NCBI RefSeq assembly: GCF_030542965.1
Contig: NZ_JAUAOA010000026.1
Location: forward strand, 1 to 45,359
Length of the DNA stretch: 45,359 bases
Direction: 5' to 3'
From: Azotosporobacter soli
Lineage (GTDB): Bacteria; Bacillota; Negativicutes; SG130
The position numbers were made by a program, and so were the translations under genes. Below are positions 1 through 45,359 of this stretch, in pieces. Numbering within the stretch: position 1 is the stretch's first letter; each line of letters opens with the position of its first letter. The notes under the pieces are model-generated. The model was not told the origin of the DNA. It made no database searches and was given only the letters and a program-made list of their open reading frames with translations.

Positions 1-39
1 TAGTGTGAACCCCAAAAGCGGGAAGTTTTAAAAAGAGCC

Positions 40-840
40 TTATGCCGTATGTAGCTGCTCTCGATATTTTATCGGGGGCAGCTTATTCAATTTTAATTGT
101 AGCCGATCATTGTTATAATAATAGATGTATTCTTCCACGATCTCAATGATTTGTTCGTTGGTAGCGGTGAAATCCTGAGAGTAGAAGGCCTCTGTCTTCA
201 AATGTGAGAAGAATGATTCGATTAGAACATTGTCAAAGCATACTCCCACCTGGGACATGCTTTGGATAATGTTCTTTTCTTTTACAAACTCTTGAAACCT
301 CGGGGATGTATATAAACCACCTTGATCAGAATGAAGAATCACCTTTTCGATATTTCGACCTTGGATAGCCTGATTTATCGTATCAAAGGCGAGTTCCAAA
401 TTAGGAGATGTACTAATCACACTGCTGATTACTTCATTATTGAAACCGTCAATAATGGCAGAGAGATACAGGTTGGTTTCGCCGATAGTGATGGTTGAAA
501 CATCGGTATACCACTTCCTATTTGGTGCATCTGCTTTAAATTGCCGCTTGATTAAATCCGCTTTTTTAACAGCCACGTCCGGTTTGAAGTGAACGAATCT
601 CTTGCGGCTGATTCGTGCTTGAAGATTATTTTCAGCCATAATACGACTTACGCGCTTATGGTTGATGTTTAGCTGATATTCGGTTCTTAGCACCTCTGTA
701 ACGCGCCTATATCCGTAGCGCCTCTTGTGTTTACTGCAGATTATTCTAATGTGTTTAAGTAGTTCATTCTCCAACCTATCATCTGGTTGTTTACGCCATC
801 GGTAATAATTAGTTTTTGGGATCTCAAGAAAGGTTAACAT
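40..840 (-). CDS. IS3-family transposase OrfB (DDE integrase domain)
   Basis: This is the catalytic half of an IS150-like transposase. It has an HTH_21-like N-terminal part followed by an rve integrase core. The DDE triad is visible: Asp in WYTDVST, Asp in HSDQGG, and Glu in VLIESFFSHLK. The frame is open upstream of the first ATG at 840, back to about 918, where it overlaps the end of OrfA. There it would encode residues such as KWDLRKTTKKQLVEILEAL, typical of the OrfA-B junction in this family. The functional protein is therefore most likely an OrfAB fusion made by -1 frameshifting, not a protein started at 840. No disruption is seen. Confidence 0.88.
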   Translation of the reverse strand: MLTFLEIPKTNYYRWRKQPDDRLENELLKHIRIICSKHKRRYGYRRVTEVLRTEYQLNINHKRVSRIMAENNLQARISRKRFVHFKPDVAVKKADLIKRQFKADAPNRKWYTDVSTITIGETNLYLSAIIDGFNNEVISSVISTSPNLELAFDTINQAIQGRNIEKVILHSDQGGLYTSPRFQEFVKEKNIIQSMSQVGVCFDNVLIESFFSHLKTEAFYSQDFTATNEQIIEIVEEYIYYYNNDRLQLKLNKLPPIKYREQLHTA

Positions 841-881
841 CTCTCCAATTGGATATTTACTCTTAAGCGCCTCGAGAATTT

Positions 882-1205
882 CTACGAGTTGCTTCTTTGT
901 TGTTTTCCTAAGATCCCATTTAACTTTCCCAGTATTTCGTTGTGCATTTCAAGCTGCTTAATTCTAAGCCTTAGACACTCAATCTCTGATAATTCCTCTA
1001 TCCCTTTTTTATAAGTATACTGTTTTCCGACAGGCTGCTGAAAGCGATGGGTTTCACCATTTCGATACCAACTCATCCATCTTTTAATCTGTGTTTTACT
1101 TTTTATTCCTAAGACTTTCATAACCTCAACGGTACTCCGCCCAGCGAGTTTCATATTGACTGCATCCCACTTTACCTCGGGTGAATAATGCACCTTTTTT
1201 GCCAC
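882..1205 (-). CDS. IS3-family transposase OrfA (HTH domain)
   Basis: This 107-residue protein has an N-terminal helix-turn-helix (VKWDAVNMKLAGRSTVEVMK region). A leucine-rich, probably coiled-coil stretch (SEIECLRLRIKQLEMHNEIL) follows near residues 72-92. This is the usual OrfA layout, with a DNA-binding head that recognises the terminal repeats and a leucine zipper for multimerisation. It ends inside the OrfB reading frame, which lies one base back. An A-rich GGAAAAC stretch in the overlap, near 905-910, is a plausible slippage site. On its own OrfA often acts as an inhibitor of transposition in this family. Confidence 0.87.
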   Translation of the reverse strand: MAKKVHYSPEVKWDAVNMKLAGRSTVEVMKVLGIKSKTQIKRWMSWYRNGETHRFQQPVGKQYTYKKGIEELSEIECLRLRIKQLEMHNEILGKLNGILGKQQRSNS

Positions 1206-1312
1206 AAAAATACACCTCTCATGTAGTATAGTTTTTCTATACTACATAAGAGGTGCTTTTTCATTTTCCCATTTTACGGGTTCACACTACTCGACGCACC
1301 TGTTTTTTTTAT

Positions 1313-2329
1313 TTAAGCCGGCCGTCCCTTGAGAAACGCTTGCATCGCCTGCAATTCCTGCATCAGTTTATGATAGTTTTCCGGATTTAGCGACTGAGGC
1401 CCGTCACAACGGGCTTCGGCCGGATTAGGATGCACTTCAATCATCAATCCGTCGCTGCCGGCCGCGAGCGCCGCGAGCGCCATCGGTTTAACCAAATGCC
1501 ACTTTCCGGTGCCATGACTCGGATCGGCAATAACCGGCAAGTGACTTAAACGTTTGATTGCGCTAACAGCGCTGAGATCGAGCGTATTTCGGGTATATTC
1601 TTCAAACGTACGGATGCCGCGTTCACAAAGAATGACTCGCGGGTTGCCGGCGCTCACGATATATTCCGCCGCTTGCAGCCATTCGTTAATCGTCGCCGAC
1701 ATGCCTCGCTTTAAAAGGACCGCTTTTCCCGACTGTCCTACCGCTTTTAACAACGCAAAGTTTTGCATATTTCTTGCGCCGACTTGCAGTACATCCGCAT
1801 AATGGGCGACGCGTTCGACTGCAGTCGTCTCCGTAACCTCCGTAACAACCTTTAAACCGGTACGTTCGCTCGCTTCCGCCAGATAGGCAAGTCCTTGCTC
1901 TTCGAGACCTTGAAAGTCATACGGACTGGTCCTCGGTTTATAGGCGCCGCCGCGCAAAAAGGTCGCGCCGCCGGCTTTTACGATCTCGGCCGCTTCCAAT
2001 AGCTGTTCTCTGCTTTCTACCGCACACGGCCCCGCCATCACGGCGAAGTGCCCGCCGCCGATTTTCACCCCGTCTACGTCGATAATACTGTCCGAATCTT
2101 GCAGCTCACGGCTTACCAACTTATACCCGGTCTGTATCCTGACAATTCTTTCGACCCCCGGCAGCGCCTCCAGCGCGACAGACGCCAAACGCTGCGTCTC
2201 GCCTTTCACTCCGATTGCCCAATACTGTATGCCTTCCATCGTATAAAAAGTAAGGCCTGCTGCAGCAACGACAGCCTCCACACGTTCGATTTCCGCCAAT
2301 TTCGCCTGTCTGTTCATCACAATAACCAT
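1313..2329 (-). CDS. aroF: DAHP synthase with N-terminal regulatory domain
   Basis: 3-Deoxy-7-phosphoheptulonate synthase catalyses the first step of the shikimate pathway (phosphoenolpyruvate plus erythrose-4-phosphate). At 338 residues it is the long type I-beta form. Residues 1-70 form a ferredoxin-like/ACT-type regulatory domain starting [10 protein letters not shown] and ending with the YKLVSRE linker. The TIM-barrel core follows, with [30 protein letters not shown] and DPSHGTGK. In Thermotoga the equivalent N-terminal domain mediates aromatic amino-acid inhibition. The start at 2329 has an AGGAG nine bases upstream. The gene lies behind a Trp-specifier T-box leader. Downstream, an IS3 element begins only 23 bases after the stop codon. 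A shorter paralogue ends the trp operon at 31990-32832. Confidence 0.93.
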
Positions 2330-2378
2330 CTTCCATCACTCCTGTTTCTTCTTTTCTTTCAACAATTTTTACGTCAGC

Positions 2379-2662
2379 AAAAAAAATAACCCCTGTCCTG
2401 AAAAGGACGGGAGTTCCCGTGGTACCACCTTATTTGCCTGTGTCCAGGCCACTCTTAAGTACGGGTCCATCGACCGATACCCCCTTCCTATTAACGGAGA
2501 AGGACTTCGTCATCACCTACCGGCAAATGCTGCTTTCAGGATGCCACTCCAAGGCGAACTTCACTTTTCTTTTTGCATCAGGCTCCCACCGCCCCTGATT
2601 CGCTTGGCAAATACAAAAAGCTACTTTTCCTTTTCATTGCGTTTACATCTTTTATTAACTTT
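2379..2662 (-). promoter_or_regulatory. T-box leader, Trp (UGG) specifier, upstream of aroF
   Basis: The T-box sequence AAGGTGGTACCACGGG lies at 2432-2417 on the minus strand. It is followed by a terminator hairpin (stem about 2412-2391) and a U-run at 2386-2379. Stem I can be folded by eye: a base helix (GTAGCTTTTTG with CCTGAAAGCAGC), an internal loop, a helix CCAAG/CTTGG continued by GAA/TTC, and an apical stem ATCAGG/CCTGAT. The apical stem carries the GGTGGGAG motif. The 3' strand of the specifier loop reads GAG-TGG-CATCC, which puts the specifier at 2546-2544 as UGG (Trp). A TTC nearby is inside a helix, so Phe is less likely. Uncharged tRNA-Trp should allow read-through into aroF. Confidence 0.88.
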
Positions 2663-2668
2663 TAATGA

Positions 2669-2697
2669 ATTTTATCATTACATTTACACTATTGCAA
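2669..2697 (-). promoter_or_regulatory. Probable sigma-A promoter of the aroF leader
   Basis: TTGCAA (2697-2692) and TAAAAT (2674-2669) are separated by 17 bases. Transcription would start near 2662, just before T-box stem I. The call rests on sequence match and position only. Confidence 0.6.
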
Positions 2698-2709
2698 GTC
2701 TTTTTTTAA

Positions 2710-2750
2710 GAAGCCTCTGCAACGGAATTGTCTTCCATTGCAGAGGCTTC
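2710..2750 (-). terminator. Hairpin after the purine permease gene
   Basis: Perfect 13-bp arms GAAGCCTCTGCAA/TTGCAGAGGCTTC lie seven bases beyond the permease stop codon, so it probably ends that transcript. On the minus strand the hairpin is followed by TT and then an A-run rather than a U-run. It may act as a weak terminator or a 3'-end stabiliser. Confidence 0.55.
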
Positions 2751-2756
2751 TTTTGC

Positions 2757-4064
2757 TTAATGACTGAAAAAACCGATTTGAATAAAGAACAGGAGCGCAA
2801 AAAAGTACAACATCGGGCTGACTTCACGGCCGCATCCGCGGACAAGCTTAAGCAGCGGATAAGCGATAAAACCAACGCCAATACCGGTAGCAATGCTATA
2901 CGTCAACGGCATCGTCACTAGGATCAAAAACGCCGGAAACGCTTCCTCCGTATCTTTCCATTCGATGTTTTTAAGACCATCCATCATAAAAAATCCGACA
3001 AGGATAATCGCCGGCGCAGTCACGGCCGGAACACCTGCCAACATCTTCGCGACCGGCGAAAAAAACAAAGTGCTCAAGAGCAAGACTGCCGTCGTTACCG
3101 CACTTAAACCGGTTCGCCCGCCAGCTGCAACGCCGGCCGCCGACTCAATATAAGCCGAGGTCGGACTTGTGCCAAGCGCTGCACCTGCTGCCGTGCCCAG
3201 GGCGTCTGCCATCAATGCTCCACGTACGCGAGGAAACTTCCCCTCGTTGAGCAAACCGGCCTGCTCCGCAACGCCAAGCATCGTGCCAGTCGTATCGAAT
3301 AACGTAACCAAAAGAAATGTGAAGACCACCGCATATAACCCTTGATTCCAAACGCCGGACACATCCATTTGCCATGCCGTACTCGCCAAACCGCTCGGCA
3401 AAACCAGCCAGTTTTCAGGCAAGACAAGCAACCCTTGGCAATAGGCTAAAATAGCAGTTGCCAGTATGCCAAAGAAGAGAAAGCCTTTTACCCTGTAAAT
3501 CATCAGGATCAGGGAGACTGCCAGTCCTAATACGGCGATCATCGGCATCGGTTCCGAAAGCCGCCCAAGCGTAACCAGTGTCGCCGGTGAAGCCACAATG
3601 ATTTTCGCATTCTGCAAACCGATAAATGAAATGAATAGTCCGATTCCCGCTGTAATCGCGTGTTTTAAACTTGCCGGAATCGCATCGATCAACATATAGC
3701 GAAAGCGCGTCAGCGACAGGAGGACAAAACAAATTCCGGAAATGAAAACGGCGCCGAGCGCTGCCTGCCAGGAGTGTCCGCCGCCTAGCACCACGCTGTA
3801 AGCAAAATAGGCGTTCATCCCCATTCCCGGTGCGATAACGATCGGATAATTAGCAAATATCCCCATAATCAAAGTCGCCAACACACTGCTAATAACCGTA
3901 GCCATAAATACACCGTCAAAATTCATTCCGGCGGCACCCAGAATCGCCGGATTGACCACTACAATATAAAGCATCGTCAGGAAGGTCGTAACACCGGCCA
4001 ACACTTCTGTCGGCGCATCACTGCTCCGCTCCGTCAAATGAAACCATTTTTCTAACATCTCCAC
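2757..4064 (-). CDS. NCS2 (AzgA/PbuG-type) purine permease
   Basis: This is a 435-residue integral membrane protein with about 12 hydrophobic segments, probably importing guanine, hypoxanthine or adenine with protons. Family signatures of the AzgA-like nucleobase transporters are visible. These include the N-terminal LAGVTTFLTMLYIVVVNP, IAPGMGMNAYFAY near residue 80, LFDTTGTMLGVAEQAGLL near residue 255, and GTSPTSAYIESAAGVAAGGRTG in the re-entrant region near residue 300. The length is normal for the family. It is preceded by an AAGGAG-type ribosome site and ends with a hairpin, so it appears to be monocistronic. No purine riboswitch was found upstream, only a short dyad. Which purine it carries cannot be read from sequence alone. 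Confidence 0.88.
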   Translation of the reverse strand: MEMLEKWFHLTERSSDAPTEVLAGVTTFLTMLYIVVVNPAILGAAGMNFDGVFMATVISSVLATLIMGIFANYPIVIAPGMGMNAYFAYSVVLGGGHSWQAALGAVFISGICFVLLSLTRFRYMLIDAIPASLKHAITAGIGLFISFIGLQNAKIIVASPATLVTLGRLSEPMPMIAVLGLAVSLILMIYRVKGFLFFGILATAILAYCQGLLVLPENWLVLPSGLASTAWQMDVSGVWNQGLYAVVFTFLLVTLFDTTGTMLGVAEQAGLLNEGKFPRVRGALMADALGTAAGAALGTSPTSAYIESAAGVAAGGRTGLSAVTTAVLLLSTLFFSPVAKMLAGVPAVTAPAIILVGFFMMDGLKNIEWKDTEEAFPAFLILVTMPLTYSIATGIGVGFIAYPLLKLVRGCGREVSPMLYFFALLFFIQIGFFSH

Positions 4065-4145
4065 CCGCTCCTTGTGAGTAAAATCGTCGTGTTTTTTGCA
4101 CCGTCGGCTATTTTACCACACGTCAGACGTCTTGTATACACTTTC

Positions 4146-4163
4146 GTTCAATACATATCGAAC
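4146..4163 (-). promoter_or_regulatory. Imperfect 18-bp dyad upstream of the purine permease
   Basis: GTTCAATACATATCGAAC matches its own reverse complement at 14 of 18 positions. It lies 82 bases before the permease start. The GAAC half-sites recall the CGAAC core of Bacillus PurR boxes, but spacing and flanks are not a convincing match. It may be an operator; the regulator is unknown. Confidence 0.3.
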
Positions 4164-4215
4164 TTTCACCATAATTCCATCATTTATATTCATATTTTAT
4201 ATTTCTTTCAAAATT

Positions 4216-4247
4216 AAAAAGCAGCCGGCGTCTGCCGACTGCTTTTT
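4216..4247 (-). terminator. Intrinsic terminator after the double-cubane protein gene
   Basis: A nearly perfect inverted repeat (AAAAAGCAG ... CTGCTTTTT with a GGCG/GCCG inner stem) is flanked by A- and T-runs. It sits eight bases past the stop codon of the gene at 4256-5365. It could work in both directions. Confidence 0.8.
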
Positions 4248-4255
4248 AGCGAGAG

Positions 4256-5365
4256 CTAATCCATCATTTCCAAGAAAGCCTGGACTCTGGTTCTGATTTG
4301 TTCCACATCGCTTTGCGAATAATCTGTTTCCACCGCCAGAAATGGCGTCGCATTCTCTTCTTTCAAATGTTTCCCCAAGATTCGGCTTTCTACGTTGTAC
4401 GTATGACAGCCTTGCCAGATAACGTCAACCACGCCGTCAATCTTATACTCATTGACCAAGTTGCTGATCATTTCCATCCGCTTCGGATTCGGGCTCATGC
4501 AGGAACAGGGAATGCCGAGATATTTATCCGCAATCGCTTCGAGCGGCGGCCGATTTTCATCGACCAGCGTGACAAACTGTTTCATCCCCGAACAATTTTC
4601 AATATAAACGACGGCTGCGCCGCATTCTTCAATGATTTTCAAAACTTTTTCCGCGCCGACCCCGGTCGGAACGCCGGTGACCAGAATCCGCTTCGCGCCT
4701 TTAGGAAAAGCACCTTCTCCCGCTGCAACACTTTCCTTTAAGTCAGCAATGATTCCGTTCAATTGTTGGGCAAAGTCAGAGCGGTCAAAGACAAAATTTC
4801 GTCCCCACATCAACTTTAACATATCCATACCCGACATTGGGACCGGATCTGCTTGCATCAGTGACGATAGTTCCTGCATCATTTTCCGTTCTTCATTAAG
4901 AACTCTGATCGCATTACGCATTTTTTCTTCCGTAATGCTGACGCCCAGTTTTTCTTCCAAGACTTCTTTCAACAACTTGACTTCCGAGAGCCAATATTGA
5001 TGATCATTCTCCTGCAGATTACTTTGCGGCAGCTTCATCACATGAACGTCCTTGAAGTCCTTCATCAATTCAAACATTTTTTTCTTGCCATCACAGGTCG
5101 TCTCTCCGACAATCAGGTCAGAATATAAAAAGTAGGGGCATTTATCGGTGGCGGCAAAGCCGTATGACGATTTTATGAGTGGGCAAAAATTACGCGGCAG
5201 CGCTTTTTCCCCGTCTGCAATCGGCTCTTCTTTTGTCGCGCATAAAGCAAACCCTAATGCATCCGCAGCCAGGACCAACTCCTGCGGTGCATAAACGCAA
5301 TAAAACCCAACGACTTTTTTTCCTTCTGCCTTCGCAGCTTTTAACATAGTTACCGGATCCGACAT
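4256..5365 (-). CDS. 2-Hydroxyacyl-CoA dehydratase-family (double-cubane cluster type) protein
   Basis: The 369-residue protein belongs to the HgdB/BcrC-like dehydratase D family. It resembles the single-subunit YjiM or double-cubane cluster protein (DCCP) branch rather than an alpha/beta dehydratase, because only one such subunit is encoded here. Cysteines that could bind iron-sulfur clusters occur in FYCVYAPQE, RNFCPLIKSSYG, GETTCDGKK, IENCSGM, GIPCSCMSPNP and WQGCHTYN. In Carboxydothermus, DCCP carries an [8Fe-9S] double cubane and does ATP-driven low-potential reductions; its natural substrate is unknown. The gene follows its activator at a short distance (56 bases), with a GGAGG ribosome site. 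No CoA-transferase or acyl-CoA dehydrogenase is adjacent, which argues against a fermentation dehydratase. Confidence 0.82.
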   Translation of the reverse strand: MSDPVTMLKAAKAEGKKVVGFYCVYAPQELVLAADALGFALCATKEEPIADGEKALPRNFCPLIKSSYGFAATDKCPYFLYSDLIVGETTCDGKKKMFELMKDFKDVHVMKLPQSNLQENDHQYWLSEVKLLKEVLEEKLGVSITEEKMRNAIRVLNEERKMMQELSSLMQADPVPMSGMDMLKLMWGRNFVFDRSDFAQQLNGIIADLKESVAAGEGAFPKGAKRILVTGVPTGVGAEKVLKIIEECGAAVVYIENCSGMKQFVTLVDENRPPLEAIADKYLGIPCSCMSPNPKRMEMISNLVNEYKIDGVVDVIWQGCHTYNVESRILGKHLKEENATPFLAVETDYSQSDVEQIRTRVQAFLEMMD

Positions 5366-5394
5366 ATTAAATTCCTCCTTTTTATCGTGGCGCT

Positions 5395-5432
5395 CGGCTA
5401 ATGGCTATTAGCTTTTGGCTTTTAGTCGTTAG
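5395..5432. repeat. Short GCTAAT/ATTAGC repeat cluster
   Basis: The gap between the activator and the double-cubane gene contains clustered copies of GGCTAAT, ATTAGC, GGCTTTTAG and GTTAGCC, which are variants of one unit in both orientations. One copy is a dyad (GCTAATGGCTATTAGC). The cluster runs into the last codons of the activator gene (Ala-Asn-Asp-stop). It may be a mobile mini-repeat or a processing hairpin. Edges are approximate. Confidence 0.45.
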
Positions 5433-6219
5433 CCTCTTTTGTTTCTCCCTGTTCCCAGGCATACAAGGCCGCGCCGATAGACCCGGCGTAGAGGGCTTTC
5501 GAGGGCACGACCAATTCCAACCCAAGGCGTTCGGATAATGCACGCCCCAACGCTTCGTTGCGGGCAACGCCGCCGGTAAAAACAACTGGGCCGCAGGGCG
5601 CTATCTTATCTGCCATGCCAATGACCCGGCTGGCAATCGCCGCATAAATTCCAGCCATGATGGCTCTTGGCGAATGCCCGCGATGCAAGAGTCCGACTGC
5701 TTCCGATTCGGCAAACACCGTACACATTGCACTGATCGAACAGGCTTCTTCACCCGGCTTCAACGCCAACTGCGCCACGCTTGCCACGTCAAAGCCAAGT
5801 GCATTCGCCATCACCTGTACAAAGCGGCCCGTTCCGGCGGCGCATTTATCATTCATGACAAACTCTTCCACTCTGCCGGCTGCGAGGCGAATTGCCTTCG
5901 CATCCTGACCGCCAATGTCAATGACCGTACGCACCCCCGGCGACAAATACTCCGCGCCTCGCGCATGGCAGGTGATTTCGGTCAGTGGACGTGCCGCAAA
6001 CGGCAGATTCGCACGGCCATAACCGGTCCCCACAATTGCAGCCAGATCATCAATAGCAATCTGCCACTCTTTTACCACTTTCGTCAGCAAGGCCTTCGCT
6101 TCTTCACGCGGATTCCAACCAGCCAAGACCATGCGATGTTCCATCGCCCTACCATCATACACCGTTACTTTTATTGTCGTAGATCCTACATCGACGCCTG
6201 CAACGACACGCATTGTCAC
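5422..6219 (-). CDS. HgdC-type ATPase activator of the double-cubane protein
   Basis: This 265-residue ASKHA-fold ATPase bridges a [4Fe-4S] cluster between two monomers. It injects electrons into its partner enzyme on ATP hydrolysis. Visible motifs are the phosphate-1 loop GVDVGSTTIKVTVYDG, the phosphate-2 segment DIGGQDAK, the cluster cysteines in NDKCAAGTGRF and SISAMCTVFAESE, and the C-terminal VFTGGVARNEALG. Length and motifs match HgdC, BcrA/D and YjiL relatives. The start is the GTG at 6219, seven bases after AGGAG; an ATG two codons later (6213) is the alternative. It is first in a two-gene operon with its presumed target protein. The last codons lie in a GCTAAT-type repeat. Confidence 0.88.
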   Translation of the reverse strand: MTMRVVAGVDVGSTTIKVTVYDGRAMEHRMVLAGWNPREEAKALLTKVVKEWQIAIDDLAAIVGTGYGRANLPFAARPLTEITCHARGAEYLSPGVRTVIDIGGQDAKAIRLAAGRVEEFVMNDKCAAGTGRFVQVMANALGFDVASVAQLALKPGEEACSISAMCTVFAESEAVGLLHRGHSPRAIMAGIYAAIASRVIGMADKIAPCGPVVFTGGVARNEALGRALSERLGLELVVPSKALYAGSIGAALYAWEQGETKEAND

Positions 6220-6334
6220 TTCCAGTCTCCTTTCTCCTTCAAATCACATACACAGCATTTATTATATAACAATATATTTTCTATATCTATCCATTTAACG
6301 CAATCTTTCTTGTCGTTTTTGCTTGCCATAGTTC

Positions 6335-6378
6335 TTTTACTGTGCTATCTTCATGCTATAATGTATATACAATATAGC
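6335..6378 (+). promoter_or_regulatory. Promoter of the amino-sugar operon with overlapping operator-like dyad
   Basis: TTTTAC (6335-6340) and TATAAT (6357-6362) are 16 bases apart and lie 49 bases before the regulator gene. A 24-bp dyad at 6355-6378 overlaps the -10 box. Its left half GCTATAATGTAT pairs with the right half ATACAATATAGC, with 22 of 24 positions symmetric. The position suggests autoregulation by the adjacent GntR protein. Confidence 0.6.
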
Positions 6379-6410
6379 ATTTTACAAATTTGTTTTCTTT
6401 GAGGTGACGC

Positions 6411-7142
6411 ATGAAAAAAGTCAATAAGCATTCCCCTCTCCCACTCCATCATCAGTTAAAAATAATCCTCGCCGAACTGATTGAAAATGACGTTTTACAG
6501 CCGGATGATCCGATTCCGACGGAACGAGAGCTCTGCGAATTTCACGGCATTAGCCGCATGACGGTAAACAAGGCAATCCTGAGTCTTGTCAATGACGGGC
6601 TCGTTTATCGCGAACGGGGCCGCGGTACTTTCGTCCTGAAACCCAAAGAAAGGCATCAGCTTTCCTGCCTGCTCGGTTTTACCGAGGAAATGCAGCGTCG
6701 TGGTCTTGCCGTAAATACAAAGATATTGTCTTTTGAACGCACGCTGCCGACAAAAAAAATCCAACAGGCTTTAGCGCTACGAAAAGGTCAGCCTGTTTTT
6801 TCCATCACACGGCTGCGCTGTATTAGCGGCGAACCCTACGCACTGGAAACAGCCTACCTTCCCTGCCACCTCTGCAATGATTTGAGCCAAGAGCTGCTAA
6901 CCGATCATTCGCTCTATCAGGTCTTGGCGCGCAATTTTTCTTTGGAAATGGATCATGCCTCGCAGAGCATCGAACCCGTTTTGCTTAATGAATACGAAAG
7001 CAGCCTTCTCGGCGTCGCAGTAAATTCACTGGCTCTTTTATTTTCCCGCCAGACTTATCTCGCAGATGGCACGCCAATGGAAGTGACGAAGGCCATTTAC
7101 CGCAGTGACCGTTACAAATTTGAAATCACCTTGCGCAAATAG
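6411..7142 (+). CDS. GntR/HutC-family regulator (NagR/YvoA-like)
   Basis: The 243-residue repressor has an N-terminal winged helix (about residues 10-75; PLHHQLKIILAELIEN, PTERELCEFHGISRMTVNKAI, GRGTFVL). A C-terminal UTRA ligand domain (about 95-235) contains the usual ITRLRCISGEPYALETAYLP segment. HutC-subfamily members next to nagA and nagB usually sense glucosamine-6-phosphate or GlcNAc-6-phosphate and repress the operon. This gene is first in the operon, and the 24-bp dyad over its promoter is its likely target. Its stop codon overlaps the ribosome site of the next gene, so the two are translationally close. Confidence 0.85.
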   Translation: MKKVNKHSPLPLHHQLKIILAELIENDVLQPDDPIPTERELCEFHGISRMTVNKAILSLVNDGLVYRERGRGTFVLKPKERHQLSCLLGFTEEMQRRGLAVNTKILSFERTLPTKKIQQALALRKGQPVFSITRLRCISGEPYALETAYLPCHLCNDLSQELLTDHSLYQVLARNFSLEMDHASQSIEPVLLNEYESSLLGVAVNSLALLFSRQTYLADGTPMEVTKAIYRSDRYKFEITLRK

Positions 7143-7153
7143 GAGGTATCCCT

Positions 7154-8032
7154 TTGAGTATTCTTCCTTTAGACGAACTACCGCTGCCGGCATTGACGGC
7201 GGCTTTCAATCAAGCAGATCATCAGGTCGCAGCCGCGGTGGAAAAAGCTCTTCCGGCGATTAATCTCACTGTAGAACACTTTCTTGCCTGCCTGCAGCGC
7301 GGCGGACGGATTTTTTATCTTGGCAGCGGCAGCAGCGGAAAAGCAGCCTTCGCGGATGCCTCGGAATGCCCGCCAACCTTCGGCATTGATGACGGCATCT
7401 TCATTCCCGTCATTTCCGGCGGCTTGACCGCACTGAGCGGTTGGCGTGAAGAAACAGAGGACGATTTTACGCTGGCGCGCAGCGATCTGGCATCTTTTAA
7501 CTTTTCCCAGGCCGACCTGCTGCTCGCAATCAGCGCCAGCGGCGCCACGCCTTATGCATTGTCGGCGATTGAGTATGCAAACGAACAAAATGCGATGACG
7601 CTCGGCCTTTGCTGCCAAGAGGGCAGCGAATTGGAGCGCAGCGCCAAGCACTGCATCACTGTCGACGTCGGCCCTGAAATCATCGCCGGTTCGACGCGTC
7701 TGAAGGCAGGAAGCGCGCAAAAGATGGTCTTAAATATGTTGTCTTCCTGCACAATGATAAAGGCAGGAAAAGTGTATGACAACCTGATGGTGGACGTACG
7801 CCCGTTAAATCAGAAACTGAAGAAGCGCGTCCTCGACATCATTTGCCAGATTTGCGCCTGCAGCAGTCACGCAGCCGAAGCCGCGCTCACGCGCAGCAAC
7901 GGACAAGCAAAACTCGCCATTCTCATGCTCAAATGTCAGCTTTCTTTAAGCGAAGCTGAAACAGCGTTATGCAGACACAACGGTCATCTGAAACGAGCCA
8001 TAAGGAGCGAAACACATGAAAGCAATCATTAA
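7154..8032 (+). CDS. murQ: MurQ-like N-acetylmuramic acid 6-phosphate etherase
   Basis: MurQ removes the lactyl ether from MurNAc-6-phosphate, giving GlcNAc-6-phosphate and lactate. The 292-residue protein has a SIS sugar-phosphate domain and a C-terminal helical UBA-like part. Key segments are DASECPPTFG (around residue 75), ISASGATPYAL and GSTRLKAGSAQKMVLNML. The glycine-rich loop before DASE differs from typical MurQ (GSGSSGKAAFA in place of GAGTSGRLGVL), so substrate use could differ. It starts with TTG at 7154, six bases after AGGAGGT, and overlaps nagA by 17 bases. With NagA and NagB it would complete conversion of wall amino sugar to fructose-6-phosphate in the cytosol. Confidence 0.8.
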   Translation: MSILPLDELPLPALTAAFNQADHQVAAAVEKALPAINLTVEHFLACLQRGGRIFYLGSGSSGKAAFADASECPPTFGIDDGIFIPVISGGLTALSGWREETEDDFTLARSDLASFNFSQADLLLAISASGATPYALSAIEYANEQNAMTLGLCCQEGSELERSAKHCITVDVGPEIIAGSTRLKAGSAQKMVLNMLSSCTMIKAGKVYDNLMVDVRPLNQKLKKRVLDIICQICACSSHAAEAALTRSNGQAKLAILMLKCQLSLSEAETALCRHNGHLKRAIRSETHESNH

Positions 8033-9158
8033 CGGACGCATCATCACCGCCAGCCAAGTTCTCGAGAACAAGGTATTGGTCTTTGACGAACAAATCGGAG
8101 AAATCGTCGCTGCCGACGCGTTTAAACCCGGCGAAGACTTCGAGATCATTGACGCCGCAGGTCATTATGTTTCGCCGGGATTCATCGATATTCACATCCA
8201 CGGTTGCGGCGGCTACGACACGATGGACGAAGACCCGACAGCGCTAGGAAAAATCGCAGCGCTGCTGCCGCAAGTCGGCGTCACTTCTTTCTTGCCAACC
8301 ACTATGACAATGCATTTGCCGCGCATTCAAAGCGCCTTGCAGCGCATCCGCGCCGCGAAAAAGGCAAAAGGGAATGGCGCCGTTATTTTAGGCGCTCACC
8401 TGGAAGGACCTTACCTTAGTCCACAGTACAAAGGCGCACAAGATTCCGCTTTCATCAAGACGCCAGACTTTTTTGATATCGAAGATTACCTCGACGTCAT
8501 CCGCATCGTGACTCTGGCACCGGAAGGCGCAGACAAGCACGACTTCATTCAACGTTGCCGCGCCGCGCAAATCACTGTATCCATCGGACACAGCAACGCC
8601 AACTATGAGCAAGCGCTTGCCGCCTTTGCTGCGGGAGCCGAGCATGTCACGCATACCTTCAACGCCATGCCGCCTCTCAACCACAGACAGCCCGGCATCA
8701 TCGGAGCCGCGCTCGATACGCCTGCCGTCACTTGTGAGCTGATTGTCGACGACGTGCACGTCCACCCCTGTCTGCAACGCATGCTTCTAAAGCTCAAAGG
8801 CCCTGATCATGTGATCCTCATCAGCGATGCCATGCGCGCCTGTCTCCTGGCAAATGGGCATTATGACCTAGGCGGTCAGGATGTCATCGTAAGCGACGGT
8901 GAAGCACGTTTGGCCAGCGGCGTCATCGCCGGAAGCGTCACGACATTGCGCTCGGCCGCTCGCCTCTTGGAAAAAAACACGCAACTCAGTTTGCCTGAGT
9001 TAATTCGCACCGTATCGCTAACGCCGGCGCGCCGCATCGGCGTCGCTGGCAGTAAAGGAAGCCTGGAAATTGGCAAAGATGCCGACATCACGATTTTTTC
9101 ATCCGATTTCACCATTCAAGCTACTTTTGTAGCAGGAAAATCTGTATATAGGAGTTGA
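8016..9158 (+). CDS. nagA: N-acetylglucosamine-6-phosphate deacetylase
   Basis: NagA hydrolyses GlcNAc-6-phosphate to glucosamine-6-phosphate and acetate. The 380-residue amidohydrolase-fold protein shows the metal motif PGFIDIHIHG (about residue 58), GAHLEGPYLSP with the metal-binding Glu, GHSNANYEQA and HVTHTFNAMPP. The catalytic Asp is in LISDAMRA. The length is typical. ATG at 8016 follows AAGGAG and lies inside the end of murQ, which suggests translational coupling. Its product is the substrate of NagB immediately downstream. Confidence 0.95.
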   Translation: MKAIINGRIITASQVLENKVLVFDEQIGEIVAADAFKPGEDFEIIDAAGHYVSPGFIDIHIHGCGGYDTMDEDPTALGKIAALLPQVGVTSFLPTTMTMHLPRIQSALQRIRAAKKAKGNGAVILGAHLEGPYLSPQYKGAQDSAFIKTPDFFDIEDYLDVIRIVTLAPEGADKHDFIQRCRAAQITVSIGHSNANYEQALAAFAAGAEHVTHTFNAMPPLNHRQPGIIGAALDTPAVTCELIVDDVHVHPCLQRMLLKLKGPDHVILISDAMRACLLANGHYDLGGQDVIVSDGEARLASGVIAGSVTTLRSAARLLEKNTQLSLPELIRTVSLTPARRIGVAGSKGSLEIGKDADITIFSSDFTIQATFVAGKSVYRS

Positions 9159-9167
9159 TTTAACGCT

Positions 9168-9932
9168 ATGCGCATTCTTATTGCCGACGATTATGCCGAT
9201 TTAAGTTCACGCGCCGCCCGCATCATGGCCGGGCAACTTTATTTAAAACCAAACAGCGTACTTGGCCTTGCCACCGGCAGTACGCCGCTACAGATGTATC
9301 AGGAGTTGGTTCGACTGCACAAAGAAGTCGGTCTCGATTTTTCCGAAGCTACCAGTTTCAACCTCGATGAATACCTGGGACTTGCGCCTGATGATGCCAA
9401 CAGCTATCACTACTATATGCACCAGCACTTTTTCTCTCATATCAATCTGCCGCAAAAAAACATTCATATTCCGTGCGGTCGACCGGCCGATATCGAGAAA
9501 GAATGTCTCGACTATGACCGCTTAATCTGGCAAAGCGGCGGCATTGACATTCAAGTTTTAGGCATCGGCACCAATGCCCACATCGGCTTCAATGAACCGG
9601 ATATAAAATTCGAGGCGACAACGCACAAGGTAAAACTTGACGAAGAAACGATTGAAGCCAACGCTCGTTTTTTCGCTGCCATCGAAGAAGTCCCTCGTTT
9701 TGCAATCAGCATGGGCATGAAGACCATCATGCACGCCAAGAAAGTTTTGCTTTTAGCCAGCGGAGAGAACAAAGCGGATGCGATCTACAACACACTATAC
9801 GGCGGAATCACGCCCGAGGTTCCGGCATCCATCCTGCAACTCCATCAAGACGTCATTGTCTTGTTAGATGCGGCAGCTGCCAGTAAAATTCGGAGGTGCT
9901 TAGATGACAACAACCAGAATCTTAGATCTTAA
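9168..9932 (+). CDS. nagB: Glucosamine-6-phosphate deaminase
   Basis: NagB converts glucosamine-6-phosphate to fructose-6-phosphate and ammonia. The 254-residue protein has the family motifs LGLATGSTPLQMYQEL (near residue 33), FNLDEYLGL with the catalytic Asp, and GIGTNAHIGFNEP. It begins nine bases after nagA with a GGAG ribosome site, and its last 29 bases overlap the next gene. The C-terminal allosteric lid of long enteric NagB is shorter here, as in Bacillus. It is the final step feeding amino sugar into glycolysis. Confidence 0.95.
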   Translation: MRILIADDYADLSSRAARIMAGQLYLKPNSVLGLATGSTPLQMYQELVRLHKEVGLDFSEATSFNLDEYLGLAPDDANSYHYYMHQHFFSHINLPQKNIHIPCGRPADIEKECLDYDRLIWQSGGIDIQVLGIGTNAHIGFNEPDIKFEATTHKVKLDEETIEANARFFAAIEEVPRFAISMGMKTIMHAKKVLLLASGENKADAIYNTLYGGITPEVPASILQLHQDVIVLLDAAAASKIRRCLDDNNQNLRS

Positions 9933-10782
9933 ACCGCCCGAATTGGCGTCATTATGCGGCCGCGCTCTTCTCGACAGCATCCGCAACAGCGAAGGACGCA
10001 CTCTTTTATGCGAGACAGTCGTCACTGCACCGCCGCTGCTCGGCGACATCAGTAACGGCGAGTTGGCAGCGGCAATGGGCGCAGATCTCTTATTGCTAAA
10101 TATTTACGATGTTTATCAGCCTTACATCGCCGGCATCGATTCCGTTTCACCGCTCGAAGAACTTAAGCGGCGCACTGGTCGGTGTATCGGCGTCAATTTA
10201 GAGCCTGTACCTGACGATCATCCCGGCTTCCCTCCCAGCCGCCGCGCTAATAGGGAGACTGCGCGTCTTGCCTTTGACCAGGGCGCATCTTTCATCGTGC
10301 TTACCGGCAACCCTCATAGCGGCGTCGACAATGACACGATTTGTAAAACGCTTTCCGAGATCAAAGCGGAGCTCGGCGATCTCCGCGTCGTTGCAGCGGG
10401 CAAAATGCACGGCTCTGGTGTTGGCGAACCGGTCATGACGGATAGCGTCGCGAATGCGTTCCTCGCAGCAGGAGCAGATATTTTACTTTTACCCGCACCC
10501 GGCACCGTCCCCGGCGTCACACTCGAGCAGGTTTGGCAATGGACAAACCTGGCCCACCGCCAGGGCAAGCTGGCCATCAGCGCAATCGGAACTTCGCAAG
10601 AAGGCGCAGACCTGGCTACGATACGTCATTTAGCGCTGGACGCAAAAAAATCCGGCGTTGACATTCATCATTTAGGAGACGCCGGCTATTTCGGCGTCGC
10701 TCTGCCGGAAAACATTCAAGCGTATTCGATTGCGATCCGCGGGCGTCGCCACACATTCCGCCGCATGGCAATGCGCACCTAA
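9904..10782 (+). CDS. Uncharacterised barrel-like protein of the amino-sugar operon
   Basis: I do not recognise a proven function. The 292-residue, soluble-looking protein alternates strand-like hydrophobic runs with helices (LLLLNIYDVYQ, CIGVNLEP, FIVLTGNP, RVVAAGKMHG, ILLLPAPGTVPG, LAISAIGTS, GVDIHHLGDAGYFG). This is the spacing expected of a TIM barrel with small-molecule-binding loops. Related proteins sit near sugar uptake genes in Firmicutes and are sometimes named haloacid dehalogenase-like, but I see no DxDx(T/V) HAD motif near the N-terminus to support that name. The start is set by CGGAGG nine bases upstream, inside nagB. It is the last gene of the operon, directly before a terminator. 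Confidence 0.7.
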   Translation: MTTTRILDLKPPELASLCGRALLDSIRNSEGRTLLCETVVTAPPLLGDISNGELAAAMGADLLLLNIYDVYQPYIAGIDSVSPLEELKRRTGRCIGVNLEPVPDDHPGFPPSRRANRETARLAFDQGASFIVLTGNPHSGVDNDTICKTLSEIKAELGDLRVVAAGKMHGSGVGEPVMTDSVANAFLAAGADILLLPAPGTVPGVTLEQVWQWTNLAHRQGKLAISAIGTSQEGADLATIRHLALDAKKSGVDIHHLGDAGYFGVALPENIQAYSIAIRGRRHTFRRMAMRT

Positions 10783-10802
10783 GCAGCGCGATTTCTCTCT
10801 CC

Positions 10803-10856
10803 TCAAAAAAAACGGTTGTGGAAAACCAATTTGAGTTTTCCACAACCATTTTTCTA
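10803..10856. terminator. Bidirectional terminator between the nag and dha operons
   Basis: The inverted repeat GGTTGTGGAAAAC (10814-10826) / GTTTTCCACAACC (10835-10847) has an A-run on the left and a T-run on the right. It can end both convergent transcripts. Confidence 0.88.
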
Positions 10857-10857
10857 T

Positions 10858-11124
10858 TCAGGCTTCGCCAAAATTCGTTTCAATCAGATTCTTAAGCGCC
10901 GTCAGGCATTCTTCATGATCTTCGCCTTCGGCCACCAGCGTAATTTCGCTGTCTTTCGCCAAACCCATGCCCATGATTGCCAGAATACTTTTCGCATCCG
11001 CTTCTTTTCCATTGCCGCGCACGCGCACTTTACTTTTAAACGAAGCCGCTTTTTGCACGAACATCGCCGCAGGACGAGCATGAAGTCCTGTCGGATTCGT
11101 AATGATGACATTAATTTCACTCAT
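10858..11124 (-). CDS. HPr-family phosphocarrier protein of the dha operon
   Basis: This is an 88-residue HPr. With the start at 11124 (MSEINVII), the phosphorylated histidine falls exactly at residue 15 in GLHARPAA and the regulatory serine at residue 46 in AKSILAIMG. A GGAGAGGG ribosome site about ten bases upstream supports this start over the ATG at 11148. HPr passes phosphate from enzyme I to DhaM. In Escherichia coli this domain is fused within DhaM; here it is a separate last gene of the operon. It could be a dedicated HPr for dihydroxyacetone, or the general HPr of the cell. Confidence 0.93.
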   Translation of the reverse strand: MSEINVIITNPTGLHARPAAMFVQKAASFKSKVRVRGNGKEADAKSILAIMGMGLAKDSEITLVAEGEDHEECLTALKNLIETNFGEA

Positions 11125-11141
11125 CGCCGTCACACCCTCTC

Positions 11142-11534
11142 CTAACACTTCTTAAGGTTTCTGGCATCTTCAGCCGTTTGGACAACTTTTGACAGATCGC
11201 TGCCAAGCGATGCCTCCACTGTCGCTGCAATGGAGCCTTCTAAAACCGGGGCGTCGGCGATACGCACGCGTTTTTGCAGTTCTTCCGGCAAAAACTCCAG
11301 TGCTGTTTCCGCGCTGAGCACAGCACTGCCTAAATCGACCATAATAACAACGCCATCGCCGCTATCAGCCTGCGAAACAGCAGCCTGAACGCGCATCGCA
11401 TCTGTGCCGATGCCGCCGTCCTCCATGCCTCCAGCGGCAATCAATGCCTGCTCCGGACGGGACATCTGCCTTGCCATTTCTACAATCCCTTCCGCAATCT
11501 TGCGGCTATGCGATACAACTACGATTCCAACCAT
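11142..11534 (-). CDS. dhaM: Dihydroxyacetone kinase phosphotransfer subunit (EIIA domain only)
   Basis: The 130-residue protein has a mannose-EIIA-like fold and the phospho-histidine at residue 9 (VVVSHSRKIAEG). GGMEDGGIGTDA and VDLGSAVLSAETALE segments are also typical of DhaM. It re-phosphorylates the ADP held by DhaL with phosphate from HPr. It lacks the HPr and enzyme-I-like domains of the E. coli protein, so it depends on separate HPr and enzyme I. It lies 15 bases after dhaL, and the true HPr start is 17 bases beyond its stop. Confidence 0.92.
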   Translation of the reverse strand: MVGIVVVSHSRKIAEGIVEMARQMSRPEQALIAAGGMEDGGIGTDAMRVQAAVSQADSGDGVVIMVDLGSAVLSAETALEFLPEELQKRVRIADAPVLEGSIAATVEASLGSDLSKVVQTAEDARNLKKC

Positions 11535-11549
11535 ACATTTATCCTCCCA

Positions 11550-12182
11550 TCACTTATCACGCTGCAAACAGTCCACAACCGCTTTTAACATCAGATAGGA
11601 CGATGTCGCACCGGGATCCTGATGTCCAAGACTGCGTTCGCCAAGATAACTGGCTCTGCCCTTGGTTGCAATGATTGTCTTCGTGTATTCGACCCCTTCA
11701 CTGGCCGCTTGGCATGCTTTTGCCAAGCTGTCTGCAATTGACTTCCCCGCCTCTTGCGCCGCTTGGTAGGCATCATAAGCGGGTTCCAATGCGTCGAGCA
11801 TTGTTTTTTCGCCACGGGTCGCTTTGCCGCGTTCCTTAATCCCGCCAATGGCGGCAGATAACATAAGCGCAACGCTTGCTCCATCCAACTCATGCTTTCC
11901 CTGCCCCGGTCCCGCCGCGCGCAGAAAAGCGGTTCCATATAACGGTCCAGCTGCTCCTCCGACGCTGGTCACCAACGTCATGCCGACCGTCTTCAAAATC
12001 GTTGCGATGTCCTTATCTTCGCCCAGCGCAGCCGTTTTTGCAGCTACCGCCTCAAAACCGCGCGCCATGTTGATGCCATGATCGCCATCGCCAATTTTCC
12101 CATCCAGATCCGTCAAGAATTCTTTATTCGCAATAATGACGTCTCCAACAGCCTTTAATAATTCATACGCAGTTGCGCTCAT
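11550..12182 (-). CDS. dhaL: Dihydroxyacetone kinase ADP-binding subunit
   Basis: DhaL holds ADP/ATP as a bound cofactor and transfers the phosphate to dihydroxyacetone on DhaK. The 210-residue helical-barrel protein shows the Mg-nucleotide aspartates in KIGDGDHGINM and the segments VGGAAGPLYGTAFLRAA, RGEKTMLDAL and GRASYLGERSLGHQDPGA. The start at 12182 (MSATAYELLK) is chosen because a GGGAGG site precedes it and the family begins there; the frame is open further upstream. It lies between dhaK and dhaM. Confidence 0.93.
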   Translation of the reverse strand: MSATAYELLKAVGDVIIANKEFLTDLDGKIGDGDHGINMARGFEAVAAKTAALGEDKDIATILKTVGMTLVTSVGGAAGPLYGTAFLRAAGPGQGKHELDGASVALMLSAAIGGIKERGKATRGEKTMLDALEPAYDAYQAAQEAGKSIADSLAKACQAASEGVEYTKTIIATKGRASYLGERSLGHQDPGATSSYLMLKAVVDCLQRDK

Positions 12183-12257
12183 TCTCTTGTCCTCCCATCG
12201 GTTTACCTGTTTCGGCAGCGACAGACGAGCGAACGCCTGCCGCAACCGAAAGCGATA

Positions 12258-13256
12258 TTAAAACTGAACGAAAGCCGGGGTATCAGCCGGAGCCAGGAGC
12301 AGCTCTTTCAATTCAGCGTCCACTTTCAGGAGCGTGATTGAAAAACCTGCCATCTCCAAGGACGTCATGTAATTGCCGACGTAGGTTTTGACCGTTTTAA
12401 TGCCCGCTTCGCTTAGCATCTTCGCAACCTTGTTGTTCACCACATACAGTTCCATCAACGGCGTCGCACCTAATCCATTGACCATGACAGCCACTTCGTC
12501 GCCTTTTTTATACGGCAGATCCGCCAATATTTTACCCAGCATGTGGCTGGTAATTTCATCGGCGCTGCGCAATGTTTCGCGATGTGTGCCCGGTTCGCCG
12601 TGAATCCCCATGCCGATTTCAATTTCATTTTCCGCCAGCTCAAAACTAGGTTTGCCTGCAGCGGGAACCGTACAAGGCGCCAGTGCCATTCCCATGGAAC
12701 GGACATTGGCAATTACTTTTTCCGCCACACGTTTCACTTCCGGCAAATCCGCACCGGTTTCAGCCTTCGCCCCGGCAATCTTATGCACAAATACCGTTCC
12801 GGCAATGCCGCGGCGTCCGACGGTCCAAGTACTGCCCTCTACGGCAACGTCATCATTAACGATGACTTTATCCACTTTTATGCCATCGGCGTCAGCCAGT
12901 TCGCCGGCCATTTCAAAATTCATGCAGTCACCGGTATAGTTTTTCACAACCAGCAGTACGCCTTTGCCTCCATCAACCGCCTTTACCGCCTCATAGACCT
13001 GGTCAGGCGTCGGGGATGTAAATACGGCTCCTGCAACTGCACCGTCGAGCATCCCTTTGCCGACAAACCCGGCATGAGAAGGTTCATGTCCGCTGCCGCC
13101 GCCGCTTACCAAACCGACTTTTCCTTTTACGGGTGAATTGGCACGAACCAACACATCAAAGCCTTCGACCCGCTTCACATACTGTGGATGGGCTGCGACG
13201 GCCCCTTGCAACATTTCTTCGACAACTTGCTCAGGCACATTGATGATCTTTTTCAT
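12258..13256 (-). CDS. dhaK: Dihydroxyacetone kinase substrate-binding subunit
   Basis: DhaK binds dihydroxyacetone covalently as a hemiaminal on a histidine, seen here as His219 in GMGIHGEPGTHRE. The 332-residue length fits the PTS-dependent kinase family. Other motifs are GLVSGGGSGHEPSHAGFVG (near residue 48), VKNYTGDCMNFE and VNDDVAVE. It is first in the operon dhaK-dhaL-dhaM-HPr. The ATG follows GAGGAG and lies about 49 bases after the predicted start point of a sigma-54 promoter. No glycerol dehydrogenase or glycerol facilitator is adjacent, so the source of dihydroxyacetone is not shown. Confidence 0.95.
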   Translation of the reverse strand: MKKIINVPEQVVEEMLQGAVAAHPQYVKRVEGFDVLVRANSPVKGKVGLVSGGGSGHEPSHAGFVGKGMLDGAVAGAVFTSPTPDQVYEAVKAVDGGKGVLLVVKNYTGDCMNFEMAGELADADGIKVDKVIVNDDVAVEGSTWTVGRRGIAGTVFVHKIAGAKAETGADLPEVKRVAEKVIANVRSMGMALAPCTVPAAGKPSFELAENEIEIGMGIHGEPGTHRETLRSADEITSHMLGKILADLPYKKGDEVAVMVNGLGATPLMELYVVNNKVAKMLSEAGIKTVKTYVGNYMTSLEMAGFSITLLKVDAELKELLLAPADTPAFVQF

Positions 13257-13316
13257 TTCGCCACTCTCCTCTTTTTTTACCTGCCACTCTGTTTCGGCAT
13301 TTCATATCATCAATAA

Positions 13317-13333
13317 AGCAATTTCTATGCCAA
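13317..13333 (-). promoter_or_regulatory. Sigma-54 (-24/-12) promoter of the dha operon
   Basis: TTGGCAT-AGAAA-TTGCT on the minus strand matches the sigma-54 consensus (TTGGCAC-N5-TTGCW). GG and GC are at the required spacing. It lies 60 bases before dhaK, and an enhancer-binding activator is encoded next door. Confidence 0.88.
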
Positions 13334-13372
13334 CTGCACAAAGCACGTTTCTTGCGCTTTACGAAAGTCTCT

Positions 13373-13422
13373 TTGGTAAAAAATATCAACCCTTTCGTTG
13401 TTTTGTTGGTAAAAAATATCAA
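13373..13422 (-). promoter_or_regulatory. Two 17-bp direct repeats, probable activator binding sites
   Basis: TTGATATTTTTTACCAA occurs twice without mismatch (13422-13406 and 13389-13373), with starts 33 bases apart, three helical turns. Each copy is itself an imperfect dyad, TTGRTA-N5-TAYCAA. They lie about 40-90 bases upstream of the -24 element, where sigma-54 activators bind, in the gap between the activator gene and dhaK. Confidence 0.75.
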
Positions 13423-13437
13423 GTTGAAACTTTTGTC

Positions 13438-15474
13438 TCAATCATATTTTTTCTCCAAGCCATACTTTCTTGCTTTCGCCGCGACCGTCTTATGCGTAAG
13501 GCCTAATATTTTTCCAGCCGCATTGAAACTGCCGCCTTGATTTAGCGCTTTGCGAATAATTTGACGTTCATATTCCTCCCAGCGCAAAACGACATCGTCC
13601 TCTTGGTTATTTTCTATTTTCGCCTCCTGTCCCTCCGCACTCGCCAGATAGGAAGGCAGATGGCTTCTTACTATAAGCGCCGCATCATGCAGCGTGATGA
13701 TCCGTTCCAAAACATTTTCCAACTCACGCACATTCCCCGGCCATGGATAGCGCAGAAAATCAGCCATTGCATCGCGGCCAATCCGTTTTACCGCCTGCCC
13801 CGTTTCTTCGGCCATCTTAAAAAGAAAGTGCTCCACTAAAAGCGGAATATCCTCCTGGCGCTCACGCAGCGGCGGCAAAAGGATTGGGATAACGTTCAGA
13901 CGGTAGTAAAGGTCCTCCCGGAATTCGCCGCGCGCCACCATTTCTTCCAAATTACGATTCGTCGCGGCAATGATCCGGATATTCCCTTTTAAGGTGACTT
14001 CACCGCCCAAGCGTTCGAACTCTTTTTTTTGCAGGACGCGCAGCAATTTGACCTGCAGGTTCTTTTCCAATTCGCCTATTTCATCAAGAAAAATCGTTCC
14101 CTGATCGGCCAGTTCAAATTTCCCCATCTTTCGGCGCACCGCACCGGTGAATGCACCTTTTTCATGTCCAAACAATTCACTTTCCAGCAGCGCACCGGGT
14201 ATCGCGCCGCAATTGACTCTTACAAAAGGGCCCTGCGCCCGGTTGCTGGCATAATGAATCCCCTCCGCGACCAATTCCTTACCTGTGCCGCTTTCCCCGC
14301 TGATCAGCACGGTAGCATTTCCCGCCGCCGCCTTTGCCGCAATAGCCAGTAAATCACTCACTTTGCCGCAGCGGCCGACAAACTTTTCAAACCCTTTGCC
14401 CGACTGGCGCGTGCGTCGCAATTCCTGTTCCAAGTAATCAACGCGCGCCGATGCCGTGTGGTACTTTTCCATTAATCGTTCCACTTCGCTTATATCCCTG
14501 ACGACCGACACCACACCGGTCATCTCGCCATCAACCATGATTGGATTCACGTCGGCAACCAGCGTCAGCCCATTCGCCTTGCGACTGATGTGCCCGAGAA
14601 CCGGTTTGCCTGTCGCAAGCACCCGGCATCTGGCTCCCTCCGGCGACAGTTCTGTCACCGCGCGGCCTAAAATTTCTTTCCCCGACTGCTGCATGACTTG
14701 TTGGTAGGCCATATTCACGTAAGTGATGATCCCTTCTTTGTTTAAGACGCAGATTCCGTCATGCACGGATTCCAAGATCAGCTGCAGTCTTTCTTTCAAT
14801 TCTTTAATCTCCTGCAGTTCCCACGAAACAGACTCTAACGCGGATATATCCTCAAAGATAGCCATTGCACCCTTAACTTTTCCATCAATTAGAATCGGCG
14901 TCCGATTGGTGATCGTAACCGATTTTCCAATTTCCATCCGACAACCGATTTCCGCTTCGCCGCAGGAGTTTATGATGTTAAGACGTGAATTAGGCAATAT
15001 TTCATGCACCTTGCGCCCGACAGCTTCTTGAGCCGTAACGTCGAGAAATTTTTCCGCCGCCGGATTAAAGACCGTTATCACGTCGGCTTCATCCGTTACA
15101 ATCAGACCGTTCGCCATGCTGTTGAAAATCTGCTCCGCCGTGAATGCATTGTCTTGCAGCAACCTGTCCATTTCATTGATGCTGCTTTCGTCCGCGAGCT
15201 GAAAGTCACTTTCCAGAAACGCAGCCATCTCCGTGACCGCTTCTTTCGCCAACTCGCCTCGTCCTTCTATCGTAAGGCATTCGCCGCCGGCTATTTTTAG
15301 TGCGACCAGCAGCATTAGGCTATTGGGTAAAAAAGGATCTCTTCCCTTACAGCAAAACGTCAGTTCGGCACCGTAACGCTGCTGAACCTCATGATATTTT
15401 TGCACGACCATCGCCGCCACGCGTGTATGAATGCCTCTGTCGTGTCGTATTATTATCTCTTTTTCAAACCGCAT
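13438..15474 (-). CDS. Sigma-54 activator with N-terminal HPr-like domain (DhaR-like role)
   Basis: A 678-residue transcription activator. Domains in order are: HPr-like (1-88) with the phospho-His equivalent His16 in GIHTRVAA and the serine equivalent Ser52 in PNSLMLL; PAS (about 105-205); PAS (about 230-330); AAA+ (about 375-605); and Fis-type helix-turn-helix (about 635-675). The AAA+ part has Walker A GESGTGKE, the sigma-54 contact loop GAFTGA and Walker [11 protein letters not shown]. The start at 15474 (MRFEKEIII) has AGGAG seven bases upstream. It lies directly upstream of dhaK and the two 17-bp repeats. Its HPr-like head suggests that PTS phosphorylation state or DhaM/HPr contact controls it; this is inference. 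Confidence 0.9.
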
Positions 15475-15506
15475 CGTTATTCTCCTAACAAAATTTCTTT
15501 TTCCCC

Positions 15507-15549
15507 TTGACAATAACTCGCTAATGGATAATAATAATTAATAGATAAT
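15507..15549 (+). promoter_or_regulatory. Rubrerythrin promoter with Fur/PerR-like GATAAT repeats
   Basis: TTGACA (15507-15512) and AATAAT (15530-15535) are spaced 17 bases. GATAAT hexamers occur at 15527-15532 and 15544-15549, with AATAAT between them, resembling a Fur-superfamily site over the -10 region. The start of the activator gene faces the other way from here. Confidence 0.55.
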
Positions 15550-15569
15550 ATATCGCAGGAGGTATTCAA

Positions 15570-16061
15570 ATGAAAACAATGGATAACTTAGCCGCGGCGT
15601 TCGCCGGAGAATCACAGGCCAATCGCAAATATCTGGCATTTGCTCAACAAGCCGATGCAGAAGGCCATGCACAGGCCGCCAAACTATTCCGCGCCGCTGC
15701 CGAAGCAGAGACGCTTCACGCACTCAGTCATTTTAAAGCCATGGGTAAAATCAAATCGACTTCAGAGAACCTGCAAGCCGCAATCGACGGCGAGACTTAT
15801 GAATTTACCAGCATGTATCCCGATTTTATCAGCCAAGCAGAAGCCGAAGGAAACAAAGAAGCCTTGCGTTCCTTTACGTTAGCCAATGACGCAGAGAAAG
15901 TACATGCCGAATTATATCAAAAAGCATTGTCCACGTTGGGCGAAAAAGCTTCTTTCGACTACTACCTCTGCACAGTCTGCGGACACATTGCCGAAGGTTC
16001 GGCACCTGATAATTGTCCGATCTGCAAGGCAGCCGCCAAGGCTTACAAAAAAATCGACTAA
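15570..16061 (+). CDS. Rubrerythrin
   Basis: A 163-residue peroxide reductase of anaerobes. The N-terminal ferritin-like four-helix domain (1-130) has two diiron Glu/His sets (GESQANRKY, EAETLHALSH, GETYEFTSMY, DAEKVHAELY). The C-terminal rubredoxin-like Fe(Cys)4 domain has YLCTVCGHI and DNCPICKA. It reduces hydrogen peroxide to water with electrons from rubredoxin or NADH. It is monocistronic, with its own promoter, an AGGAGG ribosome site and a terminator. It indicates an anaerobic host. Confidence 0.96.
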   Translation: MKTMDNLAAAFAGESQANRKYLAFAQQADAEGHAQAAKLFRAAAEAETLHALSHFKAMGKIKSTSENLQAAIDGETYEFTSMYPDFISQAEAEGNKEALRSFTLANDAEKVHAELYQKALSTLGEKASFDYYLCTVCGHIAEGSAPDNCPICKAAAKAYKKID

Positions 16062-16076
16062 GTTTTCTTTTCCTTT

Positions 16077-16116
16077 ACCACAGTTCTCATGCAAATGGGG
16101 ACTGTGGTTTTTATTA
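16077..16116 (+). terminator. Terminator after rubrerythrin
   Basis: The inverted repeat ACCACAGT ... ACTGTGGT is followed by TTTTTATTAT. The intervening bases include extra pairs (CTC/GGG). It starts 16 bases after the stop codon. Confidence 0.78.
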
Positions 16117-16349
16117 TATGTTCCCCAATAAAGAGATGCGTTCCTGCCGCCAAAGAGAGAAAAAGCGGCCTTTATTTGTAGCGGAAAGCTGCACGATTTC
16201 TTTTTCTCCCTTCCCATTTGTATTAGGAGTGCCGCGCAACCGGTCTGAAAACGCCTTTGTCAAATTTTATACCGCTTAGCCGACAAATATGATACCATAA
16301 AGCTAAGAATAATTTTCATTTTTCAAAAAAATTCGCGGAGGAAGAAACT

Positions 16350-17162
16350 ATGAGCAAGCGTTCTTTCGGCATGCTGCTTCTCGGCGCCCTCTGTGTTTTA
16401 CTTCTTGCCGGAGGCTGCAGTAAACCGCCTGTTGAAAACTCGCCTTCACAGCTCGAAAGAAAATCCACCGAGCCAAGCATTCCCCCGCCCTCACCGACCG
16501 CCCTCGCCGCGTTAAACAGCGTCGTGATCGTGACCGAGGAATATCCTCCTTACAGTTACACCAACGAATCGGGCGAAAGCAGCGGTTTGTCAACCGCCCA
16601 AGTTCGCCGCGCCCTGCAACATTTAAACGTCCAACTCCCTATCAAATCCCAGCCTTGGAGTCGTACCTACGAGCAGGCGCAAACGGAAGCCAACGTTTTG
16701 ATTTACCCCTTGGTCTTTACCGAGGAGCGACGCAACAAATTTAAATGGATCCATCCGATAACACCGACACGTACCTATCTCTATTGCCTTGCCAGCCGCA
16801 AGGATATAAACATCACAAGTCTCAACGACGCGAAAAATTATCGGACCGGGATCATAAAGAACTATTTTGACGGCGAATACTTGCTGCGCAATGGTTTTGA
16901 AGAAGGCCGCCACCTCGAAACTTCTTCGACTGTCGAAGTGAGCCTAGAAAAATTCTTCAGCGGACGCTATGATCTTTGGATCGCCGATAACGTCTACGCC
17001 GATTATATCCTGCAAAAGCACGGACATTCCATGTCCGAGTTGCGCGAAGTCTATTACCTTAAAGATTTAGACTTAGTCATGTATCTAGCCGCCAGCCCGC
17101 AGACTTCGGATGAAGTCGTCGATCAGTTCCGTCGCGCGCTGGTCATCGACAAGCCTCAATAG
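16350..17162 (+). CDS. Solute-binding lipoprotein (family 3 type), probable sensor input
   Basis: A 270-residue exported lipoprotein. The signal peptide has a hydrophobic core (MLLLGALCVLLL) and lipobox LAGGC with the lipidated Cys at about residue 24. After a Pro/Ser linker comes a periplasmic-binding-protein fold (VVIVTEEYPPYSYTNESGE at about 55-73, YEQAQTEANVLIYPLVFTEERRNKF, YRTGIIKNYFDGEYLLRNGFE). This resembles the SBP_bac_3 family. No ABC permease or ATPase is nearby. The next three genes are a histidine kinase and two response regulators, so its ligand probably feeds signalling and not transport. Confidence 0.82.
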   Translation: MSKRSFGMLLLGALCVLLLAGGCSKPPVENSPSQLERKSTEPSIPPPSPTALAALNSVVIVTEEYPPYSYTNESGESSGLSTAQVRRALQHLNVQLPIKSQPWSRTYEQAQTEANVLIYPLVFTEERRNKFKWIHPITPTRTYLYCLASRKDINITSLNDAKNYRTGIIKNYFDGEYLLRNGFEEGRHLETSSTVEVSLEKFFSGRYDLWIADNVYADYILQKHGHSMSELREVYYLKDLDLVMYLAASPQTSDEVVDQFRRALVIDKPQ

Positions 17163-17205
17163 ACCGCTTTTCTTTTCAATCACCTTGTGGAAAGGAGTGT
17201 CGTCC

Positions 17206-19929
17206 ATGCCCTTTCGCTTCAGACGACTCACCGTCTATTTTTCTACGCATCTGCTGGTTTTAATGATCGCGATGTTTTTTACCTTGTCCTTGGTTTCGCT
17301 GCACGAGGAGCTGAACTATACAAGCCATCGCCAACAGGAATCATTTGCGCAAATTCTTAACGTTACTGAATTATCCACAGCCAATGCGTTATGGCAATAC
17401 AACAATGTGGATATTGAGGCCAGCGGCGACTCTCTCTTTCAAAACCCTGAGATCGTCATGGTGCAACTGATTGACAATCGGAATATTGAACGCTATTACC
17501 GCGTGAAAAGCGGGCCAAGCACCGCCGATGAGTATTTGCACCGTTATGACCGCCTGCTTTATAAAAACAACGTCCCGGTCGGTGAAATCGTCATCGTCTT
17601 CACCAACTACTATGCGCAGCAGCAGGTTTACGCCAACGCACTCGGCAAAGCGCAGCAACTAGCTTTGATTCTCTGCATTCTCGGTTTCGCGATCTGGTTG
17701 ATTACCCGCCCGATCGTAAATGACATTCGCCATCTGACTCTTTCGGCACAGACGATGGCCGCCGGAGACCTAAGCCGCAGCATCCGCCTTACCACGCGCG
17801 ATGAGCTCGGCGCGTTAGCCGTTTCCTTCAATCAAATCGCCGGAAACCTGCAGGAACATTTAAGCGAATTGCAGATTAACGAAGCGCGTTTTCGCTCTCT
17901 TGTCGCAAACATTCCCGGCATCGTCTATCGCTGTTCGCCTGATGAAAATTGGACAATGGAGTTTATCAGCGATACCGTCGAAGAAATCAGCGGCTACCCG
18001 GCCAGCGATTTTATCAACAACCAGGTTCGTTCCTTTTCAAGCATCATTCATCCCGATGACCGAGCCTATGTTGCGGCATCGCTTTCAGATGTTTCCGGGT
18101 CGCATCGCTCATACAGCATTGAATACCGCATCATAGCCCGCGATGCTTCCATCCATTGGATGCATGAAAACGGTCAGGAGATTTACGATGAAAATCAGAC
18201 GCTCTTGTGGTTGGACGGGATTATTTTCGACATCAGCGGACGCAAGGAGACGGATACGCGCCTGCAACAATACACACAGCGTTTGGAGGCCGGAAACCAT
18301 CTTGCCAGTCTCATTTTATCCGCCGCTCCGCTCTCTACGATCTCCCTGGAAATCATCAATAAACTAACAAGCGTCATTCCTTGCTCCGAAGCGGCGCTCT
18401 TTTCCTTTCCACTCAACAAGCCCCAGGTTTGCCTGCTGGCAGCCAGCGGCCCCATTCCCCTTCATTGGCAAGACAACCTCTCCCAACCGGCCGCAAAATA
18501 TCCCTGGGTGGAAAAACTTCAGGCCGGCCTTCCGCTTGCAATCAATGACCAAGAAGGCGTTGCACAACCACTGGAAAAGGACGACACGCCGATTCATATG
18601 GAATTTCCTTTACTCATGGGCAGTCAGCTGATCGGCACACTTCACTTGGCGGCATTACCGGGAAAAGTCTTCAGCAGCGATGATCAGGCTATGGCAGCTT
18701 CGGTCAGTTCCCTTCTGGCATTAGCGCTGCAGCGTCATGAACTGGAAGAACAGCGCATCGAAGCAGAAACGGCTCTGCGCAATAGCGAACGTAAATATCG
18801 AACGCTCTTTGAAGGAGCCAATGACGCTTTCTTAATTATCGAAAACGACCGTTTTGTCGAGTGCAACGAGAAATTGCTCCATTTATTCGGTCGTACGCGT
18901 GAAGAATTATTGCATGCCTCGCCGCTCGATTTTTCGCCGCCGACGCAGATAGACGGACGCTCTTCCGCCGAAGCTGCTACTGAGTATCTTAAGCTTGCCT
19001 TGAACGGCGAAGCGCAATGCTTTCTCTGGAATCATTTGCATGCAGACGGCAGCCTTTTTACCGTTGAGATCAGCTTGAATCGCATCTTCTTACCGCCTAA
19101 GACGCTGATCATTGCCGCTTTGCGCGATGTAACGGATCGCCTGCTGGCACAGGATCGGCTGCAACGCGCCAACGAAGATCTCGAACGCCGCGTATCGGAG
19201 CGAACCGCACAATTGGAATCCGCCAACCGAGAGTTGGAAGCCTTCAGTTATTCGGTTTCCCACGATCTGCGCGCACCGCTGCGCAGCATCGACGGCTTCA
19301 GTCTCGCCCTGCTGGAAGATTACGCGCAACAACTTGACGCGCAGGCGAAATCCTATCTGGAACGAGTGCGCAATGCCAGCCAGCGCATGGGCGCCTTGAT
19401 TGACGATATGCTTAAACTGTCACGCATCACCCGCTGCGAGCTTCATCCCGTAACTATTGACCTGACCTTGCTCGCCGAAGAAGTCGGACAGGAACTGCGT
19501 GAACAGCATCCCGATCGCTCCGTAGACCTTATGCTCGAACCGGGTCTTACCGTACTTGGCGACGAACGACTCTTGCGTATCGTATTAGAAAATCTGATGA
19601 ACAACGCTTGGAAATTTACCGCGGCGCAAAATCCGGCGCAAATCTCACTGCGCCAGACCGGACAGGATGCACAGGGCCGAAATACCTACTGCTTACAAGA
19701 CAACGGCGCAGGTTTTGATATGACCTACTCCGCAAAACTATTCGGCGCTTTCCAGCGTCTGCACCGCGAATCAGAATTCCCCGGTACCGGTATTGGGCTT
19801 GCCACGGTTCAGCGCATCATCCATCTTCACGGCGGACGCATTTGGGCCACCGGCACTCCCGGCAAAGGCGCCTGTTTCTATTTCACATTGCCGTCCGCCA
19901 ACACGCCAAGTAAGGAGGTTTTACTATGA
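17206..19929 (+). CDS. Membrane sensor histidine kinase (HAMP-PAS-GAF-PAS-HisKA-HATPase)
   Basis: A 907-residue kinase. Two membrane helices (about 12-31 and 150-166) enclose an extracytoplasmic domain of about 118 residues. HAMP (166-220), PAS with an IHPDD motif (224-350), a GAF-like region (about 370-525), a second PAS (about 535-655) and the catalytic core follow. The phospho-accepting residue is His686 in SVSHDLRAPLR; the ATPase part has NLMNNAWKFT, DNGAGFDM and GTGIGLATVQR. The core resembles phytochrome-type kinases, but no bilin-binding domain is seen. The start at 17206 has AAAGGAG eight bases upstream. It follows the binding lipoprotein by 43 bases and overlaps the next regulator by four bases. 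Confidence 0.92.
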   Translation: MPFRFRRLTVYFSTHLLVLMIAMFFTLSLVSLHEELNYTSHRQQESFAQILNVTELSTANALWQYNNVDIEASGDSLFQNPEIVMVQLIDNRNIERYYRVKSGPSTADEYLHRYDRLLYKNNVPVGEIVIVFTNYYAQQQVYANALGKAQQLALILCILGFAIWLITRPIVNDIRHLTLSAQTMAAGDLSRSIRLTTRDELGALAVSFNQIAGNLQEHLSELQINEARFRSLVANIPGIVYRCSPDENWTMEFISDTVEEISGYPASDFINNQVRSFSSIIHPDDRAYVAASLSDVSGSHRSYSIEYRIIARDASIHWMHENGQEIYDENQTLLWLDGIIFDISGRKETDTRLQQYTQRLEAGNHLASLILSAAPLSTISLEIINKLTSVIPCSEAALFSFPLNKPQVCLLAASGPIPLHWQDNLSQPAAKYPWVEKLQAGLPLAINDQEGVAQPLEKDDTPIHMEFPLLMGSQLIGTLHLAALPGKVFSSDDQAMAASVSSLLALALQRHELEEQRIEAETALRNSERKYRTLFEGANDAFLIIENDRFVECNEKLLHLFGRTREELLHASPLDFSPPTQIDGRSSAEAATEYLKLALNGEAQCFLWNHLHADGSLFTVEISLNRIFLPPKTLIIAALRDVTDRLLAQDRLQRANEDLERRVSERTAQLESANRELEAFSYSVSHDLRAPLRSIDGFSLALLEDYAQQLDAQAKSYLERVRNASQRMGALIDDMLKLSRITRCELHPVTIDLTLLAEEVGQELREQHPDRSVDLMLEPGLTVLGDERLLRIVLENLMNNAWKFTAAQNPAQISLRQTGQDAQGRNTYCLQDNGAGFDMTYSAKLFGAFQRLHRESEFPGTGIGLATVQRIIHLHGGRIWATGTPGKGACFYFTLPSANTPSKEVLL

Positions 19930-20372
19930 GTCAGCGCGAAAAGGTCATCTTATTGGTAGAAGACAATTCCGATGATGAGCTTCTCACCCTACGCGCCTTA
20001 AAGCGCAGCAATGTCCTGAACAAAGTAATCGTCGCCCGTGACGGCGTCGAAGCCCTCGACTATCTCTTCGGGCGCGGCGAGTATGCCGGTCGCGACACTG
20101 CTGAAAAACCGCAGCTGATCCTGCTCGACATCAAATTACCGCGCCTTGACGGGCTTGAAGTTTTACGCCAGATCCGCGAAAATCCGCTTACCCGTTTGTT
20201 GCCGGTCGTCATGCTCACTTCCTCGAGCGAAGAACAGGATCTCATCGCCAGTTACGGATTGGGCGCCAACAGCTTCATCCGTAAACCGGTCGACTTCACT
20301 CAATTCGCCGATGCCGTCGGACATTTAAAATTGTACTGGCTTGTTCTCAATGAACCGCCGCCCTCCCTCTAA
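19926..20372 (+). CDS. Single-domain response regulator (Rcp1/CheY-like)
   Basis: A 148-residue receiver domain with no output domain. Acidic residues in VEDNSDDE, the phospho-accepting Asp68 in LILLDIKLPRLDG, the TSSSEEQDL switch Ser/Thr and the Lys in IRKPVDF are all present. The length and the LFGRGEYAGR insert match the Rcp1 type that partners phytochrome-like kinases. It overlaps the kinase gene by four bases (ATGA), so co-translation is likely, and it is the probable direct phosphate acceptor of that kinase. Confidence 0.93.
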   Translation: MSQREKVILLVEDNSDDELLTLRALKRSNVLNKVIVARDGVEALDYLFGRGEYAGRDTAEKPQLILLDIKLPRLDGLEVLRQIRENPLTRLLPVVMLTSSSEEQDLIASYGLGANSFIRKPVDFTQFADAVGHLKLYWLVLNEPPPSL

Positions 20373-20403
20373 GCAAATTTCAGCCATCATGGAGGATGCC
20401 GCT

Positions 20404-21432
20404 ATGACGCAAGAAATCTATCAAATATTAATCATTGAAGACCTTGAAGACGACATGCTTTTGCTGCTGCGCACTTTGCGCCAGGGCGGCTATGCCGTCG
20501 ATTACGGCTGGGTGGATGACGAAGCCTCGCTCCGCTCTGCCCTGACGCGCGACTGGGATATCGTAATCTCTGATTTTTCCATGCCTTCCTTTGACGGTAT
20601 GGATGCCTTGCGCATCGTCCGTGAACATGATGATACGCTGCCATTCATTCTCTTGTCCGGCGCAATCGGCGAAGACGATGCCGTCCAAGCGATGAAATCC
20701 GGCGCAAATGACTATATCATGAAAGGCAATAAAGCCCGCCTTCTGCCAGCGGTTGAACGGGAGATTCGTGAAGCCCGCGACCGCCGCCGCCACCGCCAAC
20801 TAGAAGAAAGTTTTCTTTCACAAGAACGCCTCGCAGCACAAGCGCTGCAAAAAGCATATCACGATTTGGCGGAGGCTTATGACAGTACGCTGCTCGGCTG
20901 GGCGCTCGCCGTCCAATTGCGTGACCAGGACACCGGCATCCACTCCCAACAAGTAACAACGATGACGCTTGAACTGGCTGCCGCGCTTGATTATCCTGCA
21001 GAAGAGATGATCCATTTAAAGCGCGGCGCATTGCTGCATGACATCGGCAAACTGGGCATCCCTGATGCCATTTTACTGAAGCAAGGCCCTCTCAACGACG
21101 AGGAATGGCTCATCATGAAGAAACATCCCGTCTATGCTTACGAATGGCTGCAATCGATTGAATATTTGCAGCCGGCCCTGGCCATCCCTTATTCGCATCA
21201 CGAACGCTGGGATGGTTCAGGCTATCCGCAGGGCCTGCGCGGCGAAGACATCCCGCTAGCAGCGCGCATCTTCGCAGTCGTTGACGTCTGGGAGGCGCTT
21301 TGCACTGATCGCCCTTACCGCAAAGCATGGTCCGCCGAAAAAGCCAAGGCACATATTGCACAAAATAGCGGCACGCACTTTGACCCCAAAATCGTAGAAC
21401 GTTTTCTCAGTCTATTGGCAAGCACAAAATAA
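20404..21432 (+). CDS. Response regulator with HD-GYP domain (probable c-di-GMP phosphodiesterase)
   Basis: A 342-residue protein with a receiver domain (1-125, phospho-accepting Asp57 in ISDFSMPSFDG) and an HD-GYP domain (about 165-340). The metal and signature residues are present: His212-Asp213 in LLHDIGKLGIP, HHERWDGSGYP and VDVWEAL. HD-GYP enzymes hydrolyse cyclic di-GMP. The start at 20404 is chosen for GGAGG eight bases upstream; an ATG at 20389 is possible. It ends the four-gene signalling unit before a terminator, so the probable output of the pathway is a change in cyclic dinucleotide level. Confidence 0.92.
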   Translation: MTQEIYQILIIEDLEDDMLLLLRTLRQGGYAVDYGWVDDEASLRSALTRDWDIVISDFSMPSFDGMDALRIVREHDDTLPFILLSGAIGEDDAVQAMKSGANDYIMKGNKARLLPAVEREIREARDRRRHRQLEESFLSQERLAAQALQKAYHDLAEAYDSTLLGWALAVQLRDQDTGIHSQQVTTMTLELAAALDYPAEEMIHLKRGALLHDIGKLGIPDAILLKQGPLNDEEWLIMKKHPVYAYEWLQSIEYLQPALAIPYSHHERWDGSGYPQGLRGEDIPLAARIFAVVDVWEALCTDRPYRKAWSAEKAKAHIAQNSGTHFDPKIVERFLSLLASTK

Positions 21433-21466
21433 AAACGGCTTTCTCGAATGAGATCGCCGTTTTTTC
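21433..21466 (+). terminator. Terminator of the signalling operon
   Basis: AAAAACGGC ... GCCGTTTTTT with an inner CTC/GAG stem, starting one base after the stop codon. It probably also ends the convergent P1 peptidase transcript. Confidence 0.82.
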
Positions 21467-21467
21467 T

Positions 21468-22439
21468 TTAGTCCTCTTTTGGGAAAATTTCCATTCTGCT
21501 CGGAAAGCCATGCAATGAAGTCGCCTTTCTGACAGCGGCTACAACAGCATCCGCCATCATCCGCGCCGCTAGCACGCCGAGCACATTCGTATCTGCTTCT
21601 ACTTCCCCCGTAGCAAGGGAAAAGATCGTATCGCCGTCAAACTGCGTATGCGCCGGATAGATCGTACGTGCATACCCGTTATGAGCCATGCTTGCGATCT
21701 TGTTCGCCTGCGCTTTTGTCATTTTCGCATTCGACAGAATGCAGCCGATCGTGGTATTGCCTTTGAACGGATCAAGCCCGCTCTGGTACTCACGCAACAA
21801 GGATTCTTCGCAGTTAAGAAATCGCCGTTCCTCTCGCTGCAACGCACCGGAGAGGATTTCACCGCTTCTTGGGTCGACAACATCGCCCAAACAATTGACC
21901 GCCACGACCGCGCCGACGATCAACTCGCCCAGCTTGATGCAGGCGCTCCCGAAACCGCCTTTCATCGCATATTCCATCCCCAGCAACTTGCCGACCGTAG
22001 CTCCCGTTCCCGCGCCAACGGAACCTTCTGTCAGCGGCAGCGTCGCATTCAGACAGGCCTGGTATCCCATCTCTTTATCCGGTCTTTTATATGGATCGCC
22101 GCAATGCAAGTCAAACAGTACGGCTCCAGCAACAATCGGAACTTTGGCTACACCGACATCAAAGCCGCATCCGCGCTCTTCGAGATACGCCATGACTCCA
22201 GCAGCGGCATCAAGCCCGAACGCACTGCCTCCAGCCAGTACGATGCCGTGTATCTGCTCCACATAATTGACAGGATCCAAAAGATCGGTTTCCCGCGTTC
22301 CCGGCGCACCGCCTCTGACATCGACCCCGGCAGTCGCGCCGTTTTCGCAAAGAATCACCGTGCAGCCGGTTCCTCCCGCCTGATCTTGCGCATGCCCGAT
22401 TGCAATCCCCTTTAGTTCGCTGAGGTTCACCGCCTTCAT
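21468..22439 (-). CDS. P1-family peptidase (DmpA/BapA-like, self-processing)
   Basis: A 323-residue Ntn-type aminopeptidase homologue. Family segments include GIAIGHAQD, GCTVILCENGATAGVDVRGG near the start, HGIVLAGGSAFGLDAA, VGAGTGATVG and KGNTTIGCILSNAKM. The last is the self-cleavage site, where Thr would become the N-terminal nucleophile. DmpA and BapA cleave N-terminal or beta-amino acids from small peptides; the substrate here is unknown. ATG at 22439 overlaps the stop of the upstream small membrane protein (TGATG); a GTG at 22442 is an alternative. No signal peptide is seen, so it is cytoplasmic. Confidence 0.87.
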   Translation of the reverse strand: MKAVNLSELKGIAIGHAQDQAGGTGCTVILCENGATAGVDVRGGAPGTRETDLLDPVNYVEQIHGIVLAGGSAFGLDAAAGVMAYLEERGCGFDVGVAKVPIVAGAVLFDLHCGDPYKRPDKEMGYQACLNATLPLTEGSVGAGTGATVGKLLGMEYAMKGGFGSACIKLGELIVGAVVAVNCLGDVVDPRSGEILSGALQREERRFLNCEESLLREYQSGLDPFKGNTTIGCILSNAKMTKAQANKIASMAHNGYARTIYPAHTQFDGDTIFSLATGEVEADTNVLGVLAARMMADAVVAAVRKATSLHGFPSRMEIFPKED

Positions 22440-22921
22440 CACAAGTCGCCCTCCTCTTTTCTCCGGATAAACAAATCTTGAAGCATCAGCTCGGCACGAC
22501 GAACTTCTCGCTTAAAAGATACGATGCCCGCCCAGGCTATTATTGCAACAAAGCTGAGCGGCATCAGCCACTGCGCCAATCCGCTTGGCGATTCTTTCAG
22601 GATGGAGTAAACGATGACGATGACGAATAAAATGGCAACGCCGACTGCCGCAAACTGCGGGCGCAGCAAAATATCAATCCGCGTTCCGGATTCGGTCGCC
22701 CGGACCTGACCCTCGATAACCGGCGAAAAAGTCTGACTGCCGGTTATGCTGCGCGTTATCGTAAATCGATTCTGGCGCACACGGCCGTGAAACAACGCTC
22801 CCTGTTCCTCCCAAAAGGCAGCCCTTTGCCAGGAAAAATCCGTCAGATTATTCGTTAACAGTCCCATTACCGTTTCCGGCGTCAGATCGCTCTGCAACGT
22901 CTTTCGAACATAGAAGATCAT
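22439..22921 (-). CDS. Small membrane protein of unknown function
   Basis: I do not recognise this 160-residue protein. Residues 1-85 are soluble and strand-rich (FHGRVRQNRFTITRSI, VIEGQVRATESGTRIDI). Two hydrophobic helices follow (about 90-108, VGVAILFVIVIVYSIL, and about 118-136, WLMPLSFVAIIAWAGIV). A short charged tail (FKREVRRAEL ... RRKEEGDL) ends the protein. The tail and head are probably cytoplasmic. It sits between a cysteine-cluster protein (23 bases upstream) and a P1 peptidase (overlapping), so the three form a likely operon. Confidence 0.72.
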   Translation of the reverse strand: MIFYVRKTLQSDLTPETVMGLLTNNLTDFSWQRAAFWEEQGALFHGRVRQNRFTITRSITGSQTFSPVIEGQVRATESGTRIDILLRPQFAAVGVAILFVIVIVYSILKESPSGLAQWLMPLSFVAIIAWAGIVSFKREVRRAELMLQDLFIRRKEEGDL

Positions 22922-22944
22922 ACGTTTACAACCTTTCCGCCCGG

Positions 22945-23901
22945 CTATTCCTGTCGCAATAATTGCCGGTTATGACTGTGTTGGAACGACAGTTCCATGA
23001 CGGCTGCGCGCACCGCTTCGAGTTTCGCCTCCGCTTGATGCACAGCTTCTTCACTTCTTTGCATCACCTGTCGAAAATGAAGCAGCAGTTTCAATCCCTC
23101 TTCCAGACCATAGAGATAAAACACTTTTTGAAATACCAGGTTCACGAGAAAATGTTCCTGCAAAATATCCGCCGTGAGAATTTCGCCTGGCATCATCGTT
23201 TCATTTTCATCCAGCCATTCATAGTTACCATAAATAGTTTCACGGATCATTTCGCCCATCGCTTTGTTTGTACCGTTCTTTCTGAGTCGGGCGATGCTTT
23301 CTTTTATGCGCAACAGGCGGCAATCCAAATCAACGCCGCGCACTTGCAGCAAATCAATGAAATGCTGCTCAAGTTCAAAATAATAATGCAGCGGATCGTT
23401 CTTCCCTTTTTGTTCCGGATACACATAGGCAACAATGCTGTCTTCGGCAATTTGCAGCGGCGCATGTTCCGAACGCAGCACCAAAAGCGGCTTCGCGCGG
23501 TTCAGGCGCTTTTGCACAGCCGGACAGTTAAATGTCAGCGTGAATTCCATGCCGCGCGTCGAACTGATCGGATAACGGGGAAAGGTTTGGCATACACTAT
23601 CTAAATGCTGATGCCCTATCTGTCGATGCAAACTGCAGCGATTATCCGCTTCGAGAAACCAACAGCCGCCTGTTTTTTTTTTAGCGATATAGGCATATTC
23701 GCCCGGACAGCGTTCGCCGCTGATTTTCTGAAAAGCCGCTGAAAATTCGTTTTGCGCATCGCGTTCTGCAAATAAGCGTTCGTTCCGAAGATAGCTGGCT
23801 TCATTGACAGTGACCAGCCAATCATTACGGCAGCATCGACCGCACATCTCACACTGAAAATCTTCTACAATATCCAAAAATATATACATGCGCCATTCCA
23901 T
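22945..23901 (-). CDS. YkgJ/FliB-like cysteine-cluster protein
   Basis: A 318-residue protein whose N-terminal third carries a CxxCxxCC-type cluster (FQCEMCGRCCRNDW). Further cysteines fall in GERCPGEY, GGCWFLEADNRCSLH and DSVCQTFPRYP. This is the layout of the YkgJ family, which may bind zinc or an iron-sulfur centre and includes the flagellin lysine methylase FliB. The remaining two-thirds is helical with no motif I know. No flagellar gene is near, so a FliB role is unsupported. The start is uncertain: 23901 has AGGA immediately before it, and the ATG at 23889 (MYIFLD) has the better spacing. It is first in a three-gene set. Confidence 0.72.
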   Translation of the reverse strand: MEWRMYIFLDIVEDFQCEMCGRCCRNDWLVTVNEASYLRNERLFAERDAQNEFSAAFQKISGERCPGEYAYIAKKKTGGCWFLEADNRCSLHRQIGHQHLDSVCQTFPRYPISSTRGMEFTLTFNCPAVQKRLNRAKPLLVLRSEHAPLQIAEDSIVAYVYPEQKGKNDPLHYYFELEQHFIDLLQVRGVDLDCRLLRIKESIARLRKNGTNKAMGEMIRETIYGNYEWLDENETMMPGEILTADILQEHFLVNLVFQKVFYLYGLEEGLKLLLHFRQVMQRSEEAVHQAEAKLEAVRAAVMELSFQHSHNRQLLRQE

Positions 23902-24084
23902 TCCTATTGATTTTTCTTGTCCTCCCTTTCTTTACTGGATTGGCATGGCAAAATCCTGCCTACAAGAAAAAAAGAGTTCTTTCGCTTATCTTTATTTACT
24001 ATACATAACTTTTATTTTCTTTTGCCTCCGCGCCTCTAAAATTGACATGCGTCCATCTTTTTTTTAAAAATGTTACATTTTTCA

Positions 24085-24113
24085 TTGACTTATCTCTTTT
24101 TTGGCGTTATCAT
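24085..24113 (+). promoter_or_regulatory. Probable promoter of the trp operon
   Basis: TTGACT (24085-24090) and TATCAT (24108-24113) are spaced 17 bases, putting the start near 24120, just before T-box stem I. The AT-rich stretch 23902-24084 before it shows no other gene or clear site. Confidence 0.6.
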
Positions 24114-24119
24114 TACATC

Positions 24120-24420
24120 CAACAGCATAACGAACCACAATAGCTTTGAGCGGGACGAGTACTTAGGCTTCTCTTTAGCCCAGCGAGTCGGCGACCGGGT
24201 AACCGGAGGTGAAATGGCCGACCTAACGATCCTCAGGAATGGCCCCGTGAGCTGCTCACCAAACGCATTTTGCCAGTAGGCTGAGCCGGTCGCCTCCGTT
24301 AGAGGGCTAGGGTATCGGATTTGTTATCCCGTACCTGAAGAGATGAAAGGCAGCGCTTTTCAACAAGGGTGGTAACGCGAACATTTCGCCCCTTTTCGGG
24401 AGGAATGTTTTTTTTATTCC
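24120..24420 (+). promoter_or_regulatory. T-box leader of the trp operon, Trp (UGG) specifier, with first switch module
   Basis: Stem I starts near 24143 (GAGCGGGACGAGTAC) and has an apical GTCGGC/GCCGAC stem. It returns through CAGGAA-TGG-CCCCGTGAGC, which places the specifier at 24240-24242 as UGG (Trp). Stem II/III-like segments follow to about 24345. The first antiterminator carries AAGGGTGGTAACGCG (24366-24379), with an AA where CC or AC is usual. It is followed by terminator 1 (about 24380-24410) and a run of eight or more U at 24407-24415. High uncharged tRNA-Trp should favour read-through. A second switch module follows immediately. Confidence 0.9.
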
Positions 24421-24500
24421 CCCACGCGCATTCTTTCAAACCAGGGTGGTACCGCGAAGACATTTCGCCCCTAGCAAGGGCGCGAAATGTCTTTTTTTAT
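24421..24500 (+). promoter_or_regulatory. Second T-box antiterminator/terminator module without its own stem I
   Basis: A second T-box sequence, AGGGTGGTACCGCG (24443-24456), has a 5' pairing arm CGCG about 15 bases upstream. A strong terminator follows: GACATTTCG/CGAAATGTC arms plus an inner CCCT/AGGG, then CTTTTTTTAT. Only about 30 bases separate it from terminator 1, too few for another stem I. The two modules share most of AGGGTGGTA-CGCGAA and CATTTCGCCCCT, which indicates tandem duplication of the switch part only. It ends just before the trpD ribosome site. Confidence 0.88.
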
Positions 24501-24518
24501 CTAAAAGGAGGAGTTTTG

Positions 24519-25538
24519 ATGTTGCGAGATTATCTGGAAACAATACTTGGCGGAGAAGACTTGTCGCGCCGCGAAGCGGAATACGCCATGGAAATGATCA
24601 TTACCGGCCGGGCGGCAGAAACGCAGGTCGCCGCTTTTTTAGCCGCTTTGCGCCTTAAAGGAGAAACGGCCGCAGAAATCACCGGCTTCGCCGAAACGAT
24701 GCGCCGCCATGCCACTACCCTGCCCTACTCCGGCACCGATCTGGTGGATACTTGCGGTACCGGCGGCGATAAAAAAGCGACGTTCAACGTCTCGACAACG
24801 ACGGCTTTCGTTCTGGCCGGCGGAAACGTCAGAGTCGCCAAGCACGGCAACCGCGGCGTCTCGAGTCCGTGCGGCAGCGCCGACGTACTTGCCGCACTAA
24901 ACGTCGCGATCGATCTGCCGCCTGAACAGGTCAGCCAGGCGATTCAAAGCATCGGCATCGGCTTTCTCTTTGCGCCTCGCTTTCATCCGGCCATGGGCAA
25001 TGTCGCCAAATTGCGCCGCGAACTGGGTACCCGTACCGTCTTTAATCTCTTAGGCCCACTAACAAATCCGGCCGGAGCGCCGCGCCAACTACTCGGCGTC
25101 TATGATCGCCGCCTTACCGTAAAACTGGCCCAAGTTCTTTTATCGCTCGGCGTCGAACACGCCTTGGTCATCCACAGCCACGACGGCATGGACGAAATCT
25201 CCAGTCGCTCGCCAAGCTATATCGTCGAGGTAAAAGCAGGGCAGATCATGGAATATGAAATTGATCCGCTCGATTACGGCTTCTCACCTGATGCCGCCGA
25301 ATATCAGGGCGGCAGCGCCGCCGAAAACGCAGCCTTGCTGGTTCGCATTCTCGAAGGGGAAGAAGGCCCATGTCGCGATATCGTGCTGCTGAACGCAGCG
25401 GCCGGTTTTATCGTCAGCGGTAAAGCACTTGATTTCTCCGAAGGCCTTCAGTTGGCGAAGCAAAGCATTGACAGCGGCGCAGCCTTAAGCAAGCTTCGCG
25501 ACTTGCAGGCCTTTAGCCGCAGCGGGTGCGCCTCATGA
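24519..25538 (+). CDS. trpD: Anthranilate phosphoribosyltransferase
   Basis: TrpD attaches phosphoribose from PRPP to anthranilate. The 339-residue protein has the PRPP-binding DTCGTGGDKKATFNVSTTTA, KHGNRGVSSPCGSADVLAALN, FLFAPRFHPAMGNVAKLRRELGTRTVFNLLGPLTNP (read here as separate motifs) and HGMDE-like SHDGMDEIS. Its start at 24519 follows AAAGGAGGAG; the frame runs upstream through the leader but that part is not coding. It is first in the operon, which is unusual because trpE normally leads. It overlaps trpF by four bases. Confidence 0.96.
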   Translation: MLRDYLETILGGEDLSRREAEYAMEMIITGRAAETQVAAFLAALRLKGETAAEITGFAETMRRHATTLPYSGTDLVDTCGTGGDKKATFNVSTTTAFVLAGGNVRVAKHGNRGVSSPCGSADVLAALNVAIDLPPEQVSQAIQSIGIGFLFAPRFHPAMGNVAKLRRELGTRTVFNLLGPLTNPAGAPRQLLGVYDRRLTVKLAQVLLSLGVEHALVIHSHDGMDEISSRSPSYIVEVKAGQIMEYEIDPLDYGFSPDAAEYQGGSAAENAALLVRILEGEEGPCRDIVLLNAAAGFIVSGKALDFSEGLQLAKQSIDSGAALSKLRDLQAFSRSGCAS

Positions 25539-26167
25539 TCATCAAAATCTGCGGTCTCACGACACTAACGGACGCGCAGTTGGCAAAAGACTGCGGTGCA
25601 GATTGGCTCGGTTTCATCTTCGCCCCGAGTCGTCGCCAAATAACACCGCAAGCCGCGCGCGACATAACCGCGCAATTGACAGGCTGCACTAAAGTAGGCG
25701 TATTCGTCGACTGCCCGGTTGCGCAGGTGCAGGAAATTGCCGCTTACTGCCAACTTGATATCGTTCAGTTGCATGGCCAAGAAAATGAGAACTATCGTCG
25801 TCAATTGGGTCTTCCTCATATCAAGGTTTTTTCGCTTTCGCCCGATGGCCAAACGCTGCACCAGCCCTGGCCGGCTGACGCCGATTGGATCTTGCTCGAC
25901 ACCGCGGTCAAAGGACAAAGCGGCGGCACAGGCGTTCCGTTTACCTGGTCGCAAGCGGTCGAGCGCTGCCGAAACAGCGCGCGTCCTATTTTAGCCGCAG
26001 GCGGATTAACGGAAGCGAATGTCGCAGACGCCATTCGCAGTTTGCAGCCTTTTGGCGTCGATGTCGCCGGAGGCGTCGAAACAGAAGGACGCAAAGACGG
26101 TCTAAAATTAGAACGCTTTATTCGCGCGGCACGCCAGGCCGCTAAGGAGGTAGAACATGTTAGCTAA
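25535..26167 (+). CDS. trpF: Phosphoribosylanthranilate isomerase
   Basis: TrpF carries out the Amadori rearrangement of phosphoribosylanthranilate to CdRP. The 210-residue TIM barrel begins IIKICGLTTLTDAQ with the catalytic Cys. It has LGFIFAPSRRQITPQ, VGVFVDCP, VQLHGQEN and the catalytic Asp in LLDTAVKGQSGGTG, then GGLTEANV and DVAGGVETEGRKDG. ATG at 25535 overlaps the trpD stop (ATGA). The 3' end overlaps trpC by 11 bases. Confidence 0.95.
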   Translation: MIIKICGLTTLTDAQLAKDCGADWLGFIFAPSRRQITPQAARDITAQLTGCTKVGVFVDCPVAQVQEIAAYCQLDIVQLHGQENENYRRQLGLPHIKVFSLSPDGQTLHQPWPADADWILLDTAVKGQSGGTGVPFTWSQAVERCRNSARPILAAGGLTEANVADAIRSLQPFGVDVAGGVETEGRKDGLKLERFIRAARQAAKEVEHVS

Positions 26168-26951
26168 GATCGTAGCCAAAAAGCGCCGCACTATCGCCAA
26201 CAGCAAAGAAACACTGTCCTTTGCCAAACTGGAAAGTCAGGCAGTCCCCGCAGCGTTTAAACTGCGCCAGACACTAAAAGATTCCGCGTGGCTCTTAATC
26301 GCCGAATGCAAGCTCCATTCTCCTGCCAAAGGAAGACTGACAGAACGGCATACGGTTCCTGAACTGGCCGCACTCTATCAAGCCAACGGCGCAAGCGCCT
26401 TATCCATTCATACCGACGAACACTTTGCCGGTTCGCTTGACGACCTGATGCTAATGCGTCAACAGACCAGCCTGCCGCTGCTCCGCAAGGACTTCATCTT
26501 GGATCCGTACCAGGTCATCGAAGCGCGCGTCGCAGGCGCCGATGCGATCCTGCTGATCGCCAATCTGTTAAACGACGCAGAAATAGACGCTTTAAGCAAA
26601 CTTGCCGATGAACTGGGCATGGACGCTCTGGTCGAAGTGCACAGTTTGGCGGAATTCAACCGCACGCAAGAACTTGGTTGCCCTCTGATCGGCATCAATA
26701 ACCGTGACTTGACGACATTCAAGACCGATATCGAGCAGACTTTCCGCCTTCTGGAACATCGCCGCACAGATGGTTTTATCATCAGTGAAAGCGGCATCAA
26801 AAACGCCGCCGATGCCGCCCGGCTCTTCGACTCCGGCGTTAACGGAATCCTGGTCGGCGAAGCTCTTGTCACCGCCGCCGATCCGGGCCAGGCGGCCCAT
26901 GAAATGGCAACCGGCCATCAATATACTACGAGGAGGACTTACCATGCCTGA
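26157..26951 (+). CDS. trpC: Indole-3-glycerol phosphate synthase
   Basis: TrpC closes CdRP to indole-3-glycerol phosphate. The 264-residue barrel carries the catalytic motifs [12 protein letters not shown] (Lys and Ser), [12 protein letters not shown] (Lys), ALVEVH (Glu), [11 protein letters not shown] and ISESGI. The usual SVLTD(E)xxFFGS strand reads [11 protein letters not shown] here. It begins inside the end of trpF, behind AAGGAGG, and overlaps trpB by eight bases, implying coupled translation. It is not fused to TrpF. Confidence 0.95.
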
Positions 26952-28122
26952 TAAGAATGGAAAATTCGGCGCTTACGGCGGCCGTTTCGTACCGGAGACC
27001 GTAATGCCCGCTTTATTGGAACTGGAAAAAGAATACCGTAAGGCCAGCGCTGATCCCGCCTTTCAAAAGGAACTGCGCTATTACCTGCAGGAATATGCCG
27101 GACGCCCAACACGTCTATACTATGCAGAGAAACTGACTAAACACTACGGCAAAGGTCCGATTTATCTAAAAAGAGAAGACCTGTTGCATACTGGCGCGCA
27201 TAAGATCAACAACACCTTGGGCCAGGTCCTCTTAGCTAGGCGCATGGGCAAGACAAGAATCATCGCCGAGACCGGCGCCGGACAGCACGGCGTCTCCACT
27301 GCGACGGTCGCCGCCTTGTTCGGGTTAAAATGCCGAGTCTATATGGGAAAAGAAGACATGGAACGCCAGGAGCTTAATGTCTTCCGCATGCGACTCTTGG
27401 GCAGCGAGGTTTGCGAAGTCTCGAGCGGCAGCGGCACGCTGAAAGATGCCACCACCGAAGCGATACGGGACTGGGTCGCCAACGTCGAAGACACGCATTA
27501 TATTATCGGTTCCGTACTTGGCCCGCATCCGTATCCCATGATGGTACGGGACTTTCAATCGGTCATCGGCAGCGAAACCAAAAGCCAGATCGCCGAGCGC
27601 GGCGCTAAACTGCGCTACGTTGTCGCCTGCATCGGCGGCGGCAGCAATGCGATGGGCATGTTCTATCCCTTTCATCAGGATCCCGAGGTCAAAAAGTTGG
27701 GCATTGAAGCGGCCGGTTGCGGCCTCGACACCGACAAGCACGCCGCCTCGCTGACGCTCGGCCGCCCCGGCGTCCTGCACGGTTCCTACAGCTATCTGCT
27801 GCAGGATGATGACGGCCAGATCAAACCCGCCCACTCTATTTCAGCCGGTCTTGATTATCCCGGCGTCGGTCCGGAACACGCTCATTTCATGGATCACGGC
27901 ATCGCAGATTATCACTCCGTCACCGATCAGGAGGCGCTAGCCGCGTTCCAGCGTTTGACCGCGCTCGAAGGCATCATTCCCGCTCTGGAAAGTTCGCACG
28001 CTTTAGCATATTTAGAAAAACTGATGCCCCAGGCCGCAGCCGATGAAGCCGTCGTAGTCTGTCTCTCGGGACGCGGCGACAAAGATGTGCAAATGGTGCA
28101 GCAGGTATTGGAGGGAAAATAA
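26944..28122 (+). CDS. trpB: Tryptophan synthase beta chain
   Basis: TrpB condenses indole with serine on pyridoxal phosphate. The 392-residue protein begins [19 protein letters not shown] at 26944, after AGGAGG. The PLP lysine is Lys87 in HKINNTLGQ, the same number as in the enteric enzyme. [14 protein letters not shown], the phosphate loop [10 protein letters not shown] and LSGRGDKD near the C-terminus are also present. It is the TrpB1 type that works with TrpA, which starts on the base after its stop codon. Confidence 0.97.
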
Positions 28123-28917
28123 ATGTCACGTATTGAAGCAACGCTGATCCGTAACCGTGAACAAGGTCGTAAAAGCCTGATCATATATCTGACTGCCGGG
28201 TGTCCTGATTATGCCACGACAAAAGAAGCCGTTCTGGCCGCCTTGGCTGCCGGCGCTGATGTCGTCGAACTCGGACTGCCGTTTTCCGACCCGATGGCCG
28301 ACGGACCCGTCCTGCAAACAGCCGGAAACCTGGCTTTAGCCAACGGCGCAACCACCCGTAAATCGCTCGATTTGGTAAAAAGCTTGCGCCAAGAAACGGA
28401 TGCGCCGCTCCTGACCATGTGCTATTTGAACACCGTACTGCAATACGGTATCGATGAGTTTACCGGACAATTTTCCGCCGCCGGACTTGACGGCCTGATC
28501 ATTCCTGACATGCCGGACGAAGAAGCGCAGCTGCTCGCCGAGCCTTGCCAACAGAACCAGTTGGATATCATTTCCTTTCTGGCAACGACCACAGGACCGA
28601 AGCGGGCACAGCGAATCTGCCGCGCTGCCAGCGGTTTCATCTATTGCATTGCCGTAAACGGAGTTACCGGCGTTCAAAAAACCGACTACCAGCCGATTTC
28701 AGGTATCATCACCGAAGCACGCTGCCACACAGACTTACCGCTGGCCATTGGTTTCGGAATCGGCAGCGGCGCAGCGGCGCAGGAAGCAGCCAGGCACAGT
28801 GACGCCGTCATTGTCGGCAGCGCACTGATGCAACAGCTCATGGAACATGGAGTAGGCGGCGTGACCCGTCTGGTAGGCGAAATTCGTCAGGCGCTGGATC
28901 AAAAGGAGGCGTTCTAA
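28123..28917 (+). CDS. trpA: Tryptophan synthase alpha chain
   Basis: TrpA splits indole-3-glycerol phosphate and passes indole to TrpB. The 264-residue barrel has both catalytic acids at the canonical numbers, Glu49 in VVELGLPFSDP and Asp60 in ADGPVLQ. LTMCYLNTVLQYG, DGLIIPDMPDEE and VGSALMQ segments follow. Its ATG directly abuts the trpB stop, and its last base is the first base of trpE. Confidence 0.97.
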   Translation: MSRIEATLIRNREQGRKSLIIYLTAGCPDYATTKEAVLAALAAGADVVELGLPFSDPMADGPVLQTAGNLALANGATTRKSLDLVKSLRQETDAPLLTMCYLNTVLQYGIDEFTGQFSAAGLDGLIIPDMPDEEAQLLAEPCQQNQLDIISFLATTTGPKRAQRICRAASGFIYCIAVNGVTGVQKTDYQPISGIITEARCHTDLPLAIGFGIGSGAAAQEAARHSDAVIVGSALMQQLMEHGVGGVTRLVGEIRQALDQKEAF

Positions 28918-30380
28918 TGCTGCTGCAACCTGCGTATGCCACTTTCTGCGAGCGCAGCGCCGAACATAGTCTGGTTCCCTTAAGTCTGACGCTGCCGGTC
29001 GACACCGAAACGCCGGTTTCCCTCTATCAAAAATTAGTCGGCGACAAGCTCGGCTTTATGCTGGAAAGCGCGACGCCCGGCAAAAACTTTGGCCGTTACT
29101 CTTTTCTCGGTCGTCACCCCTTCGCCCGTCTGACAGGCTACCGTGACTCGACCATAATCATCAATGAACGCGAACAAACAAATGCTAAGCAAGGCCCGCC
29201 TTTACAGGTACTGAAAGAATTTCTCGCCGCTCATTCTTTGGCTAATCTGGACGAGCTGCCTCTGTTTTCCGGCGGAGCGGTCGGTTATGTCGCCTACGAA
29301 GCAACGGCGACCTGGGAACGGATACGCGGCATGTCAATCGCCGATGACCTCGTTCTTTCCGACATGTTGTTTTGCCGGGAACTGGCCGTCTTCGACCATT
29401 TGGAGCATTCGGTAACATTTTTATACTTGGCTGATGCTAAGGCCGACGATCTCAAGGAAAGCTACCAAAAAGGCAGCGCCGCTTTACACGCGATGGCAGC
29501 CGCGCTGCAAGAGCCGTTACCGGCTAAAAAGGAGCAAACGCCTCCTTCTTCCGCCGTACAAGCGCCCCTTACGGCAAGCAGCGACGACTATTGCGCCAAA
29601 GTCCTGCGTGCCAAAGAATATATCGCCGCCGGCGACGCCTTTCAAATCGTACTCTCGCAAGAAAGCCGGCGTCCGCTCGACTGTCATCCGTTTCAGCTTT
29701 ACCGTCGCTTGCGCCGGGTAAACCCTTCTCCTTACATGTTCTATCTCAATTTCGGTCAGCATCAGGTACTCGGCGCTTCACCGGAACGCCTCGTAAAACT
29801 GGAAGACGGCGTGGTCAGCACTCACCCGATTGCCGGAACCCGCCCGCGCGGCGCCAACGCCGCCGAAGACGAACGATTGGGCAACGAATTAAAAAACGAT
29901 CCGAAAGAATTGGCCGAACATGCGATGCTGGTCGACTTGGGTCGCAACGACATCGGCAAAGTCAGCCTGCCCGGCAGCGTTCAAGTGACCCGTCTTAAGG
30001 AGGTGGAACATTTTTCCCACGTGATGCATCTCGTCTCTGAAGTCACCGGCAAAATGCGTCCCGACTACGGCGCAGTCGATGCACTGCAGGCCTGCTTTCC
30101 GGCGGGTACGGTCAGTGGCGCGCCTAAAGCGCGCGTAATGGAAATCATCCATGAACTGGAGGGCGATCAGCGCGGCGTTTATGCCGGAGCCGTCGGCTAT
30201 CTTGACTTTCGCGGCAACATGGACACCTGCATCGCAATCCGCACGCTGGCGATCGAAAGCGGCGAAATCATTTTGCGCGCCGGAGCCGGTATCGTCGCCG
30301 ACTCGTTGCCGGAAATGGAATATCAGGAAGTACGGCATAAATCACAGGCAATGATCAAGGCACTGGAGGGGATCGAGTGA
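28917..30380 (+). CDS. trpE: Anthranilate synthase component I
   Basis: TrpE makes anthranilate from chorismate, using ammonia from TrpG. The 487-residue protein has the N-terminal feedback region with FMLESATPG (LLES-type motif for tryptophan binding). The chorismate domain has IVLSQESRRPLDCHPF, NPSPYMFYLNFG, ASPERLV, HPIAGTRPRG, DPKELAEHAMLVDLGRNDIG and FPAGTVSGAPK. The LES motif suggests end-product inhibition. It sits near the end of the operon after trpA, and its stop overlaps trpG. Confidence 0.95.
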   Translation: MLLQPAYATFCERSAEHSLVPLSLTLPVDTETPVSLYQKLVGDKLGFMLESATPGKNFGRYSFLGRHPFARLTGYRDSTIIINEREQTNAKQGPPLQVLKEFLAAHSLANLDELPLFSGGAVGYVAYEATATWERIRGMSIADDLVLSDMLFCRELAVFDHLEHSVTFLYLADAKADDLKESYQKGSAALHAMAAALQEPLPAKKEQTPPSSAVQAPLTASSDDYCAKVLRAKEYIAAGDAFQIVLSQESRRPLDCHPFQLYRRLRRVNPSPYMFYLNFGQHQVLGASPERLVKLEDGVVSTHPIAGTRPRGANAAEDERLGNELKNDPKELAEHAMLVDLGRNDIGKVSLPGSVQVTRLKEVEHFSHVMHLVSEVTGKMRPDYGAVDALQACFPAGTVSGAPKARVMEIIHELEGDQRGVYAGAVGYLDFRGNMDTCIAIRTLAIESGEIILRAGAGIVADSLPEMEYQEVRHKSQAMIKALEGIE

Positions 30381-30946
30381 TGATCGGCTTATTGGATAAT
30401 TATGATTCATTCACCTACAACGTATATCAATTGCTCTGCCAATTAGGCCAGGACGTTCTGGTCATTCGCAACGACGAACCGCTGACGCGACTGATCGAAG
30501 CCGACCTTGAAGCGCTTGTCATATCGCCCGGCCCCGGCACGCCGTCCGAATCCGGTATTACGCTGGAAGCTCTGCGTTTTTTCAGCGGTCGTATCCCCAT
30601 TCTTGGCATCTGTCTCGGACACCAGGCGATCGGCGAAACGTTCGGCGGCCAAGTTATCCGTGCGCCGCAGCCGGTACACGGCAAAACGTCCGAGATTCTG
30701 CATCAGGGCTGCGGGCTCTTTAACGGCTTGAGCGCGCCGTTTTCCGCCGGACGCTATCACTCCTTGATCGTAGAGGAAGAGACACTGCCCGCCTGTTTGG
30801 AGATTACCGCCCGCAGTCCGGAAGGACTGATCATGGCTTTACGTCACCGTACCTTACCGATCGCAGGTCTTCAGTTTCATCCGGAATCGATCTTGACGCC
30901 GAACGGAAGTCAGCTCATGAACAATTTTCTACAGGGCCATATTTAG
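30380..30946 (+). CDS. trpG: Anthranilate synthase component II (glutamine amidotransferase)
   Basis: A 188-residue class-I glutaminase that supplies ammonia to TrpE. The catalytic triad is visible: Cys in GICLGHQAIG and the His/Glu in LQFHPESILT. The ISPGPGTP motif is also present. ATG at 30380 overlaps the trpE stop (TGATG) and follows GGAGGGG by eight bases; a GTG at 30377 is an alternative. Such proteins often also serve PabB in folate synthesis, and no second copy is visible here. Confidence 0.93.
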   Translation: MIGLLDNYDSFTYNVYQLLCQLGQDVLVIRNDEPLTRLIEADLEALVISPGPGTPSESGITLEALRFFSGRIPILGICLGHQAIGETFGGQVIRAPQPVHGKTSEILHQGCGLFNGLSAPFSAGRYHSLIVEEETLPACLEITARSPEGLIMALRHRTLPIAGLQFHPESILTPNGSQLMNNFLQGHI

Positions 30947-30957
30947 GAGGTTCCATT

Positions 30958-31950
30958 ATGACGACACGAAAACGAATATTAACCGGCGACCGTCCCACCG
31001 GCAAACTGCATCTCGGTCACTACGTCGGTAGTCTGCAAAACCGGGTCCGTCTCCAGGATGAATACGACACTTTTGTTTTTGTCGCCGATGTTCAGGCGTT
31101 GACGACTCATTTTGAAAGAACCGACCGCCTGGCCGCAGACGTCCGCCAGGTCGCACTCGATAACATAGCCGCCGGTCTTGATCCGGAAAAAACAACCTAT
31201 TTCATCCAGTCCATGATTCCTGAAATTGCCGAGCTAACCGCTTTTTACAGCATGTTTGTCACCGTCAACACGCTGCGTCACAATCCGACCATCAAGGCAG
31301 AAAGTCAGCAATACGGTTATGCTGATCTTAGCTACGGTTTTCTTGGCTATCCGATCAGCCAAACCGCCGATATCACCTTTTGTAAAGCCGATCTTGTTCC
31401 GGTCGGCGAGGATCAATTGCCGCACATGGAATTAACGCGCAAAATCGTCCGCCGCTTTAACGACCTCTATAAACCCGTGCTGCCCGAGCCGCAGGCACTG
31501 CTTAGCGACTGTCCCCGCCTGGTCGGCCTGGACGGCAAAGCCAAAATGGGAAAAAGTCTGGGCAATGGCATCTATCTTAGCGATCCGAGTGCTGTCGTGG
31601 CCGAAAAAGTCAACGCCGCACTTACCGATCCGGCCCGCGTACGTGCGAGCGATAAAGGAACGCCTTCCGTCTGCACGGTCAACACCTATCATAGCGTCTT
31701 TAACGCCACTGAACAGCCTGACCTCGCCGAACGCTGCAAGAACGGCAGCATCGGCTGCGTCGCCTGCAAGAAACGTTTATGCGCTTCTCTTGAAGATCTG
31801 CTTGCCCCAATGCGTGAACGTCGCGCCCATTTCACAGCCAAACCAGGACAGATTGATGAAATCTTGCAATCCGGTACTGCTAAAGCCCGCTTGATCGCAC
31901 AAGAAACAATGCGCGAAATTCGCGATGCAATGCAAATCAGTTATTTCTGA
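30958..31950 (+). CDS. trpS: Tryptophanyl-tRNA synthetase
   Basis: A 330-residue class-I synthetase that charges tRNA-Trp. The ATP-binding motifs are GDRPTGKLHLGHYVGSL (HIGH type) and KAKMGKSLGN (KMSKS type, with Gly for the first Ser). It starts after TAGGAGG, 11 bases beyond trpG. Because the operon is read through when tRNA-Trp is uncharged, placing trpS here makes a feedback loop: more synthetase lowers uncharged tRNA. The C-terminal part has a small cysteine group (CKNGSIGCVACKKRLC) seen in some clostridial forms. Whether a second trpS exists cannot be told. Confidence 0.94.
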   Translation: MTTRKRILTGDRPTGKLHLGHYVGSLQNRVRLQDEYDTFVFVADVQALTTHFERTDRLAADVRQVALDNIAAGLDPEKTTYFIQSMIPEIAELTAFYSMFVTVNTLRHNPTIKAESQQYGYADLSYGFLGYPISQTADITFCKADLVPVGEDQLPHMELTRKIVRRFNDLYKPVLPEPQALLSDCPRLVGLDGKAKMGKSLGNGIYLSDPSAVVAEKVNAALTDPARVRASDKGTPSVCTVNTYHSVFNATEQPDLAERCKNGSIGCVACKKRLCASLEDLLAPMRERRAHFTAKPGQIDEILQSGTAKARLIAQETMREIRDAMQISYF

Positions 31951-31989
31951 TTGCGCTATCTTTCTCCCAGGAAAAAAGGAGGTCTTCTT

Positions 31990-32832
31990 ATGGCACACTA
32001 TACCCTGGCTTCACGCGAAAGCAAATCAGACGATACACTGATTCGTCTGGGCGAACTCACGCTCGGCGGTTGTGAAAAATTATTCATCGCCGGTCCCTGC
32101 GCCGTCGAATCGCGACGGCAGATGCTCGACACGGCGCGCCTCGTAAAACGAGGCGGCGCTCAAATCCTGCGCGGCGGCGCTTTCAAACCGCGCACCTCAC
32201 CGTATGATTTTCAAGGCCTGGCCGAAAAAGGTCTGGAGTACATGGCTGAAGCCAGAGAAGCAACCGGACTTCGTATCATCAGCGAAGTCATGGCTCCGGA
32301 CGCCGTGCCGCTCGTCGCACAGTATGTCGACATCCTGCAGATCGGCGCGCGCAACATGCAAAACTTCGCCCTCTTAAAAGCGGCGGGACGCAGCAACCGT
32401 CCTGTATTGCTCAAGCGCGGCCTATCGGCAACGATTGAAGAATGGCTGCAAGCCTCAGAATACATCCTCAGCGAAGGCAATCAACAAGTCATCTTTTGCG
32501 AACGCGGCATCCGCACCTTCGAATCCTATACGCGCAACACACTCGACCTCAGTGCTGTCAGCGCGATCAAAGCGCTGAGCCATCTGCCGGTCATCGTCGA
32601 CCCCAGCCATGGCACCGGCCGACGTGAAATGGTTTCGCCGATGTCCTTAGCCGCGCTGGCCAGCGGCGCAGACGGCCTGATGCTTGAAGTCCATCCCAAT
32701 CCGGCCGAAGCATTATGTGACGGCCCGCAATCGCTTCCGCCAGCCGAATACCTCGCACTCATGCACCAGCTTCGCGCAATGAACGCTTTTTTAGCAAAGC
32801 TGCCGGAGCGCGCCAAAGCGGTCGGTGAATAA
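31990..32832 (+). CDS. aroF: DAHP synthase without the N-terminal regulatory domain
   Basis: A 280-residue shikimate-entry enzyme, last in the trp operon. The barrel core has [64 protein letters not shown] and [16 protein letters not shown]. The start at 31990 follows AAAGGAGG. Its first 30 residues ([14 protein letters not shown]) align with the linker after the regulatory domain of the other copy ([14 protein letters not shown]). The first 65-70 residues have been lost, not merely replaced. It should therefore be insensitive to inhibition through that domain, with control through the T-box instead. Confidence 0.93.
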
Positions 32833-32866
32833 TCCGCTCTCGCGCAGTAAGAATATGATTCTAGCG

Positions 32867-32900
32867 AAAACACGAAGACGCATTGCTTCGTGTTTTTTTA
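32867..32900 (+). terminator. Terminator of the trp operon
   Basis: AAAACACGAAG ... CTTCGTGTTTT arms with an eight-base loop, followed by TTTATTTTTC, about 35 bases after the stop of the short aroF. Confidence 0.87.
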
Positions 32901-32915
32901 TTTTTCTCGTTAAAA

Positions 32916-32933
32916 CTTTACCATATCTTTACC
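32916..32933 (+). promoter_or_regulatory. PHO-box-like direct repeat before the alkaline phosphatase gene
   Basis: CTTTACC-ATAT-CTTTACC is a perfect 7-bp direct repeat with a four-base AT spacer. This is the 11-bp periodicity of PhoB/PhoP sites. It lies 79 bases before the phosphatase start. No good -10 box at the classical distance is evident, so the assignment is tentative. Confidence 0.4.
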
Positions 32934-33011
32934 TCGCAATAACATTTGCCTCCCAGCCAGATGATAGGGTTATTCGTAGTGGGTTCAATATAATTTTAGG
33001 AGGGATTTGCT

Positions 33012-34472
33012 TTGCGTAACAAACTCAGTCTGAAACTGGCGGTGTTCGTGCTTTTTGCCGCCATCCTGGCCTGCGGCGTCAACTTTAAAACTGACATGTC
33101 CGCCGCCAGCACCGCACAGGCGGAAGTGACCGAACGGCCTAAATATGTCTTTTATCTGATCGGCGACGGCATGGGACAAAGCCACCGCACAATCGCAACC
33201 ATTGCCAAGAACAATATTGGCAGCGCTCCAAAAGGGCAGGCACTTAAACCATTGACAATGGATAGTTTCCCGGTTATCGGCATGAACACGACGCAATCCT
33301 ATGACCAACTGGTAACCGATTCGGCGGCGGCCGGAACGGCCTTGGCCTGCGGCGTCAAAACCGATAACAAATCAATCGGTCAAACGCCGGACGGCAAGCG
33401 ACTGAAAAGCGTTTTAGAAGGCGCACGCGACAACGGCTGGTCGACCGGCCTCGTGACGACGACTCGGATCACGCATGCGACTCCGGCCGCGTTTGCCGCA
33501 CACATTGATCATCGTGACAAGGAAGACCAGATCGCTGCGCAATTGGTTGACAGCGGCGTCAATGTCCTCTTGGGCGGCGGCGAACGTTTCTTTCTGCCGC
33601 AAAGCGCAAAAGGCAGCAAGCGAAAAGACGAGCGCAACTTATATGATGAGTTGAAAGCAAAAAACTACAACGTGCTAAATACGGCTGACGCACTGCGTAA
33701 TTTCAAACCATCCGGCAACCCGGCCAACGATAAACTGATCGGTCTTTACAACAACAGCCATCTGACCTGGGATATCGACCGCGATCCCGCCAAAGAACCG
33801 AGTCTGGCCGAGCTGACGCAAAAAGCCGTCGACGTCTTAAGCGAAAATAACAACGGCTTCTTCCTGATGGTCGAAGGCGGCCGCATCGACCATGCTGCGC
33901 ATCAGCACGACGCCGCCGGAATCATCAAAGACACTTTGGCCTTTGACGACGCCGTCACCGTCGCATATAACTTTTATCTGAAGCATCCGAAAGAAACCTT
34001 GATCCTGGTTGTTGCCGACCATGAAACCGGCGGGCTGGGTCTCGGCACGATGAATGATTATTTCCTCGATCCAAGTGTGCTGAACAATGTTCACGGTACC
34101 ATGGAAAAGATCGGTCAGGCGTATAACAAGCATAAGAACATCGACCAGCTCTGGAGTGATTTCCACGCCGCCAGCGGCATTTCTTATGCTTCGCTGAGCA
34201 GCGAAGAAAAAGCCCGCGTCGAGCAGGCGATCAGCGACACGAAAAGTGGCGTGACACCTTGGAATGACAATATCGAAGCCGAGACTCTGGTCGGTTCGGC
34301 TCTGACGGAGATCTTAAACAGCCGCGCCCATGTCGGCTTCACCACCTACGCGCACACCGGCTCGGCCGTACCGCTGACCGCGATCGGCAGCGGCTCGACG
34401 CTCTTTGGCCGCCTGCTTGACAACACCGAAGTCGGCCGCAACCTTGCCAATCTGATGAACGTTAAATTATAA
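33012..34472 (+). CDS. Secreted alkaline phosphatase (PhoA family)
   Basis: A 486-residue exported phosphomonoesterase. The N-terminal signal (KLAVFVLFAAILACGVNF) probably ends near AQA-EV at about residue 38. Metal and nucleophile motifs are YLIGDGMGQSH (Asp), TDSAAAGTALACGVKT (nucleophile Ser), THATPAAFAAHIDHRD, GGRIDHAAHQHDA, VADHETGGLGL and AHTGSAVPL. The start is TTG at 33012, seven bases after AGGAGGG. A glycerophosphodiesterase gene follows 23 bases later, so the pair can release phosphate from glycerophosphodiesters outside the cell. Confidence 0.92.
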   Translation: MRNKLSLKLAVFVLFAAILACGVNFKTDMSAASTAQAEVTERPKYVFYLIGDGMGQSHRTIATIAKNNIGSAPKGQALKPLTMDSFPVIGMNTTQSYDQLVTDSAAAGTALACGVKTDNKSIGQTPDGKRLKSVLEGARDNGWSTGLVTTTRITHATPAAFAAHIDHRDKEDQIAAQLVDSGVNVLLGGGERFFLPQSAKGSKRKDERNLYDELKAKNYNVLNTADALRNFKPSGNPANDKLIGLYNNSHLTWDIDRDPAKEPSLAELTQKAVDVLSENNNGFFLMVEGGRIDHAAHQHDAAGIIKDTLAFDDAVTVAYNFYLKHPKETLILVVADHETGGLGLGTMNDYFLDPSVLNNVHGTMEKIGQAYNKHKNIDQLWSDFHAASGISYASLSSEEKARVEQAISDTKSGVTPWNDNIEAETLVGSALTEILNSRAHVGFTTYAHTGSAVPLTAIGSGSTLFGRLLDNTEVGRNLANLMNVKL

Positions 34473-34495
34473 GCAGCAAAGGAGCATGCAAATTG

Positions 34496-35635
34496 ATGAA
34501 AAAGAACTGGAAAAAAGCCCTGGCCGCGGGTGCAGCCGCACTGGTTTTGACGGCCGGTTTCAACGTCGTCGACATGAAAGCCGCCGAAGCGAAAGTCAAC
34601 TTCGAACTGTTTGACTTTGAAGCGCATCGCGGCGGACGCGACGCACGTCCGGAAAACACGCTGGTTTCCTTCGCCTATGCGATGGAACTGGGCGTGACCA
34701 CTTTGGAAATGGATATGCAGATGACCAAGGACGGACAGCTGGTCATCAGTCATAATCCGGTACTCAGCCCGAATCTGACCAAAGGTCCCGACGGCAAATA
34801 TGTCGCAGCTGACAAGTATGACATCCGTACGATGACGCTTGCCGAAGTGAAGCAATTCGACGTCGGCACGATGAACCCGGCGGCCGGCGGTTATTACGAC
34901 GGCCACGGCAAAACACAGCTTTCCGTACCGGGCACAAAGATCCCGACCTTGGAAGAAGTGTTCGAATTAGCCAACGCCTACGGCAATAAGAAAGTGATTT
35001 TTAATATCGAGACCAAATCTTACGTCGCGCCTGATGCCAACGCAGCGAACAGCCCCGATCCGGCCGCTTTCGTAGCTAAGGTGAATGAAGTCGTGAAGAA
35101 GTACGATATGGAAGACCGCGTGACATTGCAGTCCTTCGACTGGCGTACGCTTGTAGAAATGAAAAAGCTTAATCCGCGCATCACTTTGGTCGCTTTGACC
35201 TGTGAGCAACCTTCCTGGGGTCCGGACGGCGTCTATCGCCAGGTAAACCAACCGGGCGCCTCGCCTTGGATGGCCGGCATCGACATTGACACCTATAATG
35301 GCGATTTCGTCAAAGCGGCGAATGAATGCGGCGCAGACATCGTCTCGCCGTACTGGGAAGAACTGTCCAACGAAATGGTTGCCGAAGCGCATGAACTCGG
35401 CATGAAGGTCGTGCCTTGGACCGTTAACGATCCGAAGAAGATGAACATGCTGCTCGACATGGGCGTAGACGGCATGATCAGCGACAAGCCTTGGCTGTTG
35501 CACGAAGTCCTGATCCAACGCGGCATCAAGGTAGCGGCTCCTAGCGTAAACTTGAAGAGCCCTTACCATACCGGTACCGCCATCGTCACCGGCGAGACCA
35601 AAGTCACTAAAAAAGGCGGCGACTCGGCCGAATAA
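34496..35635 (+). CDS. glpQ: Secreted glycerophosphodiester phosphodiesterase
   Basis: A 379-residue exported TIM-barrel enzyme that splits glycerophosphodiesters to glycerol-3-phosphate and an alcohol. A signal peptide (KKALAAGAAALVLTAGFNVV) has probable cleavage at AEA-KV, about residue 32. Catalytic motifs are FEAHRGGRDARPENT (His), TLEMDMQMTKDG (Glu and Asp), VISHNP (His) and FNIETKS (Glu). The C-terminus has VPWTVNDPKKMNMLLDMGVDGMISD, cited here only as the usual terminal strand. The start at 34496 is chosen, with a TTG at 34493 nearer the GGAG site also possible. It is co-oriented with the phosphatase and probably co-transcribed. Confidence 0.92.
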   Translation: MKKNWKKALAAGAAALVLTAGFNVVDMKAAEAKVNFELFDFEAHRGGRDARPENTLVSFAYAMELGVTTLEMDMQMTKDGQLVISHNPVLSPNLTKGPDGKYVAADKYDIRTMTLAEVKQFDVGTMNPAAGGYYDGHGKTQLSVPGTKIPTLEEVFELANAYGNKKVIFNIETKSYVAPDANAANSPDPAAFVAKVNEVVKKYDMEDRVTLQSFDWRTLVEMKKLNPRITLVALTCEQPSWGPDGVYRQVNQPGASPWMAGIDIDTYNGDFVKAANECGADIVSPYWEELSNEMVAEAHELGMKVVPWTVNDPKKMNMLLDMGVDGMISDKPWLLHEVLIQRGIKVAAPSVNLKSPYHTGTAIVTGETKVTKKGGDSAE

Positions 35636-35700
35636 CGCACCTGATTCGGCGGATGCTCTTCCTGGCATCCGCCCCACTTTTTCACTCTGGGGGTAAACAT

Positions 35701-36873
35701 ATGAAGAGACGCCGCAGCATTATCATTTTGTTCACAGCCCTGTTGGGTTTTGCACTGTTTGCAGCTTGGTTGCAACAATCAAATCGCCCTCTGCAGGGCA
35801 ACCAGGAAATGAGCGCTGTCGTCACGGCGGTCGACAATCAATTGGAAACCTTCGGTCTGGTTTCGGAAGGTTCTCAACTGGTCAGCGCGATTATCACCGA
35901 AGGCCCCCTAAAAGGGCAAGCGCTTCAGGGTTATAATCATGTTCAGGGTAAGCTGGAACTCGACCATATCATGAAGCCCGGCGACAGCGCGTTATTCGCA
36001 GTGCAGATTGCTGCGGACGGCAGCATCAGCCAAGCCTATGTCATTGAATACGATCGTCACTACTGGGAATATCTTTTGTTTGCGCTCTTCGTCCTGACGC
36101 TGCTATTGTTTGCCGGGACGACCGGACTCAAGGCCTGCGCCTCTTTCGTCCTTAGTCTGGTGATCTTATGGCAATTTTTCCTGCCCGGACTGCTCAAAGG
36201 ATATCCTCCGATTCCGTTCGCGCTTTTGACGCTGGCTCTGATCAGCGCGCTGATCATTTTTCTTGTCCTTGGCGTCAACCGCAAGGCTTTTACCGCTTTT
36301 GGCGGCACGTTAGCCGGTCTGACAATGACGACCGTCTTTACGCTCTATTTTGGCGAGCACTTCCACCTTAACGGCGCCACCGCCGCTTTTGCCGAAAGCT
36401 TTCTCTACTCCGGCAGTTACAACATCAGTCTCAAGGAACTCTTCTATGCAGCGATCATTCTCGGCGCTACCGGCGCAGCGGTCGACGTTGCCATCGATGT
36501 GGCGGCCGCAATGGAGGAAGTGACGCTGCATCGTCCGGATATCAGCCGCGATGAATTAGTCAAAAGCGGACTCAACGTCGGCCGCGCCGTGATCGGCGCA
36601 ATGACTACGACGCTGCTTTTGGCTTATTCCGGCGGCTACATTCTGATGCTGCTTCTCTTTTTGACCAAGGACATGACGTTGCTGCGCATTTTGAACATGA
36701 ACTATGTCGCGGCAGAAATCTTGCGCACCCTGACCGGCAGCATCGGCCTGATTCTGGTCGTTCCGTTCACTGCGCTGCTCGGCGGCTATCTTCTGATTCC
36801 CGACAAAACGTCTGCTTCCCCTTCGCTCAAAAACATTTGGCCCTTCGGTCATAAAGCAAAAGAGGAAATATAA
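35701..36873 (+). CDS. YibE/F-family multi-pass membrane protein
   Basis: A 390-residue membrane protein of the YibE/F family, whose biochemical role is unknown. An N-terminal anchor (residues 6-25) is followed by an extracytoplasmic beta-rich domain (about 30-120). At least six membrane helices come from about residue 125. The conserved loop ILGATGAAVDVAIDVAAAMEEV near residue 262, followed by SRDELVKSGLNVGRAVIGAM, is diagnostic. It starts after GGGGGT. It lies between the phosphodiesterase gene and an exported HD-domain gene; a transport or export role has been suggested for the family, but nothing here shows a substrate. Confidence 0.85.
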   Translation: MKRRRSIIILFTALLGFALFAAWLQQSNRPLQGNQEMSAVVTAVDNQLETFGLVSEGSQLVSAIITEGPLKGQALQGYNHVQGKLELDHIMKPGDSALFAVQIAADGSISQAYVIEYDRHYWEYLLFALFVLTLLLFAGTTGLKACASFVLSLVILWQFFLPGLLKGYPPIPFALLTLALISALIIFLVLGVNRKAFTAFGGTLAGLTMTTVFTLYFGEHFHLNGATAAFAESFLYSGSYNISLKELFYAAIILGATGAAVDVAIDVAAAMEEVTLHRPDISRDELVKSGLNVGRAVIGAMTTTLLLAYSGGYILMLLLFLTKDMTLLRILNMNYVAAEILRTLTGSIGLILVVPFTALLGGYLLIPDKTSASPSLKNIWPFGHKAKEEI

Positions 36874-36891
36874 GAAAAGAGGAGATTTAAC

Positions 36892-38016
36892 ATGAAGCAC
36901 TCTTTATCACGCACCCTTAAACAATCGGCATTGACTCTATCTGCGATCACCTTGCTGGCGGGTGCGTTGCCGCCTTCCGTACTTGCCGCACCGATCAGTC
37001 TGGCAGACTGCCAAAATTTTTCGCCGACCGCAATGGCTGAACAATCCTCTTACATCATGAACAGCTACCAATACCTGCTCAAGACGAGTCAGGAAATCTC
37101 CGATCCGCAGTTGCGACAAAAAACAGCCGACTATCTGGCCAATCCGGTGCCCAGCCTTTGGCAGCGCTTTCCGGGCGATGCCGAAAAAGAAAGCCTGAAG
37201 CAACAGTTAGTCGCCGCCGGTTACCTTTCAGCTTCCGCCAGCTATGATCAGTTTCTTCCGCCGATGCGCAACACGGCAAATCCGCCGCAGCCGTTTTATG
37301 CCGCTCCCGGCAGTGGCTATATGAGTCATCACGCCTATCCTGGCGGCCTAGCCACGCATGTCGCCAGCAACGTCAAGATCGCCCTTGGCATCTACAATAC
37401 CTACAAAGACGTCTATGGCATCACGCTTAATAAAGACGTTATCATCGCCTCCGAAATGCTGCACGACCTGCATAAACCCTGGGTCTTCCAATGGCAAAGC
37501 GATGCCGCCAGTCTGAAAGAATACAGTATTGCCGGTACCGGCTCACATCATATTCTCAGCATCGCTGAAGCGATGTACCGTAATTTCCCCAAAGAAGTCG
37601 TCGTTGCGATTGCCTGTGCGCATAATCATCCCGGCACTGCTCAAGACGAAGCACAAGTGGTAAGCTGGTTAAAAGCCGCCGCACTGATCTCCGGCAAAGA
37701 CCCCATCGCAGCCGGTTATCTGGCACCATCCGGTGAAACCTTGCCGCAGCCGCGCTGGATTGAAGGTTTTGTCACGCATCTTGGCGATCATGACTTCGTC
37801 CTGACCGTACCAATGGCACAGTGGACAATCGCCCAGCTGCAAAACATCGCCAAGGCGCATTATGGCATGAGCGAGCAGGATTTGCATTCCGCCAAGTTTT
37901 ACGCGTTTCGCGACTATGTTTTCTCGCAGGCTACGATTGAACGCTTGTACACAATTTGGGTTCAGGGCGGCGAGCAAAAATTAACTGATACCGTCCTCTC
38001 ACTCGTCAAACCATGA
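36892..38016 (+). CDS. Exported HD-domain protein
   Basis: A 374-residue protein with a clear signal peptide (SALTLSAITLLAGALPPSVLA, cleavage near residue 32) and an HD-type metal-dependent hydrolase core. The metal ligands are likely His146/His147 in SHHAYPGGLATH, His156, and His191-Asp192 in MLHDLHKPW. GSHHIL (about residue 222) and CAHNHPG (about 242) give further histidines. The HHAYPGGLATH layout resembles YhaM-type HD domains. Those act on RNA or nucleotides in the cytoplasm, so export is unusual. It follows YibE/F by 18 bases after AGAGGAG. An extracellular phosphoesterase role would fit the phosphatase neighbours; this is inference. Confidence 0.78.
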   Translation: MKHSLSRTLKQSALTLSAITLLAGALPPSVLAAPISLADCQNFSPTAMAEQSSYIMNSYQYLLKTSQEISDPQLRQKTADYLANPVPSLWQRFPGDAEKESLKQQLVAAGYLSASASYDQFLPPMRNTANPPQPFYAAPGSGYMSHHAYPGGLATHVASNVKIALGIYNTYKDVYGITLNKDVIIASEMLHDLHKPWVFQWQSDAASLKEYSIAGTGSHHILSIAEAMYRNFPKEVVVAIACAHNHPGTAQDEAQVVSWLKAAALISGKDPIAAGYLAPSGETLPQPRWIEGFVTHLGDHDFVLTVPMAQWTIAQLQNIAKAHYGMSEQDLHSAKFYAFRDYVFSQATIERLYTIWVQGGEQKLTDTVLSLVKP

Positions 38017-38017
38017 C

Positions 38018-38061
38018 AAGAAAGCCGCCGTTCCTATTTTCAGGAATCCGGCGGCTTTCTT
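38018..38061. terminator. Bidirectional terminator between the HD and amidohydrolase genes
   Basis: AAGAAAGCCGCCG (38018-38030) pairs with CGGCGGCTTTCTT (38049-38061), with inner TTCCT/AGGAA pairs. It stands between two convergent genes and serves both. Confidence 0.85.
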
Positions 38062-38068
38062 ACATTCT

Positions 38069-39244
38069 TTATTTTCTTGTCAGCAAACGCAGCGCAGTCC
38101 GGCTCAGTACCTCAACGCCGATGGGCAATACGTCTTCGTCAATTTCGAATTTCGGATGATGGTGCGGATGGCAAATGCCTTTGTCAGGATTGCCACTGCC
38201 GATAAAGACGAAGGCACCCGGCACAATAGCCTGGTAGCAGGAAAAATCTTCGCCGCCCATGACCGGATCGATCTCCAGCACCTTTTGCGCCGCAACGACC
38301 TGACGGGCGCTATCGGCCAGCACTGCGGCAATCGCCGGGTCGTTGATCACCGGCGGAAAGCCGTAAATCGGTTCCAAACGATAACCGGCTCCGGCAGCCG
38401 CGCACAATCCGGCGCAGATCTGCTCGATCCTGGCAAAGACCTTCTCCCGCACCGTTTGCGAAAAACTGCGCACGGTGCCACGCAAGAGCGCGGTATCGGG
38501 TATCACGTTGAACACTTCACCGGCCTGAAACAGGCCGATCGAGACAACCGCCGGTTCCTTCGGGCCTAAGTCATTGGCGACAATGCCGCGCAAGGCCAGA
38601 ACGATTTGCGCGCCGACATGAATAGGATCGACTGTCTGGTAAGGCATCGAACCATGACCACCGCGCCCCTGCACGATGATCTTGAACTCGTCCGGCGAAG
38701 CCATCATGGCCCCGTACGTGACGCCGACGCAGCCTGCCGGCACATCCTGCCACAAGTGCGCGCCGATGATCGCCGCCACGCCCTCTAGCGCTCCCGCTTC
38801 GATCATTTGCTGCGCACCGCCGGGAAAGGCTTCTTCACTCGGCTGAAAGAGCAGGCGGATCGTGCCCGGCAGTTCCTCGCGCAGCGTGACCAGACCTTTT
38901 GCCACCCCCAAGAGCATCGCCGTGTGGCCGTCATGGCCGCAGGCATGGCAGACGCCGGGGCGCTGTGAGCGATAGGGCGCATTGATTTCATCCGCGAGCG
39001 GCAATGCATCGATATCGGCGCGCAGCGCAACACAGGGCCCCGGTTTCTCGCCCTTAATCTCCGCGATGATGCCTGTTTTCGCAATCGCCTTCGCTTCAAT
39101 GCCCATTTTCTGCAATTCTTGGCTGATTCGTTTTTGCGTTTCAAATTCTGCGCCGCTCAGTTCCGGATGCATTCTAAAATGACGGCGCAACTCGATTACA
39201 TAGTCTTTATTAGCCGCCGCAGCGGCCGCGATTTTCTGCTCCAT
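38069..39244 (-). CDS. M20-family amidohydrolase (N-acyl-amino-acid/hippurate hydrolase type)
   Basis: A 391-residue metal-dependent amidohydrolase (M20D). Family motifs are HFRMHPELSGAEFETQ (near residue 22), ALRADIDALPLADE, HACGHDGHTAMLLGVAKG with the metal Cys/His/His, FQPSEEAFPGGAQQMIEAGAL cited in part as the Glu-Glu catalytic motif, a dimer lid domain in the middle, and GGEDFSCYQ. It releases amino acids from N-acyl derivatives; the acyl group is unknown. The start at 39244 (MEQKIAAA) lies seven bases after GGAG. It overlaps the upstream transporter gene by 35 bases, so the two are co-expressed and the transporter may carry its substrate or product. Confidence 0.9.
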   Translation of the reverse strand: MEQKIAAAAAANKDYVIELRRHFRMHPELSGAEFETQKRISQELQKMGIEAKAIAKTGIIAEIKGEKPGPCVALRADIDALPLADEINAPYRSQRPGVCHACGHDGHTAMLLGVAKGLVTLREELPGTIRLLFQPSEEAFPGGAQQMIEAGALEGVAAIIGAHLWQDVPAGCVGVTYGAMMASPDEFKIIVQGRGGHGSMPYQTVDPIHVGAQIVLALRGIVANDLGPKEPAVVSIGLFQAGEVFNVIPDTALLRGTVRSFSQTVREKVFARIEQICAGLCAAAGAGYRLEPIYGFPPVINDPAIAAVLADSARQVVAAQKVLEIDPVMGGEDFSCYQAIVPGAFVFIGSGNPDKGICHPHHHPKFEIDEDVLPIGVEVLSRTALRLLTRK

Positions 39245-40508
39245 CATCATTCTCCTTTTCATTTAAAGCCTCGACTGCCATTTTTCGCTGGGTCACCGCC
39301 CGATCGCCCTGCAGATAAAGCCAGGTTGCGCCAAGCGCCAACACCGCAAAGCAAAACAGTGTGGCGTGCGCGCCTAGATGCTGCAGCAAAAATCCGCCCG
39401 CTGCCGGACCGAGCGCCCGGCCCACGAAGAGAAAACTCATCGCGCCGAAATAACTGCCGCGCAGCGCAAGCGGTGCGATCGATTCGACGAACATGGCGCT
39501 AATCGGAAAAATCAGGATCTCGCCAAAGGTAAATAAGATCTGGCTAAGGACATAGCGATAAAATTCCTGACCGGAAAACGCATTGCCCACCAAGCCCAGT
39601 GCAAGAAATATACAACCGATTCGCATCGTCGTCAAGAGAGAGAAGCGTCGGAGAAAATAAGCCGTCACCGGCATCTGCAGGACAACGACCGTTATCGCAT
39701 TGACCGCCATGATTGTCGCAAAAAGCGCAGGCGAACCAAGCCGATCCAAAATGATAAGACCTAACGTCGAATCCATCTGCGAAAAAACGAAGGTTACCGT
39801 CATCCCGCCCAAAAGAAACAGTCCCATCGCGCGGTCTTTACGCAGCACCGCGATCACTTCACGCAATTCAGGCTTCTCTTCGTTTTCAGCAATCTTGCCG
39901 CGAATATCACGCCGCCAGGAAAAGAGCAGGAATAAAAAGAAATAAGCAAAACAAAAAGCGCCAGTCAGATAAAAACCGCTGGTCGTTCCGGCAAAGCCGA
40001 GTGCAGCGCCCAATAAGGGTCCGATCGCGTTGCCGATGTTCGCCATCGTATAGCGCAAACTGAAGAGCGCCGTTCTTTGCTCCGGCTCGGCAAGATCCGC
40101 TAAGATGGCCTGCCCCATCGTATCGATGCAGCTGCGGTTCAATCCGGCCAGCAGGTTTATGGCAAAAAAGACCGGTTCGATCATTCCCGGCAAGCGCAAA
40201 TGCGCCGCTGCCAGGCCAAACAGACAAAAACTCGCTGCATATGAAAAGAGCGAGACAATAAAGATCTTTTTCCGGCCATAACGGTCGGAAAGAAAACCGC
40301 CAAAAAAACCGCCTACCAAATAGGCTGCGAACGAACTGCCGGAAATAAACCCTGCAAGCGCAAAACTCAAGCCCAGTTCATACGTCAAAAAAATAACAAA
40401 AAACGGCATCATCATCGATGTGCCGATACGCGACAGCATCAAACCGACCAAGATGACCCATTGCAGCGGATCAAACCTATATTGAGCAAAATCAAAGCGT
40501 TTTTTCAT
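39210..40508 (-). CDS. Major facilitator superfamily transporter
   Basis: A 432-residue membrane protein with about 12 helices. The MFS motif A is seen after helix 2 as GGFLSDRYGRKK. PFFVIFLTYELGLSFALAGF and LAGLNRSCIDTMGQAILADLAEPEQRTALFSLRY are typical of the MdtH/YfmO-like drug-type exporters. It is first in a two-gene operon with the M20 amidohydrolase. The ATG at 40508 follows a weak GGGGGC site. The substrate is not readable; export of an amino acid or a drug is possible. Confidence 0.85.
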   Translation of the reverse strand: MKKRFDFAQYRFDPLQWVILVGLMLSRIGTSMMMPFFVIFLTYELGLSFALAGFISGSSFAAYLVGGFFGGFLSDRYGRKKIFIVSLFSYAASFCLFGLAAAHLRLPGMIEPVFFAINLLAGLNRSCIDTMGQAILADLAEPEQRTALFSLRYTMANIGNAIGPLLGAALGFAGTTSGFYLTGAFCFAYFFLFLLFSWRRDIRGKIAENEEKPELREVIAVLRKDRAMGLFLLGGMTVTFVFSQMDSTLGLIILDRLGSPALFATIMAVNAITVVVLQMPVTAYFLRRFSLLTTMRIGCIFLALGLVGNAFSGQEFYRYVLSQILFTFGEILIFPISAMFVESIAPLALRGSYFGAMSFLFVGRALGPAAGGFLLQHLGAHATLFCFAVLALGATWLYLQGDRAVTQRKMAVEALNEKENDDGAENRGRCGG

Positions 40509-40558
40509 CTACGCCCCCTAAATTTACAACTGCTCTTACCTTAGTTACCATTTTACCT

Positions 40559-40587
40559 AGTATGGCATATTTTTTTCGCGTTTGCAA
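40559..40587 (-). promoter_or_regulatory. Probable promoter of the MFS/amidohydrolase operon
   Basis: TTGCAA (40587-40582) and CATACT (40564-40559) are spaced 17 bases on the minus strand, 51 bases before the transporter start. The rest of the 40509-40800 gap is AT-rich with no gene, repeat or RNA that I can see. Confidence 0.5.
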
Positions 40588-40802
40588 ATACACGTCCCTT
40601 CAAGAAGTACAAACTTCATTCCTTGCCATCTTTTAGCGTCGTTTCATCACTTCAACCGATACATCTATCACTCGATTACAAAATTCTTACCTTCGAACTT
40701 CAAAAACAACCAATATTGACCTTGCAGAGGTATTTATTCCAAAAAAGACAGTCTTTCCCTTAACTGATGCAATTTAATGCTTCTCGCTCCCTCGCCTATC
40801 GT

Positions 40803-40831
40803 TTTACGCCTGCACTGCATCCTTGTATAAT
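40803..40831 (+). promoter_or_regulatory. Probable promoter of the SulP transporter gene
   Basis: TTTACG (40803-40808) and a perfect TATAAT (40826-40831) are spaced 17 bases. The start would be near 40838, giving a leader of about 40 bases. Confidence 0.6.
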
Positions 40832-40876
40832 GTATTTTGTGTCTATATTTTCTTGGATGAAGGAGTCTTGTATTAT

Positions 40877-42607
40877 ATGTCGCGAACTTTTCGTATCGTT
40901 CTCAAACGTTATTTCACGAATGCCTTTAAGAAAGATCTGATGGCCGGTCTAACTGTCGGCGTCATTTCCCTGCCCCTGGCAATGGCCTTCGCTATCGCCT
41001 CCGGCGTCAACCCGGAATACGGTATCTACACTACCATCATTGCCGCTTGCCTTGCGACGATTTTCGGCGGCAGCCGCTACCAGGTCACCGGCCCGACCGG
41101 CGCTTTCATTCCGGTACTGCTGTCCATCGTTTTGACTTACGGTTATGAAAATCTGCTGATTGCCGGCTTATTATCCGGCGTTATTCTCGTCCTGATGGGC
41201 CTTTTGAAATTAGGTTCCCTCATTAAATACATTCCGCGTCCGGTAACCATCGGTTTCACCGCTGGTATCGCAGTCAATATTTTCATCGGCCAGGTGCCGA
41301 ATTTCCTTGGCCTCAGCGGTCTGGCGCGACATGAAGGCTTTATCGACAACTTGCATGAAATCATCACGCATCTGGCAACGTTCAACATCTACAGCGCCGC
41401 AACCGCCGCGCTTTCTCTGTTCATCATTTTGCTTACGCCGCGTTTTCTCCCCAAAGTACCCGGTTCGCTGCTTGGCATCTTGGCCTCGACGCTGACCGCC
41501 GCGTTCTTCTACCCCGGTGAAGTAAGCACGATCAGCTCGACCTTCGGCGGTCTTCCCAGCACGCTGCCGCTCTTCCAATTGCCAAGTTTGAGTGCCGAAA
41601 CATTTCAGCACTTGCTGCGTCCGGCGTTTGCCATCGCTTTTCTTGGCGCGATCGAATCGCTGCTCTCCGCCGTTGTCGCCGACGGCATGACAGGCACGCA
41701 TCACAACAGTAACCGCGAGCTAATCGGTCAGGGGATTGCCAATATCGTAACGCCGCTGTTCGGCGGCATTCCCGCAACCGGCGCTATCGCCCGGACTGCA
41801 ACCAACATCAAGACCGGCGCTGTCACCCGCGTCTCCGTTCTCATTTCGGCATTCTTCGTTCTCGCGACCATGCTGCTTTTGGCGTCTTACGCCGGCAGCA
41901 TCCCGCTTGCTAGCATGGCACCGGTACTGATGATCGTCGCCTATAACATGAGTGAGCATCATGCTTTCCTCGCCATTTTGAAAACCCGTTCGCACAGTGC
42001 AGGCGTCCTGGTCGTCACCTTCCTGCTCACCGTTCTGACCGATCTTACGATCGCGGTTGAATTCGGCCTGCTTTTGGCCATGATCATCTTCGTCAAACGC
42101 ATGAGCGACATCCTGGTCGTCAATCGCGTCTTACCCGACCAGGAAAACCACTTGGTCAACGTTGCTGATGAAAAAGAACCTGTTGATACGCACGACTGCC
42201 CGCAAATCAGCATTTTCAGTGTTGAGGGGCCGCTCTTTTTCGGCGCGGCGCAAATGTTCTCACAAACGCTGATGGATACGATCCATTATTACCCCAAGGT
42301 TATCATCCTGCGTATGAGCAAGGTTCCGTTCATCGACCTGACTGGCGAACAGCACTTGCGCATCATCATCCAGGATTTGCGTAAACGCGGCACATTGGTG
42401 CTGATTGCAGGTCTCAATATTCAAGCCGAACGTCTGATGAAAAAAACCGGCCTCTATGATATGATCGGTGCGCATCATTATTTCCGGCATACCTGTGACG
42501 CGATTGCGCACGCCGCCAATCACATCGACAAATCGGCCTGTCGCAACTGCCAAAAGGATCTTTCCAAACACTGTTTGGCAGAAGAACAAATTGAACAAAT
42601 CAGCTAG
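40877..42607 (+). CDS. SulP-family anion transporter with STAS domain
   Basis: A 576-residue transporter of the SLC26/SulP type. The membrane domain (about 15-400) has LTVGVISLPLAMAFAIASGVNP in helix 1, QVTGPTGAFIPVL in helix 3 and GIANIVTPLFGGIPATGAIART near helix 10. A cytoplasmic STAS domain (about 445-550; ISIFSVEGPLFFGAA, ILRMSKVPFIDLTG) follows. The tail contains CRNCQKDLSKHC, a C-x2-C-x7-C group not usual in the family. Substrates may be sulfate, bicarbonate or a carboxylate. The start at 40877 (MSRTFRIVLKRY) follows AAGGAG by 11 bases. It is monocistronic, with its own promoter and terminator. Confidence 0.9.
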   Translation: MSRTFRIVLKRYFTNAFKKDLMAGLTVGVISLPLAMAFAIASGVNPEYGIYTTIIAACLATIFGGSRYQVTGPTGAFIPVLLSIVLTYGYENLLIAGLLSGVILVLMGLLKLGSLIKYIPRPVTIGFTAGIAVNIFIGQVPNFLGLSGLARHEGFIDNLHEIITHLATFNIYSAATAALSLFIILLTPRFLPKVPGSLLGILASTLTAAFFYPGEVSTISSTFGGLPSTLPLFQLPSLSAETFQHLLRPAFAIAFLGAIESLLSAVVADGMTGTHHNSNRELIGQGIANIVTPLFGGIPATGAIARTATNIKTGAVTRVSVLISAFFVLATMLLLASYAGSIPLASMAPVLMIVAYNMSEHHAFLAILKTRSHSAGVLVVTFLLTVLTDLTIAVEFGLLLAMIIFVKRMSDILVVNRVLPDQENHLVNVADEKEPVDTHDCPQISIFSVEGPLFFGAAQMFSQTLMDTIHYYPKVIILRMSKVPFIDLTGEQHLRIIIQDLRKRGTLVLIAGLNIQAERLMKKTGLYDMIGAHHYFRHTCDAIAHAANHIDKSACRNCQKDLSKHCLAEEQIEQIS

Positions 42608-42613
42608 CTAAGC

Positions 42614-42654
42614 CAGTAAGAAAGAGAGCCTTTTGACGGCTCTCTTTCTTACTG
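42614..42654 (+). terminator. Terminator after the SulP transporter gene
   Basis: CAGTAAGAAAGAGAGCC (42614-42630) pairs perfectly with GGCTCTCTTTCTTACTG (42638-42654). The U-run is inside the arm. Confidence 0.75.
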
Positions 42655-42736
42655 TCCGGACGCAAGCAACTATGCTATAATAACGACAGTCCATCATGCT
42701 ACGATTTCACTCCAGTCTGGAAAAGAGGTTTCAACC

Positions 42737-43789
42737 GTGAATAAACAATCGATTTATGACTTGCCCTTAGAAGAACTGACAACCTGGCTTATCAGCCACG
42801 GCCATAAAAAATCCCGCGCTCGCCAAGTTTGGGCTTGGCTGTATCGCCGTCGCGCCGCGACGTTTTCTGCGATGCTTGACGTCAACTCGGACTGCCTCTC
42901 CTTATTGGATGCGCATTTTTACATCCAGTCGCTAAACGAAACGTGCCGCCAGGAGTCCAGCGACGGCACGATCAAATTTCTCCTACAGCTTCAAGACGGC
43001 AACCTAATCGAAACCGTACTGATGCGCCACAAATTCGGTTTGTCTGTCTGCGTCACCACGCAAGTCGGCTGCAACATGGGCTGCAGTTTTTGCGCCAGCG
43101 GTCTCCTGAATAAAAAACGCGATCTGTCAAGCGGCGAAATTGTTGAACAGCTTATGCATGTCCAACGCCATCTTGACCGTCGAGAGCAAGCAGAGCAAGT
43201 CAGCCACGTCGTCGTAATGGGCATCGGCGAACCGCTCGATAACTTCGCCAACCTGGTTTCCTTTTTGCAGACTATCAAAGACCATAACGGACTGGCAATT
43301 GCCGCACGCCGCATCACGGTGTCGACCAGCGGCTTGGCCGATGCGATTTACCGTTTCAGCGATGCAAAACTCCAGGTCAACCTTGCCATTTCTCTGCACG
43401 CGCCGAACGATATGCTGCGTTCACGCATCATGAAAATAAACACGGTCTTCCCCATTGCAGCGTTGCTCGACGCCATCGACTACTATTTGATGCACAGCAA
43501 GCGCCGCATCACGTTTGAATATATTTTGCTCAAGGATTTGAATGATCGCCCGGAACATGCACAGGAACTCGCTGCCCTGATCGGCGCACGCAATGCAAAT
43601 GTCAATTTGATTCCCTACAACCCGGTCGACGAACATAGCCAATACCAACGCACCGAGCATGAAACCAGTCTTGTTTTTTATGACGTATTGAAAAAACAAG
43701 GTCTCAATTGCAGCATTCGCCTCGAACACGGCGTCGACATCGCTGCCGCCTGCGGCCAACTGCGCAGCAAACATTTGCCGACGGCATAA
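42737..43789 (+). CDS. rlmN: 23S rRNA (adenine-2503-C2) methyltransferase
   Basis: A 350-residue radical-SAM enzyme that methylates C2 of A2503 in 23S rRNA, and in some species A37 of tRNA. The [4Fe-4S] motif C-x3-C-x2-C is at Cys112, Cys116 and Cys119 (CNMGCSFCASG). The SAM-binding GIGEPLDNF and the second catalytic Cys in DIAAACGQL near the C-terminus are both present, so it is RlmN/Cfr-type with the full catalytic set. The N-terminal HhH-like domain contains LISHGHKKSRARQVWAWLY. The start is GTG at 42737 after AGAGG. It is flanked by terminators and stands alone. Confidence 0.93.
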   Translation: MNKQSIYDLPLEELTTWLISHGHKKSRARQVWAWLYRRRAATFSAMLDVNSDCLSLLDAHFYIQSLNETCRQESSDGTIKFLLQLQDGNLIETVLMRHKFGLSVCVTTQVGCNMGCSFCASGLLNKKRDLSSGEIVEQLMHVQRHLDRREQAEQVSHVVVMGIGEPLDNFANLVSFLQTIKDHNGLAIAARRITVSTSGLADAIYRFSDAKLQVNLAISLHAPNDMLRSRIMKINTVFPIAALLDAIDYYLMHSKRRITFEYILLKDLNDRPEHAQELAALIGARNANVNLIPYNPVDEHSQYQRTEHETSLVFYDVLKKQGLNCSIRLEHGVDIAAACGQLRSKHLPTA

Positions 43790-43832
43790 GAAAACAGGGA
43801 TTGTCTTTTTATATAAGACAATCCCTGTTTTC
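43790..43832 (+). terminator. Terminator after rlmN
   Basis: GAAAACAGGGATTGTCTT (43790-43807) pairs with AAGACAATCCCTGTTTTC (43815-43832), a perfect 18-bp stem. It stands right after the rlmN stop and before the right-hand IS. Confidence 0.8.
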
Positions 43833-43853
43833 AGACCGTCGACAAAATGCACT

Positions 43854-45311
43854 TTACGCAAAGCGTAAGGTGCATTTTTCAATTTCAGTTATCCAATTTT
43901 CACTGCAAAAACGCAGTTTTTCGAAAAAACGTTGAAAAACAGGCGGTAATATACCCCTGCGTTTCTTCCAGGTCGCCAGTTTTTTCAGATTCATGCATGC
44001 AAAAGTAAGCGTCACCTGCATTTTCACTTTCTGCAGGCCACGCAGTTGCGTATAGCGCATTGCATGCTTTTCTTTTGCATCTGCAAAGACACGCTCAATT
44101 GTTTGCGAGCGCAATTTGTAAATATCGCGATATATCGGCATGTGCCGATACTCATCAGCAAGTTCCAGATAGGATTCCCATACATGCCTTTGGACTTGCT
44201 TTTGATGCGCTTTGCTCTGCGTGCATTGCTCTAAATGCGGACACACTTTGCATTGTTTTGCATCGCTTTTATATTCTTGATATCCTTCACGATTCGTCGT
44301 ACTGTAGCCAAGCGCCTGGTTGCCAGGGCAAATCATGCATTCATAATATTCATCATATACGTATTCATATTTCTTGAAGAACCCTTCTTTTGTCATAGGA
44401 CGCTTGTAGGGAACGACAGGAATTCGGCCACTGTCGATAATTTGTTTCATAATCCAGGGCGTTTTGTAGCCCGCATCGACGGCAACGGTTTCGGTTTCAG
44501 GGAAATAACTGACGACTCGTTCATACAGTTCATCAAACAATCGACTGTCATTAACATTGCCCGCTGCGACTTCGTATCCTAATATGAAGTTATGCCGGTC
44601 ACAAGCCGTGTTGGTTACGTAGGCAAAGCATTTTTCATGCTCGCCTTTATGAAACAAGCCGCTTTCCGGATCCGTCGTACTTTGCGTGATGGTTTTACCT
44701 TGCGGCGGATTTTCATCGTCGTCTTTATCTTTTAACCGTTTCTTGCCATGGTTTTCGCGATCGGCTTGAATTTCCGCATTCAGTTCATCTTGATATTGCT
44801 TGGCCGGAATCGGCACAAACACTTTTGCGCTTTTCTTTTTGTTGGCTCGTGCTTTGATATGGGTTCCGTCAATGAATACGGAACTTGCATCAATGAAACC
44901 GCAGTTTACTGCTTCGTACAGGATGCGCATAAAGATCCGCTCAAACACATCGCTTCCTTGAAAACGCCGGGTATAATTCTTGCCGAAGGTTGAAAAGTGC
45001 GGGACTTTTTCGGTAAGGCCGTATCCGATAAACCAGCGGTAAGCCATATTTACTTCAATTTCTTTCATGGTTTGACGCATGCTACGAATGCCGAACAGGT
45101 ATTGAATCAGTACGATCTTAAACAGACTCACCGGATCAATTCCTGGTTTGCCTCGTTCGGAGTCGCTATATAAACCGTCGACTTCGTCGTAGATGAAGCG
45201 AAAATCGATGGCTCGTTCAATGTCTCGTAATATATGATCTTTCGGTACTAAATCTTCTAAGCAGAAGAATTCAATTTGGCTTTGTTGACTTCGATCTTTT
45301 TTCTCGTACAT
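43854..45311 (-). CDS. IS1182-family transposase
   Basis: A 485-residue DDE transposase. The N-terminal part (CLEDLVPKDHILRDIERAIDF, PVSLFKIVLIQYLFGIRSMRQ) is the usual DUF772-like region. DDE candidates are Asp in SVFIDGTHIKARAN, Asp in ETVAVDAGYKT and Glu in QTIERVFADAKEKHAMRYT. Between the second Asp and the Glu lies a zinc-ribbon-like cysteine set (CMICPGNQ ... CKVCPHLEQC). The gene is intact. Its start at 45311 follows GGGAG, which is buried in a hairpin. A second hairpin at the 3' end covers the stop codon. Confidence 0.92.
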   Translation of the reverse strand: MYEKKDRSQQSQIEFFCLEDLVPKDHILRDIERAIDFRFIYDEVDGLYSDSERGKPGIDPVSLFKIVLIQYLFGIRSMRQTMKEIEVNMAYRWFIGYGLTEKVPHFSTFGKNYTRRFQGSDVFERIFMRILYEAVNCGFIDASSVFIDGTHIKARANKKKSAKVFVPIPAKQYQDELNAEIQADRENHGKKRLKDKDDDENPPQGKTITQSTTDPESGLFHKGEHEKCFAYVTNTACDRHNFILGYEVAAGNVNDSRLFDELYERVVSYFPETETVAVDAGYKTPWIMKQIIDSGRIPVVPYKRPMTKEGFFKKYEYVYDEYYECMICPGNQALGYSTTNREGYQEYKSDAKQCKVCPHLEQCTQSKAHQKQVQRHVWESYLELADEYRHMPIYRDIYKLRSQTIERVFADAKEKHAMRYTQLRGLQKVKMQVTLTFACMNLKKLATWKKRRGILPPVFQRFFEKLRFCSENWITEIEKCTLRFA

Positions 45312-45316
45312 AAAAT

Positions 45317-45356
45317 CACTCCCGCTAATGATTTTATCATATCATTAGCGGGAGTG
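45317..45356 (-). promoter_or_regulatory. Hairpin covering the transposase ribosome site
   Basis: Perfect 16-bp arms CACTCCCGCTAATGAT and ATCATTAGCGGGAGTG surround an eight-base loop. On the minus strand the 3' arm contains GGGAG, seven bases before the ATG at 45311. Folding of a read-through transcript would hide the site. Confidence 0.75.
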
Positions 45357-45359
45357 GAG

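Follow-up and report, generated by a model that had tools for sequence, protein, structure and literature searches.

The leader of the tryptophan operon of Azotosporobacter soli carries one tRNA sensor followed by two complete terminator switches, and the sequence between the switches holds a second, covarying partner for the stem III that precedes the first. The available data are most readily explained by a partially tandem, transcription-terminating tRNA-Trp T-box in which a single anchored tRNA is probably tested twice, a strand exchange in stem III handing it on from the first switch to the second. The structural part of this picture is well supported by the anatomy of the leader, the conservation of both terminators and the covariation of the second helix, here called stem III'. 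From these we infer strand exchange in real time, re-use of one tRNA and a sharper control of the operon.

Anatomy of the leader

The leader lies on the plus strand of contig NZ_JAUAOA010000026.1, in a stretch of 45,359 nucleotides that was analysed as a whole and is referred to as the window. The Rfam T-box model RF00230 matches positions 24137-24396 (108.6 bits, E 3e-23, above the gathering score of 93 bits), which comprise stem I, the stem II region, stem III and antiterminator 1. A likely promoter, recognized by eye from its consensus elements, lies upstream at 24085-24113 (TTGACT 24085-24090, 17 nt, TATCAT 24108-24113). In the Rfam alignment, the stem I specifier UGG (24240-24242) directly follows GAA (GAA-UGG, 24237-24242), and its Trp identity agrees with the genes under control, a trp operon that includes trpS. 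According to NCBIfam, the order after the leader is trpD-F-C-B-A-E-G-trpS-aroF, with trpD at 24519-25538 and the last gene, a DAHP synthase, reaching to about 32832.

Stem III (24344-24362, -6.8 kcal/mol) consists of a 5' arm UGAAAGGC (24344-24351), the loop AGC and a 3' arm GCUUUUCA (24355-24362). Just 5' of it, the string AAGAG (24338-24342) is a candidate for the purine motif RRRxG (PMC7583486) and would be common to both switches. Two cores follow. Antiterminator 1 (24365-24394) presents the bulge UGGUAAC (24370-24376) within T-box 1, GGG-UGGUAAC-GCG (24367-24379), and antiterminator 2 (24443-24472) the bulge UGGUACC (24447-24453) within T-box 2, GGG-UGGUACC-GCG (24444-24456); each antiterminator folds at -8.3 kcal/mol. 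Terminator 1 (24379-24415) is a hairpin at 24379-24411 with a U-run at 24408-24415 (-13.8 kcal/mol, z -3.65), and terminator 2 (24456-24498) a hairpin at 24456-24494 with a U-run at 24492-24498 (-25.3 kcal/mol, z -7.16). At each core both folds are predicted and share strands, which makes antiterminator and terminator mutually exclusive. In one modelled state, GGGUGGUA, a strand of T-box 1, forms base pairs with UUAUUCCCCC immediately 3' of the terminator 1 U-run, within 24412-24425; conservation of this pairing in the other trp leaders is not obvious.

These results bear out an earlier note on this DNA, made from the sequence alone, which had proposed a single Trp sensor with two full switches: the Rfam match, the UGG specifier and the ability of both cores to fold both ways agree with it, and its T-box positions (24366-24379 and 24443-24456) are right to within 1 nt. 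The note had named the failure of the second element to form an antiterminator as what would speak against the arrangement, and this element is predicted to fold as stably as the first. The UGG starts of the two T-boxes (24370 and 24447) are 77 nt apart and the spacer between the cores measures only 65-67 nt, into which a further stem I would not fit, as the note had also judged. With one stem I and at least two antiterminator/terminator cores, the trpD leader is a partially tandem T-box; a second stem I before core 2 is absent from the window, and the leader is not a full tandem. That the linker might hide a short stem I, or a stem III local to core 2, was considered and ruled out by this gap and by the weak folding of the linkers, which averages -1.1 kcal/mol over 71 leaders.

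A second 3' arm for stem III

The discriminator that senses aminoacylation has the motif RRRxG-Stem III-AA and includes stem III as an integral part, and an antiterminator lacking stem III shows no appreciable tRNA binding (PMC7583486). Core 2 has no local stem III: linker folding in the window amounts to 0.0 kcal/mol. Instead, the 28-nt linker before core 2 carries a second 3' arm able to pair with both the loop and the 5' arm of the first stem III. In the window, this arm, GCGCAUUCUUUCA (24426-24438), pairs in register with 24344-24356 (UGAAAGG with UCUUUCA, GCGC with GCGC; duplex -14.4 kcal/mol) and is followed by AA (24439-24440) and then by the AGGGUGG of T-box 2. The second core could thereby obtain a stem III and AA with the first 5' arm as its partner, and T-box 2 can, as far as predicted folding goes, take over the place of T-box 1. 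The earlier note had credited each switch with its own 5' pairing arm, which is correct for the antiterminators and incorrect for stem III, of which the second switch has none of its own.

The complementarity is specific to each leader. When linkers were exchanged by permutation among 71 non-redundant leaders, both overall and within gene classes, the energy of linker-stem III pairing averaged -12.8 kcal/mol for the leader's own linker vs -7.9 for swapped ones. The own-linker total lies 15 SD below the permuted totals, and 11 SD below when swaps are confined to the same gene class, with p = 5e-5 both ways, the lowest value that the test can give. Leaders of SSS-family transporters, serC, trpD and unassigned genes are each significant, whereas serA alone is not (p = 0.15, n = 5), and a few leaders rank poorly with their own linker (L035, L226, L247, L266). 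An energy-free count gives the same result: the longest in-register helix reaches 7 bp or more in 39 of the 71 own pairs vs 20.6% of swapped ones (p = 2e-4). Single-core controls (n = 16) have no such complementarity (-7.8 vs -12.8 kcal/mol, p = 4e-6). In the alignment of the Trp set, stem III' has a covariation of 0.364, reached in 0 of 500 shuffles, with slid controls at or below 0.177; MAFFT shifts the 5' arm of the window's stem III by one column, so that the pair count in this alignment under-scores the window's row.

Stem III' is also the longer of the two helices (mean 13.0 vs 5.8 bp), is the more stable in 67 of 67 comparisons and appears in the unconstrained minimum free energy fold of 126 of 131 leaders, the window included. 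In the window the predicted gain is small, at -31.5 kcal/mol with stem III' vs -29.3 to -29.4 with stem III. On average it contacts 3.3 of the 5 bases of the stem III loop, and these loop bases by themselves covary with the linker (p = 1e-4), within gene classes too.

These properties bear on whether stem III' is a mere relic of the copied 3' half of the leader, free of any selected role, with each core happening to work or not. The linker arms do resemble the stem III 3' arm of their own leader slightly more than that of others (5.8 vs 4.8 of 12 positions, p = 2e-4), a likeness that is expected from duplication or from a common partner alike. Since the loop bases covary in their own right, stem III' is not just a copied arm; this covariation, together with a helix roughly double the length of stem III, leaves the relic reading disfavoured and very improbable.

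The placement of the helix speaks to a second question. Stem III' ends 4-6 nt before the GGG of T-box 2 in 51 of the 71 leaders, and an AA directly follows it in 61 of them, against a background of 24%, which matches RRRxG-Stem III-AA; an RRRxG near the start of the helix occurs in only 37 of 71 (background 18%). Stem III' encloses the terminator 1/antiterminator 1 region and forms after terminator 1, and could in principle be a separate hairpin for timing or against pausing, or a block on the refolding of terminator 1, rather than the completion of a second discriminator. Its register, which repeats the placement of stem III ahead of box 1, argues against this, and we hold such a role to be highly unlikely.

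Conservation of both switches

Both T-boxes are preserved across the 12 aligned members of the 13 recovered trpD leaders with the layout of the window. In these 12, terminator 1 has 96.8% of cells paired with compensatory changes (covariation reached in 2 of 500 shuffles) and terminator 2 has 96.5%, likewise with compensatory changes (0 of 500). The two boxes differ in sequence. Box 1 of the trp leaders usually deviates from the consensus, reading UGGUAAC or UGGUAUC, and all trpD leaders have UGGUACC as box 2; the ser leaders show a similar tendency, box 1 often departing from UGGNACC. Examples from both groups (L023, L029, L031, L018 and others) often have UGGNAAC or UGGNAUC in the first bulge and UGGNACC in the second. 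The SSS and ABC leaders have UGGUACC at both boxes, with a full-consensus box 1 in 28 of 28 non-redundant SSS-transporter leaders.

An off-consensus first box, combined with a first terminator weaker than the second in the window (-13.8 vs -25.3 kcal/mol), is what would be expected if core 1 were vestigial or a weak and leaky terminator and regulation were left to the second switch alone, acting through stem III'. Such a division of labour is improbable given that terminator 1 is maintained by compensatory changes over 12 leaders, that box 1 is intact throughout the SSS-transporter leaders and that the same genome has single-core T-boxes, too, with UGGUAAC and UGGUAUC (L013, L002). The box difference may possibly reflect a tuning of the first switch, a reading that stays suggestive only because the same variants occur in those single-core T-boxes.

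The tRNA offers little to separate the boxes. In 15 of 15 genomes checked, tRNA-Trp ends in GCCA with the discriminator base G73, and the UGGU of both boxes is complementary to it with a fourth pair, G-U, that is not Watson-Crick. A search for specificity in the match of UGGN to the discriminator base was consequently uninformative, with G73 throughout and U at both boxes.

A proposed model of serial testing

Antitermination at terminator 1 by an anchored uncharged tRNA would follow from established T-box mechanics. The leader has a single copy each of stem I, the stem II region, the purine string and the stem III 5' arm, and two copies of the module of stem III 3' arm, AA, antiterminator and terminator. 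In the proposed model, uncharged tRNA-Trp, held at stem I by its anticodon, would first stabilize antiterminator 1 together with the local stem III, and terminator 1 would be passed. Once the polymerase has moved beyond it, the second 3' arm would emerge, invade at the loop of stem III and pair with loop and 5' arm; as the longer of the two helices, stem III' would displace the first 3' arm and take the place of stem III. Terminator 1 would then be free to fold without consequence, and the shared half of the discriminator and the NCCA end of the anchored tRNA would move to T-box 2, now in the former position of T-box 1, where charging would be tested again before terminator 2. With two serial tests of one tRNA, leak-through would approximate the product of both read-through rates. 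A T-box complex with bound tRNA may resist such displacement.

The earlier note had left open whether one tRNA engages the switches in turn or whether the second switch works without contact to stem I. The first option fits the data better, judging from the covarying second 3' arm in the linker and the need for stem III in tRNA binding (PMC7583486). The other option amounts to two tRNAs: T-box 1 would keep the stem I-anchored one, and another uncharged tRNA, any with a fitting NCCA end, would bind T-box 2 without stem I. The two antiterminators do not overlap and could coexist, both boxes present UGGU, and the minimum free energy fold of the window retains antiterminator 1 inside stem III'. 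Nevertheless, an antiterminator without stem III binds no tRNA appreciably (PMC7583486), an unanchored tRNA would forfeit amino-acid specificity, and a second tRNA has no need of a covarying stem III'. As such, the involvement of two tRNAs is possible but unlikely. Passage of one tRNA from switch to switch also changes how the logic is best described: the note had likened the arrangement to an AND gate, and since both switches would read the same tRNA, double-gating or double-checking of one input is the better name.

Distribution and relatives

The layout is common in the class Negativicutes, in whose trp leaders the earlier note had suggested looking for double cores with one stem I. Two T-box cores 42-72 nt apart are present in 104 of the 380 class genomes, covering 47 of 102 genera, with zero matches to the reversed pattern used as a control in the same genomes. 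An assembly artefact or chance duplication was ruled out by this control and by the relatives that share the layout. In a sample of the phylum, double cores occur in only 10 of 398 genomes, six of which lie outside the class. The pattern used on the genome collection is loose and matched mostly G+C-rich repeats, so only filtered loci were used; among the matches listed after filtering are also Clostridium, Paenibacillus, Desulfosporosinus, Lutispora and some non-Bacillota MAGs.

Double-core leaders precede trp, ser and Phe/Tyr-type transporter genes. Specifically, the gene downstream of the 136 extracted leaders encodes an SSS-family transporter in 57, serC in 23, trpD in 13, serA in 10, an ABC binding protein in 9 and aroF in 5, and 19 have no assignment. 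Three antiterminator/terminator cores stand behind one stem I in two aroF leaders (L020 and L022, with a Phe-like specifier UUC by eye) and in one leader of Paenibacillus alvei (L074). In the aroF leaders, both linkers contain an AGCC arm that matches the same stem III 5' arm. In L024, L035 and other SSS/ABC leaders, terminator 1 seems to pair with T-box 1 itself (GGGUGGUACC with GGUGCCACCC, or UACCGC with GCGGUA), in contrast to the classical terminator 2; such pairing would hide box 1 after switch 1 is spent.

A pattern for the Trp-type stem I recovers 16 places in 15 genomes. Eleven of these are partially tandem, the window included, full tandems occur in two genomes (L176, L178/L179) and one place holds a single T-box (L177); a further one, L167, is a probable full tandem, judged by a terminator-like end just upstream. 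In relatives, trpD thus appears to be controlled by a full tandem with two stems I or by a single T-box, with partial and full tandems seeming to replace each other, and the class appears to build double gates ahead of trp by these two routes.

Relation to known systems

The trpD leader shares with canonical transcriptional T-boxes (RF00230, of the glyQS/tyrS type) a stem I with specifier, a stem III, UGGN, an antiterminator/terminator and downstream amino-acid genes, and differs from them in having two cores per stem I, the second without a local stem III. Contiguous T-boxes are most enriched in trp operons and have been described as complete units (PMC12452182). These full tandems, like L176 and L178, likewise place two serial terminators ahead of trp genes and respond to the same tRNA; they duplicate stem I and sense two tRNAs independently, whereas the trpD leader duplicates only the 3' module. 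Partially tandem T-boxes are a known kind, in line with the earlier note's remark that partly duplicated T-boxes had been noticed: they have been named, with their mode of action listed as an open question (PMC7583486), and share the layout as far as the single sentence of that review shows. Pseudo-cooperative tandem riboswitches, as classified in a review of tandem riboswitches (PMC9481103), similarly place several expression platforms for one ligand in series. There each platform has its own aptamer, whereas here one sensor serves two or three; a term search of the same review returned no T-box with one sensor and many platforms.

The layout itself has likely been noticed earlier, and Vitreschak 2008 and Gutierrez-Preciado 2009 may list partially duplicated leaders. 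A shared or exchanging stem III was not found in the T-box literature searched, which comprised sources other than these two, and the covarying stem III' is, as far as checked, a new feature.

The shared, covarying stem III suggests an answer to the question of how half-duplicated T-boxes work and offers a concrete and testable means of driving several terminators from one sensor. In addition, it provides comparative support for stem III as part of the sensing unit and presents a natural design in which RNA switches are stacked behind a single sensor to reduce leak. It is an evenly balanced question whether strand exchange in stem III serves generally to pass one tRNA-bound sensor along two or three switches during transcription, with charging checked repeatedly in the manner of kinetic proofreading and the loop of stem III acting as toehold.

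Other features of the window and genome

Upstream of the trp leader and divergent from it lies a gene for a FliB-like flagellin lysine-N-methylase (22945-23901, minus strand). The window holds a second T-box at 2400-2646 on the minus strand, an ordinary single-core element with a UUC (Phe) specifier (119.8 bits). In genome G000, three T-box copies with equal scores of 114 bits each lie near contig ends (C21:72919, C21:74025 and C24:462; L009-L011), and are possibly a repeat split by the assembly.
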